NCBI RefSeq assembly: GCF_039536245.1
Contig: NZ_BAAAYN010000006.1
Span: forward strand, 124,001 to 188,000
DNA: 64,000 nucleotides
From: Cryptosporangium minutisporangium
Lineage (GTDB): Bacteria > Actinomycetota > Actinomycetes > Mycobacteriales > Cryptosporangiaceae
Direction of reading: 5' to 3'
Shown: piece by piece, positions 1 to 64,000 of the stretch
How the letters are laid out: each line of letters opens with the position of its first letter
Numbering within the stretch: position 1 is the first letter of the stretch
Notes under the pieces: generated by a model
Told to the model about the DNA's origin: nothing
The model's database searches: none
Seen by the model: the letters and a program-made list of their open reading frames with translations, nothing else
Translations under genes and position numbers: made by a program

Positions 1-371
1 CGGACCAAGGCGCGCAGCTCGACGTCGTACGCGACCCGGATTGGCTTGCCCATCTCGAGGCTGACCAGAAGGGCCAACTCGTCGCGGCGGGCGTCGACCA
101 GAGCGGCGAACCGTTGCAGGATCTCCCCGCGCTCACGCGCGTGCAGACGGGGCCAGGGGCCGTGGTCGAACGCCCGGCGAGCCTGCGCGACCGCGGCGTC
201 GGCGTCCTCCACCCCCGCCCAGGGGAGCTCACCCAGGGTGCTGCCGTCGCGGGGGGTGACGACGGTGCGGGTCCCGGCGGTCTCGCGGTACTCGCCGCCG
301 ACGAAGACGCCCGGCGGAAGCGCGAGTCTCGCGGCGCGGGCCGCCCAGTCGACGGAGTCCGGGAAGCCCAT
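1..371 (-). CDS. Aldehyde dehydrogenase, N-terminal part (cut by window edge)
   Basis: About 123 residues of the N-terminal NAD-binding region of an aldehyde dehydrogenase superfamily protein are visible, running off the left edge. The typical ALDH opening is readable: F-V-G-G-E-Y near residue 24, the T-P-R-D-G-S-T-L-G-E strand, the A-F-D-x-G-P-W-P turn and the L-E-M-G-K-P helix end. The ATG at 371-369 shares its A with the TGA of the upstream hydrolase gene (TGATG), so translation is probably coupled. As the last visible gene of an aromatic-acid operon it probably oxidises a pathway aldehyde to the acid. The catalytic Cys and Glu lie outside the window, so substrate class cannot be judged. 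Confidence 0.85.
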   Translation of the reverse strand, partial: MGFPDSVDWAARAARLALPPGVFVGGEYRETAGTRTVVTPRDGSTLGELPWAGVEDADAAVAQARRAFDHGPWPRLHARERGEILQRFAALVDARRDELALLVSLEMGKPIRVAYDVELRALV

Positions 372-1231
372 CAATGCGCCGCGGGGAGAGGCTTACGGAC
401 GCCCCGGAACTCCCAGTCGCCGCCCTGCGCCGTGGAGAGCACCTCTTCGGACTCGGTGGGCTGGGCCCCGACGTCCGTCCGGATCGGCGTCGGGCCGCTG
501 ACGACGTGGTTGCGCAGCACGCCCAGGCCTTCGACCTCCACCTCGACCACGTCGCCCGGGTAGACCGTGCGGGAGATGGCGGGTGTGCCGGACAGCAGGA
601 GGTCGCCGGGTTGCAGCGTGATCGTGCGCGCGATGTCGGCGACGAGGTAGTGCATGTCCCACTTCATCTCGTCGGTGCTGCCGTCCTGGCGTACTTCACC
701 GTTGACGAGCGTGCGGATCCGCTTGCCCCGGAAGTCCCATCCTTCGACCACGCCGGGGCCGATCGGGCACAGCGTGTCGGCGCCCTTGACCCGGAGCATC
801 GACCCGGCGTCGGTGTCTCGGAAGTCGTGCAACCCGTAGTCGTTGGCGACGGTGTAACCGCGGATGTAGTCGCCGGCGTCGTGGGGGGCGATGTTTCGGC
901 AGGTGCGACCGATGACGATGGCGACCTCACCCTCGTAGTTGAGCCACTTGCAACCCTCCGGACGCACCACGGCGGCGTCGTGCGAGTTCAGCGCGGACAC
1001 CGGTTTGTGGAAGTAGGTGGGGGCGGGCGGGAGGGCCGTCATCAGCTCTTCGACCCGGCTGAGGTAGTTCAGGTGGACGCAGACGATCTTGGTCGGAGTG
1101 ACCGGCGGCAGGTGCTGGGCGTCGGCGATCGCGACGACGCGGCCGTCACCGGCCACCAGGTCGTCACCGCGGCGGACGACGTCGACCGGGTTGCCGTCGA
1201 GAAGGATGCGGCGGGTCTCACGGGTGGTCAC
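371..1231 (-). CDS. Fumarylacetoacetate hydrolase family protein (HpaG/HpcE-like)
   Basis: A 286-residue FAH-fold protein. Family signatures are readable: a conserved Y-E-G-E-V-A stretch carrying metal-binding acidic residues, V-A-N-D-Y-x-x-H-D-F and K-G-A-D-T-L-C-P-I-G-P. Members hydrolyse or decarboxylate and isomerise ring-cleavage products; in homoprotocatechuate pathways this is the 5-oxopent-3-ene-1,2,5-tricarboxylate decarboxylase/HHDD isomerase step. A GTG start at 1231 is chosen because the longer reading frame runs into the upstream dioxygenase gene. It lies 11 bases after that gene and overlaps the next by one base, so the set is one operon. The exact substrate is inferred from the neighbours. 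Confidence 0.85.
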   Translation of the reverse strand: MTTRETRRILLDGNPVDVVRRGDDLVAGDGRVVAIADAQHLPPVTPTKIVCVHLNYLSRVEELMTALPPAPTYFHKPVSALNSHDAAVVRPEGCKWLNYEGEVAIVIGRTCRNIAPHDAGDYIRGYTVANDYGLHDFRDTDAGSMLRVKGADTLCPIGPGVVEGWDFRGKRIRTLVNGEVRQDGSTDEMKWDMHYLVADIARTITLQPGDLLLSGTPAISRTVYPGDVVEVEVEGLGVLRNHVVSGPTPIRTDVGAQPTESEEVLSTAQGGDWEFRGVRKPLPAAH

Positions 1232-1242
1232 GAGCTGGCTCC

Positions 1243-2196
1243 TCAGCCTGCGGCGGGTAGGTCGGGACCGCCGCTCTGGCGGACGAAGTCGGGATCGACG
1301 GGCGTCGCCTTGGGGGAGGGGAAGCCACCGTCGGGCCGGTCGAACCACAGGTGGACCTGCCCGGTGCCGACCGAGTTCTCGTACTCGCCGTACTGGCGGG
1401 CCGGTGCGGTGCACTGCTCCTCGCCGAGTGCGCCGATCATCATCTGGTAGTGCATGAACTTCGCTTCGGGGCGGACGCGGAGGAACTCGGGCATCGTGTC
1501 GATGACCCGTTTGTGGTCTCCGGCTTCGAGCCACTCGATCCGCTCGAGATCGGCGGCGAGGGCTTCCCGTGAATGGATGTGCTCGCGCCCCGCGGCCTCG
1601 TGGTCGCGGAGCTGGCGTAGCGGCCAGAACGTGTGCGACATGGCGCCGGAGGCGATGAGGACGGCCTTGCGGTCGGAGTCGGCGATCGCATCACCCAGCG
1701 CCCGGCCCAGCCGGTAGGCGTCTTCGCCGTCCGCGGTCTGGCAGACGCCGATCGAGATCCATCGCTTCTCGGGCAGTCCCTGGCCGAGGAACTCCCAGAG
1801 GTTGGTGGTGGCGTAGAAGATCGGCAGCGAGTGGTCGTCGATCGCGGTGATCCAGGTGGAGTGCTTCTCCGCCTTGCTCGCGATCAGGTGTGCGAGGTCC
1901 GGGTCGCCGGGGAAGTCGTACGGCCGGCGCTGCATGCCCCGGGGAAGTTCCTCGGACGTGAAGAGCCCGCTGCGGCGGTCCTGGGCCGTCACCACGAACT
2001 CGACGGTCGTGGCCCAGTGCGAGTCGAGTACGACGACCGTGTCGTAATCGAGGGTCTCGAACACCTCGCGGCGCAGTTGGCGTAGGCCGGAGACGAGAGT
2101 GGAGTCCTCGCCGTGGTTGAGTTCGCGCCGGGTCTCTTCCGATAGCACGATTGTCGGGACGTGTGCCAGGAGCCCGGCGCCGACTACGTCACCCAT
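1243..2196 (-). CDS. Class III extradiol ring-cleavage dioxygenase (LigB/HpaD type)
   Basis: A 317-residue protein of the LigB superfamily, Fe(II)-dependent enzymes that open catechol rings next to the hydroxyls. The expected metal histidines are present: His12 in L-L-A-H-V-P and His59 in L-D-S-H-W. Flanked by a semialdehyde dehydrogenase and a FAH-family hydrolase, its best substrate guess is 3,4-dihydroxyphenylacetate (homoprotocatechuate). Its ATG lies inside the end of the upstream dehydrogenase gene (8-base overlap), a sign of coupling. A different catechol acid cannot be excluded. Confidence 0.85.
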   Translation of the reverse strand: MGDVVGAGLLAHVPTIVLSEETRRELNHGEDSTLVSGLRQLRREVFETLDYDTVVVLDSHWATTVEFVVTAQDRRSGLFTSEELPRGMQRRPYDFPGDPDLAHLIASKAEKHSTWITAIDDHSLPIFYATTNLWEFLGQGLPEKRWISIGVCQTADGEDAYRLGRALGDAIADSDRKAVLIASGAMSHTFWPLRQLRDHEAAGREHIHSREALAADLERIEWLEAGDHKRVIDTMPEFLRVRPEAKFMHYQMMIGALGEEQCTAPARQYGEYENSVGTGQVHLWFDRPDGGFPSPKATPVDPDFVRQSGGPDLPAAG

Positions 2197-3679
2197 GGTT
2201 TCGCCATCCGTTCGGGCTGAAGACGCTGTTCTTGACGTCGCAGTAGAAGTCGAAGGACCAGAGGCCGCCCTCCCGGCCGATGCCTGACTTGCCGGTGCCG
2301 CCGAACGGGGCCTCGAGGTCGCGGACGAAGAAGCAGTTCACCCACACGGTTCCGGCGTGCAGCGCGTGCGAAACCCGTTCGGCGCGCTCCGGGTCGCTCG
2401 TGACCACCGTGGCCGCCAGCCCGAAGCGCGTGTCGTTGGCGCGGGCTACGGCGTCGTCCTCGGTCTGGAAGGTCTCGACGGTGACCACTGGCCCGAAGAC
2501 CTCCTCGGTCAGGATCTCCGACCCGGGCTTCGCGTCGACCAGCACGGTCGGTCGGTAGTAGAGGCCGCCCAGCTCGCGGTTGGGCTCCCCACCGATCAGG
2601 GCACGGGCGCCGTCGGCCAACGCTCGCTCGACGAAGCCGCTGACCTGCTCGAAGTGTCGGCGCGCGATCAATGCCGACAGGTCGGTGTTCTCCTCCCGCG
2701 GGTCACCCTGGCGCAGTCCGGCGGTCCGCTCCACGAGCCGCCGGGTGAACTCGTCGGCGATCGAGCTGTGCACCAGCATCCGAGCGGCCTTCAGACACAC
2801 CTGCCCGGCGTTGTCGAACTGTTCGACCGCGAGGTCGACGGCGAGGGCGAGGTCGGCGTCCTCGAACACGAGAAGCGGTGACTTGCCGCCGAGCTCGAAC
2901 GAGAGCGGCACGATGTTCGGTGCAGCCGCGCGGGCGATGACGGCGGCCGTCGGCACCGAGCCGGTGAACGCGAGCCGGTTGATGTCCGGGTGTGCGGTCA
3001 GCGGAGCGCCGGCGTCGGCGCCCGTGCCCTGGACGACGTTGAAGACCCCGGCCGGCACGCCGGCTTCGTGCATGATGTCGGCGAGCAGGCTCGCGGTCAG
3101 CGGCGCCCACTCCGGCGGTTTGACGACGACCGTGTTGCCGGCCGCCAGCGCCGGTCCGATGCGCCAGGTGGCCAGCATCAGCGGCGCGTTCCACGGCGTG
3201 ATGACCGCGACGACACCCGCCGGGTCGTACGTGATGCGCTCCCGGTGGCCGCGCACCGACATGTCGGGATGGCTCAGCTGCTTCTCGGCGTAGTCAGCGA
3301 AGGCCCGGAGGTTCAGCGCGACCCGCGGCATGACACCCCGCCGGTGGCTGCGGATCAGCGAGCCGTTGTCCCGCGTCTCGACTCGCGCCAGGTCCTCGAT
3401 CCGCGCCTCGATCCCGTCGGCGACGCGTCGCAGGATCGCGCTCCGCTCGCCCACGGGCAGGGCACTCCACGCCGGGAACGCCGCACGGGCCGCGGCGACC
3501 GCTGCGTCGACCTCGGCGGCGGTGCCGGCGGCGACCTGAGCGATCTCCGCCTCGTCGATGGGGGAGAGGTCGGCGAACGTGCGTGCGGACGCGATCCGCT
3601 CACCGCCGATCCAGTGGCGCAGGTCGACGCGGATGCCGTCGATCGATGCGCTGGTGTTCGCCGCGGCGAAGTCGTCCAT
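2189..3679 (-). CDS. Aldehyde dehydrogenase (HpaE-like semialdehyde dehydrogenase)
   Basis: A 496-residue NAD(P)-dependent aldehyde dehydrogenase. Present are T-P-W-N-A-P near residue 161, the nucleotide-binding K-P-P-E, the general base Glu262 in F-E-L-G-G-K-S-P and the nucleophile Cys295 in N-A-G-Q-V-C. In this operon the likely job is oxidising the semialdehyde (5-carboxymethyl-2-hydroxymuconate type) made by the dioxygenase. An in-frame ATG exists at 3748, but the ATG at 3679 has a GGGAG ribosome site and matches normal family length; the longer start would cover the operator-like palindrome at 3709. First gene of the operon. Confidence 0.85.
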   Translation of the reverse strand: MDDFAAANTSASIDGIRVDLRHWIGGERIASARTFADLSPIDEAEIAQVAAGTAAEVDAAVAAARAAFPAWSALPVGERSAILRRVADGIEARIEDLARVETRDNGSLIRSHRRGVMPRVALNLRAFADYAEKQLSHPDMSVRGHRERITYDPAGVVAVITPWNAPLMLATWRIGPALAAGNTVVVKPPEWAPLTASLLADIMHEAGVPAGVFNVVQGTGADAGAPLTAHPDINRLAFTGSVPTAAVIARAAAPNIVPLSFELGGKSPLLVFEDADLALAVDLAVEQFDNAGQVCLKAARMLVHSSIADEFTRRLVERTAGLRQGDPREENTDLSALIARRHFEQVSGFVERALADGARALIGGEPNRELGGLYYRPTVLVDAKPGSEILTEEVFGPVVTVETFQTEDDAVARANDTRFGLAATVVTSDPERAERVSHALHAGTVWVNCFFVRDLEAPFGGTGKSGIGREGGLWSFDFYCDVKNSVFSPNGWRNHG

Positions 3680-3708
3680 CGAGCTCCCGCACCCTTCCCC
3701 TGTCGATC

Positions 3709-3722
3709 GTTTGGCACCAAAC
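3709..3722. promoter_or_regulatory. 14-bp palindrome upstream of the aromatic operon
   Basis: GTTTGG-CA-CCAAAC is an inverted repeat with perfect 6-base arms and a 2-base centre, 30 bases upstream of the dehydrogenase start. Size and position suit a dimeric repressor (GntR- or IclR-like sites often look like this). No regulator gene lies beside it in the window. Confidence 0.5.
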
Positions 3723-3790
3723 GTAGGGTGCGCTCGGTGGTCGGTCAAGACGCTGACGCCCGACCCGTATGGGGCAGCACCGTTCCGCTA

Positions 3791-3836
3791 CGAACGATTC
3801 GGGTCGGCCTATCGACAAAGTCGTTCGGACCCGAAT
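3791..3836. promoter_or_regulatory. Interleaved dyads in the divergent promoter region
   Basis: CGAACGA (3791-3797) pairs with TCGTTCG (3821-3827), and ATTCGGGTC (3797-3805) pairs with GACCCGAAT (3828-3836). The right half is also a local palindrome, TTCGG-AC-CCGAA (3824-3835). The two arm sets are consecutive rather than nested, so both hairpins cannot form simply at once. The site lies between the catabolic operon and the permease and is a good candidate for a shared operator. Confidence 0.45.
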
Positions 3837-3902
3837 ATCTTCTTGTCTCCTAGGTCACACCCGCGGTAACCGGAGACCGCGCGTCCGAGCCGGAGAGGCC
3901 AC

Positions 3903-5444
3903 ATGACCGCAGAACAGATGACCCCGTCACCCGCACCGAAGCCCGACTCCGCGCCGAACGAGCAGTTAGCCGCAGGCCGCCTGGGCATCGCGGGAATCGT
4001 CTTCTTCGTCGTCGCCGCGGCGGCGCCTCTCGTCGGGATGACCGGCGCCGTCCCGGTCGCGATCGTGCTCGGTAACGGCGCCGCCGCGCCCGGCGCCTAC
4101 CTGGTCGCCGGCCTGGTGCTTCTGGTGTTCAGCGTCGGCTACGCCGCGATGAGCCATCGGGTCAGCAACACCGGTGCCTTCTTCGCTTTCGTCGGCCGCG
4201 GCCTGGGTGCCGTACCGGGCGTCGGGACCGCATTCGTTTCGCTGCTCGCCTACGTCGCGATCCAGCTGGCCGTGTACGGCTTCTTCGGCGCCGTGGCCCA
4301 CGGGCAGCTCCAGGCCCGGCTGTCCGTCGATCTGCCCTGGTGGGGATGGTCGCTGATCGCCTGGGCTCTCGTTCTGACGTTGTCGCTGCTCCAGGTCGAC
4401 ATCGGGGCCAAGGTGCTCGGTGTCCTGATGGGTCTGGAGGTGCTGTCCCTGCTCCTGGTCGCGGTGGTCGTGCTCGCCCAGGGCGGTGGCCCCGACGGGC
4501 TGGCGTTCGGGGCCTCGTTCTCGCCCGCGAACATCTTCGCCGGCGGCTTCGGCGGCTCCGCCGGCATCGCGCTGGCCTTCGCGTTCGCGTCGTATATCGG
4601 CTTCGAAGCGACCGCCATCTACGCGGAGGAGACCAAGGACCCCAAACGCGCGGTTCCCCGGGCGACCTACACCGCCGTCGCTCTGATCGCCGTACTGTTC
4701 GCCCTCACCTCGTGGGCGGTGGTCAGCGGCGTCGGCAGCCAGCACGCGGTTGACGAGGTGGCCCGCCGCTCCTCGGTCGAGGGCACACCGCTGGCCGATC
4801 CGGCGGCCGTGCTGTTCTCGGTGGCCGAGCAGTACGTCGGCGGCTGGCTGTCGACGCTGATGACCTGGCTCGTGCTCAGCAGCCTCTTCGCCGGCTTGCT
4901 CGCGTTCCAGAACAGCGCCGCGCGCTACTTCTTCTCGATGGGCCGCGCCGGGGTGCTTCCGAGGATGCTCGACCGGGTCAACCGCCGGGGCGCACCGATC
5001 GTGGGCTCGCTGGCGACGTCCGTGCTCACGTTCGTCGTCATCGCGTTCTTCGCTCTCACCGACAAAGACCCCGTCCTCAACCTTTTCAACTGGTTCAGCG
5101 GGCTGGCGGTGCTCGCCATCCTCCTCGTCGAGATCCTGGTCTCGGTCGCGGTCATCGTGCACTTCCGCCGCGAGCCCGGCGAGGCGAACGTGCTGCAGAC
5201 GGTCGTCGCCCCGATCGTCGCGATCATCGGCCTTGCGCTCGCCGCCTACCTGATCGTCGCGCGTTTCGGCCTGCTGGCCGGGACGAGCTCGAACCCTGAC
5301 GACGCACTGAAGACCTTCGCGCTGTCGGCCACGGGCTGGACGCTGGTTCTCGCGCCCTTCGTCGTTCTGGTGATCGGGCTGGTGCTCGGTGCGGTTCGCC
5401 GGAACGCCGAGAACGAACGCGCGGTGGCGGACCTCGTCAGCTGA
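3903..5444 (+). CDS. APC-superfamily amino acid/amine permease
   Basis: A 513-residue integral membrane protein with about 12 hydrophobic segments. The first helix has the glycine-rich A-A-A-A-P-L-V-G-M-T-G-A break typical of APC transporters, and G-F-E-A-T-A-I-Y-A-E-E-T after helix 6 is a familiar APC signature. A GGAGAGG ribosome site precedes the ATG. Divergent placement from an aromatic-acid operon suggests it imports an aromatic amino acid or amine (tyramine- or phenylethylamine-like) that feeds the pathway; that substrate is inferred from context only. Confidence 0.85.
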   Translation: MTAEQMTPSPAPKPDSAPNEQLAAGRLGIAGIVFFVVAAAAPLVGMTGAVPVAIVLGNGAAAPGAYLVAGLVLLVFSVGYAAMSHRVSNTGAFFAFVGRGLGAVPGVGTAFVSLLAYVAIQLAVYGFFGAVAHGQLQARLSVDLPWWGWSLIAWALVLTLSLLQVDIGAKVLGVLMGLEVLSLLLVAVVVLAQGGGPDGLAFGASFSPANIFAGGFGGSAGIALAFAFASYIGFEATAIYAEETKDPKRAVPRATYTAVALIAVLFALTSWAVVSGVGSQHAVDEVARRSSVEGTPLADPAAVLFSVAEQYVGGWLSTLMTWLVLSSLFAGLLAFQNSAARYFFSMGRAGVLPRMLDRVNRRGAPIVGSLATSVLTFVVIAFFALTDKDPVLNLFNWFSGLAVLAILLVEILVSVAVIVHFRREPGEANVLQTVVAPIVAIIGLALAAYLIVARFGLLAGTSSNPDDALKTFALSATGWTLVLAPFVVLVIGLVLGAVRRNAENERAVADLVS

Positions 5445-5463
5445 GCGGCACTGGTTCGGCGCC

Positions 5464-7026
<1,563 letters not shown>

Positions 7027-7105
7027 CTGCCCTACCTTTTCCTGGAGACCGACGCCAGCCCATCGGCCGGTACGGCGGCGGGCTGAGGGGGAAAGAGTGC
7101 CCTGG

Positions 7106-8611
7106 TCAGGGCCGTCGATCGGACGTCGCGTCCTCCGCGGCGGCGTCGGCCGCGTCGGCGGACGTGTTGTCGAAGCCTTGGCGGGTCATCACGCCCCAAT
7201 CGGTCTTCGTCCGGCGTACGGCCTGGTAGACGCCTTGCACGCGCCACCAGGCCGTCAGTTGCCGGAAGCCGAAGTTCTCCAGGATCGCCGCGAGCGTGAT
7301 CACGCCGAGGTCTCTCCAGTGCCGGTAGCGGTGGAACGCGAACTCTTCGACCGCGATGGCGGTGAGGGTCACCAGGATCGCGTAGCCGTACGCGACCAGC
7401 AGCAACTGCAGGGCGAAGCCGGGGTCGATGACGCCGAGCAGAAGACCGATCGGCACGACCACGATCCCGAGGAGTTCCACCAGCGGAGCGATCGCCTCGA
7501 ACAGCAGGAAGTACGGAAGCGCCACGGTGCCGATCCGGCCGTAGCGGGGGTTGCCGATCATCGTCACGTACTTGACGAGGATGTCGATCAGGCCGCGCTG
7601 CCAGCGGCGTCGCTGCCGACCAAGCACGGCGCGGGTGCTGGGGACCTCGGTCCAGGACACCGGCTCGCCGACGAAGCTGATCCGGTAGGGCTTCTTCTCC
7701 CGGCGGAGTTGCCGGTGCAGACGAACCACGAGTTCGGCGTCCTCGCCGATGCTGTCGGCGTCCAGCCCGCCGACGGCCACGACGACGTCTCGGCGGAAGA
7801 GACCGAAGGCGCCGGAGATGACCAGCAAGCCGTCGACCTTCGACCAGCCGGTGCGGCCGAGCAGGAACGCGCGGAGGTACTCGGCGATCTGGATGCGCGG
7901 CAGCCAGGCGCGGGGAGTGCGCACCTCGGTGATGCGGCCGGCGCGGACCGTGCAGCCGTTGACCACCCGGATCACTCCGCCGGTCGCGACGGCGCGGAGC
8001 GGATCGTCGGAGAACGGCTGCGCCACGGCGAGGAGTGCGTCGGGATCGAGGATCGAATCGGCGTCGACCATGCACACCAGCGGGTGCCGCGCGGCGTTGA
8101 TGGCGGTGTTGAGTGCGTCGGCGCGTCCGCCGTTGACCTTGTGGATGACGGTCAGCGCGGGAGAGCCCGCCCGTGGGGTGTAGCTGGCGAGGATCGGCGA
8201 CCGGGTCGGGACGTCGTCGGGGATGACCTGGACGGTGGGGACGAGGTCGAAGGCCTCGATCAGCCGGGCCAGCGTCTGGTCGGTGGAGCCGTCGACGATC
8301 ACGACGACCTCGAAGACCGGGTAGCGCAGCGCGAGCATCGCCTGCACCGCCGAGACGATGTTGAGCTCCTCGTTGTAGGCGGGCACGAGGATCGACACCG
8401 GCGCGGTGAGCGGGCTGACGTAGGTCTCTTCGCGTCCGTCGTAGGCCTGTCGCCGGAGGTACTGGGTGAACTCGACGGCAGCGATCACGATCAGGATGAG
8501 GTAGCTGGTGTTGATCGCCAGGAAGTACCAGAAGACGACGTCCCCGATCGCCTCCAACAGGGCCACCACGGCGCCGCGGACGGTGTCCGGCTCCGGTAGG
8601 AACGTGCTCAT
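7106..8611 (-). CDS. Processive family-2 glycosyltransferase (polysaccharide synthase)
   Basis: A 501-residue membrane GT2 of the cellulose/chitin/hyaluronan/PNAG synthase class. One helix sits near residues 26-47. The catalytic core has V-D-G-S-T-D (Asp107), the D-x-D triad 183-185, the E-D pair 290-291 and Q-R-R-R-W at 333-337, the mark of processive synthases. Several helices follow from about 355. There is no PilZ domain. The ATG at 8611 overlaps the TGA of the upstream HEAT gene (ATGA) and is preferred to the in-frame ATG at 8659. The polymer is unknown. Confidence 0.88.
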   Translation of the reverse strand: MSTFLPEPDTVRGAVVALLEAIGDVVFWYFLAINTSYLILIVIAAVEFTQYLRRQAYDGREETYVSPLTAPVSILVPAYNEELNIVSAVQAMLALRYPVFEVVVIVDGSTDQTLARLIEAFDLVPTVQVIPDDVPTRSPILASYTPRAGSPALTVIHKVNGGRADALNTAINAARHPLVCMVDADSILDPDALLAVAQPFSDDPLRAVATGGVIRVVNGCTVRAGRITEVRTPRAWLPRIQIAEYLRAFLLGRTGWSKVDGLLVISGAFGLFRRDVVVAVGGLDADSIGEDAELVVRLHRQLRREKKPYRISFVGEPVSWTEVPSTRAVLGRQRRRWQRGLIDILVKYVTMIGNPRYGRIGTVALPYFLLFEAIAPLVELLGIVVVPIGLLLGVIDPGFALQLLLVAYGYAILVTLTAIAVEEFAFHRYRHWRDLGVITLAAILENFGFRQLTAWWRVQGVYQAVRRTKTDWGVMTRQGFDNTSADAADAAAEDATSDRRP

Positions 8612-9798
8612 TCCGGCTCGGCTCGCCGGGCGGCGACCAGCGCCGCCGCGGCGTAACACGCCGCGGTGGTGACGGTGCGGCCGTCCGGGTCCGCGATCGT
8701 CCGGAGTTCGGTGGCGACCGCCCCGCCGGGGAGCTCGTCGTCGGGTAGCCCGGTGCAGGTCCGGCCGGGCACCCGACCCGGCCGGGACAGCCGCAGCACC
8801 TCGGTCAGCGCCTCGACACCCGGCTTCCCGAGTTGCACCAGCGAATTCGCGGCCGCGAGGGCCACCGCGTGCTCCTGCTCGTAGAGCAACCCCACCAGGG
8901 CCCGCACCGCCCGATCGGAGCCGAGCTCGCCGAGCGCTCTGGCGGCTGCCGCCCGGATCAGCGGGTCCTCCGTCGAGCCGATCGCGCTCAGCAGGGCACC
9001 GACGGCCGTCGGGTGACCGATCCCGCCGAGCGCTTTCACGGCCCTGAGACGGACGTCGAGGGAGGGATCCTCGGCCAGCGTGGCGATCAACGGGTGGGTG
9101 GCCGAGACCGCGCGGAGCAGTCCGAGGACCTCGGCCACCGCAGCCCGCACCGCTTCACTGCGGTCCTGCAGGGCGGGCACGAGGTGGGGCGCCACGCCGG
9201 GTCCCAGGCGAAGCAGCGCCTGGATGACGCTCTGCGCGGGCACCGGCCGGGAGCCGTCCAGCGTGTCGATCAGCGCGGGCGCCACCGTGGGGTCGCCGAT
9301 GCGGCCCAGCGCACGGACCGCGACGCGCCGGACGTCTGCAGCGCGGTCGTGCAGACACGCACGCAGTGGGGCCGTCGACGACTCCGCTCCGAGTAGTCCC
9401 AGCGTCTCGGCGGCGAGCGCGCGTCGGACCGCTCCCCGCGCGGTGATGCCCCGCAGCGCGCGGTCGGCGGCGCCGTGCAGCTCGAGCAGTTCGGTCAGCG
9501 TGCCGCGCGCATCACCGCGCACCTTGCCGAGGACTCTGACGACCAGCGGCTCGATCGCGGCCCAGGTGTCCGGGGGAGCGGTGGCCAGCGTGCGGTACGC
9601 CTCGCCGTCGTCGTCGGCATCCGCGGCCAGCGTCAGCACCAGCGGGCGGACCGGGCGCTCCAGCGCCTCGCGGCGGCGGGTGGTGACGCCGACCTGCAGC
9701 CGGCGTGCCGCCGTGAGCACGACCAGCATCGCGCACGTCGCCAGCACCGCGAGCAAGGTCCAGCCGAGGACGGCGGACTGTGCGAGCACGTCCGTCAC
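8608..9798 (-). CDS. Membrane-anchored HEAT-repeat protein
   Basis: A 396-residue protein with one N-terminal transmembrane helix (about residues 5-30). Tandem HEAT/PBS-lyase-type helical repeats follow, recognisable by the recurring pattern D-x-x-V-R-x-x-A-V-x-A-L-G-x-I-G-x-P from about residue 110 to 320. Such repeats are protein-binding scaffolds. The GTG at 9798 is preceded by GGGGAG and begins exactly at the membrane helix. It is translationally coupled to the GT2 synthase, so it is probably its partner or assembly scaffold. This is inference; no polysaccharide role is proved by sequence. Confidence 0.8.
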   Translation of the reverse strand: MTDVLAQSAVLGWTLLAVLATCAMLVVLTAARRLQVGVTTRRREALERPVRPLVLTLAADADDDGEAYRTLATAPPDTWAAIEPLVVRVLGKVRGDARGTLTELLELHGAADRALRGITARGAVRRALAAETLGLLGAESSTAPLRACLHDRAADVRRVAVRALGRIGDPTVAPALIDTLDGSRPVPAQSVIQALLRLGPGVAPHLVPALQDRSEAVRAAVAEVLGLLRAVSATHPLIATLAEDPSLDVRLRAVKALGGIGHPTAVGALLSAIGSTEDPLIRAAAARALGELGSDRAVRALVGLLYEQEHAVALAAANSLVQLGKPGVEALTEVLRLSRPGRVPGRTCTGLPDDELPGGAVATELRTIADPDGRTVTTAACYAAAALVAARRAEPE

Positions 9799-9882
9799 GC
9801 CGGTCTGCTCCCCTGCTCGTGCGCGGCTGGCACTTCCTGGTGACCTATCGACCGGCCAGGGCCGCAGATGAGTGGGACGGAA

Positions 9883-9908
9883 GAACCTCGGACAAATGTC
9901 CAAGGTTC
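9883..9908. promoter_or_regulatory. 26-bp interrupted palindrome in a divergent promoter region
   Basis: Arms GAACCT-c-GGACA and TGTCC-a-AGGTTC flank an AA centre, with a single mismatched pair. The site lies between the HEAT/GT2/GGDEF operon (start 9798) and the PfkB kinase (start 9946), 38 bases upstream of the kinase start, where a regulator could control either side. Confidence 0.55.
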
Positions 9909-9945
9909 GGCTACCGTGAGCGATCCGCATTCTTGGAAGGACGTC

Positions 9946-10890
9946 ATGACCACCACCTCCGCGCCGACGATCGCGACGATCGGCGTCCACGTTCTCGACA
10001 CGCACGTCCTCGGCATCGAGTCGATCCCCACTGGCTCCGACGGCCAGTTGGTCGACACGATCCGGTCCTCACCGGCCGGTACGGCCGGCGGTACCGCGGT
10101 CGTGCTGAGCCGCCTCGGAGCGGCCGTGCGCTCCCAGGGAGCGGTCGGGGTCGATCCGCTCGGCGACGCGTTACTCCGCGCACTGGACCGAGAAGGCGTG
10201 GACACGTCCGGCATCGTCCGCACCGAGACCGCCCAGACCTCCGCCTCCGTCATCCCGGTGCGACCCAACGGCGACCGGCCGGCCTGGCACGTCATCGGCG
10301 CCAACGGCGCCTTCACCCTCGACGACGTCGACCGTTCCGCGCTCGACGGCTGCGTCCATCTCCACCTGGGTGGCCCGGAGTTCCTCGGTGGAGCTGCCGC
10401 GGGCGAACTGCTCGCCCACGCGAAGGCGATCGGACTGTCCACCTCCGTGGACCTGCTCGCGCCCGGCGACCCCGGGATGCTCGAGTGGATCGCGCAGGCG
10501 TTGCCGCACACCGACTACCTGCTGCCCAACGACGAACAGGTTCTGGGCTTCACCGGGGCCGGCGATCTCGTGTCGGGCGCCCGTGCCCTGGTCGAGGCCG
10601 GCGTCGGCTGCGTTGCGGCCACCCGGGGCAAGAACGGTGCCCTGGTCGTGACCCGGGAGGACGTCCTCGAGGTGCCGGCTTTCCGGATCGGCGTCGTCGA
10701 CACCACCGGCTGCGGTGACGCCTTCTCGGCCGGGTTCGTCCTCGGCCGCGCCCTCGGCAGGTCTCTGGGTGAGTCCGCCCGGCTGGGGTGCGCCACGGCC
10801 GCGCAGGTCGCCCAGGGCGTCGGCACCGACGCCGGCGCGTACGACCTCGCCTCCGTCGACGGGTTCGCCGCCACGACGCCTACCTGGTGA
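9946..10890 (+). CDS. PfkB-family carbohydrate kinase
   Basis: A 314-residue ribokinase-fold kinase that would phosphorylate a sugar or nucleoside with ATP. The N-terminal glycine-rich substrate motif reads G-T-A-G-G-T-A, and the anion-hole/catalytic motif D-T-T-G-C-G-D is at 252-258 with catalytic Asp258. The ATG at 9946 has a GGAAGG ribosome site; an in-frame ATG at 9868 would place coding sequence over the dyad at 9883. The fructokinase, ribokinase or KDG-kinase substrate cannot be told from sequence. Confidence 0.88.
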   Translation: MTTTSAPTIATIGVHVLDTHVLGIESIPTGSDGQLVDTIRSSPAGTAGGTAVVLSRLGAAVRSQGAVGVDPLGDALLRALDREGVDTSGIVRTETAQTSASVIPVRPNGDRPAWHVIGANGAFTLDDVDRSALDGCVHLHLGGPEFLGGAAAGELLAHAKAIGLSTSVDLLAPGDPGMLEWIAQALPHTDYLLPNDEQVLGFTGAGDLVSGARALVEAGVGCVAATRGKNGALVVTREDVLEVPAFRIGVVDTTGCGDAFSAGFVLGRALGRSLGESARLGCATAAQVAQGVGTDAGAYDLASVDGFAATTPTW

Positions 10891-10895
10891 CCGTG

Positions 10896-10918
10896 CTCGG
10901 CGGATCGGTTCTGCCGAG
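10896..10918 (+). terminator. Weak hairpin after the PfkB gene
   Basis: CTCGGCGG pairs with CTGCCGAG (one G-U) around a 7-base loop, just after the PfkB stop. No U-tract follows, so it is a doubtful terminator. Confidence 0.3.
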
Positions 10919-10940
10919 GGCTCGATTACTGTGCTGAGGC

Positions 10941-11579
10941 GTGACGAGACCTCGGTCGCACTACAGCAGAGGCGAGTTGCGCAAGGCGCGGGTCCTCGAC
11001 GCCGCCGTCGAGGTGATCGCCGACCACGGGCTGGAGGGCGTCACGCACCGCGCGATCGCCAAGGCGGCGGACGTACCGCTCTCCACGACCTCGTACTTCT
11101 TCTCCTCGCTCGACGAGCTCATCGGCGCCGCGGTGACGCGCATCGCCGACGGCATCCTGCAGGCCGCCGAGTCTCTCGTCGCCGACGCGTCGACCCTGCG
11201 GCGGGCCGACGCCTCGATAGACGACTACGTCGACCGCCTGGTCGACGTAGTCACCGCGCCACCCGGGCGTCAGCTGCTGGTGCAGTTCGAGGCCTACCTC
11301 GGGACCACGCGTCGGCCCGACTTGATCGAGCCCGTGCAACGCATCGTGGACGCCTATGAACGCGCAGCCGCGACCGTGCTGCACTCGCTCGGCGCTTCGG
11401 AGCCGGAGAAGGCCGCACGTCATCTCGTCGCGGTTCTCGACGGCTTCGCGCTGCAGCGCATCGCTCATCCGCGCCCCGACGACCGCGAGATGCTCCGGGA
11501 CGCGGTCCGACTCGTCGCCCGGGGGCATCTGGGCGGCGCCGAGCCGGCGGACCCTCCGTCGCGGAGCGCCTGCTCGTAG
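10941..11579 (+). CDS. TetR-family transcriptional regulator
   Basis: A 212-residue protein with an N-terminal TetR helix-turn-helix (about 15-60: V-T-H-R-A-I-A-K-A-A-D-V-P then T-S-Y-F-F) and a variable C-terminal ligand domain. GTG start at 10941. It lies between a sugar kinase and an aldo/keto reductase on the same strand. It may regulate the reductase 36 bases downstream or itself; no clear operator palindrome is seen near its start. Confidence 0.85.
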   Translation: MTRPRSHYSRGELRKARVLDAAVEVIADHGLEGVTHRAIAKAADVPLSTTSYFFSSLDELIGAAVTRIADGILQAAESLVADASTLRRADASIDDYVDRLVDVVTAPPGRQLLVQFEAYLGTTRRPDLIEPVQRIVDAYERAAATVLHSLGASEPEKAARHLVAVLDGFALQRIAHPRPDDREMLRDAVRLVARGHLGGAEPADPPSRSACS

Positions 11580-12602
<1,023 letters not shown>

Positions 12603-12604
12603 CG

Positions 12605-12623
12605 GCCGGCTGGTCCAGCCGGC
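12605..12623 (+). terminator. Hairpin terminator after the aldo/keto reductase
   Basis: GCCGGCT and AGCCGGC form a 7-base stem with a 5-base loop, three bases after the stop codon and before the convergent DUF6461 gene. No U-tract, as is usual in such GC-rich genomes. Confidence 0.5.
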
Positions 12624-12648
12624 GGCGGTCGTGCACCGCCGGGCCAGG

Positions 12649-14595
12649 TCAGAGGAGGTAGCAGACCCCGCTCTCTTCGATCGCGGCGAGGTCGGCAGGG
12701 GTGATTCCCCGACCGGTGAAGCGCTCGACGGCGACCAGGCTCCTCTCGGTGCTGTCGACCGGCTCGGCGAAGTCCAGACCGGCCATGGCCTCCGCGACCC
12801 GCGGATCGGTCGGCGACTCCTCCCAGAACTCGGATGCGGCGAGGATCTCGCCCCGCTCGGCGAACGAGAGCCGGGTGACCGCGTTGACGTTCCAGTACAT
12901 GCTGGCGGCCCGCCCGCGGGCTGAGGCGGCGCGGAGAACCTCTACTCCCGATCCGCGGTAGCCGTTGAACTCCACGGCGAGCACCGCATCTCCGGTGTCG
13001 CGCACGAACACGCCCTCCTGGGTGGCTATGAACCCAGGGTCGTGAACCTCCTCGAAGGCCAGGGGGTCGGCGCCGAACGCGCGCAGCACCTCCTCGATGC
13101 TCGCGCCCGTGACGACGGTGACCGTCGCGGCCGTCGCCAGCGAACTGCGCTGGATCCATCGGTACGCGCGTTCGGGCCGCGGAGGCGCGGCGGGGAGCGG
13201 CTCGCCGCGAAGCCCATGGCCGAGCCGGTCGGTCCGCCGGTGCACGATCTCCGGTGCGGCGGGTGCCGACCAGACCAGCAGCGAGTAGTTCTCGTAGTCG
13301 GCATCCTCGTCGTCGCGGCCCCGCGCGTGCACGCGCAGCCGGTAGTCACCGGGCCAGGGTGGGGTCTGCCGCTGCAACGGAGGAGCGATCGCGCCGTCCG
13401 GTCCCACCACGGACGCCCGACCCTCGAGCGCCCGCCAGCTGACCTCGACGATCTCTTCCCAGCCGTCCTCCACCTCCCTAGGCGGGTCGGCCCGTATCTC
13501 GAGACGGACGTTCACCGCGCCGGTGTCCGCGCCCGTGCGGACGACGGCGCCACCGTCAACGGTGGTCACCAACCCGTTCGCGGTCCAGTCGACCGGGCCG
13601 GGAACGGCCCGGGTGGCTACGGCCTCGTCGAGCAATCCGAAGTGGTGCCCGGTCAGGCGCACCGATCCGTACCCCTGGCGCGGCAGCCGGTACTCGGCCC
13701 GGATGCGGGCCATCAGCGCGGCTCGGTACGTCGGTGGCATCTCCGCCTGCCGTAGGAGGACCGCTGCAGTGCCCAGTCCCAGCCCGACGACGGCCGCCGC
13801 GCGATCGACGAGGTCCGGTACCTCGATCTGGTCCACGACCGCACCGGCGGTCGCGACGCCCAGCGTCAGGTATGCCGTGCCGTGGCGGGCGGCGACGGCG
13901 GGCTCGTCGGCGTCGTCGGCGGTCAGGGTCAACAGCGGCCCGACGAGCCGGTGTTCCGCGAGCCGCCGCGCCGACGCGACGACCAGCTCGGCGACGCCGG
14001 GGTGCAACCTCTCCAGCAGGCGAGCGGCGGACATCGCCACGCTGTCGCTCCCATCCGACAGGAACGCGAAACGACCCTCGGGCGGTGGTGCCAGGCTCGC
14101 CGTGATCTCCGGCAACTCGGCGCGCTCCTCCGCCCCGACGACCAGTTCGAGCGCGCCGAGGAGCCGCTCGGTGAGAAGCGGCCGGGCCTCCCGGAGCGCG
14201 GCGAGCGACGACTCCGCTGACTCCGGTTCCCCGAGCTCCACCGAGCGCTGTCCGTACTGCCCGACGGGCACCCCCGCTGGCGGGCCCGAAGGCCGGGGCA
14301 ACCGCCGTGAGGCCGGGGTCGGCCGCGGTCCAGGGGTTGGGGTCGGCCGCGCCGAGACCGTCGGCCCGCCGGAGACGCCGGGAGGCGTACGGCCGGCCCG
14401 GCGGCCGCGGGCGAGAATCCGGTCGGGGACCGACCGCCTCCGCACGTCCGGAGCGAAGTCCGCGGCGTCCTCCGGCGCGCCCCACCGGCCCAGCTCAGCG
14501 GCTGGTGCCGCTGGGATCCGATCGGCCAGCGACGCCATCCGGGACGCCACGACCCCGGCCAGTCGCTCGATCGCGTCGTCGGACACCTGGACCAT
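12649..14595 (-). CDS. Large protein of unknown function with C-terminal DUF6461 domain
   Basis: A 648-residue protein. Residues ~60-110 are a Pro/Arg/Thr-rich linker, and ~110-290 are helical with no motif I recognise. A central beta-rich part (~300-420) includes T-G-A-V-N-V-R-L-E-I and W-E-E-I-V-E-V-S-W. The last ~180 residues look like DUF6461, with the pattern G-V-E-V-L-R-x-A-S followed by S-M-Y-W-N-V-N-A-V-T-R-L-S. There is no signal peptide or membrane helix. The ATG at 14595 was preferred over one at 14616. DUF6461 proteins are of unknown role, so no function is assigned. Confidence 0.7.
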   Translation of the reverse strand: MVQVSDDAIERLAGVVASRMASLADRIPAAPAAELGRWGAPEDAADFAPDVRRRSVPDRILARGRRAGRTPPGVSGGPTVSARPTPTPGPRPTPASRRLPRPSGPPAGVPVGQYGQRSVELGEPESAESSLAALREARPLLTERLLGALELVVGAEERAELPEITASLAPPPEGRFAFLSDGSDSVAMSAARLLERLHPGVAELVVASARRLAEHRLVGPLLTLTADDADEPAVAARHGTAYLTLGVATAGAVVDQIEVPDLVDRAAAVVGLGLGTAAVLLRQAEMPPTYRAALMARIRAEYRLPRQGYGSVRLTGHHFGLLDEAVATRAVPGPVDWTANGLVTTVDGGAVVRTGADTGAVNVRLEIRADPPREVEDGWEEIVEVSWRALEGRASVVGPDGAIAPPLQRQTPPWPGDYRLRVHARGRDDEDADYENYSLLVWSAPAAPEIVHRRTDRLGHGLRGEPLPAAPPRPERAYRWIQRSSLATAATVTVVTGASIEEVLRAFGADPLAFEEVHDPGFIATQEGVFVRDTGDAVLAVEFNGYRGSGVEVLRAASARGRAASMYWNVNAVTRLSFAERGEILAASEFWEESPTDPRVAEAMAGLDFAEPVDSTERSLVAVERFTGRGITPADLAAIEESGVCYLL

Positions 14596-14688
14596 CCCCG
14601 CACCGCCTGACCACATTGGACTGAGGTGGCGAGGGTACCGGCCCGGCCGGACGCTGGTGGCAGCGCCCGGCTCGCCGGAACGGCGCCG

Positions 14689-15783
14689 TCAGCGCGGGTC
14701 CGTGGTCCCCTCGGCTGTGCCCTCGGCCGTACCGGCCTCGGAAGCCTTTGCGGGCTCGGCCGCCTTGCCGGCCTCGGCTGCCTTGCCGGCCTCGGCTGCC
14801 TTGCTCGGCTCGGCGGTCGTGCCTGGCGCGGCCGCCTCGTCGGCCTTCTCGGCCTTGTGAGCCTTGGCGGCCTTGCGCCGGTGGACCGTCAGGCTCATCA
14901 CGAGGACGATGAGCGCGCCGACGATCAGTCCGAGGATCGCGCTGGCCACGGTGTTGAGGAGCCAACCGACGAGACCGCCGAGAGCGCCGGTGGCGTCGTG
15001 CGCTGCTTCCTCCGCGTGGTGCACCGTCTCGTACAGGAAGTGGAGGCCGAGCTCGTCCGAGCCGACCAGCAGGATGTGCCCACCCACCCACAGCATCGCG
15101 GCCGTGCCGATCACCGTCAGCGCGGTCAGCACCAGCGGCATCGCCTTCACCAGACCGCGGCCGAAGGAGGCGATGGCTCCGGACGACTGCGAGAGGCGGA
15201 GCCCGGCGTCGTCCATCTTCACGATCAGCGCGACCGCGCCGTACACGACGACGGTCATGACGAGCGCGACGACGGCCAAGATCGCCAGGCGTGACCAGAA
15301 CGGCTCGTCGACCACCTCGTTCAGCGTGATGACCATGATCTCCGCCGAGAGGATCAGGTCGGTGCGCACCGCGCCGGAGACGAGCGTCTTCTCGTCCTTG
15401 GCGTCGTCCTCGCCGTGGGCGTCGTGATGGGCGATCTTGGCCCACACCTTCTCCGCGCCCTCGTAACACAGGTAGGCGCCGCCGAGCATGAGGATCGGGG
15501 TGAGGAGTCCGGGCAGGAACTGGCTGAGGAGCAGCACCGCCGGAAGGATGATGAGGAACTTGTTGCGCAGCGACCCCAGGGCGATGCGCTTGATGATCGG
15601 CAGTTCGCGTTCGGCGGCGATGCTCCGTACGTACTGCGGCGTGACGGCCGCGTCGTCGATGACGACGCCCGCAGCCTTGGCACCCGCTTTCGCTGCGGCC
15701 ACTCCGATGTCATCGACCGAGGCGGCGGCTGCGCGAGCCAGCACCGCGACGTCATCCAACAGGGCGACAAGTCCACCGGCCAC
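14689..15783 (-). CDS. DUF808 (YedI-like) inner-membrane protein with Ala/Lys/Glu-rich tail
   Basis: A 364-residue membrane protein. The start A-G-G-L-V-A-L-L-D-D-V-A and the later A-G-V-V-I-D-D-A-A-V-T-P-Q-Y-V are diagnostic of the DUF808/YedI family. About six to seven hydrophobic helices lie between residues 75 and 300. The last ~60 residues are a low-complexity charged tail made of the repeat A-A-E-A-G-K, encoded by a perfect 18-base tandem repeat; the E. coli relative ends near the last helix, so the tail is extra. Family function is unknown. Confidence 0.85.
   Translation of the reverse strand: MAGGLVALLDDVAVLARAAAASVDDIGVAAAKAGAKAAGVVIDDAAVTPQYVRSIAAERELPIIKRIALGSLRNKFLIILPAVLLLSQFLPGLLTPILMLGGAYLCYEGAEKVWAKIAHHDAHGEDDAKDEKTLVSGAVRTDLILSAEIMVITLNEVVDEPFWSRLAILAVVALVMTVVVYGAVALIVKMDDAGLRLSQSSGAIASFGRGLVKAMPLVLTALTVIGTAAMLWVGGHILLVGSDELGLHFLYETVHHAEEAAHDATGALGGLVGWLLNTVASAILGLIVGALIVLVMSLTVHRRKAAKAHKAEKADEAAAPGTTAEPSKAAEAGKAAEAGKAAEPAKASEAGTAEGTAEGTTDPR
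14762..14815. repeat. 18-bp tandem repeat in the DUF808 tail
   Basis: GCCTTGCCGGCCTCGGCT occurs twice in perfect tandem (14762-14779, 14780-14797), followed by a diverged third copy to 14815. It encodes the A-A-E-A-G-K tail of the DUF808 protein in frame, so copy-number change would not break the gene. Confidence 0.8.
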
Positions 15784-15896
15784 AGGGTGATCCTTCCAGG
15801 GCTTGAGCAGCGTCCGTGCAGGTCATTCTCGCAAGGGCTACTCAACCGCGGATCACAGGTCCGATTTCCACCCAGCTGGCTGGTTGACCTGGGCGC

Positions 15897-16784
15897 TCAG
15901 CGCGTCGGTTGACGTTCCTCTGTTCCGCTCTCGGCGCGGCCACGGGTGATCGCGAAGCCGAAGGCCGTTGCGAGGATGTACATGAGGACCGAGTAGACGG
16001 CGGCGGGGACCGCCACCTCGGTGTTGTCCAGGACGCTGAGCGCGATGGTCAGGGCGATCGTGGTGTTGTGGATTCCGATCTCCATGGCGCAGGCGATCGC
16101 CTGGGGTTCGTTCAGACGCAGCAGCTTGGCCCCGATGTAGCCCACGCTGAGACTGATCAGGCAGAAGATTCCGGTGACCAGCCCGACCTGCTGGAGATAG
16201 TCGGTGAGGTTCTCCCGCTCGCCCAGCAGTGCTCCCACCGACACCAGGACCAGGACGACGATGGAGAAGATCCGGACCGGTCGATCCGCTCGCGCGGCGA
16301 AAGCGGCAGAGCGGCGCCGCACCAGCATGCCGACCGCGACCGGGACCAGGACGATCGCGATGACCTGTAAGACCTTGCCGAACTGCAGGCCCAGATCACC
16401 TTCGGTGTCGAAGTGGTGAATGGCCAGGTTGGTGATGATCGGGATGGTGAACGCGGCCAGCACCGAGTTGATGGCGGTCAGCGTGATGTTCAGCGCCACG
16501 TCGCCACGGAAGAGGTGGCTGAACAGGTTGGCCGTGGTGCCGCCGGGGGACGCGGCCAGCAGCATCACGCCCACCGCCAGGAGCGGATCCACCCCGAAGG
16601 CGGTGACCAGGCCGAACGCCACGGCTGGCAGGACCAGGATCTGGAGGACCAAGGCGACGACGACCGCCTTGGGGGAGCGCGCGACCCGGCGGAAGTCGCC
16701 GGTCGTGAGCGAGAGACCCAGCCCGAACATGATGATCGCGAGTGCGATCGGCAGCCCGGTGGTGATCAATGCGGAGTCGTTCAT
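15897..16784 (-). CDS. Bile acid:sodium symporter (BASS) family transporter
   Basis: A 295-residue protein with about nine to ten membrane helices and the BASS pattern: G-L-x-L-T-x-x-D-F-R early, L-A-A-S-P-G-G-T-T-A-N in the crossover region, and A-M-E-I-G-I-H-N-T later. Bacterial members move organic anions (bile acids, pantoate, keto acids) with sodium. The ATG at 16784 is used because the longer version adds a charged, non-conserved leader. It is divergent from a PucR regulator that may control it. Confidence 0.88.
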   Translation of the reverse strand: MNDSALITTGLPIALAIIMFGLGLSLTTGDFRRVARSPKAVVVALVLQILVLPAVAFGLVTAFGVDPLLAVGVMLLAASPGGTTANLFSHLFRGDVALNITLTAINSVLAAFTIPIITNLAIHHFDTEGDLGLQFGKVLQVIAIVLVPVAVGMLVRRRSAAFAARADRPVRIFSIVVLVLVSVGALLGERENLTDYLQQVGLVTGIFCLISLSVGYIGAKLLRLNEPQAIACAMEIGIHNTTIALTIALSVLDNTEVAVPAAVYSVLMYILATAFGFAITRGRAESGTEERQPTR

Positions 16785-16836
16785 CGGCCGCGCGGTCCTC
16801 TCGGTCCTTCGCCTACCCAGTGACGGATGCACAGCT

Positions 16837-16854
16837 AAGCACCGAGTGGTGCTT
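16837..16854. promoter_or_regulatory. 18-bp dyad between BASS transporter and PucR regulator
   Basis: AAGCACC-GAGT-GGTGCTT has perfect 7-base arms. It lies 52 bases upstream of the transporter start and 57 upstream of the regulator start, the natural place for an operator of the divergent PucR-type protein. Confidence 0.5.
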
Positions 16855-16911
16855 TCTCACAGTCAAGTGCGGCCGGTTGGCTCAAATGCTGAATCCTGCT
16901 GAACTGGGGTT

Positions 16912-18180
16912 GTGACATCTCACATCGCTGGTCGATCCACGAGCCTCGACCGGGCCGCTCAGGCCCTTCTCGCGGAGGCCGACGCTCTCGCTCGGCGCAT
17001 CGTCGCCCAGCTGGTGCACGAACTGCCGGCCTATGCACGCCTGCCTCGGGAGCAGCTGGACGGCGACGTCCTGACGATCACCGCGGACGGCGTACGGACC
17101 TTCGCGCGGCTCCTCCGGAGTCGCGCCGACCGGCGGCTCCCCGCGGACTACCTGGCCGCCCTGTCGAGTTCCGCGGCGCAGCGAGCCGAAGAGCAGATCC
17201 CGATGTCCGACGTCATGCGCGCCTACTTCGTGGGCGCCCAGCTCTCGCTCGAGCATCTCGACATGGCCCTCGGGCCGGACGTGCACACCCAGATGGTCGA
17301 GCTGATCCGGCGCACGTTCGACTACCTGCAGGAGGTGACCGCCGGCGTGGCCGACGGTTACGCCCGCGAACGTCGGCTGACGCTGGGGGAGACGCTCTCC
17401 GCGCGTCTCCAGCTCGGCAACGCGCTGGTCGAAGGCGCCCCCGACGACGCCGTCGCGGAGGCGGCACTACTGGCCGGCGTCGAGGTCGCACCCGCGTACA
17501 CCGTGGTCGCGCTCCGGGTCAGCGAAGACCGCCCCGGCCCGGCCGACGCCCCGGCCCGCAGAACGTCCGAATCGACCAACGCCGAAGTGATCCGCGCTCG
17601 ACTGGTCCGCGAGGTCCGGTCGCATCTGCTCGGCAGCCTCGACCACGACGTGTTGTGGTTGCCCAACTATCGCGACGCCTTGATCCTCATCCCCTTCGAC
17701 CCGGCCGAGCGTCGCACCGGGCTCCGGCCCCGCGACTTCGATCGGGTCAGCGCGGGGCTCACCACACCGGTCTCGGCGGGCATCGCCACCGGGGCCAGCG
17801 CGGCCTCGGGGGTCTCGGTCGCCGCGCGCACCGCCATCGAGGTCCGCGATCTGGTGGAGCGGCTCCGACGCAAGCCCGGCTGTTACGAACTCGCCGACGT
17901 CGCGCTCGAGTACCAGATGTCACGACCGGGACCCGGGCAGCGTGCGCTGGCCGACCTGGTCTCGCCGTTGACCGGTGAGCGGGATCTGCGTGCCACCCTG
18001 CAGATCTTCATCGACGAGAACCGCCATCGAACGCGTACCGCGCGCCGCCTCGGCGTCCATCCGAACACGGTGGACAACCGGCTGCGCAGGATCGCGAGCC
18101 TGACCGGCCTCGACCCGACCCGTCCGCACGACATGACCAGGCTCGAAGCGGCCATGGCGGCGGCCCTCCTCGGATCGTGA
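16912..18180 (+). CDS. PucR/CdaR-type transcriptional regulator
   Basis: A 422-residue regulator. The N-terminal ~150 residues are helical and the middle resembles the GGDEF-like domain found in CdaR/PucR proteins. The C-terminus holds the characteristic helix-turn-helix: F-I-D-E-N-R-x-x-x-x-T-A-R-R-L-G-V-H-P-N-T-V and then N-R-L-R-R-I. GTG start. Related regulators respond to purine degradation intermediates or organic acids. Divergent from a BASS transporter with a clean dyad between them, so the transporter is the likely target. Confidence 0.88.
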   Translation: MTSHIAGRSTSLDRAAQALLAEADALARRIVAQLVHELPAYARLPREQLDGDVLTITADGVRTFARLLRSRADRRLPADYLAALSSSAAQRAEEQIPMSDVMRAYFVGAQLSLEHLDMALGPDVHTQMVELIRRTFDYLQEVTAGVADGYARERRLTLGETLSARLQLGNALVEGAPDDAVAEAALLAGVEVAPAYTVVALRVSEDRPGPADAPARRTSESTNAEVIRARLVREVRSHLLGSLDHDVLWLPNYRDALILIPFDPAERRTGLRPRDFDRVSAGLTTPVSAGIATGASAASGVSVAARTAIEVRDLVERLRRKPGCYELADVALEYQMSRPGPGQRALADLVSPLTGERDLRATLQIFIDENRHRTRTARRLGVHPNTVDNRLRRIASLTGLDPTRPHDMTRLEAAMAAALLGS

Positions 18181-18217
18181 ACCGCCGACGCTCGTGAACC
18201 GACGACGCTCGTAGCGG

Positions 18218-18844
18218 TCACCGCGTCCGGTGACCGTCGGCGCCGTCCGGCAGCGCGTGCGGGCGCAGCCCGGACAGCAGGCGCTCCAGATCGCGCCAGA
18301 GGATTTCCAGCTCGGACGCCGGGTCGGGGGCCGCGGCGATCCGGAGCGCCGCCTCGTTCATCGCCCCGGAGAGCAGTGCCGCCGTGCCCGCCGCCGAGTG
18401 CACGCGCACGTCGCCCCGGGCGGCGAGCGCCTCGATGGCGTCCTGGAGGTGGCGTGCCGAGGCGCGCGCGTCCTGCCCGTGCCAGGTCTGCCAGCCGAGC
18501 ACCGCCGGGGCGTCGATCAGCAGGATGCGACGGGTGTCGTCGGTGACGCCGGCGGCCAGGAACGCCCGGCAGCCGGCGAGCAGGCCCGCCCAGGGATCGG
18601 GCTCGGCATCGGCCGCGGCGGCGACCGCGGACCCGACCCGCTGCGCCACCGCATCGGCGACGGCCTCGAACAGGCCCATCTTGCCGGCGTAGTGGTGATA
18701 GACCGCGCCGCGCGTGACGTCGGCGGCTGCGGCGACCTCCTCGAGGCCGACCGCCGCGTACCCGCGCTCGGCGAACAACGTGGTGGCGGTGGCCAGCACT
18801 CGGCGGGCCGTCGCCTCGCTCTGCTCCTTGGATGCGCGCGGCAT
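18218..18844 (-). CDS. TetR-family transcriptional repressor
   Basis: A 208-residue TetR protein. The helix-turn-helix (about 10-55) ends with D-V-T-R-G-A-V-Y-H-H-Y-A-G-K, very close to the consensus of efflux and detoxification repressors. It is divergent from a VOC protein, and two near-identical operator-like repeats lie between the genes, so autoregulation plus control of the VOC gene is likely. The effector is unknown. Confidence 0.9.
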   Translation of the reverse strand: MPRASKEQSEATARRVLATATTLFAERGYAAVGLEEVAAAADVTRGAVYHHYAGKMGLFEAVADAVAQRVGSAVAAAADAEPDPWAGLLAGCRAFLAAGVTDDTRRILLIDAPAVLGWQTWHGQDARASARHLQDAIEALAARGDVRVHSAAGTAALLSGAMNEAALRIAAAPDPASELEILWRDLERLLSGLRPHALPDGADGHRTR

Positions 18845-18853
18845 CGCCCTTCC

Positions 18854-18898
18854 TTTACGTACACCGTGTATGTATTCTGCTTTACGTACACAGCGTAT
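18854..18898. promoter_or_regulatory. Tandem pair of TetR-type operators
   Basis: Two 18-base copies differ at two positions: TTTACGTACACCGTGTAT (18854-18871) and TTTACGTACACAGCGTAT (18881-18898), 27 bases apart. The first contains the palindrome TACAC-c-GTGTA; the second keeps it with one mismatch. The block fills the gap between the TetR gene and the VOC gene. Confidence 0.7.
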
Positions 18899-18914
18899 CT
18901 AAACGGAGGTCGTG

Positions 18915-19334
18915 ATGGCGCCCCTGGTCGGTTGGTATCCCGTGCTGATGACGCACGACGTCGAGGGGGTCGCCGGGTTCTACCGGAAGCACTTCGGCTT
19001 CACCTCGACGTTCGAGTCGGACTGGTACGTCAGCCTCCGGCGCGAGACGTGGGAGCTGGCGGTCCTCGACGCCGACCACGCCACGATCCCGGCGACCCAC
19101 CGGGGCCCGGCCGCCGGCGGGCTCCTGCTGAACGTCGAGGTCGACGACGTGGACGCCGAGTACGAGCGGTTGGTCAGCCGGGGACCGCTCGATGCCGTGC
19201 TCCCGATCCGGTCGGAGCCGTTCGGCCAGCGGCACTTCATCGTCGCGGGGCCCGACGGGGTGCTCGTGGACGTGATCACTCAGATCGAGCCGAGCGCCGA
19301 GTACGCCGCGCAGTTCGTGCCGGATCAACAGTGA
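18915..19334 (+). CDS. VOC-family (glyoxalase/bleomycin-resistance-like) protein
   Basis: A 139-residue single-chain VOC protein with two beta-alpha-beta-beta-beta units: Y-P-V-L-M-T-H-D-V opens the first, and the second ends [14 protein letters not shown]. Members include metal-dependent lyases, dioxygenases and antibiotic-binding resistance proteins. The ATG at 18915 sits 4 bases after a GGAGGT site; the GTG three bases earlier is too close. The divergent TetR gene and paired operators suggest induction by a small toxic molecule. Confidence 0.85.
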
Positions 19335-19410
19335 ATGCTGCCGCGGCACACCTGGGGATCCGCCCCAGCGGTCCGCCGTGATCGCGGACCGCCGGGCGGG
19401 GCCGGTGAAC

Positions 19411-20097
19411 TCAGGGATGCGAACCGGAGGTGGCGAGCGCTCCGGCCAACGTCCGCACGATGGCGGCGAACGCGACCGCGTGGCCCATCGCGTTGCCGTG
19501 GAGCAGATCGCTCGCGTAGAGGTCCGGGTCGGCGCCGCGCGGATGGTGGTGGGTGTCCACGTGGATGCCGCCGACGGCGGCGGTCAGCGCTGCGGTTATC
19601 TCGTCCAGCTCGTCCATGCGGTGGGTCATCAGGCCGGTCAGCTTCGGCGTCATCAGCCCCGACCGGGGGAGGTCGAACAGACCCATGGTGACGACGAGCG
19701 CGCCGGCCGCGGCGAGCGGTCGGATCAAGCCTTCGAGGTCGCGGCGTAGTTGCCCGGGGTCGTACTCGCGGCCGAGCGCGTCGTTGCCGCCGGCGGCGAC
19801 CAGTGCGATGTCGGGCCGCAGGTCGAGCGCCGCCCTGAGCTGCGTCGCCGTGATCGCGCTGGCGGTCAGCTCGCGGACCCCGAGGTTCCGGTACACGAAC
19901 TCCGGACGGGTGGCGGCCAGCGCCTCGGCGAACCGATCGGCGAAGGACAGATCGCGGTAGCCGGACACCGGCTCGCGGACTCCGGCCGCGACGCTGTCAC
20001 CCACCACCACCAGCCGCTGCCACGGTGCGGGCCGGAGGAGCTCCGCGGCCTCGTCCGGGTCGATGCAGTCGGGGTCGGACGCTTCGAGAATGGTCAT
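19411..20097 (-). CDS. SGNH/GDSL hydrolase family protein
   Basis: A 228-residue esterase/lipase-like protein. Block I V-V-G-D-S-V-A-A-G carries the nucleophile Ser35, block III G-G-N-D is near residue 98, and the terminal D-x-x-H is seen in S-D-L-L-H near residue 204. No signal peptide, so it is probably cytosolic. Its ATG overlaps the stop of the upstream DHA2 exporter (ATGA), so the two are translationally coupled and may act on or export the same compound. Confidence 0.88.
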   Translation of the reverse strand: MTILEASDPDCIDPDEAAELLRPAPWQRLVVVGDSVAAGVREPVSGYRDLSFADRFAEALAATRPEFVYRNLGVRELTASAITATQLRAALDLRPDIALVAAGGNDALGREYDPGQLRRDLEGLIRPLAAAGALVVTMGLFDLPRSGLMTPKLTGLMTHRMDELDEITAALTAAVGGIHVDTHHHPRGADPDLYASDLLHGNAMGHAVAFAAIVRTLAGALATSGSHP

Positions 20098-21491
20098 GAT
20101 GGGTCTCCTGCCGTGGCGAGCGATTGCGAGTGGACGGGCTGGGGAGCGGGGGCGGTGAGCAGCAGCGCGGCGACCGATCCCGCGAACGCGCTCGCGGCGG
20201 CGAACCAGTAGACGGCGGCGTACCCGTTCGTGTCGCTGGTGAGGATCAGGCCGAGCACCGCCACGCCCGCGGCGCCGCCCAGCTGCCGCGCGGCGATGTT
20301 CAGTCCGGTCGCGGCCGCGAACTTCTGCGGTTCGACGGCGAGCGCGGCGGCGCTGGATGCTCCGACGCTGAACGCGCCGATGCCGACGCCGAGCCCGATC
20401 CCGCCGGGGAGCCACGCGGCGAGGAAGTGCGGATCGGTCGGCAGCCAGAGCGCGAGCGCGGCACACGTCGCCCCGAGTACCAAGCCGCCGACCGCGACCA
20501 GCGTCCGCGCGGAGGGAGGTCGTCGGAGCCGGCCGATCGCGAGCCCGGCGACGGTGGACGCCACCGCGCCCGGCGTCATCGCCAGGCCGGCGCGCAGCTG
20601 CGAGTACTCCCAGACGTTCACCAGGTAGAGGACGCCGAGCAAGAGCGTTGCGTAGAGCGCGAGGCCGAGCAGCGCCGAGACGAGGTTCGCGCCGGCGTAG
20701 GCCCGGATCGACCAGAGCGAGGTGTCGATCGCCGGCCGCGGATGGCGGTGCGAGCGGCTGAGCGTCCAGTAGCCGGCGATCAGGGCACCGGCCGCGGACG
20801 CGAGCGTCCGCCAGTCCGTCCAACCCCAATCCTGGCCTTGGGAGAGGGCGAGGACCAGCAACGCCGCCGCGGCCGTGAGCAGAACCGTTCCGAGCCGGTC
20901 CGGTGCGCGTCCGGTGGCCACCGGCGCGACGCGCAGCCGCCGACCGGCGACGTAGAGCCAGACACCGATCGGGAGGTTGATGCAGAACAGCCACCGCCAG
21001 TCGAGGGTGTCGACGACGACACCGCCCAGCGCGGGCCCGATGGCGGCGGCCAGCGCGGCGGACGCCGTCCACACTCCGATCGCGGCCGGCCGCCGCGCCG
21101 GCGGGGTGTCGGCCAGCACGAACCCGAGCGAGGCCGGGATGAGGAGCGCGGCGCCGACGCCCTGCAGCGCCCGGGCGGCGAGCAGCGCCGAGTAGTGGGG
21201 CGCGGCGGCGGCGAGCAGCGACGCCAGCGTGAACGTGGCGGCGCCGGCCGCGAAGAGGCGCTGCCTGCCCAGCGAGTCGGCGAGTCCGCCTGCCGGTGCC
21301 AGGAGCGCGGCGAACAGGATCGTGTAGAGGGTGACGACCCAGGTCAGGGACGTCAGACCGACGTCGAACTCGTGCGCGATGTCGGGCACCGCGAGGTTGG
21401 TGATCATGACGTCGAGGAAGGCGAGGAACGTGGCGCCGCAGGCGAGCGCCAACGGAACTTTCGACGGAGGACCGTCGTCGGAGGAGGCCAT
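20094..21491 (-). CDS. MFS drug:H+ antiporter, DHA2 (EmrB/QacA) family
   Basis: A 465-residue exporter with about 14 helices. DHA2 motifs are readable: L-D-V-M-I-T-N-L-A-V-P-D-I in helix 1, G-G-L-A-D-S-L-G-R-Q-R between helices 2 and 3, and G-P-A-L-G-G in helix 5. The ATG at 21491 is preferred because the longer reading frame runs into the divergent TetR gene. That repressor (21558) and a 16-base dyad between them make a classic repressor/exporter pair. Confidence 0.9.
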   Translation of the reverse strand: MASSDDGPPSKVPLALACGATFLAFLDVMITNLAVPDIAHEFDVGLTSLTWVVTLYTILFAALLAPAGGLADSLGRQRLFAAGAATFTLASLLAAAAPHYSALLAARALQGVGAALLIPASLGFVLADTPPARRPAAIGVWTASAALAAAIGPALGGVVVDTLDWRWLFCINLPIGVWLYVAGRRLRVAPVATGRAPDRLGTVLLTAAAALLVLALSQGQDWGWTDWRTLASAAGALIAGYWTLSRSHRHPRPAIDTSLWSIRAYAGANLVSALLGLALYATLLLGVLYLVNVWEYSQLRAGLAMTPGAVASTVAGLAIGRLRRPPSARTLVAVGGLVLGATCAALALWLPTDPHFLAAWLPGGIGLGVGIGAFSVGASSAAALAVEPQKFAAATGLNIAARQLGGAAGVAVLGLILTSDTNGYAAVYWFAAASAFAGSVAALLLTAPAPQPVHSQSLATAGDPS

Positions 21492-21506
21492 GCCGCCGAA
21501 TTTAGA

Positions 21507-21522
21507 GTCCGATCGTTCGGAC
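21507..21522. promoter_or_regulatory. 16-bp dyad between DHA2 exporter and TetR gene
   Basis: GTCCGA-TCGT-TCGGAC has perfect 6-base arms. It lies 15 bases from the exporter start and 35 bases from the TetR start, so the divergent TetR protein probably binds here. Confidence 0.6.
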
Positions 21523-21557
21523 GTCAAACGCGTACGATCGTGCGGTAAAGTGAGCCC

Positions 21558-22160
21558 ATGACCGGACGACGAAGCGCCGTGGACGCGCTCGAGACACGCG
21601 CCGCGATTCTGCGGACGGCTGCCGACATCGCCTCGCTCGAAGGGCTCGAAGGGTTGTCGATCGGTCGGCTGGCGACCGAGCTGTCGATGAGCAAGTCCGG
21701 TGTGCTCGGGCAGTTCGGCAGTAAGGAAGAGCTGCAGCTGGAGACCGTGCGGCTGGTACTCGCGAACTTCCGGACCCGGGTCTGGGAACCCGCCCAGCAT
21801 CTGGAGCGCGGACTGCCGCGTCTCCTGGGGATCTGCGACGCGTGGGCTCGTTACGAAGTGGACCCCGGCTACCCCGGCGGGTGCTGCGTGGCGACGTTCT
21901 CCTACGAGTTCGACGGTCGTCCGGGGCGGGTGCGCGACGAGCTCGCCCGTGGTGTCCGGCAGTGGCGTGCGACGCTCGTCCGGGAGATCACCACCGCGAT
22001 CGAGGCCGGTGACTTGCCGGCCGACCTCCACCCGGAGCAGACCGCGTTCAGCCTGGACGCGATCGCGTCGGGGGTCGGACCGGCCCGGCTGCTGCACGGC
22101 GACGCGGAGATCGGAAGCTGGGCGGTCCAGGCCATGCGCACCGCCCTGCGCGCCTCCTGA
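21558..22160 (+). CDS. TetR-family repressor of the adjacent exporter
   Basis: A 200-residue regulator with an N-terminal helix-turn-helix (A-A-I-L-R-T-A-A-D-I-A through S-M-S-K-S-G-V-L-G-Q-F). The C-terminal part contains Y-P-G-G-C-C, the cysteine motif common in the TetR C-terminal family with this exporter arrangement. Divergent from the DHA2 exporter with a dyad between them. Confidence 0.9.
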   Translation: MTGRRSAVDALETRAAILRTAADIASLEGLEGLSIGRLATELSMSKSGVLGQFGSKEELQLETVRLVLANFRTRVWEPAQHLERGLPRLLGICDAWARYEVDPGYPGGCCVATFSYEFDGRPGRVRDELARGVRQWRATLVREITTAIEAGDLPADLHPEQTAFSLDAIASGVGPARLLHGDAEIGSWAVQAMRTALRAS

Positions 22161-22215
22161 ACTCGGGGGCGCGTGCGCCGTTCGAGGCGCGCGCGGTCGG
22201 GGTACAGCGTCTGAC

Positions 22216-22989
22216 GTGGACGCTCTCGTCTTCGGTGTGATCGCCTCCAGCGCGCTGGTGATCGGCGCGCTGGCGGGCTCGCGCATCCGCTTGCCGAAGG
22301 CGGTGCTCGCCGCGATGCTCGCCTTCGCATCCGGCGCGCTGATCACCGCCCTGGCGTTCGAATTGTTCGAGGACGCCTACGAACACGGCGGAATCTGGCG
22401 CGCTGCCGCGGGTCTGGCGGTCGGCGCGGTCGTCTTCACCGGAATCAGCGCCTGGCTCGATCGGTTGGCCGAAGGCCGGCACGAGGAGGCGCACGGCAGC
22501 GAGAAGCTCGACCCCGACGCTGCCGCCGTCGACCGGGCCCCGTCCGCGGCGTCGACCTCCGGCTCGGCCGGACTCGCGCTGCTGGCGGCCGTCACGCTGG
22601 ACGGTGTGCCGGAGAACCTGGCGCTCGGGATCTCGCTGGGTGAGGGCACGGGGGGCCTGGCGCTGCTCGCTGCGATCTTCGTGTCGAACTTCCCCGAGGC
22701 GCTGGTCGGCAGCGCGTCCATGCGGGAGCAGGGGCGCTCGCAGGCGTTCATTCTCGGGACCTGGCTCGGGTGCGCGGCGCTGCTGACCCTCGCGGTCGTG
22801 GTCGGCGCCGGGCCGTTGTCGAACACGTCACCGGAGACGATCTCGCTGCCGCTGGCCTTTGCCGCCGGAGCGGTTCTCGCCTCGCTGGCCGACACGTTGA
22901 TGCCGGAGGCGTACGCGAAGGGCGGGCCCACCGTCGCGCTGAGTACGACCGCCGGTTTCATCCTGTCTTTCGTGCTCTCGACCATTTAG
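22216..22989 (+). CDS. ZIP-family divalent metal transporter
   Basis: A 257-residue membrane protein with about eight helices and a charged loop after helix 3 (22490-22560). The helix-4 signature region reads D-G-V-P-E-N-L-A-L-G-I-S, aligning with H-N-x-P-E-G-x-x-x-G of ZIP zinc/iron transporters, and helix 5 has F-V-S-N-F-P-E-A. The usual helix-4 His is replaced by Asp and P-E-G by P-E-N, so metal choice may differ or transport may be altered. GTG start at 22216 with a weak ribosome site. Confidence 0.75.
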   Translation: MDALVFGVIASSALVIGALAGSRIRLPKAVLAAMLAFASGALITALAFELFEDAYEHGGIWRAAAGLAVGAVVFTGISAWLDRLAEGRHEEAHGSEKLDPDAAAVDRAPSAASTSGSAGLALLAAVTLDGVPENLALGISLGEGTGGLALLAAIFVSNFPEALVGSASMREQGRSQAFILGTWLGCAALLTLAVVVGAGPLSNTSPETISLPLAFAAGAVLASLADTLMPEAYAKGGPTVALSTTAGFILSFVLSTI

Positions 22990-23123
22990 CACACTTCGCG
23001 CCCCCGGCGGCGGGCCGTCTGTTGGATCTTCACTAAGCGACAAGTCGTGATTACTCTGCGTGGATCGGCGGGTAGTAGGCGCACGAGCGTGACGAGTCCC
23101 CACCCCCGACCGTAGGAGTCCTC

Positions 23124-23537
23124 ATGAGCCAACCGTCGTCCAGACCCGCGACCGAGTCGCTATCGACCGGCGAACTCGTCACTCGCCTCACCGCCCAGAT
23201 GTCCACTCTGGTGCGCGACGAGCTGGCCCTCGCCCGTGCCGAGCTGACCGAAAAGGGCAAGAAGGCCGGCAAGGGTGCCGGCCTGCTCGGCGGCGCGGGC
23301 GTCCTCGCGTTCTACGGCGTAGCCGCCCTGCTCACCGCCGTGATCGCCGCGCTCGCGCTGGCACTGCCGGTGTGGGCCGCAGCGCTCATCGTCGCCGTCG
23401 TCCTCTTCCTGGTGGCCGGTGTCGTCGCGCTGCTCGGGAAGAAGAACCTGGCGAAGGCCGGGCCGCCAGTGCCGACCGAAGCCGTCGAGGGCGTCAAACG
23501 TGACGTCCGAACCGTAAAGGAGCACGCACAGCGATGA
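23124..23537 (+). CDS. Holin-X family (phage holin superfamily III) membrane protein
   Basis: A 137-residue protein with the actinobacterial holin-X layout. An amphipathic N-terminus (S-T-G-E-L-V-T-R-L-T-A-Q-M-S-T-L-V-R-D-E) precedes a Lys-rich stretch and two adjacent membrane helices (about 60-105). Despite the name it is a chromosomal envelope protein with no phage genes nearby. Ribosome site AGGAGT. Overlaps the DUF3618 gene by 4 bases (ATGA). Confidence 0.88.
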   Translation: MSQPSSRPATESLSTGELVTRLTAQMSTLVRDELALARAELTEKGKKAGKGAGLLGGAGVLAFYGVAALLTAVIAALALALPVWAAALIVAVVLFLVAGVVALLGKKNLAKAGPPVPTEAVEGVKRDVRTVKEHAQR

Positions 23538-23938
23538 GTCCTACCCACCGTCCCCCATCGACGGACAATCCCGACGTACTGCGAGCCGAGATCTCCGAAA
23601 CACGCGCTGACCTCGGCGACACCGTCGACGCGCTGGCCGCCAAGACCGACCTCCGCGGCCGGGCCAAGTCCCGGCTGGCCGAGCGTCGGCAAGCGGCGAC
23701 GGCCGCCGCCGGTCGGGTCACCACGCAGATCCGCGCGAAAGCCGCCCCCGCCGCAGGGCAGGCCCGCGGTTACGCACTGACCGCCCGCGAGAAGGTCTCC
23801 GCCACCAGCCCGCGTACCCGCGGCTCCGCCAGAGCCGCCGCCGGTGCGGCAGTCCTGGCGACGCTGATCCTCCTCGGCCTCCGCCGTCGGCGCCGCCGCG
23901 CCGCCGCGCCGTGGTACCGGCGACTGCCGGGCCGCTGA
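23534..23938 (+). CDS. DUF3618 domain protein
   Basis: A 134-residue protein whose N-terminus carries the DUF3618 signature: L-R-A-E-I-S-E-T-R-A-D-L-G-D-T-V-D-A-L. A long basic helix follows, then one C-terminal membrane helix with an Arg-rich end. In actinobacteria this domain usually sits beside a holin-X protein, as here. The role is thought to concern the envelope but is unproved. Confidence 0.88.
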   Translation: MSPTHRPPSTDNPDVLRAEISETRADLGDTVDALAAKTDLRGRAKSRLAERRQAATAAAGRVTTQIRAKAAPAAGQARGYALTAREKVSATSPRTRGSARAAAGAAVLATLILLGLRRRRRRAAAPWYRRLPGR

Positions 23939-23941
23939 CCT

Positions 23942-23993
23942 ACCGGAACGTTCCGGCCGGCCCGGCGAGCGATCGCCAGGCCGGCGTTCCGGT
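23942..23993. terminator. Bidirectional hairpin between convergent genes
   Basis: ACCGGAACG (23942-23950) pairs with CGTTCCGGT (23985-23993), and inside it CCGGCC pairs with GGCCGG after a 2-base bulge, giving a ~15-pair stem. It fills the gap between DUF3618 and the convergent epoxide hydrolase gene. Confidence 0.6.
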
Positions 23994-24001
23994 CGGATCG
24001 G

Positions 24002-25156
24002 TCAGCGCACCAGGCGGAAGAACGCGCGCACGTCGTTCACCAGCAGGTCGGGGACTTCCAGGGCGGGGAAGTGGCCGCCGCGCCGGTGCTCCGCCCAGTA
24101 GCGGATGTCCGGATAGCGCCGTTCGGCCCAGCGGCGGGACGGGCGCGGCACCTCGGCGGGGAAGATCGAGGCGCCGACCGGCACCTGAACCGGGTCCGTG
24201 GCGGCTCCGGTGATCCAGCCCGAGACCCGCTCGATGCTCTCGGCGTACAGGCGGGCCGACGACGCGGCCGAGCCGGTGAGCCAGTACAGCGTCACCTGGT
24301 CGAGGACCTGGTCCCTGGACAGGCCGTCGAATCCGGCCGAAGAGGTGTCGGTCCAGGTCAGCAGCTTCTCACCCAGCCAGGCGCAGAGGCCGGCGGGAGA
24401 GTCGACGAGGGCGTAACCCAGGGTCTGAGGCGCGGTGCGGTGCACCTCTGAGTAGGCCGAGGCGGATCGTCCGCGCTCGTGCAGCCGCGCCAGCGCGTCG
24501 CGCTCGTCGTCGGTGAGTTGATCGGACGGGTCCGGACCCGCGAGCGGTGGGACGAGATGGACACCGGCCACGTGCTCGGCGTCGAGCGTGCCGAGCAGGC
24601 TGGAGACGCTGGTGCCCCAGTCACTCCCGGCCGCACCGTACCGGGAGTACCCGAGCCCGGCCATCAGCGTCGCCCACGCGCCGGCGATCCGCTCGACTCC
24701 CCAGCCGGGCTCGGTGGGCTTGCCGCTGAAGCCGTAGCCGGGAAGCGACGGGATCACCACGTCGAACGCATCCTGGGCGGTGCCGCCGTAGCGCACCGGA
24801 TCGGTGAGCGGGCCGACGAGCCCGGCCAGTTCCAGCACCGATCCCGGCCAGCCGTGGGTGAGCACCAGCGGGAACGCTCCCGGATGCGGGGAGCGTGCGT
24901 GCAGCACGTGCAGGTCGACGCCGTCCACCCGGACCAGGTACTGCGGCACCGCGTTGAGCCGCGCTTCGGTGACCCGCCAGTCGTAGCCGTCGGCCCAGTA
25001 GCGGCACAGGTCCGCGAGGGCGGGCAGGGGCACGCCCTGAGCCCACCCGGCCACCGGCGCGGTCTCCGGCCAGCGCGTGCGCGCGAGCCGGGTGCGCAGG
25101 TCGGCCAGGTCGGACTCCGGCACGCTCACTCGGTAGGGCGAGAGCTCGAGAACCAT
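24002..25156 (-). CDS. Epoxide hydrolase (EHN-type alpha/beta hydrolase)
   Basis: A 384-residue alpha/beta hydrolase. An N-terminal EHN lid segment (P-Y-R-V-S-V-P-E-S-D-L-A-D-L-R, residues 7-21) precedes the oxyanion motif H-G-W-P-G-S at 101-106, nucleophile Asp179 in G-S-D-W-G and base His362 in G-G-H-F-P-A. These are the marks of juvenile-hormone/microsomal-type epoxide hydrolases, which open epoxides to diols. The ATG at 25156 has a CGGAG site. It stands alone between an inverted terminator and a decapitated ROK gene. Confidence 0.9.
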   Translation of the reverse strand: MVLELSPYRVSVPESDLADLRTRLARTRWPETAPVAGWAQGVPLPALADLCRYWADGYDWRVTEARLNAVPQYLVRVDGVDLHVLHARSPHPGAFPLVLTHGWPGSVLELAGLVGPLTDPVRYGGTAQDAFDVVIPSLPGYGFSGKPTEPGWGVERIAGAWATLMAGLGYSRYGAAGSDWGTSVSSLLGTLDAEHVAGVHLVPPLAGPDPSDQLTDDERDALARLHERGRSASAYSEVHRTAPQTLGYALVDSPAGLCAWLGEKLLTWTDTSSAGFDGLSRDQVLDQVTLYWLTGSAASSARLYAESIERVSGWITGAATDPVQVPVGASIFPAEVPRPSRRWAERRYPDIRYWAEHRRGGHFPALEVPDLLVNDVRAFFRLVR

Positions 25157-25189
25157 CGGTACTCCGGGAATGTCGTCAGAGGTCGGACA

Positions 25190-25849
25190 GGAGGAGTCGG
25201 GAACGACGCCACGCTGGCCGGCGTCGCCGAAGCCCGTACCGGTGCCGCCGCGGGCGCCCGCACGGCGCTGCACCTGCTGGTGGACGTCGGCGTCGGGGGC
25301 GGTTTGGTGGTGAACGGTCGGCCGCTGACCGGCGCTTCCGGTGCTGGCGGCGAGGTCGGCCACCCGCCGTTCGGCACCCCCGGCCAGCGGTGCCCCTGCG
25401 GGGCCGCCGCCTGCTGGGACCTGGAGGTCGACGGTCGTGCGCTCGCCCGTCACCTCGCGGACGAGGCGCCCGACGACCCATACGACTACGCGCAGTCGGT
25501 GCTCGACCGTGCGGAGCGCGGAGACCCCGACGCCGCAGCGGCCGTCGCGCGGGTCGCCGCCGCGCTCGCCCGGGGCACCGCCGGACTGGCCAATCTCCAC
25601 GATCCCGACATCGTGACCCTCGACGGGCTCGCCATCCCGCTCCGCGCCGCCGCGACGGACGCCTTCGACACCGCCTATACCGCCGGGCTGATGACGTTTC
25701 ATCGGGACCGGCCGCCGCGCGTGATCGATGCCGCACACCGCGATCACGGCGCGCTCTCCGGAGCCGCCGCCGTCGGCCTGGATCACCTGACGTCGGAGGC
25801 GGCACTGGCCGACTGGCACGACCTCCACGCGCGCGAAGGCGGTTCGTGA
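25190..25849 (+). pseudogene. 5'-truncated ROK-family (NagC-like) gene
   Basis: About 219 codons match the C-terminal half of ROK repressors/kinases. They begin at V-G-N-D-A-T-L-A-G, equivalent to the E-N-D-A-N-L-A strand in the middle of the fold. They continue through G-V-G-G-G-L-V-V-N-G, G-E-V-G-H-P-P-F-G and the zinc-ligand region C-P-C-G-A-A-A-C-W. The N-terminal helix-turn-helix and first ATPase lobe are missing, and homology stops right where the epoxide hydrolase promoter begins. No ribosome site or start suits this piece, so it is probably a dead remnant. Confidence 0.75.
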
Positions 25850-25869
25850 GACCGGCGCGACGGCGGCGC

Positions 25870-26232
25870 TCAGCAGGGTGTTTGTTGGTGGACCGTCAGC
25901 TTCCAGCCGTCCTGCCTACGGACGTAGACGCTGCTGATCAAGGCGGAGTACGGCGCACTGCCGTCGCGCTGGGCGTCGGCGCGGTAAGCGACCACCGCGG
26001 TGTCCGGAGTCGGCCGGACGACCCGCCAGTCGGACAGCTCGAAGGAGGCCCAGGGCTGCCCGGACATCGACTTCAGGATGGTGTCCCGATCGTCGAGCGC
26101 GAGACCGCCCGGCAGCAGCATCAGGACCGCGTCGTCCAGAACGCGTTCGTAGAACTCGAGCGCGGCCGCGGGGCCGGAGGCCAGTGCGCGCCAGCCCTGC
26201 TCCTCGAGCGTGGTCACCTCGTCGGAACTCAT
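25870..26232 (-). CDS. SnoaL/DUF4440-like NTF2-fold protein
   Basis: A 120-residue small alpha/beta cone protein. An N-terminal helix pair ends in Y-E-R-V-L-D-D-A-V-L-M-L-L-P-G-G, and the closing strands read S-S-V-Y-V-R-R-Q-D-G-W-K-L-T-V-H. This is the standard outline of stand-alone NTF2-like/DUF4440 proteins, which may bind or isomerise small molecules. Catalytic residues cannot be named. It lies 34 bases after the kinase gene on the same strand and may be cotranscribed. Confidence 0.75.
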   Translation of the reverse strand: MSSDEVTTLEEQGWRALASGPAAALEFYERVLDDAVLMLLPGGLALDDRDTILKSMSGQPWASFELSDWRVVRPTPDTAVVAYRADAQRDGSAPYSALISSVYVRRQDGWKLTVHQQTPC

Positions 26233-26266
26233 CAGCTAAACCTCCCGGTGAGAGTTGGACCTGCGG

Positions 26267-27865
26267 TCAGCCCGAGAGCGCGCTGTTCTGCCTCCACCAG
26301 GTCGCGACCGCGTCCGTGTCGTAGTCCTGCAACTCGGCGCCGACGAGCGTGTCCCGGTCGCCCCAATTGATCCACCAACCACCGTCCGTCCAGTAGCAGG
26401 CCACGGTGCCGCGCTGGCCCCAGTCGCCGTACCCCTCGCTGCCGCCGTTGGCGCAGTAGTGCTCCGCGCCGTCCGGGTTGTCGTCGTTCATCTCCTCGAA
26501 GTGCGAGACGAAGTCCTGCTGGCTCTCGAAGCGGTAGAAGCGGACCTGCGTCCGCAGCGCACCGACCGTGTCGCAGACGATCGTGGCGTCGACGTCGGAG
26601 CCGTCGGGATCGGGCCCCGACCGGCAGGTCTGCTTGTCGATCCCTCGTCCGGGGAGCCCGCTCCACAACGCGGCCTCGTCGGACGAGAGACCGGCGGGCG
26701 GGCTTGCGGACGGCGACGCCGAGGGCGTCGGGCTCGACGACGAGCTCGGCGTGGGATCGGCGGTCGTGGCGGTGAGGTCGGAGCCCTTCCCGTCGCCGAG
26801 CGAGGTGATCGCGTACGCGGCCAGCGCGAGCAGGAGCAGCAGCACGGCACCGGCGGCGGCGAGCACGACCCGCGGCCGGCCTGGCCCGAGCAGCCGCTGC
26901 GGCCGCCCGGGCGGCGCGCCCACGGCCGGCGCGCCGACGAACGGGGGCATGGGCTCGATGCTCGTCGGACGCAGCGGTGGCCGGGGCGGGTCCGGGCCGA
27001 GGGCCAGCGCCGCGGTCGCGGCGAGCAGCGCGCCCGGCGCCCGTCCGTTCGGCGCGGCGATGGCCCGCAGCGCCTCGGCCGTCGCGTCCGCGTCCGGGCG
27101 CTGCGCCGGGTCCTTGGCCAGCAGACCGTCGATGATCGGCGCGAGCGCCCCGGCGCGGACCGGCGGGCGGTGGGGCGCCGTGGCGACGGCGAACAACCCG
27201 GAGAGCGCATCCGCGGCCTCGAACGCCTCGCCGCCCTCGACTGCGACGTAGAGCGTGGCGCCGAGCGCGAACAGGTCGGCCGGCGGACCCGCCGTGCCCT
27301 GGATCAGGCGCTCGGGCGCGATGTAGCCGGGCGTGCCGAGCAGCACACCGGCGGCGGTGCGTGCGCTGCCGCCGAGCGCCGACGCGATCGAGAAGTCGCT
27401 GAGCAGCACGGTCCCGTCCGGCTGGATCAGGACGTTCGCCGGTTTCACGTCCCGGTGCACCACGCCGGCCCGATGGGCGGCTGCCAGCGCGTCCAGGACG
27501 GTCAGCCCGAGGCGCGCGGCGATGTCGGGCGGTAACGGACCGGCGGCCGCGACGACCCGGTCGAGCGAGTGCCCGCGCACCAGGCGCATTACGATGAACG
27601 GCTGGCCGGCCTCCTCGACGACGTCGTACACCGCGACGATGTTCGGATGGTCGAGCGCACCGGCCGTGCGCGCTTCCTGCATCGCGCGGGCGACCATCGC
27701 CGCGCGCTCCGCGTCCGTGGACAGCGGCGGTACCGCCAGCGCTTTGACCGCTACCTCTCGGCCCAGCCGCTCGTCGAGGGCGCGCCAGACCACGCCCATG
27801 CCGCCCCGGCCGATCTCCGCGATCGGCCGGTAGCGGCCACCGATCAGGTGGCCCACCGCATCCAT
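26267..27865 (-). CDS. Transmembrane Ser/Thr protein kinase (Pkn type) with DFS motif
   Basis: A 532-residue kinase. The cytosolic N-terminal kinase domain (10-275) has the glycine loop G-R-G-G-M-G, Lys41, Glu64, H-R-D-V-K-P-A-N (Asp139, Asn144) and G-T-P-G-Y-I-A-P-E. The magnesium motif is D-F-S (157-159) instead of D-F-G; the metal-binding Asp is kept, so activity is still likely. A membrane helix lies near 330-350, then a Ser/Pro/Thr linker. An extracytoplasmic domain of ~145 residues has four cysteines and many Trp, and there are no PASTA repeats. It probably senses a surface signal. The gene starts 76 bases beyond the acyltransferase stop on the same strand. Confidence 0.9.
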   Translation of the reverse strand: MDAVGHLIGGRYRPIAEIGRGGMGVVWRALDERLGREVAVKALAVPPLSTDAERAAMVARAMQEARTAGALDHPNIVAVYDVVEEAGQPFIVMRLVRGHSLDRVVAAAGPLPPDIAARLGLTVLDALAAAHRAGVVHRDVKPANVLIQPDGTVLLSDFSIASALGGSARTAAGVLLGTPGYIAPERLIQGTAGPPADLFALGATLYVAVEGGEAFEAADALSGLFAVATAPHRPPVRAGALAPIIDGLLAKDPAQRPDADATAEALRAIAAPNGRAPGALLAATAALALGPDPPRPPLRPTSIEPMPPFVGAPAVGAPPGRPQRLLGPGRPRVVLAAAGAVLLLLLALAAYAITSLGDGKGSDLTATTADPTPSSSSSPTPSASPSASPPAGLSSDEAALWSGLPGRGIDKQTCRSGPDPDGSDVDATIVCDTVGALRTQVRFYRFESQQDFVSHFEEMNDDNPDGAEHYCANGGSEGYGDWGQRGTVACYWTDGGWWINWGDRDTLVGAELQDYDTDAVATWWRQNSALSG

Positions 27866-27941
27866 GTACTCCCCAAACGTGTCGCAACCAGGAGTCTATG
27901 AAGCGCAGGCAACCAGGAGCGACCCGGGGAACGGGCCTCGA

Positions 27942-29711
27942 TCAGGCGAAGAGGTTCGTCAGCTCCCGCAGGGCGAGGTCGAGGTGCTCGGCGAAGGCGG
28001 CCATCCCGTCGGCCACCGCGCGCGGGGTGCTCAGGTGCACGGCGAGCCGGTCGGGCAGCAGGACGTAACCGACGCCGATGCACTGGCTGCTGGTCGAGCC
28101 GAAGCCGAAGTAGTCGATCGCGGTCGACGGCGCGGAGCTCGTGCTCAGGTAGTCGTCGCGGGAGATCAACCAGCCGGGAGAGCTGAACAGCGCCGGCTCG
28201 GGTCCACCGGCTCGGCGCTGGATCAGCTGGAGCTCCCACAGGTGCTGCTCGGGGGCATCCCCGACCTGGCACTCCTTGGCTCGCCGGACGTGGGCCGCGG
28301 CGGCGGCGAGGAAGGCGGCCTTGCGGGCTGCCTTGTCGGTGGACGAATCGTCCATCGCGGCGACGAACGACAGCACCTCGGGCGTCACCACCCGCATGGC
28401 TTCGGTGCGCCCGCGCCGGTACTGACGAGTGGCGATCGACTCGTACGTGGCGCCGGTCAGGCCCTTCGCCCGCCGGTGGGCCAGCTGATAGGCCATCTGC
28501 ACGAAGGCGTCGGGGGAGACGCCCAGCGATTTGGCGCGGTTCGAGCCGAAGTCGGCGAAGGTCAGGACGTCGGTCGCGGTGGCGGCGGCGTACTCGGCGA
28601 ACGACTCGGCGGCCTCGGCGATCGAGGTCCGCAGCGCGTCGTCGAGGACGAAGTCGAGGCCGGACGCGGTCGGCGTGCCCTGCGAGCGGGCGCCCGCTCG
28701 ACGCGTGTGCGCCGCGGTGTCGGCGCCGAGCACGTAGTCGACGAAGCCGAGGATCGTCGTCCCGTCGAGCTCGCAGTGTTCGACGTTGATACCGGCCCGG
28801 CCGTCGGCGAAGACCACGAACGAGACGGCCTTGTCGAACCAGCGGTTCCCCGAGTCGCCGTGCAGTAGCTGGTCGGCGGCCTCCAGATCGCTGGCCGGCA
28901 CGACGTCTTCGAAGTCGACGCAGAACAGTGCGCTTTCCACGTCGTCCAAAGTGTGGGGGTTGAGTTCTTGCAGTTTTTCGCGGTCGGCGGCCCACGCGGC
29001 GCGCGCCTTGGTGGTGAGGTGCCCGACCGGGTGCGGGTTGCGGGGCGGATCGGCGGCGAGCAGCGAACTCAGGGCGGCGGCGATCTCGTCGGCGGCGTAG
29101 GGCGCGCCGTCGGGTCCGAGGACGTCGAGCTTGGTGAGGTTGCCTCGGTGCAGGACCAGGATGTGCCGGGCGCGGGACGGACCGTCCCATCCCTTGCCGT
29201 ACGGACCACGGACGCTGTCCTGCACCGCGCCGGGGATGCGGGTGGTGGAGAACAGGTACTTGTTCTGCTCCATCGTCTGCGGCACGCCACGCTGGACCGC
29301 CGGGGGCAGCGCCTCGGTGTCGACGTCGTGCTTGAACGCGAGCGCGCCCACGATCAGCGCGGTGGCGCGCTCGACCTGGCTCAGGGGCGCGTCCCGGAAG
29401 AGGAAGAAGAAGTTCGCGTTGAGGGCGATCCGATCGCGGCGGCCCAGGTAGCGGTAGGGCCAGAAGGTGTCGAGCCAGCTGTGGACGCCCTCGGTCGCGT
29501 CGTACTTCTCCAGGATTTCGTGCAGCGGGCGGCCGGGACCGTCGGGGGCGAGGAAGGCGGCGATCTCCGCCTCGGTCCGGGCGTACTCGTCGGCGGTCAG
29601 CAGCGGGGCGCACCACCGCAGGAACCGATCGCAGGTGTCCTCAAGGGTGGGCAGCGGGACGCGCGGCAGCAGGTCCTCGTTGCCGAACGTGCGGGTGGAC
29701 CACTCGGGCAC
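27942..29711 (-). CDS. Carnitine/choline O-acyltransferase family protein
   Basis: A 589-residue member of the carnitine/choline acyltransferase superfamily, close to the usual ~600. Landmarks in order: P-L-P-T-L-E-D-T near residue 19, W-P-Y-R-Y-L-G-R near 84, N-R-W-F-D-K near 289, and catalytic His312 in N-V-E-H-C-E-L-D-G. The CoA/substrate region F-G-F-G-S-T-S-S-Q-C-I-G-V-G-Y lies near the C-terminus. These enzymes move acyl groups between CoA and the hydroxyl of carnitine or choline. There is no targeting signal, so it is cytosolic. Last gene of a tight cassette with a methyltransferase (12 bases away) and a 2OG oxygenase. The acceptor may be a carnitine-like molecule made by these partners. 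Confidence 0.88.
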   Translation of the reverse strand: MPEWSTRTFGNEDLLPRVPLPTLEDTCDRFLRWCAPLLTADEYARTEAEIAAFLAPDGPGRPLHEILEKYDATEGVHSWLDTFWPYRYLGRRDRIALNANFFFLFRDAPLSQVERATALIVGALAFKHDVDTEALPPAVQRGVPQTMEQNKYLFSTTRIPGAVQDSVRGPYGKGWDGPSRARHILVLHRGNLTKLDVLGPDGAPYAADEIAAALSSLLAADPPRNPHPVGHLTTKARAAWAADREKLQELNPHTLDDVESALFCVDFEDVVPASDLEAADQLLHGDSGNRWFDKAVSFVVFADGRAGINVEHCELDGTTILGFVDYVLGADTAAHTRRAGARSQGTPTASGLDFVLDDALRTSIAEAAESFAEYAAATATDVLTFADFGSNRAKSLGVSPDAFVQMAYQLAHRRAKGLTGATYESIATRQYRRGRTEAMRVVTPEVLSFVAAMDDSSTDKAARKAAFLAAAAAHVRRAKECQVGDAPEQHLWELQLIQRRAGGPEPALFSSPGWLISRDDYLSTSSAPSTAIDYFGFGSTSSQCIGVGYVLLPDRLAVHLSTPRAVADGMAAFAEHLDLALRELTNLFA

Positions 29712-29723
29712 GGGCGTCTTCTC

Positions 29724-30557
29724 CTACTGGGATTCGGGGCGCGGGCGGGAGATGTGGAGCTGAGCGTAGAACCAGCCGTCGGCTTCCAAGCCCCGTGCGT
29801 CCAGGCCGAGTTCGGTCAGCCGGTCGAGCACGGACGCCTGCTCGTGCGCGGTGGCGAATCGGCGTTGGCGGAAGGGCTGGTCGATCCGGACGGTCTCGTA
29901 GCCGAGGTCGTCCAGGTGCCCGGCGATCGCGTCGAACGGGAACATCCGGAGGCAGAAGTGGGCCATCCAGGGTCGACGTCCCCCGGCGGCCTCGACGATC
30001 CGGAGCAGCGTCTTCTCGGTCACGTAGCCGATGCAGCCGGTGGAGATCACCAGATCCGTGCCGGCCAGCACCGCGCGTTCGACCTCGGTGGGCTCGTTGG
30101 CCTCCAGGTCGGCGACGAGCGCGTCGTCGAGGAAGCCTGCCGCCACCGCGTAGTCCAGGGCCGGCTGCGAGACGTCCAGGCCGACGAACCGGGCCTGGTC
30201 GCTGCGGTGCCGGTCGCGGACGAAACGCCGGTCGGCCTCGATCAGCTCGTCGCGGGTGCGGTGGCGGCCGACGCCGAGAGCGGCGCCGTAGCGCTCGTAC
30301 AGCTGGGCCATCGTGGTGTCGCACCGCAGCAAGGCCGCGTTGACCCCGTAGGAACAGCCGAGGTCGAGGACCTTGGGCGTGCTGACGCCGTGCACCGCCC
30401 GGTACTCAGCGATCAGGCGTGCGAAGTGGGGGCGCGCGATGCCCGGGATGTTGTATTCGAGCTGCCGGAGCGTCGTGAAGTAGGAGCGGGGGTCGGGGGC
30501 GGTGTAGATGTGATCGAACGAGAACTTGCCGGTGTGGTCGTGGTCTTCCTGCGACAA
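29724..30557 (-). CDS. Class I SAM-dependent methyltransferase of the oxygenase/acyltransferase cassette
   Basis: A 277-residue Rossmann-fold methyltransferase. An N-terminal helical cap (F-D-H-I-Y-T-A-P-D-P-R-S-Y-F) precedes the SAM motif V-L-D-L-G-C-S-Y-G at 63-71, the acidic strand F-V-G-L-D-V-S near 123, and a motif-IV-like D-L-V-I-S-T-G-C-I-G-Y. The cap and the C-Y/G-C-I-G-Y features are unlike rRNA or quinone methyltransferases and fit a small-molecule enzyme. It is 21 bases after the oxygenase gene and 12 before the acyltransferase. N-methylation of an amino acid is the attractive guess; O-methylation is equally open. Confidence 0.85.
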   Translation of the reverse strand: MSQEDHDHTGKFSFDHIYTAPDPRSYFTTLRQLEYNIPGIARPHFARLIAEYRAVHGVSTPKVLDLGCSYGVNAALLRCDTTMAQLYERYGAALGVGRHRTRDELIEADRRFVRDRHRSDQARFVGLDVSQPALDYAVAAGFLDDALVADLEANEPTEVERAVLAGTDLVISTGCIGYVTEKTLLRIVEAAGGRRPWMAHFCLRMFPFDAIAGHLDDLGYETVRIDQPFRQRRFATAHEQASVLDRLTELGLDARGLEADGWFYAQLHISRPRPESQ

Positions 30558-30578
30558 GGCGTGGCCTCCCTTGCGAGG

Positions 30579-31439
30579 TCAGTCGAGGAGTTGATCGACG
30601 CGCACGGCGGTGGCGCGGTGCTCGGGCAGGACACGTCCGAACAGCTGCCGGGTGCGGACGGAGTTGCCGACCACGCCGGGGCGCTCGGAGTAGGAGAAGA
30701 TCGCGGTGTGCCGCTGGGTTTCGCCCCGGACGGTGGTCACTCGGTGGAGCGAGTACCGGCCCCGGAACAGCTGCAGGTCGCCGGGGCGCAAGGTCAGCCG
30801 CCGGATCCGCTGGTCGTCGCGGCCTTCGAGGACGGCGCGCACGTCGGCGAAGTTCTCCGCGCTCGCCGAGCGGATGTCCGGGCAGTACTCGAAGACCCCG
30901 CCGTGTTCGGGGGCCTGGGTGAGCAGGCTGACCGCGAACTCGTTGGTGTCGAAGTGCCAGGGGTGGCCCAAGCCCGGCGCGACCACGTTGAGTACGAGTC
31001 CGGCGAGCGGATCACCCAGCTCGTGGATCTCCGGCAGGCCGAAGCAGGCGGCGAGGAACGTCCGGAACGACCGGTCGCGGTAGAGCCGGTGGATGATCGT
31101 GTCGCGCGGGATCAGGTCGCGGGCGGTGAAGGCGTTCTCGCGTCGCATCGGGATCCGCGCCGGATGGTCCGCAGGCAGGTCGGCGTCGACGTCGATGTTG
31201 TAGACGTTGACGGTCTCCATCTCGTAGTGCGCCAGCGGGGCGATCGCGGCGCCCTCGGCTCGGAGCGTCTCGTGCAGGTCCGGGCGGACGAAACCCGGAA
31301 CCACGCTGCAGCCGTCGGTGGCCAGCTCGGCACGGACCTTCTCGACCACGTCGTGCCAGTGTCCACTCTGTGGTTCGGAGAAGGGATACCGTCCGATGTC
31401 GACCACGTGCTCGATGTCGGCGCCGACCGGTGCGACCAT
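30579..31439 (-). CDS. 2-oxoglutarate/Fe(II) oxygenase of the ArpA/BesD-like family
   Basis: A 286-residue cupin-fold oxygenase. The iron facial triad is His162-x-Asp164 (in W-H-F-D-T-N-E-F) and His232 (in Y-S-L-H-R-V-T), with Arg243 following as the probable 2-oxoglutarate anchor. The stretch L-L-T-Q-A-P-E-H-G-G-V-F-E-Y is typical of the ArpA/HalD/BesD group, which includes free-amino-acid halogenases and hydroxylases. Because the Asp ligand is kept, where halogenases have Gly or Ala, this one is predicted to hydroxylate. The GAGGAGG ribosome site supports the ATG. First gene of the cassette; substrate unknown. Confidence 0.85.
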   Translation of the reverse strand: MVAPVGADIEHVVDIGRYPFSEPQSGHWHDVVEKVRAELATDGCSVVPGFVRPDLHETLRAEGAAIAPLAHYEMETVNVYNIDVDADLPADHPARIPMRRENAFTARDLIPRDTIIHRLYRDRSFRTFLAACFGLPEIHELGDPLAGLVLNVVAPGLGHPWHFDTNEFAVSLLTQAPEHGGVFEYCPDIRSASAENFADVRAVLEGRDDQRIRRLTLRPGDLQLFRGRYSLHRVTTVRGETQRHTAIFSYSERPGVVGNSVRTRQLFGRVLPEHRATAVRVDQLLD

Positions 31440-31483
31440 CTCACTCGCCTCCTCGGACCTCCGTCGGTCCCATGGGGAATGCG

Positions 31484-31495
31484 GCTAGATCTAGC
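31484..31495. promoter_or_regulatory. 12-bp perfect palindrome upstream of the oxygenase cassette
   Basis: GCTAGATCTAGC lies 45 bases upstream of the oxygenase start, in an AT-richer patch. It could be an operator, or its TAGATC part could serve in a -10 element; sequence alone does not decide. Confidence 0.4.
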
Positions 31496-31570
31496 ACAAT
31501 GGCCGCAAACGGAGGTTACTGGCGAGTAGTTGTGACTCTTCACACGGATGCTGTCGCCCTCCGTGGCGCC

Positions 31571-32032
31571 TCAGTGGAGTGGGAACTCCCGTCCGTGCTC
31601 CTCGGCCGGACGAGGTCCGAAGATCCACCGCTCCGACTCGTCGATCCGGACGTCGTTGATGCTGGCTTCCCGGCGTCGCATCAGGCCGTTCTCGTCGAAC
31701 TCCCAGAGCTCGTTGCCGTAGCTGCGCCACCACTGGCCGGACGCGTCGCGGCACTCGTACTGGAACCGCACCGCCATGCGGTTGCCGCGGAAGCCCCAGA
31801 GGTTCTTGCGCAGTGCGTAGTCCAGCTCTCGCTCCCACTTCGCGGTGAGGAACGCGATGATCTCGGTCCGGCCGGTGACGAACGTGTCGCGGTTCCGCCA
31901 GACCGAGTCGACCGTGTAGGCGCCGGCGACCCGCTCCGGGTCGCGGGTGTTCCAGGCGTCCTCGGCGGCCTGCACCTTTTGCTGTGCGGTGGCCAGCTCG
32001 AAAGGGGGAAGCGGGAGTCGTTGCGCGGTCAT
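31571..32032 (-). CDS. DUF1348 (NTF2-like) protein
   Basis: A 153-residue protein with the DUF1348 hallmark run: [13 protein letters not shown] near residue 24, then S-V-W-R-N-R, W-E-R-E-L-D-Y and [11 protein letters not shown]. The family has the NTF2/SnoaL fold and no proven activity. Divergent from a TetR gene, with two identical palindromes between them, so it is most likely the repressor's target and may respond to a xenobiotic. Confidence 0.9.
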
Positions 32033-32052
32033 GCGTCCTCCGTCTCGGGGGC

Positions 32053-32101
32053 GAGAACGATCGTTCTCCGCCGGGCGTTACGGTAGAGAACGATCGTTCT
32101 C
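32053..32101. promoter_or_regulatory. Two identical 16-bp palindromic operators
   Basis: The perfect palindrome GAGAACGATCGTTCTC occurs twice, at 32053-32068 and 32086-32101, with centres 33 bases apart (about three helical turns). The pair occupies the gap between the DUF1348 and TetR genes, a strong sign of two repressor dimers on the same face of DNA. Confidence 0.8.
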
Positions 32102-32123
32102 ACCGCAATCGCCGAGGTGACCC

Positions 32124-32669
32124 GTGACGGATCGAGACCAGCTGCTGGACGCGGCCGAGCAGTTGTTCTACGCGCGCGGGATCCAGGCCGTGGGCATGGA
32201 CGCCATCCGGTCCGCGTCCGGCGTCCCGCTCAAGCGCATCTATCAGCTCTACGGCGGCAAGGAGGAGCTCGTCGTCGGGTTCCTGCGGCGCCGGGACCAG
32301 CGCTGGCTGGCCTCGCTCCGGCAGCACGTGGACACGCACTCCGACGCCGACGCGCGGATCCTCGCGGTGTTCGACTGGCTGCACGACTGGTTCGCCACTC
32401 CGGACTTCCGCGGCTGCGCCTGGATCAACGCCTACGGCGAGCTGGGCGCGACGAGCCCCGCGGTCGCCGACGAGGTCCGCGCTCACAAGCAGGCGTTCGC
32501 CGACAGCCTGGCCGGCCTGGTCGCGGACGCGGGTCGCCCGGCAGCCCTGGCCCGGTCCCTCTACCTCCTGGCCGAAGGGGCGATCGTCGCCGCCGCGATC
32601 CACCGGTCCCCGGACGCCGCGGCCGATGCGCGCGCGACGGCCGCCGCGCTACTGGCAACCCGCAACTGA
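32124..32669 (+). CDS. TetR-family regulator
   Basis: A 181-residue repressor of the subgroup with R-D-Q-L-L-D-A-A-E-Q-L-F-Y-A-R-G at the N-terminus, recognition helix S-G-V-P-L-K-R-I-Y-Q-L-Y, and C-terminal G-C-A-W-I-N-A-Y-G-E. It probably binds the double palindrome just upstream and controls itself and the divergent DUF1348 gene. Confidence 0.9.
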   Translation: MTDRDQLLDAAEQLFYARGIQAVGMDAIRSASGVPLKRIYQLYGGKEELVVGFLRRRDQRWLASLRQHVDTHSDADARILAVFDWLHDWFATPDFRGCAWINAYGELGATSPAVADEVRAHKQAFADSLAGLVADAGRPAALARSLYLLAEGAIVAAAIHRSPDAAADARATAAALLATRN

Positions 32670-32670
32670 C

Positions 32671-32976
32671 TCACTCGGTCGCTGCGTCCGGCTCCGGCTG
32701 GGCGGCTCGGTGGTGTCGCCGGCTGCGCAGCCAGGCGAGCGCGGCGACGACGGCCGCAACGCAGCCCAGCGCGATCTTCAGACCGGCCTTGCCGTACGCC
32801 AGGAAGCCGAGCCCACGCAGGACCCCACCGACCCACCAGGAGAAGTCCGTGAGGCGTCCCCAGTCGCCCCGGTACTCCCAGCCGACGATCCACCAGCCGA
32901 GGACGACGAGCGCCAGACCGCCGACGCCGGTGAGCGCGGCGGCGAGAACGAGGTGCTTCGGACGCGAAGTGCTCAT
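32671..32976 (-). CDS. Small membrane protein, unknown function
   Basis: A 101-residue protein with hydrophobic segments near 9-31 and 63-82 and a possible third in the Trp-rich middle (W-W-I-V-G-W-E-Y, F-S-W-W-V-G). It ends in an Arg/His cluster. No family recognised. The ATG at 32976 was chosen over an upstream in-frame start that adds only a short polar leader. Its stop abuts the convergent TetR gene. Confidence 0.6.
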   Translation of the reverse strand: MSTSRPKHLVLAAALTGVGGLALVVLGWWIVGWEYRGDWGRLTDFSWWVGGVLRGLGFLAYGKAGLKIALGCVAAVVAALAWLRSRRHHRAAQPEPDAATE

Positions 32977-33100
32977 GCGTTCGACGGTACGAACACCGGG
33001 CATCCGATTCGTCGTTCCGCCGGGGGAGCGCGCCCTCTATCCAAGGGTAGAGAGGGCACCGGGTAGGAATGAGGTGACCGCCGTGGAGAAGAGGGGCGCC

Positions 33101-33697
33101 GTGACCGAGGAGAACCTCTGGCTGCGCAAGATCGCGGAGAATCCCGACCACTCCGCGTGGTACATCCAGCGGTTCCGCGACCTGGCCGAGCGCGGCGTCG
33201 ATCTGCACGGAGAAGCCCGCCTGATCGACGCGATGGTCCCGCGAGCCGCCCGAATCCTGGACGCCGGCTGCGGCACCGGCCGCGTCGGCGGTTACCTGGC
33301 CGGCGTCGGACACCAGGTCACCGGCGTCGACCTGGACCCGACGCTGATCGCCGAGGCGAAGGCTCAATATCCCGACGCCATCTGGACGGTCGGCGACCTG
33401 GCGCTGCTGGAGCTGCCCGCATCCGGCTTCGACGTGGTGGTCTGCGCGGGCAACGTCATGACGTTCGTGGCCCCGAGCACGCGGGTGGCGGTGCTGCGCG
33501 GTTTCGCCGCCCAGCTGGCCCCGGACGGCCGGGCGGTGGTCGGCTTCGGCGCCGACCGCGGCTACCCGTTCGAGGACTTCCTCACCGACGTCGCGGAGGT
33601 CGGCCTCACCCCCGACCTCCTGCTCGGCACCTGGGACCTGCGTCCGCTCACGCCCGAGTCCGACTTCCTGGTGGCCGTGCTCCGCCGCCGGGGCTGA
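33101..33697 (+). CDS. Class I SAM-dependent methyltransferase
   Basis: A 198-residue methyltransferase. Motif I I-L-D-A-G-C-G-T-G-R lies near residue 48, followed by the acidic G-V-D-L-D-P and the motif-IV region F-D-V-V-V-C-A-G-N-V-M-T-F. The short length and the opening E-N-L-W-L-R-K-I-A-E-N-P-D-H-S are typical of an actinobacterial small-molecule methyltransferase family of unknown target. The GTG at 33101 has GAGGGG upstream; GTGs at 33074 and 33083 are alternatives. Confidence 0.8.
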   Translation: MTEENLWLRKIAENPDHSAWYIQRFRDLAERGVDLHGEARLIDAMVPRAARILDAGCGTGRVGGYLAGVGHQVTGVDLDPTLIAEAKAQYPDAIWTVGDLALLELPASGFDVVVCAGNVMTFVAPSTRVAVLRGFAAQLAPDGRAVVGFGADRGYPFEDFLTDVAEVGLTPDLLLGTWDLRPLTPESDFLVAVLRRRG

Positions 33698-33723
33698 GCG
33701 TGGTTGTCGGATCCTCGCTGTTC

Positions 33724-33768
33724 GTGGTTGTCGGATCCTGAACCTCCAGGGGTTCAGGATCCGACAAC
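33724..33768. terminator. Perfect 18-bp hairpin, probable terminator
   Basis: An 18-base arm at 33727-33744 (GTTGTCGGATCCTGAACC) is matched exactly by its complement at 33751-33768 across a 6-base loop. The first 16 bases of the region (GTGGTTGTCGGATCCT, 33724-33739) also occur as a direct copy at 33700-33715. It sits between convergent genes, so it can stop transcription from both sides. Confidence 0.7.
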
Positions 33769-33786
33769 GACAAGGGCACGGTGCCG

Positions 33787-33812
33787 CCGAGGCGCCCGCA
33801 AGAGCGCCTCGG
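33787..33812. terminator. Second hairpin between the convergent genes
   Basis: CCGAGGCGC (33787-33795) pairs with GCGCCTCGG (33804-33812) around 8 bases, just outside the stop of the PRC-barrel gene. Probably the terminator of that minus-strand gene. Confidence 0.55.
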
Positions 33813-33823
33813 GGCAACCGGCC

Positions 33824-34666
33824 TCAGCGGGTGCGCTCGGGTCCGTCGTAGTCGATGTGTTCCTTGCGGACCTCGCCGTGCACCGTCTCGGTGTCGGTGA
33901 CCTTCTCCTTGGCGAGTCGGACGCGTTCCACCGGCACGGTCTCGGTGCGCACGACCGGCCGTTCGGCGTGGAGCACCACCTCGTGCTCGGATTCGGTGAT
34001 CTCCGGGCCGGAGAGTGCGGCGTCCCGGTTGGCGGCGGTGATCGGCTCGCGTTCGAGCCGGACCTCCTCGTGCGAGACCGGCACGGTCTGCTGCACGTGC
34101 TCGGTCACCACGTACTTGCGCAGGCGGACGCGGCCGGTCTCCTCCGACCGGGTGCCGACCCGCATGCGCTCCTCGGAGCGGGTCATCGCGTCGCCGGCGC
34201 CCGGACGCCGGGTCGTCGCGTGCAGGCCCGGTCCGGGCTTCGGCGGCATCGTGCTCGCCGTGCTCGCCGTGCTGGTGCCGTGGGTCATCGGCGCTCCGAA
34301 CGGCGCGGACGTGTCCGACGTGTCCGACGTGGCCGCGTGGTGCGGGGACTCGAGGTGGTAGTGCCGGTACAGCTCGTCGATCTGTTCCTCGGTCAGCCCG
34401 CCCGCCGGACCTTCCGGCTCCATCGTCGGTGCGGCCTTCACCTGTTCCTTGTCGACGTGGACGACGACCTGGCCGCCACGGATCTCCGCGTCGGCGAGCG
34501 GCACGAACGACTCCTTCGTGCCGAACATGCCGGTCCGGACCGTCGCGAACTCCGGCTGGTCGGTCTCCTCGTCCAGGTAGACCTGGGCAATCGTGCCGAT
34601 CTTGTCCCCGGCGGGGTCGCAGGCGGTCGCGTTCATCACCCGTGGAAGCTGCTCCTTGGTCAACAC
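33824..34666 (-). CDS. PRC-barrel / DUF2382 (YsnF-like) stress protein
   Basis: A 280-residue two-domain protein. The N-terminal PRC-barrel (about 1-75) has G-D-K-I-G-T-I-A-Q-V-Y-L-D and the F-G-T-K-E-S-F-V-P-L-A-D loop. A Thr/Ser/Pro linker with short repeats (T-S-D-T-S-D-T-S) follows, and the C-terminal DUF2382 domain has V-R-L-R-K-Y-V-V-T-E, then V-S-H-E-E-V-R-L-E-R-E-P. The pair is typical of actinobacterial general-stress proteins. GTG start with AAGGAG. Monocistronic, bounded by hairpins downstream. Confidence 0.88.
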   Translation of the reverse strand: MLTKEQLPRVMNATACDPAGDKIGTIAQVYLDEETDQPEFATVRTGMFGTKESFVPLADAEIRGGQVVVHVDKEQVKAAPTMEPEGPAGGLTEEQIDELYRHYHLESPHHAATSDTSDTSAPFGAPMTHGTSTASTASTMPPKPGPGLHATTRRPGAGDAMTRSEERMRVGTRSEETGRVRLRKYVVTEHVQQTVPVSHEEVRLEREPITAANRDAALSGPEITESEHEVVLHAERPVVRTETVPVERVRLAKEKVTDTETVHGEVRKEHIDYDGPERTR

Positions 34667-34785
34667 CAGCAGTGCTCCTTCCTTCGCTCACGCTCCATAC
34701 CTCGTCGGGAGCATCGAGTAGCCGCCCGTAGTGTTGCGAAACGTCCTCAACGTTCCTTTTGTCCGTACGGGAGGAGCGCTCCGGA

Positions 34786-35591
34786 TCAGCGGATCGTCAC
34801 GCCGGCATCCACCTTGAGCTGGGTGCCGGTGACGTGCCGCGCTTCGTCGGAGAGCAGGTACAGCACCGCGTTGCTGACGTCGCGGGCTTCGACGAGGGGC
34901 ACCGGAAGGGCGTTCTGGTAGATCGGGCTCAAGTCCGGCCGCCCGTCGGTGAGCAGTCCGTGCAGCGACATCGGTGCCATCCCGGTCGCGACGCCGGTCG
35001 GGTGGACGGTGTTGACGCGAATGCTCGACGCGGCGAGTTCGTTGGCCAGGGCCAGGCTCATGCCGACGATCCCGTGTTTCGACGCGGTGTACGGCGTCGT
35101 CAGCGGGCTGCCCTTGATGCCGGCCGCCGAGCTGATGTTGACGAGGCTGCCACCGCCCCGGGCCAGCAGGTGGGGGATGGCGGCGACGCAGGTGTTCCAG
35201 GCGCCGATCAGGTTGACGTCCAGGACGGTCCGCCAGTCCTCGGGGTCGTGGTGCCCCAGGTGCCGGCGGTGATGACCCCCGCGTTGGCGACCGAGCCGTC
35301 GAGGCCGCCCAGCTCCGCCACCGCCTCGTTGACCGCCGCCGTCAGCTACGCCGCATCCCGCACGTCGGTGACCGCGGTGACCACTCGGCGACCGAGGCCG
35401 GCGACCAGTCGCGCGGTCTCCGCCAGATCGTCCTCGGTGCCGAGCGGGTACTCCAGCTCCGGCAGCGGCCGGCAGAGGTCGACGAGCACCAGGTCCGCGC
35501 CCTCCTCGGCCAACCGCACGGCATGACTGCGCCCCATCCCCCGGGCGGCGCCGGTGAGGAGGAAACGTTTGTCGGCGAGCCGACCGGTCAT
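34786..35591 (-). pseudogene. Mycofactocin-type short-chain dehydrogenase, broken by stop and frameshift
   Basis: The N-terminus (T-G-A-A-R-G-M-G-R-S-H-A-V-R-L-A-E-E-G-A, then V-D-L-C) and C-terminus (N-A-L-P-V-P-L-V-E then D-V-S-N-A-V-L-Y-L-L-S-D-E) fit the mycofactocin-coupled SDR family. That family binds NAD tightly and recycles it through mycofactocin. Codon 82 is TAG (35348-35346). A frame change near 35250-35262 then moves the rest, which still encodes V-L-D-V-N-L-I-G-A-W-N-T, G-S-L-V-N-I-S-S-A-A and catalytic Y-T-A-S-K. Two independent lesions argue for a pseudogene, though sequencing error is possible. Confidence 0.8.
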
Positions 35592-35633
35592 GGGTCTTCC
35601 TTTCGTCGGCGGGCGGTGCGGGCTCAGCGGCGG

Positions 35634-35837
35634 ATGATCTCGACGAACGACGCCATGCAGGCGTTCCTCGCGACCCAGGTCGACAAGGGCGTCCACCTGC
35701 GCAACGCGCTGCCGGTCGACATGATCGAACCGGCCGACGTCAGTGCGGCGGTGGCGTTCCTGCTCTCCGACGAGGGGCGCTACGTCACCGGCACGAACCT
35801 CCCCGTCGACGCGGGCTTCGTCAACCGCATCGGGTGA
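35634..35837 (+). pseudogene. C-terminal fragment of a second SDR gene
   Basis: Sixty-seven codons match only the last quarter of mycofactocin-type SDRs: N-A-L-P-V-D-M-I-E-P-A-D-V-S-A-A-V-A-F-L, then D-E-G-R-Y-V-T-G-T-N-L-P-V-D-A-G-F. The cofactor-binding and catalytic parts are absent. It lies head-to-head with, and 42 bases from, the other broken SDR, so the two look like products of deletion or recombination between related genes. Confidence 0.75.
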
Positions 35838-35844
35838 GCACCGC

Positions 35845-35879
35845 GCGTGTCCTGCCCAGTCGCGCCGGGCAGGGCACGC
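35845..35879 (+). terminator. 13-pair hairpin after the SDR fragment
   Basis: GCGTGTCCTGCCC (35845-35857) pairs with GGGCAGGGCACGC (35867-35879), with one G-U and a 9-base loop, directly after the fragment's stop codon. It probably was the terminator of the lost SDR gene. The remaining ~210 bases to the sigma-factor start hold no gene I can support. Confidence 0.55.
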
Positions 35880-36090
35880 CGGTTAGGCCGGCGGTGGGCG
35901 TCCGCCCGGAGTGCGCGACAACCACCTGCCGTGCTGCCCGGGATGCGGCAGCTTGATGACCGTCGTGCAGAGTGGGTTCCTGTGCTGAGGTCCGCGACAC
36001 CATCGACGACGAGATTTGGGCGGGCGGCATGGCCACCGCCGGCGGGACAGGGCGCGAAACACTTGTTGCGGTGCAGGACAGGTAAGGGAT

Positions 36091-36642
36091 GTGGAACGAC
36101 TGCAACGTCCCCGTGAGGAACGCTTCCGAGCGCTCTACGCCGACGCCTACGCCGCCGTGCTGCGCTTCGTGCAGCGTCGTGTGCACGCCTCCTACGCCGA
36201 GGACGTCGTCGCCGACGCGTTCCTCGTGGCCTGGCGGCGGCTGGACGACGCGCCCGACCGCGCCGACGACCTGCGGGCATGGTTGTTCGGCATCGCCCGC
36301 CACTGCCTACTCAACCTTCATCGCGGCCAGGAACGCCGGGACGCGCTGGCGGTCCGCCTCGCGGAGACCACGCTGGTGCCGTTCTCCGAGGGCGTCGACG
36401 ACCACGCGCGCGTGACCGACCAGCGGCTCGACCTGGCCGCGGCCTGGCGACGGTTGAGCGCCGCCGAGCAGGAGGTGCTCGCCCTGACCTGGTTGGAAGA
36501 CCTCGCCTCACCGCAGGGCGCCCGCGTCCTCGGCATCACCCCCACCGCCTACCGCCTGCGATTACTCCGCGCCCGGCGCGCACTGCGCCGGCACCTGGAC
36601 ACCGCCGAGGCTTCATCGACGCCGATAGGGACCCAGCTGTGA
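36091..36642 (+). CDS. ECF-type RNA polymerase sigma factor
   Basis: A 183-residue sigma factor. Region 2 has Y-A-E-D-V-V-A-D-A-F-L-V-A-W-R-R-L (promoter -10 recognition helix) and region 4 has L-S-A-A-E-Q-E-V-L-A-L-T then L-R-L-L-R-A-R-R-A-L. GTG start at 36091 after TAAGGG. Its stop overlaps the GTG of the next gene (GTGA), the standard coupling of a sigma factor to its membrane partner. Confidence 0.9.
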   Translation: MERLQRPREERFRALYADAYAAVLRFVQRRVHASYAEDVVADAFLVAWRRLDDAPDRADDLRAWLFGIARHCLLNLHRGQERRDALAVRLAETTLVPFSEGVDDHARVTDQRLDLAAAWRRLSAAEQEVLALTWLEDLASPQGARVLGITPTAYRLRLLRARRALRRHLDTAEASSTPIGTQL

Positions 36643-37451
36643 ACGTCGACGACACCCGTCTCCGGGCGGCCCTGCGCACCCTCGACCCCGCCACCGCCGA
36701 CCTCTCCGCCGAGGAGCATCACCATGCGGCCCGCGCGCTGGAGCGGATCCTGGCGACCCCACCTCCGGCCGGCCCGCCCGGACACCCGAGGTCACGTGGC
36801 CGCCGGCTGCTCGTCGCGGCGGCGGTCGTCGGCGCCGTGTTCGTGGGAGCGGCCACGTTCCTACAGGTCGGGAACGACGAGCAGGCCTACGCGTCGTGGA
36901 CGCCCGAGCCCAGGACGTTGAGCGAGGACGAGATCGACGCGGTCGCGCCGGAGTGCCGACGTCAGCTGCGCGGCGGCTCCCTCGACCTGGAGCGGGCTCG
37001 GCTGGCGCTGGCGGAGCGGCGTGGCGAGTTCGTCGTCCTGCTCTACCGCACGGACAATCCGGACGTGTCGGGGAAGTGCCTAGCGAGCAACCCCGTCGGC
37101 TCGGACGACGTCGACATGATCGGCGCCGGGATCACCGGCAGCAGCGGGCCGACCCAGAAGGCCCCTCCGCGGGCGCTCGTCGAGGGCGGGTTCAGCCAGT
37201 TCGGCGATGCCTCGGTCACCGACGGGTCCGTGGGCCCGGACGTCACCGGGGTGACGGTGCGCGCCGGGAAGTTCACGGTCGAGGCGTCGGTGCAGAACGG
37301 GTGGTACGCCGCCTGGTGGCCCGGCCCGGCGTTCGACACCGAGAAGCCTCCCGCCAGCGGTCGGTGGGACCCGAAGACGATCGTCCACTACGACCTCACC
37401 CTGAGCGACGGTACGGTCCTGCGCGACGTCCAGCCCACCCGGCCGTCCTGA
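36639..37451 (+). CDS. Membrane-anchored partner of the ECF sigma factor
   Basis: A 270-residue protein. A ~65-residue cytosolic helical head (L-D-P-A-T-A-D-L-S-A-E-E-H) precedes one membrane helix (about 68-86) and an extracytoplasmic domain of ~180 residues with two cysteines. There is no zinc-anti-sigma H-x-x-x-C-x-x-C motif. Position, topology and the GTGA overlap suggest an anti-sigma or sensor for the upstream factor. The outer domain matches no family I know. Confidence 0.7.
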   Translation: MNVDDTRLRAALRTLDPATADLSAEEHHHAARALERILATPPPAGPPGHPRSRGRRLLVAAAVVGAVFVGAATFLQVGNDEQAYASWTPEPRTLSEDEIDAVAPECRRQLRGGSLDLERARLALAERRGEFVVLLYRTDNPDVSGKCLASNPVGSDDVDMIGAGITGSSGPTQKAPPRALVEGGFSQFGDASVTDGSVGPDVTGVTVRAGKFTVEASVQNGWYAAWWPGPAFDTEKPPASGRWDPKTIVHYDLTLSDGTVLRDVQPTRPS

Positions 37452-37493
37452 CGCACGCCGTCCGCCACCCGGCGAGACCGCCCAGCCAGCCGC

Positions 37494-37976
37494 TCAGGCG
37501 GACGGGGCGACCGGTACGCGCAGGTCACGACCGTTCGGATCGAGTGTGAAGTGTTGCGTGGCCGTGGCCCGGTACAGCCGGTACGGCGCCGAACCCTCCA
37601 CGTCGCTCCGCTCCAGCCGGGTCACGCCCCGCTCGGCGGCCGGTCGGTTGTAGACCTCGACGCCCGCATCCAGCTCGGCGGCGGGCACCTCGACGGCGAC
37701 GGCTTGGAGGTAAACGGCCCGGCCCTGGTACACCGGCACCGTCGAGTCGTAGATGACGATGCTCACCGCTGGCCGGACCGCCACGTTGCGGGAGTGGAGG
37801 GCATCGGTCTTGGACACCCAGTAGAAGTCCCGATAGCGATCGGCCACGAAGCACACCGGAGAGACCCAGGGTGTTCCCGCCGAGTCGGCGGTGCCGAGCG
37901 TCAGGTAGAGGTTCGTGTCGACGATGGCTCTCGCAAGGGCGGTCAGGTCCCCGGACGGAGAATTCACGTGCGGCAT
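37494..37976 (-). CDS. Pyridoxamine 5'-phosphate oxidase-like (PPOX) protein
   Basis: A 160-residue split-barrel flavin/F420-binding protein. Characteristic pieces are N-L-Y-L-T-L-G-T-A-D-S-A-G-T-P-W-V-S-P-V near residue 20, D-F-Y-W-V-S-K-T-D-A-L-H-S-R-N, and Y-L-Q-A-V-A-V-E-V-P later. Members use FMN or F420 or bind haem; this one cannot be placed. It is on the same strand as and just downstream of the P450 gene (stop 38001), so it could supply reductant, but that is speculative. Confidence 0.82.
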   Translation of the reverse strand: MPHVNSPSGDLTALARAIVDTNLYLTLGTADSAGTPWVSPVCFVADRYRDFYWVSKTDALHSRNVAVRPAVSIVIYDSTVPVYQGRAVYLQAVAVEVPAAELDAGVEVYNRPAAERGVTRLERSDVEGSAPYRLYRATATQHFTLDPNGRDLRVPVAPSA

Positions 37977-38000
37977 CGTGTCACGGGGTCTTGGGCCGTG

Positions 38001-39230
38001 TCACCAGCGCAGTTCGAGCGCGAGCGGCCCCCGTACGTTGATGGACCTGCGCACCTGCACGCGCTGGTCCGGCACCAACCGCAGGCCGGGCAGGCGCTCG
38101 ATCAGCGTCTGCAGCGCGACGCGCATCTGCACGCGTGCCAGCGCCGCGCCGACGCAGGTGTGCACACCGGCTCCGAACGCGAAGTGGCGGCTCGGGGTTC
38201 GGGTGACGTCGAACCGGTCGGCGTCGGGGTAACGCTCCTCGTCGCGGTTGGCGGCGGCGAAGGCGAGCAGTACGTCGACGCCCTCCGGGAGGTCCACACC
38301 CGCGACCGTGGCCGGGCGGGTGACGCGGCGGAACATGGTCGGGATCGGTGGTTCCAACCGGAGCACCTCCTCGACCGCGTTCGGCACCAGTTCCGGCCGC
38401 TCGCACAGCAGCTCCCACTGGTCGCGGTGGGCGAGAAGCAGATGGAGGGCGCTGCCGATGCCGTCGGCGGTGGTGATGTGGCTGGCGCCGAAGGTGCTAC
38501 CGAACGTGGCGACCAGCTCCGCCTCCTGGTCGAACGTCAGCGGCTCGGCGCCGGGTACGAGCGCGGCGACGACGTCGCTGATGAGGTCGCCCGTCGGAGT
38601 GGCGTGCCGGCGGCGGGCGTACTCGGCCAGGAGCTGCTGGAACGCGAGCACGGTGACGGCGGCCCGCTCCTCCTCGTCCTCGGTGCTGTCCGGACTGCCC
38701 AGGGAGAACAGCGCCCTGCTGCCCGCGTCGGCCAGCGGAACGTCGTCGGGCGCGAAGCCGAACAGCTCCGCGGCGGTCTCCAGCGGCAGCGGCCCCGCGT
38801 ACCGCGCGACCAGGTCGGCGCCGTCGAGGTCGGCGAACGAGTCGACGAGGGTGTCGGCTCGCTTCCGGATGGTTGCTTCCCGCTCCTTGACGAGGCCGGG
38901 CGTCGTCAGGTGCCGGACGTACGGCGTGCGGAGACGGCGGTGGTCCTGGCCGTCGGAGGTGACGTGGTCAGGCCGCTGCGGGTATCCGGTGGCCAGCACC
39001 GCCGACGCCGCCGGATACAGGTCCCGGAGCGGCCGCAGGCTGTTGACCGAGGAGAACCCCTCCGGATTCTTGAGGATCGCGTCGACGTCGCCGAAGCGCG
39101 TGACGACCCAGGCGTCGAGCCGCGGCGAGTAGAAGACCGGCTCCTCGCGTCGGGCCTGCGCGTAGAACGCGTACGGATCCTCGCCGTGCGTTCCTAATGG
39201 ATCGAAGCTCGCCGCGAGCTCACTGACCAT
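38001..39230 (-). CDS. Cytochrome P450
   Basis: A 409-residue soluble bacterial P450. The haem-ligand loop F-G-A-G-V-H-T-C-V-G-A has Cys359, the K-helix E-x-x-R is E-E-V-L-R, and the C-helix carries D-H-R-R-L-R (His97-Arg101). The I-helix reads A-S-H-I-T-T (249-254) where most P450s have A-G-x-E/D-T-T. The acidic member of the proton-relay pair is therefore Ile, which hints at altered oxygen activation or peroxide use. No ferredoxin or reductase gene is adjacent. Substrate unknown. Confidence 0.92.
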   Translation of the reverse strand: MVSELAASFDPLGTHGEDPYAFYAQARREEPVFYSPRLDAWVVTRFGDVDAILKNPEGFSSVNSLRPLRDLYPAASAVLATGYPQRPDHVTSDGQDHRRLRTPYVRHLTTPGLVKEREATIRKRADTLVDSFADLDGADLVARYAGPLPLETAAELFGFAPDDVPLADAGSRALFSLGSPDSTEDEEERAAVTVLAFQQLLAEYARRRHATPTGDLISDVVAALVPGAEPLTFDQEAELVATFGSTFGASHITTADGIGSALHLLLAHRDQWELLCERPELVPNAVEEVLRLEPPIPTMFRRVTRPATVAGVDLPEGVDVLLAFAAANRDEERYPDADRFDVTRTPSRHFAFGAGVHTCVGAALARVQMRVALQTLIERLPGLRLVPDQRVQVRRSINVRGPLALELRW

Positions 39231-39321
39231 CACTCGGCTCCTCTGCGGGGCGGACTGCAGTGCCGCTGTCGTTGCCTGAAGAGGATGACACATTCCACTG
39301 TGGGCGTTTGCGCGACAATCG

Positions 39322-39693
39322 TCACGTCCAGACGGCGAGCAGGAGCGCGGCGGCGCCGGCGACCTCCACCCAGAAGTAGAACCAGATCGGGTAGAAGCCG
39401 CGGGGCACGTCGACGGCCCGCGCGACCAACCGGCCACCGGCCATGCCGAGCAACGCCGCGGCCACCGCGGTTGCGGCGCCGGCGCGGATACCGCCGGGAT
39501 CGGCGACCGCGAGGATCAACACCACGGCGATCGCGACGCCGAACCCGCCGTAGACCGCACGGATCTCGGTGCGGGCCGCCGCACCGGTCAGCGTGATGCC
39601 GAACGGTCTGACCAGCACTGCCGGTGCGGCCAGGCCGAGGACGCCCATCCCCGCGAACAGCACCGCGAGGGCGACGAGGACACCGCTGGTCAC
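39322..39693 (-). CDS. DUF4345-like four-helix membrane protein
   Basis: A 123-residue protein with four hydrophobic helices (about 5-27, 45-65, 70-90 and 100-120) and the conserved R-T-E-I-R-A-V-Y-G-G-F-G after the first helix, as in DUF4345. GTG start. Divergent from an AraC regulator (start 39800), which may control it. Function unknown. Confidence 0.78.
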   Translation of the reverse strand: MTSGVLVALAVLFAGMGVLGLAAPAVLVRPFGITLTGAAARTEIRAVYGGFGVAIAVVLILAVADPGGIRAGAATAVAAALLGMAGGRLVARAVDVPRGFYPIWFYFWVEVAGAAALLLAVWT

Positions 39694-39799
39694 GCCCTCG
39701 CCTCGTTTCCGGCCTCGACCGTTTCGACCTTCCGCACATGCCGCCGCATTTCGGTACTCCGTCTGCTCGTGGACTCGCGTTCCCTGCCACCATGGGCCG

Positions 39800-40594
39800 A
39801 TGCCGGAGATGCCGCTTCCACGAACGTGCTACCGGCCCCGACTGTGGCTGTGGCCGGGCCAGGCGGTGTACGTCGGCACCGCACTCGGGCTCGACCCGCA
39901 TCGCGGCTCGGTGGCCTGCCTGGTGGTCGCCGTCGGCGGAACGTTCACGGTCGGCGTCGACGCCCGGCCCGGCCCGGTGGCGCGCAGCGCCCTGATCCCG
40001 CCGCGGTTGACGCATCAGGTCATCGCCGAGGCCGACCGGATGGCGTTCTGCTACCTCGACCCGGCCTCAGCGCGATTCCACGGCTGCCGACGCGCCATGA
40101 CGACCACCGACGGCGGGATCGCCTACCAGCACCGGTACGAGGACGTCCTGGTCGCCACCGCCGGGAACCTCACCGACCGGACGGCCGAACGCTGGCTCGA
40201 TGCCGCCAGCGGGTCGGATCACCCCGCCGACGCCACCCCGGGCGACGGAGCGCCCGACCGGATGGACCCGCGGATCCGCAAAGCCGTCGACATGCTGCAC
40301 GAGCACGCCGACCGCAGCGACGTGTCCGCCGCCGACTTGGCTGCGCTCGTCGGCCTGTCCACGTCACGGTTCCTGCACTTGTTCGCCGAGTCGGCCGGCA
40401 CCAGCTTCCGGCGCTACCGCCTGTGGCTGCGGATGGGCCGAGCCGCCACGCGGATCCGCGACGGTGCCGACCTGACCACCGCCGCGGTCGACGCCGGTTT
40501 CGCCAGCCCGTCGCACTACACGAGCTCGTTCCACGCCATGTTCGGTTTGCCGCCGCGTCACCTGCTCGGCACGGACATCACGATCTGCGACTGA
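39800..40594 (+). CDS. AraC-family transcriptional regulator
   Basis: A 264-residue regulator. A cupin-like effector domain (residues 1-130) precedes two C-terminal AraC helix-turn-helices (165-260), with L-A-A-L-V-G-L-S-T-S-R-F-L-H-L-F and A-A-V-D-A-G-F-A-S-P-S-H-Y-T-S-S-F. No good ribosome site precedes the ATG. Its last 17 bases overlap the convergent thioesterase gene. Confidence 0.83.
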   Translation: MPEMPLPRTCYRPRLWLWPGQAVYVGTALGLDPHRGSVACLVVAVGGTFTVGVDARPGPVARSALIPPRLTHQVIAEADRMAFCYLDPASARFHGCRRAMTTTDGGIAYQHRYEDVLVATAGNLTDRTAERWLDAASGSDHPADATPGDGAPDRMDPRIRKAVDMLHEHADRSDVSAADLAALVGLSTSRFLHLFAESAGTSFRRYRLWLRMGRAATRIRDGADLTTAAVDAGFASPSHYTSSFHAMFGLPPRHLLGTDITICD

Positions 40595-41036
40595 GTTCGA
40601 CGGCCGCAGCACTGCCGGTTTCGGAAGTCTCGCCGGTCAGGACGGCGCGAAGAGCGCTCGGCACCGGCGTCTTCCCGGATCCGTCCGACGCGATCGAGAC
40701 GTACACGATCCGGGCCGTGCAGGTGTCTCGGCCGTCCCTGCGGACGCAGAAGTGAACGTCGAAGCTCGTCGTGCCGATGCGGCCCGGTCGGACGACGATC
40801 TCGACCGAGTCACCCCACCGGACGCCGTCCCGCCAGTCGATCTCCGACCGGACCAGCTGGACATCGAACCCTGCGGCCACCATCGCGTCGCCGCCCAGAC
40901 CGCGGTCGGCGAGGAAGGCCGACATCGCTTCGTCGAACCAGGCCAGGTACCAGGCGTTGAAGACCACACCCTGTTGGTCGATCTCGTAGTAGCGGGCGCG
41001 CCAGGGAAGGACAAAATCAGCAGCTGGAACACCCAT
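40578..41036 (-). CDS. Acyl-CoA thioesterase (4HBT hotdog fold)
   Basis: A 152-residue 4-hydroxybenzoyl-CoA thioesterase-like protein. The active-site segment Y-Y-E-I-D-Q-Q-G-V-V-F-N-A-W-Y-L contains the expected Asp and the hot-dog helix follows. It would hydrolyse a CoA thioester in the cytosol. It lies 22 bases after malate synthase on the same strand, so it may help control CoA or glyoxylate-shunt intermediates; the acyl group is unknown. Confidence 0.85.
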   Translation of the reverse strand: MGVPAADFVLPWRARYYEIDQQGVVFNAWYLAWFDEAMSAFLADRGLGGDAMVAAGFDVQLVRSEIDWRDGVRWGDSVEIVVRPGRIGTTSFDVHFCVRRDGRDTCTARIVYVSIASDGSGKTPVPSALRAVLTGETSETGSAAAVELSRRS

Positions 41037-41058
41037 TAACCGTTGTCTCCTGGCTCGT

Positions 41059-43257
41059 TCAAGGGGTCGGGGCCTGGTCGGTCAGGATTGCGCTGCGCGC
41101 TTGCGCCTCGTCGCCACCGGGCGTCGCCTTGGCGCGCTGCCGCCACGTGGTGAGCGCGCGCTCGGTGTAGCCGTTGGGCTCCTGCCTCCCGGAGAATACG
41201 AGGTCCAGAGCGGCCTGGAACGACGGGCTGGCCTCGAGGTCGTCGCTCATCGGCCGGTAACCCGGCTCGTCGGCGTTCTGGTCGTCGACCAGCGCCGCCA
41301 TCCGGGCGAACGTCTCGCGGACCTGGGCCTCGGTCACCAGCCCGTGGTGCAACCAGTTCGCGATCTGCTGGCTGGAGATCCGCAGCGTCGCGCGGTCCTC
41401 CATCAGACCGACGCCCTCCAGGTTCGGCACCGTGGAGCAGCCGATGCCCAGCCCGACCCAGCGCACCACGTAGCCCAGGATGGACTGGGCATTGGTCTCC
41501 AGCTCGTGGCGACTCTGCTCCTCGGGGAGGGCCGCGCCGCCGTCGGGCAGCACCGGCGGCACGAGCAGGTCCCGCCGGTCGGCGAGCGGCCGTCGGCGCA
41601 ACTCCTCCTGCACGGCATGCACGTCGGTCTCCAGGTAGTGCAGCGCGTGCAGCGTCGCGGCGGTCGGCGACGGCACCCACGCCGTGTTCGCCCCCGCCTT
41701 CGGGTGGCCGCCCTTGGTGTCCAGCATCTCGCGTATGGCCGCGGGCTTCGCCCACATGCCCTTGCCGATCTGTGCCTGCCCGGCGAACCCCGCGCGCAGC
41801 GCCACGTCGACGTTGCGGTCTTCGTAGGTGCGCAGCCAGGTCTGCGACTTCTGGTCGTCCTTACCCACCACGGGTCCGGCCTCGAAGTCGGTGTGGATCT
41901 CGTCGCCGGTGCGGTCGAGGAAGCCGGTGTTGACGAAGATGACCCGGTCGGCCGCGCGGGCGACGCACGCCTCGAGATTGACCGAGGTGCGCTTCTCCTC
42001 GTCCATGATCCCGATCTTGAGCGTGGTGGGCTCCAGGCCCAGCGCCTCCTCGACGGCGGCGAGCAGGTCGACCGAGAGCGACACCTCGTCCGGGCCGTGC
42101 ATCTTCGGTTTGACGATGTAGACGCTGCCGGTCCGGGTGTTCGAGTACTCGGCGTGGCCGCGCAGCTCGTGCAGTGCGGCGACCGCCGAGACCAGAGCGT
42201 CCAGAACCCCCTCCAGCAGCGGATCGCCGGCGGCGGTGCGCACGGCGTCCAGACGCATGTGGTGGCCGACGTTGCGCACGAGCAGCAGCGACCGCCCGGG
42301 GAGGGTGTACTCGTCGCCGTCGGCGCCGACGTAGGTGCGGTCCCCGTGGATCGCGCGCGTCACCGAGCGTCCGCCCTTGTCGAACGTCGCCGTCAGCCGG
42401 CCGGTGCGTAGGCCGAGCCAGGTGCGGTAGGCGGTCACCTTGTCCGGGCCGTCCACCGTCGCGACCGAGTCCTCCAGGTCCACGATCGTGGACACCGCGG
42501 ACTCCAGCACGACGTCGGACACCCCGGCGTGGTGCTGGGCTCCCACCCGGGTCGACGGGTCGATCACCAGCTCCAGGTGCAGGCCGTTCCGGCGCAGCAG
42601 CACTCCGCCCTGCCGGTGCCCGGCGAACTGGGTCGGGTCCGCCAACCCGGTGGTGCCCTCCCGGGTGTCGACGGCCAGCTCACCCGGCGAGGACACCCGG
42701 TAGGCGACGACGTCGGCGTGGCCGGCGCCCGCCAGCGGGAAGTAGCGGTCGAGCAGGCGGTCGGCCTCCGCGATGACCTGTGCGCCACGCCGTTCGTCGT
42801 AGCCGGGCGTCAGCTCGTGGTCGGTAGGGAGCGCGTCGGTGCCGTAGAGCGCGTCGTAGAGCGAACCCCAGCGGGAGTTCGCCGCGTTCAGCGCGTACCG
42901 GGGCACGGTCGCCGGCACCACCAGCTGCGGACCGGCGACCTCCGCGATCTCCCGGTCGACCCGCGAGACCGTGACCGTCGGCTCCTCCAGCGGGAGCAGG
43001 TAGCCGATCTCGGTGAGGAACGCTTCGAGCGTCTCGACGTCGCCGGCGCCGTGGTCGCGGTGCCAGGCGTCGATCTGCTGCTGCAGTTCGTCCCGGCGGC
43101 GGAGGAGCTCCTCGACCCGCCCGGCGAACTGCTCGTGCAGGCCGGCGACGGTCGACCAGAAGCGGGCCGGCTCCAGGTCGAGTCCGTCGAGCAGCTCGTC
43201 GGCCACGAAGGCGCGGAGCGCGGGGTCGACCTGGAGGCCGGCGGTTTCGTCGTTCAC
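41059..43257 (-). CDS. glcB: Malate synthase G
   Basis: A 732-residue protein, the length typical of monomeric isoform G, which condenses glyoxylate with acetyl-CoA to malate in the glyoxylate shunt. Clear family stretches are Y-A-L-N-A-A-N-S-R-W-G-S-L-Y-D-A-L-Y-G-T, K-M-H-G-P-D-E-V, M-D-E-E-K-R-T-S-V-N-L and G-M-W-A-K-P. The GTG at 43257 has GCGGAGG upstream; the longer frame adds a non-homologous Arg-rich leader. No isocitrate lyase gene is in the window. Confidence 0.95.
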   Translation of the reverse strand: MNDETAGLQVDPALRAFVADELLDGLDLEPARFWSTVAGLHEQFAGRVEELLRRRDELQQQIDAWHRDHGAGDVETLEAFLTEIGYLLPLEEPTVTVSRVDREIAEVAGPQLVVPATVPRYALNAANSRWGSLYDALYGTDALPTDHELTPGYDERRGAQVIAEADRLLDRYFPLAGAGHADVVAYRVSSPGELAVDTREGTTGLADPTQFAGHRQGGVLLRRNGLHLELVIDPSTRVGAQHHAGVSDVVLESAVSTIVDLEDSVATVDGPDKVTAYRTWLGLRTGRLTATFDKGGRSVTRAIHGDRTYVGADGDEYTLPGRSLLLVRNVGHHMRLDAVRTAAGDPLLEGVLDALVSAVAALHELRGHAEYSNTRTGSVYIVKPKMHGPDEVSLSVDLLAAVEEALGLEPTTLKIGIMDEEKRTSVNLEACVARAADRVIFVNTGFLDRTGDEIHTDFEAGPVVGKDDQKSQTWLRTYEDRNVDVALRAGFAGQAQIGKGMWAKPAAIREMLDTKGGHPKAGANTAWVPSPTAATLHALHYLETDVHAVQEELRRRPLADRRDLLVPPVLPDGGAALPEEQSRHELETNAQSILGYVVRWVGLGIGCSTVPNLEGVGLMEDRATLRISSQQIANWLHHGLVTEAQVRETFARMAALVDDQNADEPGYRPMSDDLEASPSFQAALDLVFSGRQEPNGYTERALTTWRQRAKATPGGDEAQARSAILTDQAPTP

Positions 43258-43408
43258 GATGTCAGCCTCCGCTCGGCGCACTCCGGTCGTCGTCTCGCAG
43301 TAAACGACCGTACCCCTCGGGTGTCGATCCGCGCCCCGCGACGCCCGCGACGAGGACCGGACCCGCGCGGCCCGGCCCTTTCGCGCCGCGTCGGAGGCTA
43401 GCGTTCCG

Positions 43409-44047
43409 TCAAACGCGCACCGGCGCGAGACCCTCGGCCCACGCCCGCCACTCCGCCGCACCGGCGCCCTCGGTGAAGGAGTGCACCGAGACGCCGACTG
43501 CATCACCCCACACGTCGCGGCCGAAGACCCGGACGATCGTGTCGTCGTCCCGCAGACCGAGGAAATTCAGGGTCCGGTAGTAGACGTTGCCGCGCGCACC
43601 GATCCGGTCGCAGACCTCGGCGAACGAGCCGGGCACGTTCACCTCCACCGACTGCGGGTCACGCCCGGCGAACCACCGCAGGTAAGCCTCCAGGCTGTGC
43701 AGGTAGAAGTTGGTGTGGGCCGCGCACTGGGCGTACTGGAGATCGTCGGCGAGGTCCGAGCTGGTGTGCGTGAGGTGCAGGTGGGTGCCCTGGTCCCCGC
43801 CGTCCTCCAGCCGCAGGTCCAGCTCGTTGAACCAGCCATCGGCGCCCTCGGCCCGGGTCCGGAAGTGTCGACCCGGCTGCCAGGCGGTGACCGTCCCGCC
43901 GTTGGGGGTGAGACCGCGCTCGGTTCCGCCGAGCCGCGGCTCGTACTCGATGTGCCACTGCCATCCGGCGGTGTGGCGGGTGACCGCGTCCCAGGTAGTG
44001 GCCGTGTCGGCCGGAAGCGTGCCGTCCCAGCGATAGGTCTCGGGCAT
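43409..44047 (-). CDS. SRPBCC (START-like) domain protein
   Basis: A 212-residue protein whose first ~130 residues look like an AHSA1/SRPBCC lipid-binding fold: T-W-D-A-V-T-R-H, then E-Y-E-P-R-L-G-G-T-E-R-G, W-Q-P-G-R-H-F and the closing helix Y-L-H-S-L-E-A-Y-L-R-W-F. The last ~75 residues (G-S-F-A-E-V-C-D-R-I onward) resemble a second partial copy of the same fold. Ligand unknown. Separated from the VOC gene upstream by a strong hairpin. Confidence 0.72.
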   Translation of the reverse strand: MPETYRWDGTLPADTATTWDAVTRHTAGWQWHIEYEPRLGGTERGLTPNGGTVTAWQPGRHFRTRAEGADGWFNELDLRLEDGGDQGTHLHLTHTSSDLADDLQYAQCAAHTNFYLHSLEAYLRWFAGRDPQSVEVNVPGSFAEVCDRIGARGNVYYRTLNFLGLRDDDTIVRVFGRDVWGDAVGVSVHSFTEGAGAAEWRAWAEGLAPVRV

Positions 44048-44135
44048 CTCTGTCTCCGTTTCGTCGGACTGTTGCGTCAGTACAACCAACGGGGGCCCCA
44101 AAAATCGACAGCCGTTCCACACGAGCTTCGGCGGG

Positions 44136-44160
44136 GGCCGGGCACGGTGTGCCCGGCCCT
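44136..44160 (-). terminator. 11-pair hairpin after the two-domain VOC gene
   Basis: GGGCCGGGCAC (44136-44146) and GTGCCCGGCCC (44150-44160) form a perfect stem with a 3-base loop, 20 bases beyond the VOC stop on the minus strand. It separates that gene from the SRPBCC gene. Confidence 0.65.
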
Positions 44161-44180
44161 CGACGCGACGTCCGGCGCGG

Positions 44181-44975
44181 TCAGGCCTGCGTGGCGATCT
44201 TCCAGTGGTAGCCGTCGGGATCGGTGAAGTACCCGGCGTAGTCGCCCTGGCCGGTTTGGGCAGCCGCGGCGGTGACCCGCCCACCGGCCGAGGCCGCGGC
44301 GGCGAGCAGAGCGTCGACGTCGTCCCGGGAGGCGGCGGTGTGGGTGAGGACGAGCGCGGAGAAGCCGTCGCCGTGTTCGTCGACGCCGGCGTCCTTCGCG
44401 AGCCCTTTCCGCGGCAGCAGCCCCAGCCGGCACACGCCGTCGGCGATCGTGAAGTCGATGAACTTGTCGCCGTAGTCGTGGTTGACGCTCATGCCCAGCG
44501 CTTCGTAGAACGCCTTCGACGCCTTCGGCTTGGCGACGCCCAGGTAGACGGCGGTCTCGGTCGGCTGCGGCGGGTCGGGAACCGGATCGCTGTCCTTCTT
44601 GGAGGCCGCGGCCAGCTTCCACACGGCTCCGTCGGGAGCCTGGTAGACGGCGGTGAACTCGCCGAAGAACTGCTTCTTCGCCGGCTTGACGACCGTCGCG
44701 CCGTTGCCGTCGGCGGCCGCGAGGAGGGCCCTGACCTCGGCGGGCTGGGTGACGATGGAGGACAGGACGTAGCCACGGAAGCCCGAGGTCGTCGGCGTCG
44801 CACCGCAGGCAGCGGCGAGCGAGTCGATCTGGTGGAGGGCGAGCCGCCCGGTGCCGCGGAGGTCGAGGCCGTCAGGGTGCTGATCGGCGGTGGCGGAGAA
44901 CGTCGACGTGTAGAAGACGCGCGCGGCTTCGACCTGCGGCACGCCCAGGGTGACGGTGTCGACGGAGAGCGGCAT
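44181..44975 (-). CDS. Two-domain VOC/glyoxalase-like protein
   Basis: A 264-residue protein made of two VOC modules. Module one begins V-D-T-V-T-L-G-V-P-Q-V-E-A-A-R and ends Y-Q-A-P-D-G-A-V-W-K-L-A. Module two begins A-V-Y-L-G-V-A-K-P-K-A-S-K-A-F and ends F-T-D-P-D-G-Y-H-W-K-I-A. This internally duplicated form is common in actinobacteria and usually of unknown substrate. The ATG at 44975 begins at the first beta strand; a longer frame adds a charged leader. Confidence 0.85.
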   Translation of the reverse strand: MPLSVDTVTLGVPQVEAARVFYTSTFSATADQHPDGLDLRGTGRLALHQIDSLAAACGATPTTSGFRGYVLSSIVTQPAEVRALLAAADGNGATVVKPAKKQFFGEFTAVYQAPDGAVWKLAAASKKDSDPVPDPPQPTETAVYLGVAKPKASKAFYEALGMSVNHDYGDKFIDFTIADGVCRLGLLPRKGLAKDAGVDEHGDGFSALVLTHTAASRDDVDALLAAAASAGGRVTAAAAQTGQGDYAGYFTDPDGYHWKIATQA

Positions 44976-45025
44976 CGCTGGGTCCTTCCTGCTGCTCGGG
45001 CGGGGTGGGAGCCGGACGGGCTCGC

Positions 45026-45439
45026 TCACTTCGGGGTGCCGGTGACGCGGATGAGGTTGCCTGCCGGGTCACGGAAGGCGCAGTCGCGGACTCCGTAGTC
45101 CTGGTCGATGGGCTCCTGGACCACGTCGGCACCCGCCGCCTGGAGGCGGTCGAAGAGCCCGTCGAGGTCGTCGGTGCCGAGCGTGACAGCGGTGTAGACC
45201 CCCTTGGCGATGAGCTCGAGGATCGTGCGGCGCTCGTCGTCGGTGATCCCCGGGTCAGCCGCCGGTGGGTGCAGCACGATCGAGGTGCCGGGCTGTCCGA
45301 CCGGGCAGACGGTGATCCATCGCATGTCTTCGTAACCGGCGTCGGCCAGAACCTCGAAGCCCAGGATGTCGCGGTAGAAGCCCAGAGCGGCCTCGGGGTC
45401 GGTGTGCGGAAGGAAGGCGTGCTGAATCGTGATGTTCAT
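45026..45439 (-). CDS. VOC-family protein paired with an AraC regulator
   Basis: A 137-residue VOC protein: H-A-F-L-P-H-T-D-P-E-A-A-L-G-F-Y-R-D opens the first module, and Y-G-V-R-D-C-A-F-R-D-P-A-G-N-L-I-R-V closes the second. Such proteins bind or transform small molecules. It starts 20 bases after the AraC-type gene on the same strand, a two-gene operon seen widely in actinobacteria. Confidence 0.85.
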   Translation of the reverse strand: MNITIQHAFLPHTDPEAALGFYRDILGFEVLADAGYEDMRWITVCPVGQPGTSIVLHPPAADPGITDDERRTILELIAKGVYTAVTLGTDDLDGLFDRLQAAGADVVQEPIDQDYGVRDCAFRDPAGNLIRVTGTPK

Positions 45440-45459
45440 GCCCGTCACGCTAGGCACTC

Positions 45460-45903
45460 CTACCGGGCGCGGGCTTCTCGATTCTTGACCGGTCTGGTGG
45501 CCTGCTTGCTCAGACACGGCGGGATGCCCGCCGCGGCCTGGGAGTGGTCGCGGCGGTAGACGCTCGGCGACACGCCGACCAGCTCGGTGAACCGCGTGCT
45601 GAACGTGCCCAGCGAGGAGAAGCCGACCTCGAAACACACGTCTGTGACGCTGAGATCGCCGCGGCGCAGCAGCGTCATCGCGCGTTCGACCCGCCGGGTC
45701 ATCAGGTAGGAGTACGGAGACTCACCGTAGGCGCGGCGGAACTCCCGGCTCAGGTGGCCGATCGACATGTGCGCCCCGCGGGCGAGCGCCTCCAGGTTCA
45801 GCGGCTTGGCGTACTCACGGTCGATCCGGTCCCGGACACGACGGATCGCGGCGATGCCCCGCAACCGTTGCGCCTCCGCACGCCCGAGTTCCACGTACCC
45901 CAT
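45460..45903 (-). CDS. Short AraC-family regulator
   Basis: A 147-residue protein that is little more than the double helix-turn-helix: L-E-A-L-A-R-G-A-H-M-S-I-G-H-L-S-R-E-F, then V-T-D-V-C-F-E-V-G-F-S-S-L-G-T-F. It lacks a separate effector domain, like MarA/SoxS-size activators. Its companion VOC gene follows at once. The ATG at 45903 was chosen because upstream residues are not AraC-like and enter the divergent hydrolase promoter. Confidence 0.88.
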   Translation of the reverse strand: MGYVELGRAEAQRLRGIAAIRRVRDRIDREYAKPLNLEALARGAHMSIGHLSREFRRAYGESPYSYLMTRRVERAMTLLRRGDLSVTDVCFEVGFSSLGTFSTRFTELVGVSPSVYRRDHSQAAAGIPPCLSKQATRPVKNREARAR

Positions 45904-45971
45904 CGTTCCACGTGCCCCCGGGACGCCGGAGTCGGCGAACCCGGACCGGCCACCAGTCGTACTGTCACCGC

Positions 45972-46847
45972 ATGACGCAGACACAGACGCACACCCTTGT
46001 CGTCCCCGGTGCCGAGCTGGTTTACGACGTCCGGGGTCCGTTGCCGCCGGCCGACGGGTGCCCCGTGTTGCTCATGATCGGCCAGCCGATGTCGGCGGAG
46101 GGCTTCGGATCGCTCGCCCCGCACTTCGCCGACCGCACGGTGGTCACCTACGATCCGCGTGGCCTGGGCCGGAGCGTCCGGACGGACGGTCGGTCGGAGC
46201 ACACGCCGCAGCAGCAGGCGGCCGACCTGCACCTCTTGATCGAGGAGTTGGGCGCCGGGCCGGTCGAGGTGTTCGCCAGCAGCGGCGGCGCCGTGACCGC
46301 GCTGGAACTCGTCACGGCGTACCCCGGCGACGTCGTGACGCTGGTCGCGCACGAGCCGCCGATCAACGCGGTGCTACCCGACGCCGAGGCTGTCGTGCGT
46401 GCCCGGGCCGCGTTCCACGAGGCGTACCAGGCGAAGGGCTCGGGGGCGGGCATGGCGGCGTTCATCGCGATGACGTCGTGGCAGGGCGAGTTCACCGAAG
46501 AGTATTTCGCCCAGCCCGCCCCCGACCCCGCGATGTTCGGCCTGCCTGCCGAGGACGACGGCAGGCGCGACGACCCACTGCTGTCGAAGAGTTCGTGGGC
46601 GGTCTCCGACTACCGACCCGACCCGGCCGCACTCGCCGCGGCGCCGACCCGCATCGTGATCGCGGTCGGGGAGGAGACGGGGAACACCTACACCGGGCGG
46701 ACGGCGATCGCGACCGCGGCGCTGCTCGGCCAGGAGGCCGCGGTGTTCCCGAGTCACCACGGCGGGTTCCTCGGAGGCGAGCACGGATACGCGGGCAAGC
46801 CCGCGGAGTTCGCCGCGCGGCTGCGGGAGGTCCTCGACGCACGCTGA
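45972..46847 (+). CDS. Alpha/beta hydrolase with unusual nucleophile elbow
   Basis: A 291-residue alpha/beta hydrolase. Y-D-P-R-G-L-G-R-S sits after strand 4 and H-H-G-G-F provides the base near the C-terminus. The elbow reads A-S-S-G-G (102-106), so the nucleophile Ser104 is kept while the first Gly of G-x-S-x-G is Ala. The family includes esterases, haloperoxidase-like enzymes and lactonases; no substrate can be named. Divergent from the AraC/VOC operon. Confidence 0.85.
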   Translation: MTQTQTHTLVVPGAELVYDVRGPLPPADGCPVLLMIGQPMSAEGFGSLAPHFADRTVVTYDPRGLGRSVRTDGRSEHTPQQQAADLHLLIEELGAGPVEVFASSGGAVTALELVTAYPGDVVTLVAHEPPINAVLPDAEAVVRARAAFHEAYQAKGSGAGMAAFIAMTSWQGEFTEEYFAQPAPDPAMFGLPAEDDGRRDDPLLSKSSWAVSDYRPDPAALAAAPTRIVIAVGEETGNTYTGRTAIATAALLGQEAAVFPSHHGGFLGGEHGYAGKPAEFAARLREVLDAR

Positions 46848-46878
46848 CGCCTCCCGCGAATATTTGTGGAGTCAGGGT

Positions 46879-46890
46879 GCATCCGGATGC
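46879..46890. promoter_or_regulatory. 12-bp palindrome upstream of the fasciclin gene
   Basis: GCATCCGGATGC is perfectly symmetric and lies 62 bases before the fasciclin start, in the likely promoter. No linked regulator is evident. Confidence 0.35.
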
Positions 46891-46952
46891 GGCGGACCGG
46901 TCGTAGACGTAGCTGTGGCAACCAGCCACGTGTCTACGGGAGGAAGTCAGCG

Positions 46953-47609
46953 ATGAAGTTCGTCCGACTGGGCACTCGGGCGGTCGCAGTTGCGGCCGCC
47001 GCTCTGCTCGCCGCCGGCGCCGTGGCGAGCCCCGCCGCGGCGACCGAAACGCCGAAGCCGAAGGGGAACAAGTCCCTGGCCGCAGTATTGACCAGCGACA
47101 AGAGCGGTTTCGACCGCAACAGCAAAGACTTCGACATCGTCACCGCAGCACTGCTGGCCGTCCTGAAGGCCAAGCCGAAGAGTCCGGTGGGCGTGCTGAC
47201 CGACGGCAGCAAGCCGCTGACCGCCTTCGTTCCGACCGACGCGGCGTTCCAGCGGCTGGTCGCCGACATCCAGGGCACCCGGACCTGGTCCAGCGAACGC
47301 CGCACCTTCAACGCGGTCGCCGGCCTGGGCATCAACACGGTCGAGGCGGTGCTGCTCTACCACGTCGTGCCCGGCGCGACGGTCGACCGGGCGGCGGCTC
47401 TGAAGTCCGACGGTGCGAAGCTCAAGACCGCTGCAGGTGCCAAGATCACCGTCGACGTCTACCGCTACTGGCGCTCGAAGGGCGTCCGGCTGATCGACGC
47501 GGACCGCAGCGACCGCGACCCGCGCGTCGTCGTCTTCAACGTGAACAAGGGGAACAAGCAGATCGCGCACGCGATCGACCGGGTGCTGCGCCCGAGCGAC
47601 CTTCCCTGA
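46953..47609 (+). CDS. Secreted fasciclin (FAS1) domain protein
   Basis: A 218-residue exported protein. The signal peptide has basic start K-F-V-R-L-G-T-R, an Ala/Val core and probable cleavage after A-S-P-A-A-A (about residue 31). One FAS1 domain follows, with T-A-F-V-P-T-D-A-A-F-Q-R-L (H1-type box) and L-L-Y-H-V-V-P-G-A (the YH motif). FAS1 domains mediate adhesion. Strong GGGAGG site before the ATG and a strong terminator after the stop make it a clear single-gene unit. Confidence 0.92.
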   Translation: MKFVRLGTRAVAVAAAALLAAGAVASPAAATETPKPKGNKSLAAVLTSDKSGFDRNSKDFDIVTAALLAVLKAKPKSPVGVLTDGSKPLTAFVPTDAAFQRLVADIQGTRTWSSERRTFNAVAGLGINTVEAVLLYHVVPGATVDRAAALKSDGAKLKTAAGAKITVDVYRYWRSKGVRLIDADRSDRDPRVVVFNVNKGNKQIAHAIDRVLRPSDLP

Positions 47610-47619
47610 CCTCACGCTC

Positions 47620-47653
47620 CCGGGGGCGGACGGCGGTAGCCGTCCGCCCCCGG
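47620..47653 (+). terminator. 15-pair hairpin terminator
   Basis: CCGGGGGCGGACGGC (47620-47634) pairs perfectly with 47639-47653 around the tetraloop GGTA, 10 bases after the fasciclin stop. One of the strongest hairpins in the window. Confidence 0.8.
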
Positions 47654-47691
47654 TGACTTACCCAGGCGCCCTGCTTCTATGGTGGGGGCCC

Positions 47692-48126
47692 ATGGCGTCG
47701 GTCAAACAGGTCCAGGTCACTTTCGACTGCGCTGAGCCCGAGCGCGTCGCTCGGTTCTGGTGCGAGGTGTTGGGGTACGTCGTTCCGCCGCCCCCGGAGG
47801 GGTTCGCCACCTGGGACGACTTCGATCGCACGCTGCCGCCCGAGCGTCAGGGTTCAGCGTTCGTCTGCCAGGACCCCAGCGGCGTGGGCCCGCGACTGTA
47901 TTTCCAGCGGGTTCCCGAGGGCAAGGTCGTGAAGAATCGGGTGCATCTCGACGTGCGGGTCGGCACCGGGCTCGTGGGGGAGGAGCGCGTGGCCGCGCTC
48001 GAGGCCGAGTGCGCGCGCCTGGTCGCGCTCGGCGGGGTACGCGTGGAGCTGCTGCGTGCCGATGGCTACAACGAGTCGTGCCTCGTGATGCAGGACGTCG
48101 AGGGCAACGAGTTCTGCCTCGACTGA
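47692..48126 (+). CDS. Glyoxalase-like VOC protein
   Basis: A 144-residue protein of the glyoxalase-like subgroup: V-T-F-D-C-A-E-P-E-R-V-A-R-F-W near residue 8, P-R-L-Y-F-Q-R-V-P-E in the middle, N-R-V-H-L-D-V, and the end M-Q-D-V-E-G-N-E-F-C-L. Function unknown, perhaps ligand binding. The ATG at 47692 starts the first strand; the longer reading frame would begin inside the hairpin region. Confidence 0.85.
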   Translation: MASVKQVQVTFDCAEPERVARFWCEVLGYVVPPPPEGFATWDDFDRTLPPERQGSAFVCQDPSGVGPRLYFQRVPEGKVVKNRVHLDVRVGTGLVGEERVAALEAECARLVALGGVRVELLRADGYNESCLVMQDVEGNEFCLD

Positions 48127-48139
48127 GTAGCCGTCGCCG

Positions 48140-48418
48140 TCACGGCAGGGGTTTCCGGAGGATGTAGTTGAGGCCGAACTCGGTCTCGCTCGTCCTCACG
48201 TCGACGTAGCCGAGCCGGTGGTAGAACCCGTGTCCCGTGATGCTGGCGCCGGTTTCCATGTGGTCGTAGCCGTCCGTCGCTGCCAGCGCCTCGATGTGGC
48301 GCATCAGCCGCCGACCGACACCCTGACCGGCCGCCCGAGGGTGGATGAACATGGTGAAGACCTTGTTGCCGTCGCGGGAAACGGTGCCGAGGACGTCGTC
48401 CTCCACGGCGACGAACAT
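48140..48418 (-). CDS. GNAT acetyltransferase, 5' end uncertain or lost
   Basis: Ninety-two residues cover the core and C-terminus of a GNAT N-acetyltransferase: M-F-V-A-V-E-D-D, F-T-M-F-I-H-P, then the acetyl-CoA loop R-A-A-G-Q-G-V-G-R-R-L-M, and G-F-Y-H-R-L-G-Y. In the same frame upstream GNAT-like sequence continues (E-P-A-D-A-C-A-I-L, R-L-P-A-S-H-H-P, A-A-E-R-Q) back to about 48545, but I find no ATG, GTG or TTG there. Either a rare start is used or the gene is damaged. A stand-alone start at 48418 would drop the first strands of the fold. Confidence 0.6.
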   Translation of the reverse strand: MFVAVEDDVLGTVSRDGNKVFTMFIHPRAAGQGVGRRLMRHIEALAATDGYDHMETGASITGHGFYHRLGYVDVRTSETEFGLNYILRKPLP

Positions 48419-48552
48419 CTGCCGCTCTGCGGCGAGGCCGCGACGACTACTCGTCGGATGATGAGACGCGGGTAGCCGGCATGCGTGCGCAATCGGACCT
48501 GCTACAGCCTGCAGAATTGCACACGCATCAGCAGGCTCAACCCGATGATGAT

Positions 48553-49359
48553 TCAGGTGAGGCGACGGACGGCGTCGACCACGACGGTGCCCTCGCCGAG
48601 TACCGCGTCGTTGTGGTCGGCGCCCTCGACCGCGACGACGTCGACGAGGTTCGCGGCCGCTTCGGCGACCTCGCGGCTCTGTTCGGGTGGAACGACCAGG
48701 TCGCGCGTGCCGTGGACGACGATCGTGGGCGCCTCGACGGTGCGGATGTGGTCCACCACCGAGAACCGGTCACGCAGCAGCCAGCCGACGGGCAGGAACG
48801 GATAGTGAGCCTTCCCGACATCGGTCAGCGACGCGAACGGCGAGCGGAGCACTAGTCCGCGTGGCTGCTCGGAGAGGCCCGCGGCGAGCCGGGTGACAAC
48901 GGCGGCGCCGAGGCTCTCCCCGAACAGAACGATCCGGTCGGCGGCGAACCCGCCGGCGCCGGTGAGGTAGCTCCAGGCCGCGCGAGCGTCGCGGGCGAGC
49001 CCGTCCTCGGACGGCTCGCCGGGATTGCCGCCGTAGCCGCGGTAGTCCAGGAGCAGCACGGTGAGCCCGGCCGCCGCGAGCTGCCGGGCCAGCGGTACGC
49101 GGTCGGCGCGATTGCCCGCGTTACCCGGCGCCACCAGGGCGGCGATCCCCGGTTCCGACGGTGCCTCCGGTGCAATCCGCCATGCGGTGAGCCGCAGCCC
49201 GTCGTCGGTGGCGAGAGCGACCTCCGTGACCGCAGCCGGCACGGGAGGCGCGGCGCGGTCGGGGAAGTAGATCAGCCGCCGCTGCAGCGCCCACAGCATG
49301 CCCACCACCAATCCGATGACGATCGCGACGATCAGCCCTGTCCGGCACCACCGGCCCAT
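48553..49359 (-). CDS. Membrane-anchored alpha/beta hydrolase (BEM46/ABHD13-like)
   Basis: A 268-residue hydrolase. An N-terminal membrane anchor (about 8-26) is followed by R-R-L-I-Y-F-P-D, the typical run-in of this family. The core has D-Y-R-G-Y-G-G-N-P-G, nucleophile elbow G-E-S-L-G-A, acid in H-G-T-R-D-L-V-V-P and base in G-A-D-H-N-D. Probably an extracytoplasmic serine esterase or peptidase; substrate unknown. Confidence 0.88.
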   Translation of the reverse strand: MGRWCRTGLIVAIVIGLVVGMLWALQRRLIYFPDRAAPPVPAAVTEVALATDDGLRLTAWRIAPEAPSEPGIAALVAPGNAGNRADRVPLARQLAAAGLTVLLLDYRGYGGNPGEPSEDGLARDARAAWSYLTGAGGFAADRIVLFGESLGAAVVTRLAAGLSEQPRGLVLRSPFASLTDVGKAHYPFLPVGWLLRDRFSVVDHIRTVEAPTIVVHGTRDLVVPPEQSREVAEAAANLVDVVAVEGADHNDAVLGEGTVVVDAVRRLT

Positions 49360-49391
49360 GCCGACCCACGCTAACGCCTACCCGCCGGGGA

Positions 49392-49485
49392 CTCCGACAT
49401 GACGCCCGCACTCCGTTGACTTGTCGCAAGCAATGACGCAACATGTTGAGACAAAGCTTGCGACATAGGAGGCGTCATGTCGGAG
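49392..49485. promoter_or_regulatory. Nested inverted repeats around the start of the GntR operon
   Basis: CTCCGACATGACGCC (49392-49406) is matched exactly by 49471-49485, which spans the ATG of the next gene. Inside it, TGTCGCAAGC (49422-49431) pairs with GCTTGCGACA (49456-49465), and at the centre CAACATGTTG (49439-49448) is a perfect palindrome. A possible promoter TTGACT (49416) - 17 bases - CAACAT (49439) overlaps the inner arms. A candidate operator for the GntR protein encoded in the same operon, or a translation-blocking hairpin. Confidence 0.55.
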
Positions 49486-50307
49486 GAGGCAGTACCGGAG
49501 GGTGGCTCGCCGGTGCGCCCGGCGCACCTCGAGATAGCTCGCCTGTGGCTGGCCGCACGCGGCCTGACCGATGTCCCGCCACCGCTGCTGGCGGCGCGCC
49601 TGACGGCCCGACGACGTGCGCGCCTGGCCGCCTCCGTCCTGCTGGCCGTGTTCCTCTGCGCAGCTGCTCTCGTCTACGTCTCCGCCTTGCCGATCCGTCC
49701 CGCGGATGACGAGCTCGGGACGCAGCGGCGCTGGGCGCTGGTGGTGCTGACGGTGCTGGTGGCCGGGGTGGTGCTGGGCCTGTCGCTGCTGGACCGGTGG
49801 GTGCGGCGGGTCGATCAGCAGGCGGGCGCGGAGTTGCCGCGACGGGCGACCCACTCCGTCCGGCCCGGCTGGCGCACCGTGCTCGGCGTGCCGCGGGCCG
49901 CGTTGCTGGCGATCACGTACGCGGCCGCCGCGGTGCTGGCGCTCGTGGCCCTGACCGTGCGGGACGGCGCCGCGAAGTACGCGGCGGTCATCCTGCTCAT
50001 CGGGCTGTGCGGGGTCGGGGCCGGCACGGCCGTCCAACTGCGCCACGTGTTCACCCACCCGGTAGTGGCCGACGACGAGGACTCGCTGAAGGCCGACTTC
50101 CTCATGCGTGTCGAGGACGCCCGCGAGGTGGCCCTACCGACCGTGGTGTGGTCACTGCCGATCGTGTCGGTATTCGACACCGGACTCGATCCGTGGAACA
50201 CGGGCTGGCTCGTCTTCATGATCCTGAGCATCATCGCGCTCCTCCTGATCACCGCCTGGGAGGGGCGGCGCGCACTGGCGGCCCAGCACGCCTCGAGCGC
50301 CCGATGA
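49477..50307 (+). CDS. Membrane protein of a GntR operon, unknown function
   Basis: A 276-residue protein with about five hydrophobic helices (near 48-70, 86-105, 140-160, 165-187 and 240-262). A short soluble head carries A-R-L-W-L-A-A-R-G-L-T-D-V-P. Ideal ribosome site AGGAGG before the ATG. It overlaps the YtrA-type GntR gene by 4 bases (ATGA). Such membrane/GntR pairs often belong to cell-envelope stress operons; no ABC ATPase is present here, so it may be a reduced version. Confidence 0.75.
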   Translation: MSEEAVPEGGSPVRPAHLEIARLWLAARGLTDVPPPLLAARLTARRRARLAASVLLAVFLCAAALVYVSALPIRPADDELGTQRRWALVVLTVLVAGVVLGLSLLDRWVRRVDQQAGAELPRRATHSVRPGWRTVLGVPRAALLAITYAAAAVLALVALTVRDGAAKYAAVILLIGLCGVGAGTAVQLRHVFTHPVVADDEDSLKADFLMRVEDAREVALPTVVWSLPIVSVFDTGLDPWNTGWLVFMILSIIALLLITAWEGRRALAAQHASSAR

Positions 50308-50696
50308 ACAGCATGATCGTCATCGACTCGGCCTCACCCGTTCCACCGTTCGAGCAGCTCCGCGCCCAGCTCGCCCGCCAGATCCAGGACCGCACGCTCG
50401 CCGTGGGCACCCGGCTGCCGACCATCCGCCGCCTGGCCGCGGACCTCGGCCTGGCGGTCAACACCGTCGGCCGGGCCTACCGCGAGCTGGAGGAGGCGGG
50501 GCTGATCGAGACCCGCGGACACGCCGGCTCGTTCGTGTCCGCCGCCGGTGAGGAGGGGCGCGAGCGGGCGCGTCGCGCGGCCGTCGAGTACGCCACGGTC
50601 GTCGCCAGCATCGGCCTCGACACCAACGAAGCCCTGCGCATCGTCCAGGCGGCCCTGACGAAGGGCATCGCAGCGTCACCCTCGCCTTCGCCCTGA
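50304..50696 (+). CDS. YtrA-subfamily GntR transcriptional regulator
   Basis: A 130-residue regulator. A winged helix-turn-helix (about 12-75) has P-F-E-Q-L-R-A-Q-L-A-R-Q-I, G-T-R-L-P-T-I-R-R-L-A-A-D-L-G, and N-T-V-G-R-A-Y-R-E-L-E-E-A-G-L-I. Only a short ~50-residue C-terminal helix follows, as in YtrA. It probably represses its own operon through the symmetric sequences at 49392-49485. Confidence 0.9.
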   Translation: MNSMIVIDSASPVPPFEQLRAQLARQIQDRTLAVGTRLPTIRRLAADLGLAVNTVGRAYRELEEAGLIETRGHAGSFVSAAGEEGRERARRAAVEYATVVASIGLDTNEALRIVQAALTKGIAASPSPSP

Positions 50697-50738
50697 TAGG
50701 AGGGCTCGGCGTGGGCACGCCGGGTCTACTGTGGTCAC

Positions 50739-52967
50739 GTGGCAGCGGAGGGCTTCCGGCTCGGCATCGACTTCGGCACCTCCCACACGGTGGCCGTGCT
50801 CCGCGGATCGGATGGCCGAGTACGCCCCCTGCTGTTCGACGCCTCACCGCTGCTGCCCTCGGCGGTGTTCGCCGGCCGGGAGCTACTGACCGGCGCGGAC
50901 GCCGAGCGGGCCGGCCTCGTCGCGCCGGCGGGGCTGGAGCCGAACCCGAAGCGGCGGATCGACGACGGCACGGTGTGGTTGGGCGGCCGGGAGGTTCCGG
51001 TCGTGGATCTCGTCGCTGCGGTGCTCCGCCGGGTCGTCGAGGAGGCGCGGCGGGTGGCGGGCGGACCGCTCAGCGAGGTGGTACTGACCCATCCGGCCGG
51101 GTGGCAGCGAACCCGTCTGGGCCTGTTGGCCGACGCGGCCGAGCGCGCCGGGTTGGGCGCCGTCGGTTTCGTTCCGGAGCCGGTCGCCGCCGCCGCGTAC
51201 TTCGCGCAGGTGCTCGGAGAGGAGATCCCGCCCGGTCAGTGCCTGGTCGTCTACGACTTCGGGGCCGGCACGTTCGACGTCAGCGTGGTCCGGCCCCGCG
51301 GGCAGGACCACGAGGTGGTGGCCTCGGCCGGCCTCCCGGAACTCGGGGGTCTCGATCTGGACGCTCTGGTCGTCGCACACGCGCGGACGCTGACCGGGGA
51401 CGCCGCCGACCCGTGGGCGCGGCTGGATCGGCCGCAGACGCTCGCCGAGCAGCACGCGCACCACCTGCTGTGGCGAGGGGCGCGGGCGGCGAAGGAGCAG
51501 TTGTCCCGCCACTCCACGGCCGACGTGCACGTCCCGCTCGCCGAGTCCGCGGTGCACCTCACCCGCGAGGAGTTCGAGACGGCCGCGCGGCCGCCGCTGG
51601 AGCGGACGACGTCGCTGACCCGGCGGGTGCTGGCAGAGGCCGGGTTGCCGCCGGAGGAGATCGGCGGCGTGTTCCTGGTCGGTGGCTCATCCCGGATCCC
51701 GCTGGTGGCCACGCTCCTGCACCGGGCGGTGCGAACCCCGCCGACCGCGCTCGATCACCCGGAGCTCGTCGTCGCCGAAGGTTGCCTGTACGCGACCGCT
51801 ACCAGGCCCATGCTCGCCGCAGCAGCGGTCCCTCCGGCCGAAGCCACAGTCGCTCCGGACGGGGACGCCGCCACCGCCGCGCAGCCGGTCAGCGTGAGCC
51901 CGGCTCCGCGGCCGTACTCACTCGAGACTCCGGACCTCCCGGCTCGCCACCCCGCGACCGCGCTGCGCCGGATCCCTCGTCCGGCGTGGCTGACTACCGC
52001 GGCCATCCTCGTCCTCGTAGTCGCCTTCTGGATCGTGAACCCGTCGGACGACGGAGGAGTCACCGGCGCGAAGCTCCTCGCCACGCTCGACGGCGACGGC
52101 GCCGTGCGGAGCGTCGAGTTCAATTCGGACGGCACGGAGGTCCTCACCGGCGGCGACACCCGAATGCCCGAGCGATGGAACTTGGAGCGCCGCACGGTCA
52201 TCGACACGTTCCCCCTTCAGTACTCGCTGCCGGTCAGCGAGGTGGCGTACTCCCGCGACGGCACGACGATGGCGTTCGTCGGCGGCCCGCTGCACTACTG
52301 GAGCGTCGCGATGCAGCTTCGAACCGGTGGCGACGACCGCCACGAGCAGACCGTCGGGGTCACCGCCGTGGCCTTCAGTCCGATCGATGACCTGATCGCG
52401 ACCGGCGACAACCACGGTGACGTGCTGTTCTGGGACACCGCACGCAACCTCATGGACGGCGATCGCATGCAGGTGTACGAGGACGGTGACGTGACGGACG
52501 TGGCGTTCAGTCCGGACGGGCAGTTCCTCGCCACCGCGGGCAGCGACGGCGGAATTCACCTCTGGGACGTGCTGAATCGCGAGACCGTCGGCGCTGCGCT
52601 GCTCGGGCACGAGGGCGTGGTGCTCGGCATGGCGTTCAGCCCGGACGGCAAGACGCTGGTCAGCGGAGGTGCCGACGGCACCGTCCGGCTGTGGGAGGTC
52701 GGCGACCGGGAACCGATCGGCGACCCTCTGACCGGCCACGACGGCCAGGTCTTCGAGGTCGCGTTCAACCCGGACGGCCAGACGGTGGCGAGCGCCGGAG
52801 CGGACGGTACCGCCCGGCTCTGGGACGTCGTCGAGCAGGAGCAGATCGGCAACGCGCTGACCGGCCACCGATCCGAGGTCTACGACGTCGCGTTCAGCCT
52901 GGACGGCGGGCGCCTCGCCACCGCGAGCGAGGACACGACGACCCGGATCTGGGAGTTGGAGCACTAA
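50739..52967 (+). CDS. Hsp70-like ATPase fused through a membrane helix to a WD40 propeller
   Basis: A 742-residue fusion. Residues 1-360 form an actin-like Hsp70 nucleotide domain: phosphate-1 I-D-F-G-T-S-H-T (10-17), phosphate-2 V-Y-D-F-G-A-G-T-F-D (171-180) and adenosine motif V-G-G-S-S-R-I-P (314-321). No substrate-binding domain follows. Instead there is a Pro/Ala linker, one membrane helix (about 416-433) and seven WD40 units (455-742) of the form V-A-F-S-P-D-G-x-x-L-A-T-A-G-x-D-G-x-x-x-L-W-D. With the ATPase inside the cell, the propeller would face outside. GTG start. It may be an ATP-driven sensor or scaffold; activity is unproved. Confidence 0.9.
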   Translation: MAAEGFRLGIDFGTSHTVAVLRGSDGRVRPLLFDASPLLPSAVFAGRELLTGADAERAGLVAPAGLEPNPKRRIDDGTVWLGGREVPVVDLVAAVLRRVVEEARRVAGGPLSEVVLTHPAGWQRTRLGLLADAAERAGLGAVGFVPEPVAAAAYFAQVLGEEIPPGQCLVVYDFGAGTFDVSVVRPRGQDHEVVASAGLPELGGLDLDALVVAHARTLTGDAADPWARLDRPQTLAEQHAHHLLWRGARAAKEQLSRHSTADVHVPLAESAVHLTREEFETAARPPLERTTSLTRRVLAEAGLPPEEIGGVFLVGGSSRIPLVATLLHRAVRTPPTALDHPELVVAEGCLYATATRPMLAAAAVPPAEATVAPDGDAATAAQPVSVSPAPRPYSLETPDLPARHPATALRRIPRPAWLTTAAILVLVVAFWIVNPSDDGGVTGAKLLATLDGDGAVRSVEFNSDGTEVLTGGDTRMPERWNLERRTVIDTFPLQYSLPVSEVAYSRDGTTMAFVGGPLHYWSVAMQLRTGGDDRHEQTVGVTAVAFSPIDDLIATGDNHGDVLFWDTARNLMDGDRMQVYEDGDVTDVAFSPDGQFLATAGSDGGIHLWDVLNRETVGAALLGHEGVVLGMAFSPDGKTLVSGGADGTVRLWEVGDREPIGDPLTGHDGQVFEVAFNPDGQTVASAGADGTARLWDVVEQEQIGNALTGHRSEVYDVAFSLDGGRLATASEDTTTRIWELEH

Positions 52968-53198
52968 AAGGTCGCTTCCGACCGGCACCCCCCGCGGCAC
53001 GCCTGGCGCTCGACGGCACCTTCGGCGGGATGCGCGGCCGCTCCAGACCGACCCGCGGAGCACGAGGTGACCGCCGATTTCGACGAGCGAGTGCAAGCCT
53101 CGGGCCGCCGAACTGCGGGGCGACCTGCGACAGACCGCGACCCGGACGCGCGCCTGCGCATCCGGGTCGATCCGGCCGTCGGTCACGAGCGTGCGCCG

Positions 53199-53606
53199 TC
53201 AGGCGGGCAGGCGTCGCGCGATCGCGGGGATGACGATCGCGGCGGCGACCAGGTGGGTGAGCATCAGCAGCATCTTCGTGCTGACAGCGGCGTCCGCCAG
53301 CACGTCCGGGACGAATGACAGCGCGGTGAGCGCCAGGGTGGTGCGGACGAAGATGCGGCGCGGGTGCCGGGCAAAGCGTCGCAGTGCGACGGCGAGAACC
53401 AAGCCGACCAGCGAGAACAAGGTGGTCATGATGGCGAACCCGGGCACCGGGATGGGCTCGCCGGCGATGTCCAGGCTGATTCCGGCCGCGTGGCCGGCCG
53501 CCGCGACGGCGGAGGTGGCGAGGCTGGCTACGGCCGTGGCCGCGATACCCGCGACGACCAGGGAACGGGTCGTGGGCGCAGCGGCGAGTTGTGTGGTGGT
53601 GGACAT
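53199..53606 (-). CDS. DUF6069 membrane protein
   Basis: A 135-residue protein with four hydrophobic helices (about 17-38, 57-77, 88-105 and 110-130). It has D-I-A-G-E-P-I-P-V-P-G-F after the first helix and T-H-L-V-A-A-A-I-V-I-P in the last, matching actinobacterial DUF6069 proteins. Function unknown. A degraded copy lies at 54398-54512 in the opposite orientation. The 231 bases between it and the Hsp70 fusion hold no gene I can support. Confidence 0.8.
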   Translation of the reverse strand: MSTTTQLAAAPTTRSLVVAGIAATAVASLATSAVAAAGHAAGISLDIAGEPIPVPGFAIMTTLFSLVGLVLAVALRRFARHPRRIFVRTTLALTALSFVPDVLADAAVSTKMLLMLTHLVAAAIVIPAIARRLPA

Positions 53607-53778
53607 GGCGGGCCTCCGATGCGGTGCGGACCGGTCCTGCGCCGGTCGCTCGTGGTTGTTGAGACTGGGTCCGCCGGGAAAAGTGATCGGTCCGGTCTCG
53701 GCCTGGACCGATGAGGTTTTGCGGTGGATGCCGTCTCAACACCGCACGAGGCAATCAGCCCCGGCAGAGGAGGCAGCA

Positions 53779-54342
53779 GTGGACGACATCGAACCGCAGA
53801 CCGCGAACGCCAAGGTGCTCTGGCACTTCACCATGTCCCTGGACGGGTTCGTGGCCGGGCCGAACCACGAGATGGACTGGATGATGACCGGGATCTCGCC
53901 CCAGCCGGGCCTGATCGACGACTACCTCAGGACCACCGGCGCGGTCCTGGGCGGCCGGCGCGGCTGGGATCACTTCCCGGACCCGAGCGCCGTCTACGGC
54001 GGCGCCTGGACGGGACCCATCTTCGTGCTCACCCATCACCCCGAGGACGCCGAGCCCGCCGACGGCGTCACCTTTCTCAACTGTGACGTGGCCGAGGCGG
54101 TTCGGATCGCGCTGGCCGCGGCCGGCGGCGGGAACGTCGAGGTGTTGTCGCCGACGATCGGTGGCCAGCTTCTCGAACGTGGGCTGCTCGACGAGATCAA
54201 CCTGCACATCGCGCCCGTGTTGCTCGGCGACGGCATCAGGCTCCTGGACCTCCCCGGTGGCCGGCCGCACTACCTCCACCGGGTCGGTGCAGGCGACCCC
54301 ACGGCCGAGCTGAGCGTGCGGTACCGGCCAGTCGAGCGGTAG
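53779..54342 (+). CDS. RibD C-terminal-like dihydrofolate reductase family protein
   Basis: A 187-residue reductase fold of the RibD-C/DHFR superfamily: H-F-T-M-S-L-D-G-F-V-A-G-P, G-A-V-L-G-G-R-R-G, F-V-L-T-H-H-P near the middle, and G-L-L-D-E-I-N-L-H-I-A-P-V-L-L-G-D-G. Stand-alone actinobacterial members are NADPH-dependent oxidoreductases of unknown substrate rather than true riboflavin enzymes. GTG start with AGAGGAGG six bases before it. Flanked by an intact and a relic copy of the same DUF6069 gene. Confidence 0.88.
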   Translation: MDDIEPQTANAKVLWHFTMSLDGFVAGPNHEMDWMMTGISPQPGLIDDYLRTTGAVLGGRRGWDHFPDPSAVYGGAWTGPIFVLTHHPEDAEPADGVTFLNCDVAEAVRIALAAAGGGNVEVLSPTIGGQLLERGLLDEINLHIAPVLLGDGIRLLDLPGGRPHYLHRVGAGDPTAELSVRYRPVER

Positions 54343-54397
54343 CCACGAACGCGCCGATCGAGCGTCTTCCTTCGCCTGGGCCGCGGTCCCGGAACTA

Positions 54398-54512
54398 GTC
54401 ATCGCGGGTGCGCCGATCCCGGGGGCGGGTTTCGCGACGCTGACTGACGCTGACTCACCTGGTCGCTGCCGCGATCGTCGTCCCCGCGATCGGGCGACGA
54501 CTGCCCGCCTGA
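54398..54512 (+). pseudogene. Relic of a second DUF6069 gene
   Basis: Translated, this piece gives I-A-G-A-P-I-P-G-A-G-F-A-T, then after a jump L-T-H-L-V-A-A-A-I-V-V-P-A-I-G-R-R-L-P-A and a stop. It follows two separated segments of the intact DUF6069 protein at 53199-53606. Over the last 63 bases I count 57 identical to the intact gene. The middle is deleted, so it is a dead duplicate in inverted orientation. Confidence 0.75.
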
Positions 54513-54621
54513 ACGGGAGCGGACGCCGGCCCTCGGTGCGCTCGTCCGGGCACCGAGGGTGACCGGCTCCCCGGGACGGGGGTCCGGCTCCAGGCGGTGT
54601 ACGGGGACCGCTTACTCTCCC

Positions 54622-55317
54622 GTGGTGGACATCGGCATCAAATCGTTGCTGAACCGGGGCGTGCTGGCTGGTTGGCGGTGGCTCGACCAGATCGGCAAGG
54701 TCACACCGGGCACCCGAGCCGCGGCGGGGTTCGGCAGCTTCGGAGCGGACTCCACCATCGGTTTCCCGGCGGCGACCCTGATGAACACCGGGGCGATTCA
54801 CATCGGGACCGGCGTCCGTATCGGGCGTCAGGCGACGCTGTCGGTGGGCTACTGGCCGGACTACCCCGGTGTACCGGAGCGTGGACTGGTGATCGGCGAC
54901 CGGTGTGTGATCGGCGATCGCTGCGGTCTGGTCGCGCACGAGTCGATCGAGCTGGGCGACGACGTGTGGTTCGGCCAGGACGTGTTCGTCTGCGACGCCA
55001 GCCACGGCTACCAGGACCCGGACCTGCCGATCGGTGAACAGTTCGGCACCCACGATCCGGTGCGCATCGGGTCGGGCTCATGGGTCGGCCACGGCGCGAT
55101 CATCCTCCCCGGGACCACGATCGGGCGGAACGCGGTGGTGGCGGCCGGCTCCGTGGTCCGCGGTGAGGTCGCCGACCACTGCGTAGTCGGTGGCGCCCCC
55201 GCCAAGCTGTTGCGACGCCTCAAGCCGGGCGTCGGTTGGGTCGGTCGCCGCGGCGACGTGCGGCCGGTGCGACGCGGACACTTCGGCGTCGAGGAGACGG
55301 GGTCCGAGTCGGCCTGA
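54622..55317 (+). CDS. Left-handed beta-helix acyltransferase (hexapeptide family)
   Basis: A 231-residue acetyltransferase-like protein with hexapeptide repeats from about 55 to 180 (for example I-H-I-G-T-G-V-R-I-G, then V-I-G-D-R-C-V-I-G-D-R-C). The loop C-D-A-S-H-G-Y carries the catalytic-type His, and I-I-L-P-G-T-T-I-G-R-N-A-V-V-A-A-G-S-V-V is the classic end of LbH O-acetyltransferases. It probably acetylates a sugar or antibiotic. Start is GTG 54622 or 54625; neither has a good ribosome site. Confidence 0.85.
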   Translation: MVDIGIKSLLNRGVLAGWRWLDQIGKVTPGTRAAAGFGSFGADSTIGFPAATLMNTGAIHIGTGVRIGRQATLSVGYWPDYPGVPERGLVIGDRCVIGDRCGLVAHESIELGDDVWFGQDVFVCDASHGYQDPDLPIGEQFGTHDPVRIGSGSWVGHGAIILPGTTIGRNAVVAAGSVVRGEVADHCVVGGAPAKLLRRLKPGVGWVGRRGDVRPVRRGHFGVEETGSESA

Positions 55318-55417
55318 CGTCGCAGCCGACGACGTCAACGAGGTCTCGGTTCCGCGGCTCATCGGCGCCGGGCGCAGGCCAGCGGTCAGGGGAGCGCCGC
55401 AGTCCGCCGCAATCGCG

Positions 55418-56110
55418 TCAGAACTCGAAACGCGGCCGGGCGTCGGTGAGCAGCTGCGCCTTCGGGGTCACCGACCAGACCTCGCCCAGTTCGTGCGCGA
55501 GCGCCGCCGTCAGCGCCGCGACGTCGTCGGCCGCCGTCTCGTGGAGCGCCTCGACGACGATCAGCGCCGTGGTCGTCGTGTCCTGGACCGCGGAGTAGCC
55601 GCTCTGCCGGTTGGTCCACCGGCGGGCGTGGGAACGCCCGACGGCGTCGACGAACGTCACCTCGCCGGCCTGGGGGTGCTCGGTCTCACCGGAGAAGGTC
55701 AGGTACTCCTCGTCGCCGTCGGCGTAGCGGACCTCCAGCCACTGCGCGACCTTGCTGGCGTCGATCGCGGCTACCGGTATGGCGTAGGCGAGCGAGAGCG
55801 CATTGCACAGGTCGACCAGCGGGTGGATTCTGGGCAGCGCCCCCTCCTTCCGGAACCGCCGGAGCAGCGACTCGGCGGCGCAGCGATACTGCGTCGGCTT
55901 GAGCCCCAGCCGCGCGTAGGTACGCCGCCAGGCCTGGATCTCGGGCAGTTCCGACTCGGGCCTGACAGCGAGCCGGTTCTGCGCGATCGAGCCGTACCTG
56001 ACGAGTTGCTGCTCCACCGGCGCGTCCGGCGATATCCCGTCGACGAAGACCGCGCCGGCGGCGAGCGCCGGGTAGTCGGTCCAGATGTCCTTGGCGTGTT
56101 GGAAGTACAT
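55418..56110 (-). CDS. B3/B4 tRNA-binding domain protein
   Basis: A 230-residue protein resembling stand-alone B3/4 domains of phenylalanyl-tRNA synthetase beta subunits. Seen are W-R-R-T-Y-A-R-L-G-L-K-P-T-Q-Y-R-C-A-A-E near residue 72, H-P-L-V-D-L-C-N-A-L-S, and R-W-T-N-R-Q-S-G-Y-S-A. In the synthetase this domain edits mischarged tRNA; free versions are thought to act on aminoacyl-tRNA, but that is unproved here. The ATG at 56110 begins the domain. Confidence 0.82.
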   Translation of the reverse strand: MYFQHAKDIWTDYPALAAGAVFVDGISPDAPVEQQLVRYGSIAQNRLAVRPESELPEIQAWRRTYARLGLKPTQYRCAAESLLRRFRKEGALPRIHPLVDLCNALSLAYAIPVAAIDASKVAQWLEVRYADGDEEYLTFSGETEHPQAGEVTFVDAVGRSHARRWTNRQSGYSAVQDTTTTALIVVEALHETAADDVAALTAALAHELGEVWSVTPKAQLLTDARPRFEF

Positions 56111-56293
56111 GACCACCGCCCCACTCTGCCCGCCGGACCGCGCGATCGGGCAGGACCATTCCGTGCCCGAATGACCGGTCCAATCCGGGCCTGGGAAGCA
56201 ACGAACTCTGCGGATGAAGCATTGCTGCGCCGCAGGGCCTATTTGCGGATGCGGCAGATCCAAGGCGATCCATTCACGCCGCCGTCCTGCCTG

Positions 56294-56641
56294 TCACCGG
56301 TGGCTGACGACATTGACCACCTTGCCGTCTGGGTCGCGGACGAAAAAGCGCCGGACGCCCCACTGTTCGTCGGTGATGGAGTGCACGATCTCTGCCCCCG
56401 ACGCGCGTACCGCCTCGTAGGCGGCGTCGACGTCATCTACCTCGACGCTGAGGTCCGGGTTTACGGCCGCTGCTGCATCCGTGGTGATGAGAATGACCTG
56501 GGCAGTGGAATTGGACGGTGAAACCAAGTTGACCACCCAACCCAGATTCATCTCCTCGCGGAAGCCGAGAAGCTGGTAGAAACTGCTGCTCGCGGCCGGG
56601 TCGGTGGTTGTGATGTCGGGCACAGCACGGCGAATCGTCAT
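56294..56641 (-). CDS. VOC-family protein
   Basis: A 115-residue VOC protein: A-V-P-D-I-T-T-T-D-P-A-A-S-S-S-F at the start, [12 protein letters not shown] in the middle, and R-R-F-F-V-R-D-P-D-G-K-V-V-N-V at the end, where the Asp/Asn-containing turn sits in most members. Small-molecule role unknown. Monocistronic. Confidence 0.83.
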   Translation of the reverse strand: MTIRRAVPDITTTDPAASSSFYQLLGFREEMNLGWVVNLVSPSNSTAQVILITTDAAAAVNPDLSVEVDDVDAAYEAVRASGAEIVHSITDEQWGVRRFFVRDPDGKVVNVVSHR

Positions 56642-56741
56642 GGCAGAGTCTGGCATGTGAAGCACCGCTCTGACGGGCGTGGCGGAGCGCTGTCACGAGC
56701 ACACCCTCGCGTCCTTGCGGGACGAGGCTTTGGGACAGGCT

Positions 56742-57395
56742 CTAGCGAGAGACGTGACCGGCTTCGTAGGCCCAGATCGCGATCTCGACGCGGTTTCGGA
56801 CGCCGAGCTTGCGGTGGATGTTCGCGACGTGACCTTTCACGGTTCCTACCGAGAGGCGCAGGTCGTCGGCGATCTCGGCGTTCGAGTGGCCGCTCGCCAC
56901 CAGCCGGACGACGTCGATCTCCCGGCCGGTGAGTGGGGCCCGCGGCGGACGACCAGGGCCCTTTCCGGGCGAGGTGAGGTGGGCGAGTAGCCGGGCGGTG
57001 ACCTGCGGGCTGATCAAGGTGTCGCCGGCCACCGCCGCCCGGATCGCCTCGACCATCAGCGTCGGCCCGGACCGCTTGAGCAGGAAGCCGGAGGCTCCGT
57101 GCCGCAGGGCGGCGTGGACGTAATCGTCCAGGTCGAAGGTCGTGATCACCACCACCCGGATGGGGCGGTCGACGTCCGGTCCGGCGAGCGCGCGCGTCAA
57201 CTCGATCCCGTTCAGATGTGGCATCCGAACGTCGGCCAGGACGACGTCGGGCCGCAGATGGCGTGCCAGTTCGAGCGCCGCGGCCCCGTCGGGGGCTTCA
57301 CCGACGACGGTCATGTCCGGCTGCGCGTCGATGATGAGCCGGAAGGCCGCGCGGACCGCGAACTGGTCGTCGGCGAGCAAGACCCGGATGGCCAT
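56742..57395 (-). CDS. NarL/LuxR-type response regulator
   Basis: A 217-residue regulator. The receiver domain has the acidic pocket D-D (9-10), phospho-acceptor Asp55 in V-V-L-A-D-V-R-M-P and Lys in F-L-L-K-R-S. The C-terminal LuxR helix-turn-helix starts L-T-G-R-E-I-D-V-V-R-L-V-A and contains N-A-E-I-A-D-D-L-R-L-S-V-G-T-V. Its ATG shares one base with the stop of the sensor kinase gene (TGATG), so the pair is a coupled two-component system. Confidence 0.95.
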   Translation of the reverse strand: MAIRVLLADDQFAVRAAFRLIIDAQPDMTVVGEAPDGAAALELARHLRPDVVLADVRMPHLNGIELTRALAGPDVDRPIRVVVITTFDLDDYVHAALRHGASGFLLKRSGPTLMVEAIRAAVAGDTLISPQVTARLLAHLTSPGKGPGRPPRAPLTGREIDVVRLVASGHSNAEIADDLRLSVGTVKGHVANIHRKLGVRNRVEIAIWAYEAGHVSR

Positions 57396-58444
57396 CAGCT
57401 GCGCCACCCGGACGGCAACGGAAGCGTCGCCGTCACCCGCCACCCGTCGGCGTCGGGCCCGGCCTCGAGTTCGCCCCCGAACTCCTCGACGGCTGCCGAC
57501 AGATTGGGCAAACCTCGGCCGCCGCGCGCTGCGGTCGGCGGGGGCGGTTCCCTCGGTAGGTCGTTGCGGACCAGCACGGTCAGCCGGTTGCCGCTCCGAC
57601 GAAGCTCCACGACCGCCAGCGAGGCGGTCGGGGCGTGTCGGCGGACGTTCGTCAACGACTCCGACACCACTCGATAGGCGAGGGCGCCGACGGCGTCGGG
57701 GACAATCCCGTCCAGGCCGGCAGCGACGGAAAGGTGCGCGCGAACCGTTCCGGCGGCGTCGAAGCGGGCCACCAGCGCGGGAAGGTCGCCGAGCGCGGGC
57801 GAGTCGGCGCGCTCCAGCAGGTGCACCGTGCGATCCATCGCGGCGAGGGCGCGTTGCCCGGCCTCGTCGATGCGACGGAACAACACCGCCGCCTGCGCCG
57901 GATCGCGGTCGCCCACGACCGATCCGGCCTGCGCGCTGGCGACCATCTCGCTGATGTCGTGGGCCACGTAGTCGTGCAGGTCCCTCGCCACCTGACGACG
58001 TTGTGCGTCGGCCGCCCGCGCCGCGGCGTCGGCTCTCCGCTGGTCCTGACGCCGGAGGTGGACACCGATCAGCGCGGGCACCACCGCGATCATCGTCCAG
58101 AGCGCGCAGGCACCCACCCCACTCAGCCACGTCGCGGGAGTGATCAGCCGGAGGACTTGGACGCCGTTCGCGAGTACGGCGCCGGCCCCGCTGACCGCCG
58201 CCTGCCCCACCGGCGCTCGTCGGACGACCACGACGGCGAGTACGGCGAAGGCCAGGTACTCCACCATCGCCGGGAGCAGCGCGGCGTCCCAGCGTGCGGC
58301 CGTGCCTGCGTCGGGCCGCGGATAGATCGCGGTCACTGCGATCGAGAGCATCGCAGCGGGCAGCACCGCCGCGTACGTACGGCGAATCAGGGCCACGGCG
58401 ATCCACGCGGCCACCGCCGACAGCACTCCGATCCAGATCGCCAC
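57395..58444 (-). CDS. Sensor histidine kinase (HisKA_3, DesK/NarL-partner type)
   Basis: A 349-residue membrane kinase with about five helices in the first 130 residues. A dimerisation/phospho-acceptor helix carries R-D-L-H-D-Y-V-A-H-D (His157). The HATPase_c domain has S-E-S-L-T-N-V-R-R-H-A (N box) and G-G-R-G-L-P-N-L (G box). GTG start. No large extracytoplasmic loop, so it probably senses membrane state. Target genes are not evident, but the divergent membrane protein at 58596 is a candidate. Confidence 0.93.
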   Translation of the reverse strand: MAIWIGVLSAVAAWIAVALIRRTYAAVLPAAMLSIAVTAIYPRPDAGTAARWDAALLPAMVEYLAFAVLAVVVVRRAPVGQAAVSGAGAVLANGVQVLRLITPATWLSGVGACALWTMIAVVPALIGVHLRRQDQRRADAAARAADAQRRQVARDLHDYVAHDISEMVASAQAGSVVGDRDPAQAAVLFRRIDEAGQRALAAMDRTVHLLERADSPALGDLPALVARFDAAGTVRAHLSVAAGLDGIVPDAVGALAYRVVSESLTNVRRHAPTASLAVVELRRSGNRLTVLVRNDLPREPPPPTAARGGRGLPNLSAAVEEFGGELEAGPDADGWRVTATLPLPSGWRS

Positions 58445-58595
58445 GGGTCCGAAGCCTAGGACGTGTGCCGCCGTCCTGCCCCCGCCGAAAGGCAGAGCGG
58501 CTCGGGCACCACCACGTCGGAACAGATCCTTCGACAGGCGCGCCCCGCGGCCTCCTCCGCCGACGCTCGAAGCTGCCTCTTCGAAGGGTGTGCCG

Positions 58596-59675
58596 ATGAT
58601 GATTACCGACCGGACGACTCTCCCGCCCCTGTCGGCCGCGGCCTGGTCGCTCTGCTACGGAGCGTTCGGCCTGTGGTGGGCCGCCGGTGGTGCCGGCTTT
58701 CCCTACGGGCCCTCCGACCGAGCCGCCCGGATGGGCGCCGTACTCGTCGGCGTCCCAGCGCGTTTCACCGGCGTCGTCGTCGCGTTCCTCGGGCTGACCG
58801 GAGCGCTCGTCGGCTTCGCGCTGGCAGCTCGGTACCGCCACACCGGCCACGGCGGTACGGCGCTCCGCGCGCTCGCCGCCTGCCTCGGCGGTGTGCTGCT
58901 TCTCGTCGTCCCGGACGGACGTCTCCTGCTGGCGCTGGGCGAACTGATGGTGCTGCACCCCGAGCGAGTAGAAGCAGCGGCGGCACATCAAGCCTTCTGC
59001 GCGGCCGGGGGCGCCTTGCTGCTCTGGGCGGCCAGGCCCTCGGGAGGCCGCCGCCACCGTGTTCTCGGCCCGGTGTCCGCGCGGCGGGAACGCCGGTTCT
59101 GCTACCTCGCGGCCGCGCTACCCCTTCTCTACGCGGGCCCACGACTGCTCTGGGCGCTCGGTTGGACGGTCGGTCTCGACGCCGCGACCACCGAGATGGT
59201 GACCAGCCCGACCGGACGAACCCGCGAACTGGTGTTCGCCGGTGCGGCGGCGGCCGGTGGCCTGTTGACGCTGGGACTGACCCAGCGCTGGGGCACGCGG
59301 ATTCCCGGTGCGGTGCCCTGGCTCGGCGGACGCCGGGTGCCCATCCCGCTGGCCACCGTCCCCGCAGGCGTGGTCGCGCTGGCGTTGATCGGGGCCGGAG
59401 CGACGATGTGGCGAGCGCTCGCCGGTGCCCTTCTCGGATCGTCCCCGAGCGAGGACGCGCTGAGCGCCGCGAACTGGGGCGCCTGGCTGGGCAACCTCGC
59501 GTGGCTGCCGTGGGGCATTGCGCTGGCGGTAGCCGTCAGGCACTACCGACGACGCCGGATCACCGATCGCAGAGAAGGCGGGTCGGGTCAGCCCGTGAGC
59601 ACCCCGGAGGTGTCGACCGCGGTGCTGGCCAGCAGCTTCAACGCGTCCTCCGATCGCACGTCGCGTGGGGTGTAG
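58596..59675 (+). CDS. Polytopic membrane protein, unknown function
   Basis: A 359-residue protein with about eight hydrophobic helices. W-S-L-C-Y-G-A-F-G-L-W-W-A near the start and A-N-W-G-A-W-L-G-N-L-A-W-L-P-W-G near the end are the most distinctive parts. I recognise no family with certainty; similar proteins are often encoded beside actinobacterial two-component systems. Starts at GTG 58590 or ATG 58599 are also possible. The last 88 bases overlap the convergent XRE gene. Confidence 0.7.
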   Translation: MMITDRTTLPPLSAAAWSLCYGAFGLWWAAGGAGFPYGPSDRAARMGAVLVGVPARFTGVVVAFLGLTGALVGFALAARYRHTGHGGTALRALAACLGGVLLLVVPDGRLLLALGELMVLHPERVEAAAAHQAFCAAGGALLLWAARPSGGRRHRVLGPVSARRERRFCYLAAALPLLYAGPRLLWALGWTVGLDAATTEMVTSPTGRTRELVFAGAAAAGGLLTLGLTQRWGTRIPGAVPWLGGRRVPIPLATVPAGVVALALIGAGATMWRALAGALLGSSPSEDALSAANWGAWLGNLAWLPWGIALAVAVRHYRRRRITDRREGGSGQPVSTPEVSTAVLASSFNASSDRTSRGV

Positions 59676-60457
59676 ATCTCGAGGCGGTGGTCCGGGCTGT
59701 CGGGTTGGAGCCAGACCTGGTAGTCGACGTCGAGTACCCCGATCGTCGGGTGCTGCAGGTTCATCGTGCCGGTGGTGCAGTCGGCGACGTCGCCGGTGGC
59801 CCACAGAGCGGCGAACTCATCGCTGTGCATGGTCAGCTCGCCGATCAGCTCCGCGAGGCGGGCGTCGTCCGGGTAACGACCGGACGTCAGCCGCAGGTAC
59901 GCCACCTGGATCCGGGCGAGCTCGTCCCAGTTGCGGTGCAGGTCGCGGTGGAGCGGGTCGAGGAAGAACATCCGGGGGATCGACGGGCGGGTGGCGGGAT
60001 CGGTCGGTGCCTCGAGGTCCAGGTGCTCGGCGAAGAGGAGGTGGCCCGTTCGGTTCCAGGCCAGTACGTCGCCGCGGCGGCCGAGCACGAGCGCCGGGAT
60101 GTTCTCGCCCAGCGACGTCAGGAGGGTGAGGACTCGGGGGTCGGGCTGTTCGGACCGTGGCCTGGTCAGACGGGGTGCCGTGGGGCGGCGGGCCAGGTTG
60201 TGCAGATGAGCCGTCTCGGTCGCGTCCAGGCCCAGCACCCGCGCGAGGGCATCCAGGACGTGGGCCGATGCGGTGCCCGCTTGGTCCTGTTCCAGGCGCG
60301 TGTAGTAGCCGGCGCTGACTCCGGCCAGCTGAGCCAGCTCCTCCCGCCGCAGGCCCGGCACGCGCCGGGTCGCACCGTAGGTACGCAGGCCGACGTCCGC
60401 CGGGGTGATGCGGTCGCGTCGGGATTTGAGGAACACGCCGAGGCTCTCGGTCCGCAT
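59588..60457 (-). CDS. XRE-family regulator with MmyB-like ligand domain
   Basis: A 289-residue regulator. An N-terminal helix-turn-helix (about 10-75) has G-L-R-R-E-E-L-A-Q-L-A-G-V-S-A-G-Y-Y-T-R-L-E-Q. A C-terminal ~190-residue MmyB-like/PAS-related domain follows, with D-V-L-A-W-N-R-T-G and H-P-x-x-G-V-L-D-V-D-Y-Q-V-W. This architecture is common next to transporters and reductases in actinobacteria. Divergent from a DHA2 exporter with inverted repeats between the genes, so it probably controls the exporter. Confidence 0.92.
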   Translation of the reverse strand: MRTESLGVFLKSRRDRITPADVGLRTYGATRRVPGLRREELAQLAGVSAGYYTRLEQDQAGTASAHVLDALARVLGLDATETAHLHNLARRPTAPRLTRPRSEQPDPRVLTLLTSLGENIPALVLGRRGDVLAWNRTGHLLFAEHLDLEAPTDPATRPSIPRMFFLDPLHRDLHRNWDELARIQVAYLRLTSGRYPDDARLAELIGELTMHSDEFAALWATGDVADCTTGTMNLQHPTIGVLDVDYQVWLQPDSPDHRLEIYTPRDVRSEDALKLLASTAVDTSGVLTG

Positions 60458-60472
60458 GCGTTCGATCGTAGG

Positions 60473-60527
60473 CAGACACCGGGCCCGCCTGCCTGCACCT
60501 GGCGGGGGTACCCACGGGAGGTGTCTG
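60473..60527. promoter_or_regulatory. Inverted repeats between XRE regulator and exporter
   Basis: CAGACACC (60473-60480) and GGTGTCTG (60520-60527) are perfect 8-base arms 39 bases apart. Flanking GGCAG/CTGCC bases extend the symmetry imperfectly. Likely operator half-sites for the XRE protein. Confidence 0.5.
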
Positions 60528-60560
60528 GCTGCCTGTCCGTCCCGGCCGCACGGTCGGAGC

Positions 60561-62066
60561 ATGAACGAGACGCACGCTCCCTCCACCACCGCGCACCACC
60601 CGCCCGCGAGCCGGCCGGCTCCGGCGCGGGCGGATCGGCGGGCCTGGTTCGGCCTGCTCATCGTGCTCGGCCCGGTGTTGCTCGTGGCGATGGACGGTTC
60701 GGTTCTGTACCTGGCGATGCCGCGGGTGACCTCGACGTTGAACCCGAGCGCGGATCAGGCCCTCTGGATCCTGGACGTGTACGGGTTCGTGGTCGGCTCG
60801 CTGCTGATCGCGTTCGGGAACCTCGGCGACCGCTACGGGCGTCTGCGCCTGCTGCTGATCGGCGTGGTCGTCTTCGGCATCGGCTCGGCCGGTGCGGCGT
60901 TCGCGCCGAGCCCGGAGGCTCTGATCGGGTTCCGGGCTCTCATGGGTCTCGGCGGGGCCACCCTGCTGCCCTCCGGGCTGGCGGTGCTCAGCGAGCTCTT
61001 CCCCGACGCCAGGCAGCGGGCGCAGGCGATCGGGATCTTCGCGGCGACGTTCGCGGCCGGCTTCGCCGTGGCGCCGATCGTCGGCGGCCTGCTGCTCAGC
61101 CAGTTCTGGTGGGGCTCGGTGTTCCTGATCAACCTGCCGGTGGTGGCCGCCGTCCTCGTCTTCGCCCCGGTCGTCCTGCGCGAGGTGCGCACCACCCGCG
61201 CCGGGACCGTCGACGTGCTCAGCGTGGTCCTGTCCGCCGGCGGTCTGCTGCTGGCTGTCTACGCGCTCAAGGACGCCGCAGCGCACGGTCTGTCGGTGGC
61301 TTCGCTGGCCGCCGGTCTCGCCGGCGTCGTCGTGCTCTGGTGGTTCGTGCGTCGCCAGCACACCTTGGAGCACCCGCTGGTCGACTTCTCCCTGTTCCGC
61401 GAGCGAGTATTCGCGGTGGCGATCGTCACCGGCGCGCTCTCCCTGGTCGCGTGGGCCGCCGCCGCGTATCTCACCGGCATCTACCTGCAGTCCGTTCTCG
61501 ACCTACCGGTACTGACTGCTGCCCTGCTGGCCCTCCCCGGGGCTGCGGTGCTCACCGCCTCCTGCGTCGTCACACCCGCGGTGGTCCAGCGGATCGGCAA
61601 GCGTGCCGCCCTGGTCACCTGCCACTTCGCGATGGCGGCCGGCCTCTCCCTGCTGCTGTTCACCCGGGTCACCGGGGGAGTCGGCTGGTTCATCGCCTCC
61701 ACGGTGGTCGCCGGCGTCGGATACGGGCTCTCGTTCAGCCTGGTCGCCGAGACCGCCGTGGCCGCGGTACCGCCGAGCCGGGCGGGCTCGGCCGCCGCGC
61801 TCGCCGAGACCTCCAACGAGATCGGCAACGCTCTCGGCATCGCTCTGCTCGGTTCGCTGGCAGCCGTCGTCTTCCGCCTCCTCGGCCCCGAGGTCGCCGC
61901 GACCCTGGACGCGACGCTGCACACCCCCGCGGTCAGTGGCGCCGCGGCGGAGCAGGCCCGTGAGGCGTTCCTGACGGGGATGCACGTCGCGGTCGCCGCC
62001 GCCGCTCTCGCCTGCGCGGTGCTGGGAGGACTCGCCGCACGGTGGATCCCCGCGCAGCGCCCGTGA
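60561..62066 (+). CDS. MFS drug:H+ antiporter, DHA2 family (SmvA/QacA-like)
   Basis: A 501-residue exporter with 14 predicted helices. Helix 1 has L-L-V-A-M-D-G-S-V-L-Y-L-A-M-P, the 2-3 loop G-N-L-G-D-R-Y-G-R-L-R-L, helix 4 R-A-L-M-G-L-G-G-A-T, and helix 11 has P-P-S-R-A-G-S-A-A-A-L-A-E-T-S-N-E-I-G, close to the QacA/SmvA type. It probably exports a cationic or aromatic toxin. Divergent from the XRE regulator. Confidence 0.92.
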   Translation: MNETHAPSTTAHHPPASRPAPARADRRAWFGLLIVLGPVLLVAMDGSVLYLAMPRVTSTLNPSADQALWILDVYGFVVGSLLIAFGNLGDRYGRLRLLLIGVVVFGIGSAGAAFAPSPEALIGFRALMGLGGATLLPSGLAVLSELFPDARQRAQAIGIFAATFAAGFAVAPIVGGLLLSQFWWGSVFLINLPVVAAVLVFAPVVLREVRTTRAGTVDVLSVVLSAGGLLLAVYALKDAAAHGLSVASLAAGLAGVVVLWWFVRRQHTLEHPLVDFSLFRERVFAVAIVTGALSLVAWAAAAYLTGIYLQSVLDLPVLTAALLALPGAAVLTASCVVTPAVVQRIGKRAALVTCHFAMAAGLSLLLFTRVTGGVGWFIASTVVAGVGYGLSFSLVAETAVAAVPPSRAGSAAALAETSNEIGNALGIALLGSLAAVVFRLLGPEVAATLDATLHTPAVSGAAAEQAREAFLTGMHVAVAAAALACAVLGGLAARWIPAQRP

Positions 62067-62173
62067 TCCAGCGTCGGCGCTTCGGAGCGGCGACATCCGG
62101 CCTGCGCCGGGGCTGCCGCGCGTAGCGTGGCGGGGAGTGGCCGGCGCAATGCCGAGAGTGGGGAGGCCGCGTC

Positions 62174-63382
62174 ATGACCGCCGAGTTCGGTCAGAACGGC
62201 GAAGCCATGTTCGACGCGTTGCTGCACGCGTCCCACCAGTGCCATCCGGAGGACCTGCCGACGCTGGTGGCGAGGCACGCCGCTCCGGTGGGCCTGTACG
62301 AGCCGGTCATCTACCTGGTCGACCTGCAGCAGGACGCGCTGGTGTGGCTCCGGCCCCGTGGTGTGGCCGGCGAGCCGCCCGCGGTGCAGCTCCCGGTCGA
62401 CAGCGGTCCGGGCGGATCGGCCTTCACCGAGCTGGAGGTCCGCGCCGAGGAGCAGGACGGCTCGCGGCTGTGGGTGACGTTGCTGGACGGCACCGAGCGT
62501 CTCGGGGTGATGCGGCTGACCGTGGCGTCCGCCGACGACGTGACCGTACGCCGGGCCCGGCGGCTGGCGTCGCTGGTCGCGCTGATGCTGGTCTCGAAGC
62601 GCGCGCACAGCGACGCCTACCACCGTGTCGCGCGACTACGGGAGATGTCCGTGTCGGCGGAGGTGCAGTGGAGCCTGCTACCGCCGAACACGTTCGCCAC
62701 CGACGCCGTGGTGGTCGCCGGCATGCTCGAACCGGCCTACGAAGTCGGCGGTGACCTGTTCGACTGGGCCTTCGACGGGCCGATCCTGCACACGGCCCTC
62801 TTCGACGCGGTCGGGCACGACGTGTCTTCCGCGGTGCTGTCCGCCCTGACCTCCGGCGCCTACCGCAACGCGCGCCGACGGGGCCTGGACCTCCCGGCGA
62901 CCGTGGCCGCGGTCGACGAGGTCCTCCACGAACAGTTCGCCGCGCGACGCCTGACCACCGGCGTGCTCGCCAGGCTGAACACCGACACCGGCTGGCTGGA
63001 GTGGGTGCTGGCCGGGCATCCGCCGCCGGTCCTCATCCGCGGCCACGCGCTGCAGCAGCTGCTCGAGTGCCACCCGTGCCTGCCAATGGGCGTCGGCGTG
63101 AGCCGCGCGGTCACGGTCGGTCTGGCGCAGCTGGAGCCCGGGGACCGGATCCTCTTCTACACCGACGGGATCACCGAGGCCCGCGACCCGCAGGGCCGGT
63201 TCTTCGGACTCGAGCGCCTCGTCGACTTCCTCGTCACCCACGACAAGAACGGCCACGCCGCCCCGGAGACGCTGCGACGCCTCGTCCACGCGCTGCTGGA
63301 CCACCACAACGATCGTCTCGCCGACGACGCCGGACTCCTGCTCGTCGAGTGGCGTCACGACCCCCGCCTGGCGCAGCCCTGA
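62174..63382 (+). CDS. PP2C-type (SpoIIE) serine phosphatase with N-terminal sensor
   Basis: A 402-residue protein. Residues 1-165 look like a GAF-type sensor ending in a helix (L-A-S-L-V-A-L-M-L-V-S-K-R). Residues ~175-400 are a SpoIIE/RsbU phosphatase: Q-W-S-L-L-P-P, Y-E-V-G-G-D-L-F-D-W, F-D-A-V-G-H-D, L-A-G-H-P-P-P and Y-T-D-G-I-T-E-A-R. The metal-binding Asp residues are kept. Such phosphatases dephosphorylate anti-sigma antagonists in stress signalling. No STAS or anti-sigma gene is adjacent. GGGAGG site. Confidence 0.92.
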   Translation: MTAEFGQNGEAMFDALLHASHQCHPEDLPTLVARHAAPVGLYEPVIYLVDLQQDALVWLRPRGVAGEPPAVQLPVDSGPGGSAFTELEVRAEEQDGSRLWVTLLDGTERLGVMRLTVASADDVTVRRARRLASLVALMLVSKRAHSDAYHRVARLREMSVSAEVQWSLLPPNTFATDAVVVAGMLEPAYEVGGDLFDWAFDGPILHTALFDAVGHDVSSAVLSALTSGAYRNARRRGLDLPATVAAVDEVLHEQFAARRLTTGVLARLNTDTGWLEWVLAGHPPPVLIRGHALQQLLECHPCLPMGVGVSRAVTVGLAQLEPGDRILFYTDGITEARDPQGRFFGLERLVDFLVTHDKNGHAAPETLRRLVHALLDHHNDRLADDAGLLLVEWRHDPRLAQP

Positions 63383-63488
63383 CGAAGCAGGTCGGACCGT
63401 CGATCCACGAGTCTCCACATCGGTCGATCAGGATGGCGACCGTCAGTACGATGAGCGGGCCATGGCCGGCCGACTCGAGGAGTGGTAG

Positions 63489-64000
63489 GTGCCCGACAAG
63501 ATCGACACGACGACCGCGCACCCGGCCCGCCGCTACGACTACTGGTTGGGCGGGAAGGACCACTTCGCCGTCGACCGAGCCTCCGGCGACGCGATCGCGG
63601 AGGCGTTCCCGGCGATCCGTACCTGGGCGATCGAGAACCGGGGCTTCATGCGTCGCGCCGCGGCCTACCTCGCGCGCGAGGCGGGGATCCGGCAGTTCCT
63701 CGACATCGGCACCGGCATCCCCACGTCGCCGAACCTGCACGAGGTCGTGCAGGAGATCGCCCCGGAGTCCCGGGTCGCGTACATCGACAACGACCCGCTC
63801 GTGCTGGTGCACGCCCGTGCGCTGATGAGCAGCGCCACGCCGCGGGGCGCGGTCGCGTACCTCGAAGCCGACCTGCACGACCCCGACGCGATCCTCGGCT
63901 CCGACGAGGTCAAGGACGTCCTCGACCTGAGCCGACCGGTGGCCCTGAGCCTCGTCGCGGTCCTGCACTTCTTCCACGACAACGAGGTCGACGATCCGTA
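63489..64000 (+). CDS. DUF574 (SAV2177-type) SAM-dependent methyltransferase, cut by right edge
   Basis: The first ~170 residues of the large actinobacterial DUF574 methyltransferase family (usually ~270) are visible. The near-invariant P-A-R-R-Y-D-Y-W-L-G-G-K-D-H-F follows the start. The SAM site F-L-D-I-G-T-G-I-P-T-S-P-N-L-H-E and the acidic strand V-A-Y-I-D-N-D-P-L-V come next. GTG start with AGGAG upstream. Targets are unknown; the family is very abundant in actinomycetes. Confidence 0.9.
   Translation, partial: MPDKIDTTTAHPARRYDYWLGGKDHFAVDRASGDAIAEAFPAIRTWAIENRGFMRRAAAYLAREAGIRQFLDIGTGIPTSPNLHEVVQEIAPESRVAYIDNDPLVLVHARALMSSATPRGAVAYLEADLHDPDAILGSDEVKDVLDLSRPVALSLVAVLHFFHDNEVDDP

Follow-up and report, generated by a model that had tools for sequence, protein, structure and literature searches.

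A conserved oxygenase–methyltransferase–acyltransferase cassette of actinobacteria as a candidate route to O-acylated carnitine-like betaines

Among the nearest described counterparts of the gene set analysed here is the eukaryotic synthesis of carnitine by TMLD and BBOX, followed by acylation by CrAT or CPT2, which combines N-methylation, hydroxylation by 2-oxoglutarate (2OG) oxygenases and O-acyl transfer, as the present set is predicted to do. CrAT and CPT2 are homologous to our acyltransferase over its full length, and choline acetyltransferase (ChAT) belongs to the same family. The bacterial set differs from the eukaryotic one in that its oxygenase belongs to the BesD/HalB family, and in possessing a dedicated small methyltransferase, encoded in the same operon and sometimes fused to the acyltransferase. 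No well-known role is, to our knowledge, assigned to the choline/carnitine acyltransferase family in bacteria; we know of no characterised actinobacterial member, and a literature search found no paper on one. The original prediction made from this DNA had likewise named no described pathway with this trio, and our full-text search, whose coverage leaves out most subscription papers so that absence counts for little, found neither a described pathway nor a bacterial acyltransferase of this kind. The family of each enzyme is already known; what is new is the combination, the change in the acceptor site and the fusion of the methyltransferase to the acyltransferase.

The window, a stretch of 64,000 nucleotides from Cryptosporangium minutisporangium, contains the three genes, which we call OX (oxygenase), MT (methyltransferase) and CAT (acyltransferase), and together the cassette (OX-MT-CAT):

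30579-31439, minus strand: OX, first gene (286 aa, ATG start), an Fe(II)/2OG oxygenase of BesD/HalB-like fold, predicted hydroxylase; PF23169
29724-30557, minus strand: MT, second gene (277 aa, TTG start), a class I SAM-dependent methyltransferase; sub-cutoff Methyltransf_25/12
27942-29711, minus strand: CAT, third gene (589 aa, GTG start), a choline/carnitine-type O-acyltransferase; PF00755

The genes are tightly packed, as had been described, with gaps of 21 nt between OX and MT (30558-30578) and 12 nt between MT and CAT (29712-29723), and CAT is the sole PF00755 gene in the 9.2-Mb genome. An upstream DUF1348 gene and, downstream, a TetR gene and a protein kinase were rejected as members of the cassette, as none of them is retained with it in other genomes; matches to the kinase at other loci are 35-47% identical and stand at variable positions.

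The same three genes, in identical order, were found in six further genomes from three families. A scan of a genome collection with an alignment of CAT alone gave 416 relatives, and in the best 80 of these OX lies next to CAT on the same strand at every locus (80/80), the full OX-MT-CAT order being present at 70; the hosts include Streptomyces, Actinomadura, Saccharopolyspora, Amycolatopsis, Frankia and Nocardia, among others. Some third of the junctions between MT and CAT show a 4-nt overlap, and in four loci (L068, L075, L083 and L099), hosted by Streptomyces specialis, two Frankia and Gandjariella, MT and CAT form a single open reading frame of about 900 aa with a lone stop at its end. Of 346 genomes sampled evenly across the phylum, exactly three (G000, G024 and G059) have cassette-type CAT, and the same three are the only ones with OX (at least 60% identity) or MT (at least 54%); two of them are congeners, so that they represent fewer than three independent events. 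The distance matrices of the three proteins also correlate (r 0.84-0.88, n = 70), although common host ancestry favours such a correlation too. Co-occurrence, which the original prediction had put forward as a check, is thus far above chance; the strict linkage and the fusions rule out coincidental neighbours, and the three genes, as had been supposed, form one system, conserved as a functional unit.

OX matches the Pfam profile PF23169 (HalD) with E = 2.3e-15 (57 bits, cutoff 26), and no TauD-family profile was matched at E 0.1, which bears out its earlier placement outside the TauD/BBOX-type subfamily of eukaryotic carnitine synthesis. Its AlphaFold model (pLDDT 90.5) gave VIA Z values of 20.6-21.5 across BesD, HalA, HalB, HalD and the BesD-like lysine hydroxylase, with 21.5 for HalB (7u6j) and 21.3 for the hydroxylase (7jsd), the next family scoring 16.5. 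With these enzymes and a further lysine hydroxylase entry (9oet) OX shares the fold (Z around 21), the H-x-W-H motif and PF23169, at 17-20% identity over the aligned part. An alignment of 49 sequences shows no variation at H162-F163-D164, H232 or R243, so that the H-x-D...H motif noted earlier is intact. The Gly or Ala that replaces the Asp metal ligand and marks the radical halogenases of the BesD family is absent, D164 being present throughout; BesD-type halogenases have H-x-G in place of the H-x-D that OX shares with 7jsd. Because H162-F163-D164 and H232 are invariant, the metal site is, judged from its ligands, of the hydroxylase and not the halogenase type, and the reaction is probably hydroxylation rather than another 2OG outcome.

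In BesD, the lysine carboxylate is bound by R77, H137 and W241 and the lysine ammonium by D239, D143 and E123 (PMC13244439). In our alignment BesD H137 corresponds to the invariant H159 of OX, within the ungapped H-x-W-H motif, but E123 and D143 fall on L145 and T165, the pairing of E123 being less certain than that of D143, and the acidic lysine-ammonium residues of a free-lysine hydroxylase or halogenase are therefore, on this alignment, missing from OX. These replacements speak against plain free lysine as the substrate, which would be amino-acid-like, with a cationic end unlike that of free lysine.

The nearest relatives of OX outside the cassette are 40-48% identical to it, and in five of the seven examined (those of Caballeronia, Pseudomonas sp. 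MPC6 and three phylum-sample genomes) a DddP-like M24 gene adjoins. Three of these M24 neighbours were scored against the dimethylsulfoniopropionate (DMSP) lyase DddP and reached 240-347 bits, short of the cutoff of 600 bits; a glycine-betaine-type ABC transporter (ProX/OpuAC) comes next in Caballeronia. By analogy with these neighbours, the OX branch may handle onium (betaine-type) compounds, a suggestion whose weight is lowered by its source in relatives of 40-50% identity with catabolic-looking surroundings (LysR, DddP-like M24, a betaine ABC transporter and an MttB-type methyltransferase). The ArpA-like 2OG oxygenases of Enterobacterales plasmids and of the onium-type operons of Caballeronia and Pseudomonas share the WH(F/Y)D motif with OX, at 34-48% identity, but are partnered by DddP-like M24 enzymes, ABC transporters or DUF2817 instead of MT and CAT; a search for papers on a 2OG enzyme named ArpA returned unrelated work only.

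MT gave only sub-cutoff Pfam matches to methyltransferase families (Methyltransf_25/12), and a PDB sequence search with it returned nothing significant. Its model (pLDDT 90.5), built on an alignment from which plasmid rows were excluded, has the Rossmann-like fold of a class I SAM methyltransferase, with VIA Z values of 12-13.6 to many class I enzymes, and the SAM motif VLDLGCSYGVN is conserved. The 'unusual N-terminal cap' once ascribed to this enzyme does not stand out as special in the model, where the fold is that of ordinary class I SAM enzymes and includes three helices at the N terminus. The best fold matches are small-molecule methyltransferases (Z up to 13.6) and comprise C-methyltransferases, TylM1 (N), JHAMT (carboxyl O) and MmtN (S) at similar scores; because they span N, C, O and S about equally, the atom methylated cannot be read from the fold. 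CAT has no plasmid match. Plasmid-borne relatives of MT that lack the partner genes come from Bradyrhizobium, Methylosinus, Rhizobium, Roseibium and S. clavuligerus, and their settings are mixed, some adjoining arylmalonate-decarboxylase-like genes, with no clear hint of a substrate.

CAT matches PF00755 (Carn_acyltransf) over its full length (positions 1-572 of 574; E = 4.8e-158, 527.7 bits) and human CrAT at 3.9e-69 in phmmer; its scores against CrAT and CPT2 exceed that against ChAT. The catalytic histidine, its acidic partner and the S-T-S motif (H312, D316 and S523-T524-S525) are present in 85 of 85 cassette enzymes, H312, already named as catalytic in the original prediction, aligning with His343 of CrAT (mouse numbering is used for CrAT throughout). 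The CrAT residues H343, E347 (as Asp), S552, T553, S554, Y452, T465, F566 and K423 are likewise retained in all 85, and include catalytic and quaternary-ammonium-side positions (H343, S552, S554 and F566); retention of Y452 and T465 is a further difference from ChAT. K419 of CrAT, which together with a second lysine lies close to the phosphate of CoA, is not retained.

Two replacements bear on specificity. Arg518 of CrAT, which binds the carboxylate of carnitine, is replaced by Gln (Q489 in CAT) in every one of the 85 cassette enzymes, and Gln is also found in L030; the Arg that marks the carnitine-specific CrAT and CPT enzymes is present in CrAT, CPT2 and L031, an actinobacterial acyltransferase unlinked to a cassette. 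ChAT resembles the cassette enzymes in lacking this Arg, with Asn in its place. Because of the uniform change to Gln, L-carnitine is an unlikely acceptor, and the earlier concern that CAT might act on L-carnitine alone is eased by the same residue. Secondly, M564 of CrAT, whose replacement by Gly opens the acyl pocket (Gly stands at this position in structure 1t7n), is Phe in all 85 enzymes, and this argues for a preference of CAT for short acyl groups.

Our best reading of these results is that the cassette encodes a hitherto unrecognised pathway whose end product is a 'carnitine-like' metabolite, a hydroxy amino acid that is both N-methylated and O-acylated, and we put at roughly 55% the probability that it is a three-step biosynthetic unit leading to an O-acyl carnitine-like betaine other than L-carnitine. 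In this pathway, whose substrate and order of steps we infer, OX would introduce a hydroxyl group, with Fe(II), 2-oxoglutarate and O2, into a small compound resembling an amino acid or a betaine; MT would methylate that compound with SAM, nitrogen being the most likely site rather than O, C or S, to give a quaternary ammonium; and CAT would transfer a probably short acyl group, from CoA or perhaps another acyl thioester, to the hydroxyl so formed, in the site that holds carnitine in CrAT, so that the product would be a carnitine-like O-acyl compound and not acyl-L-carnitine. The computed support for this comes from the families, the intact catalytic residues, the strict linkage, the MT-CAT fusion and the lost carnitine-carboxylate Arg. 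The acylated betaine or carnitine-like route first suggested for this locus thus stands as regards a single linked system, an oxygenase outside the TauD/BBOX group and an acyltransferase without the carnitine Arg, but the fold of MT lends no preference to N-methylation.

That ambiguity in MT leaves some room for methylation at O, C or S, leading either to an O-acylated derivative of a hydroxy amino acid or to a sulfonium in place of a quaternary-ammonium betaine; the similar scores of the C-, N-, O- and S-methyltransferases allow it, as does the presence of DddP-family (DMSP lyase) enzymes beside the non-cassette relatives of OX. We nevertheless regard it as unlikely, since F566 and S554, which lie in the CrAT pocket on the side of the quaternary ammonium, are kept in all 85 CAT enzymes, and the known choline/carnitine acyltransferases use quaternary-ammonium alcohols. 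The catabolic-looking operons of the same OX relatives could instead be taken to mean that the cassette serves to break down or recycle an onium compound carrying an acyl group, with CAT, as a member of a reversible family, moving the acyl group onto CoA and OX oxidising or demethylating the rest. We find this rather improbable, because no transporter, regulator or M24 enzyme belongs to the cassette at the loci compared and a methyltransferase fits poorly in a demethylating route.

The full-length match of CAT to PF00755 and its closeness to CrAT and CPT2 are also what would be expected of an ordinary bacterial L-carnitine acyltransferase, either beside two coincidental genes or at the end of a route to L-carnitine itself. 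The linkage and fusions dispose of coincidence, and the Gln in all 85 cassette enzymes, against the Arg kept by the unlinked L031, makes the idea as a whole very doubtful. We give equally little credence to a tailoring role, in which the trio would modify a natural product, larger or carrier-bound, whose assembly is encoded at another place in the genome. Such pathways abound in actinobacteria, and the natural-product enzymes SnoK, SnoN and PolD are among the fold matches of OX, but the flanks of the cassette vary from genus to genus, the recurrent flanking families tested (SpoIIE, FtsX, HlyD, glutamine synthetase and esterase) are unrelated to it and are not typical of biosynthetic clusters, and the HalD-family enzymes of known function use free amino acids, as in the entries with free Lys or Orn.

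Should the biosynthesis of a carnitine-like betaine be correct, this small three-gene set, whose linkage is strict in dozens of species and which is in places fused, would yield a new metabolite class and supply biocatalysis with new acyltransferases and with new hydroxylases of amino acids or betaines. A bolder and more tentative thought is that actinobacteria possess a counterpart of the acylcarnitine system built from different parts, for which there is no described precedent; several hundred species might convert an amino acid into a hydroxylated betaine of their own, which, once charged with short acyl chains, would serve as a signal, a solute or a buffer of acyl groups.

Not all loci carry the complete set. 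Ten of the best 80 of the 416 CAT loci are OX-CAT pairs without an adjacent MT; nine of these ten genomes have an MT homologue elsewhere (standing alone and 54% identical in Amycolatopsis sp. GM8, and around 40% identical in eight Streptomyces), and one has none. Of ten Streptomyces-type genomes whose cassette is complete, just one has a second MT; this contrast (9/10 vs 1/10) is not independent of phylogeny, as eight of the nine are Streptomyces. Conversely, the entire genome G021 lacks a HalD-family gene, though CAT and MT are present; hydroxylation by OX is therefore not universal, and MT and CAT may use a substrate whose hydroxyl group can arise elsewhere.

Two perfect 16-bp copies of the palindrome GAGAACGATCGTTCTC, of which 0.02 would be expected in the window, lie upstream of the cassette between two divergent genes:

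31571-32032, minus strand, DUF1348/SnoaL-like gene
32053-32068 and 32086-32101, copies of GAGAACGATCGTTCTC
32124-32669, plus strand, TetR gene

These palindromes are likely to be TetR operators, separate from the cassette.

Relatives of the cassette enzymes were also found in other settings:

L137:8001-13068 (Caballeronia sp. SBC2) and L138:8001-10199, oxygenase/M24 pair
L141:726-7717, ArpA-like oxygenase neighbourhood, Pantoea agglomerans plasmid
L030:6322-8971, CAT-MT pair, genome G021
L015:7971-10418 (Rhizobium) and L017:7995-10444 (Roseibium), MT relative and downstream genes

At L137, L138, L142, L144 and L146, a DddP-like M24 enzyme adjoins an ArpA-like 2OG oxygenase, forming a conserved pair distinct from the cassette, and in Caballeronia a glycine-betaine-type ABC transporter follows; the pair looks like an undescribed operon for onium-compound catabolism. 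On the Pantoea plasmid, the oxygenase has urea carboxylase and urea amidolyase-associated proteins as neighbours. Guanidine use can likewise rely on such a set, which hints at a candidate guanidine-releasing hydroxylase.

G021 encodes a CAT-MT pair and no HalD-family oxygenase anywhere in its genome; the CAT of this pair has Gln at CrAT position 518, as in the cassette CATs, and Trp at 564. In Rhizobium and Roseibium, the MT relative is followed by an unknown protein of ~255 residues and an arylmalonate-decarboxylase-like protein, a conserved MT setting of its own. Lydicus-group Streptomyces (L131, L133, L135 and L136) carry a second MT paralogue (~40% identity), adjoining a xanthine-dehydrogenase-like operon and a GntR-type regulator, in genomes having the cassette without MT.
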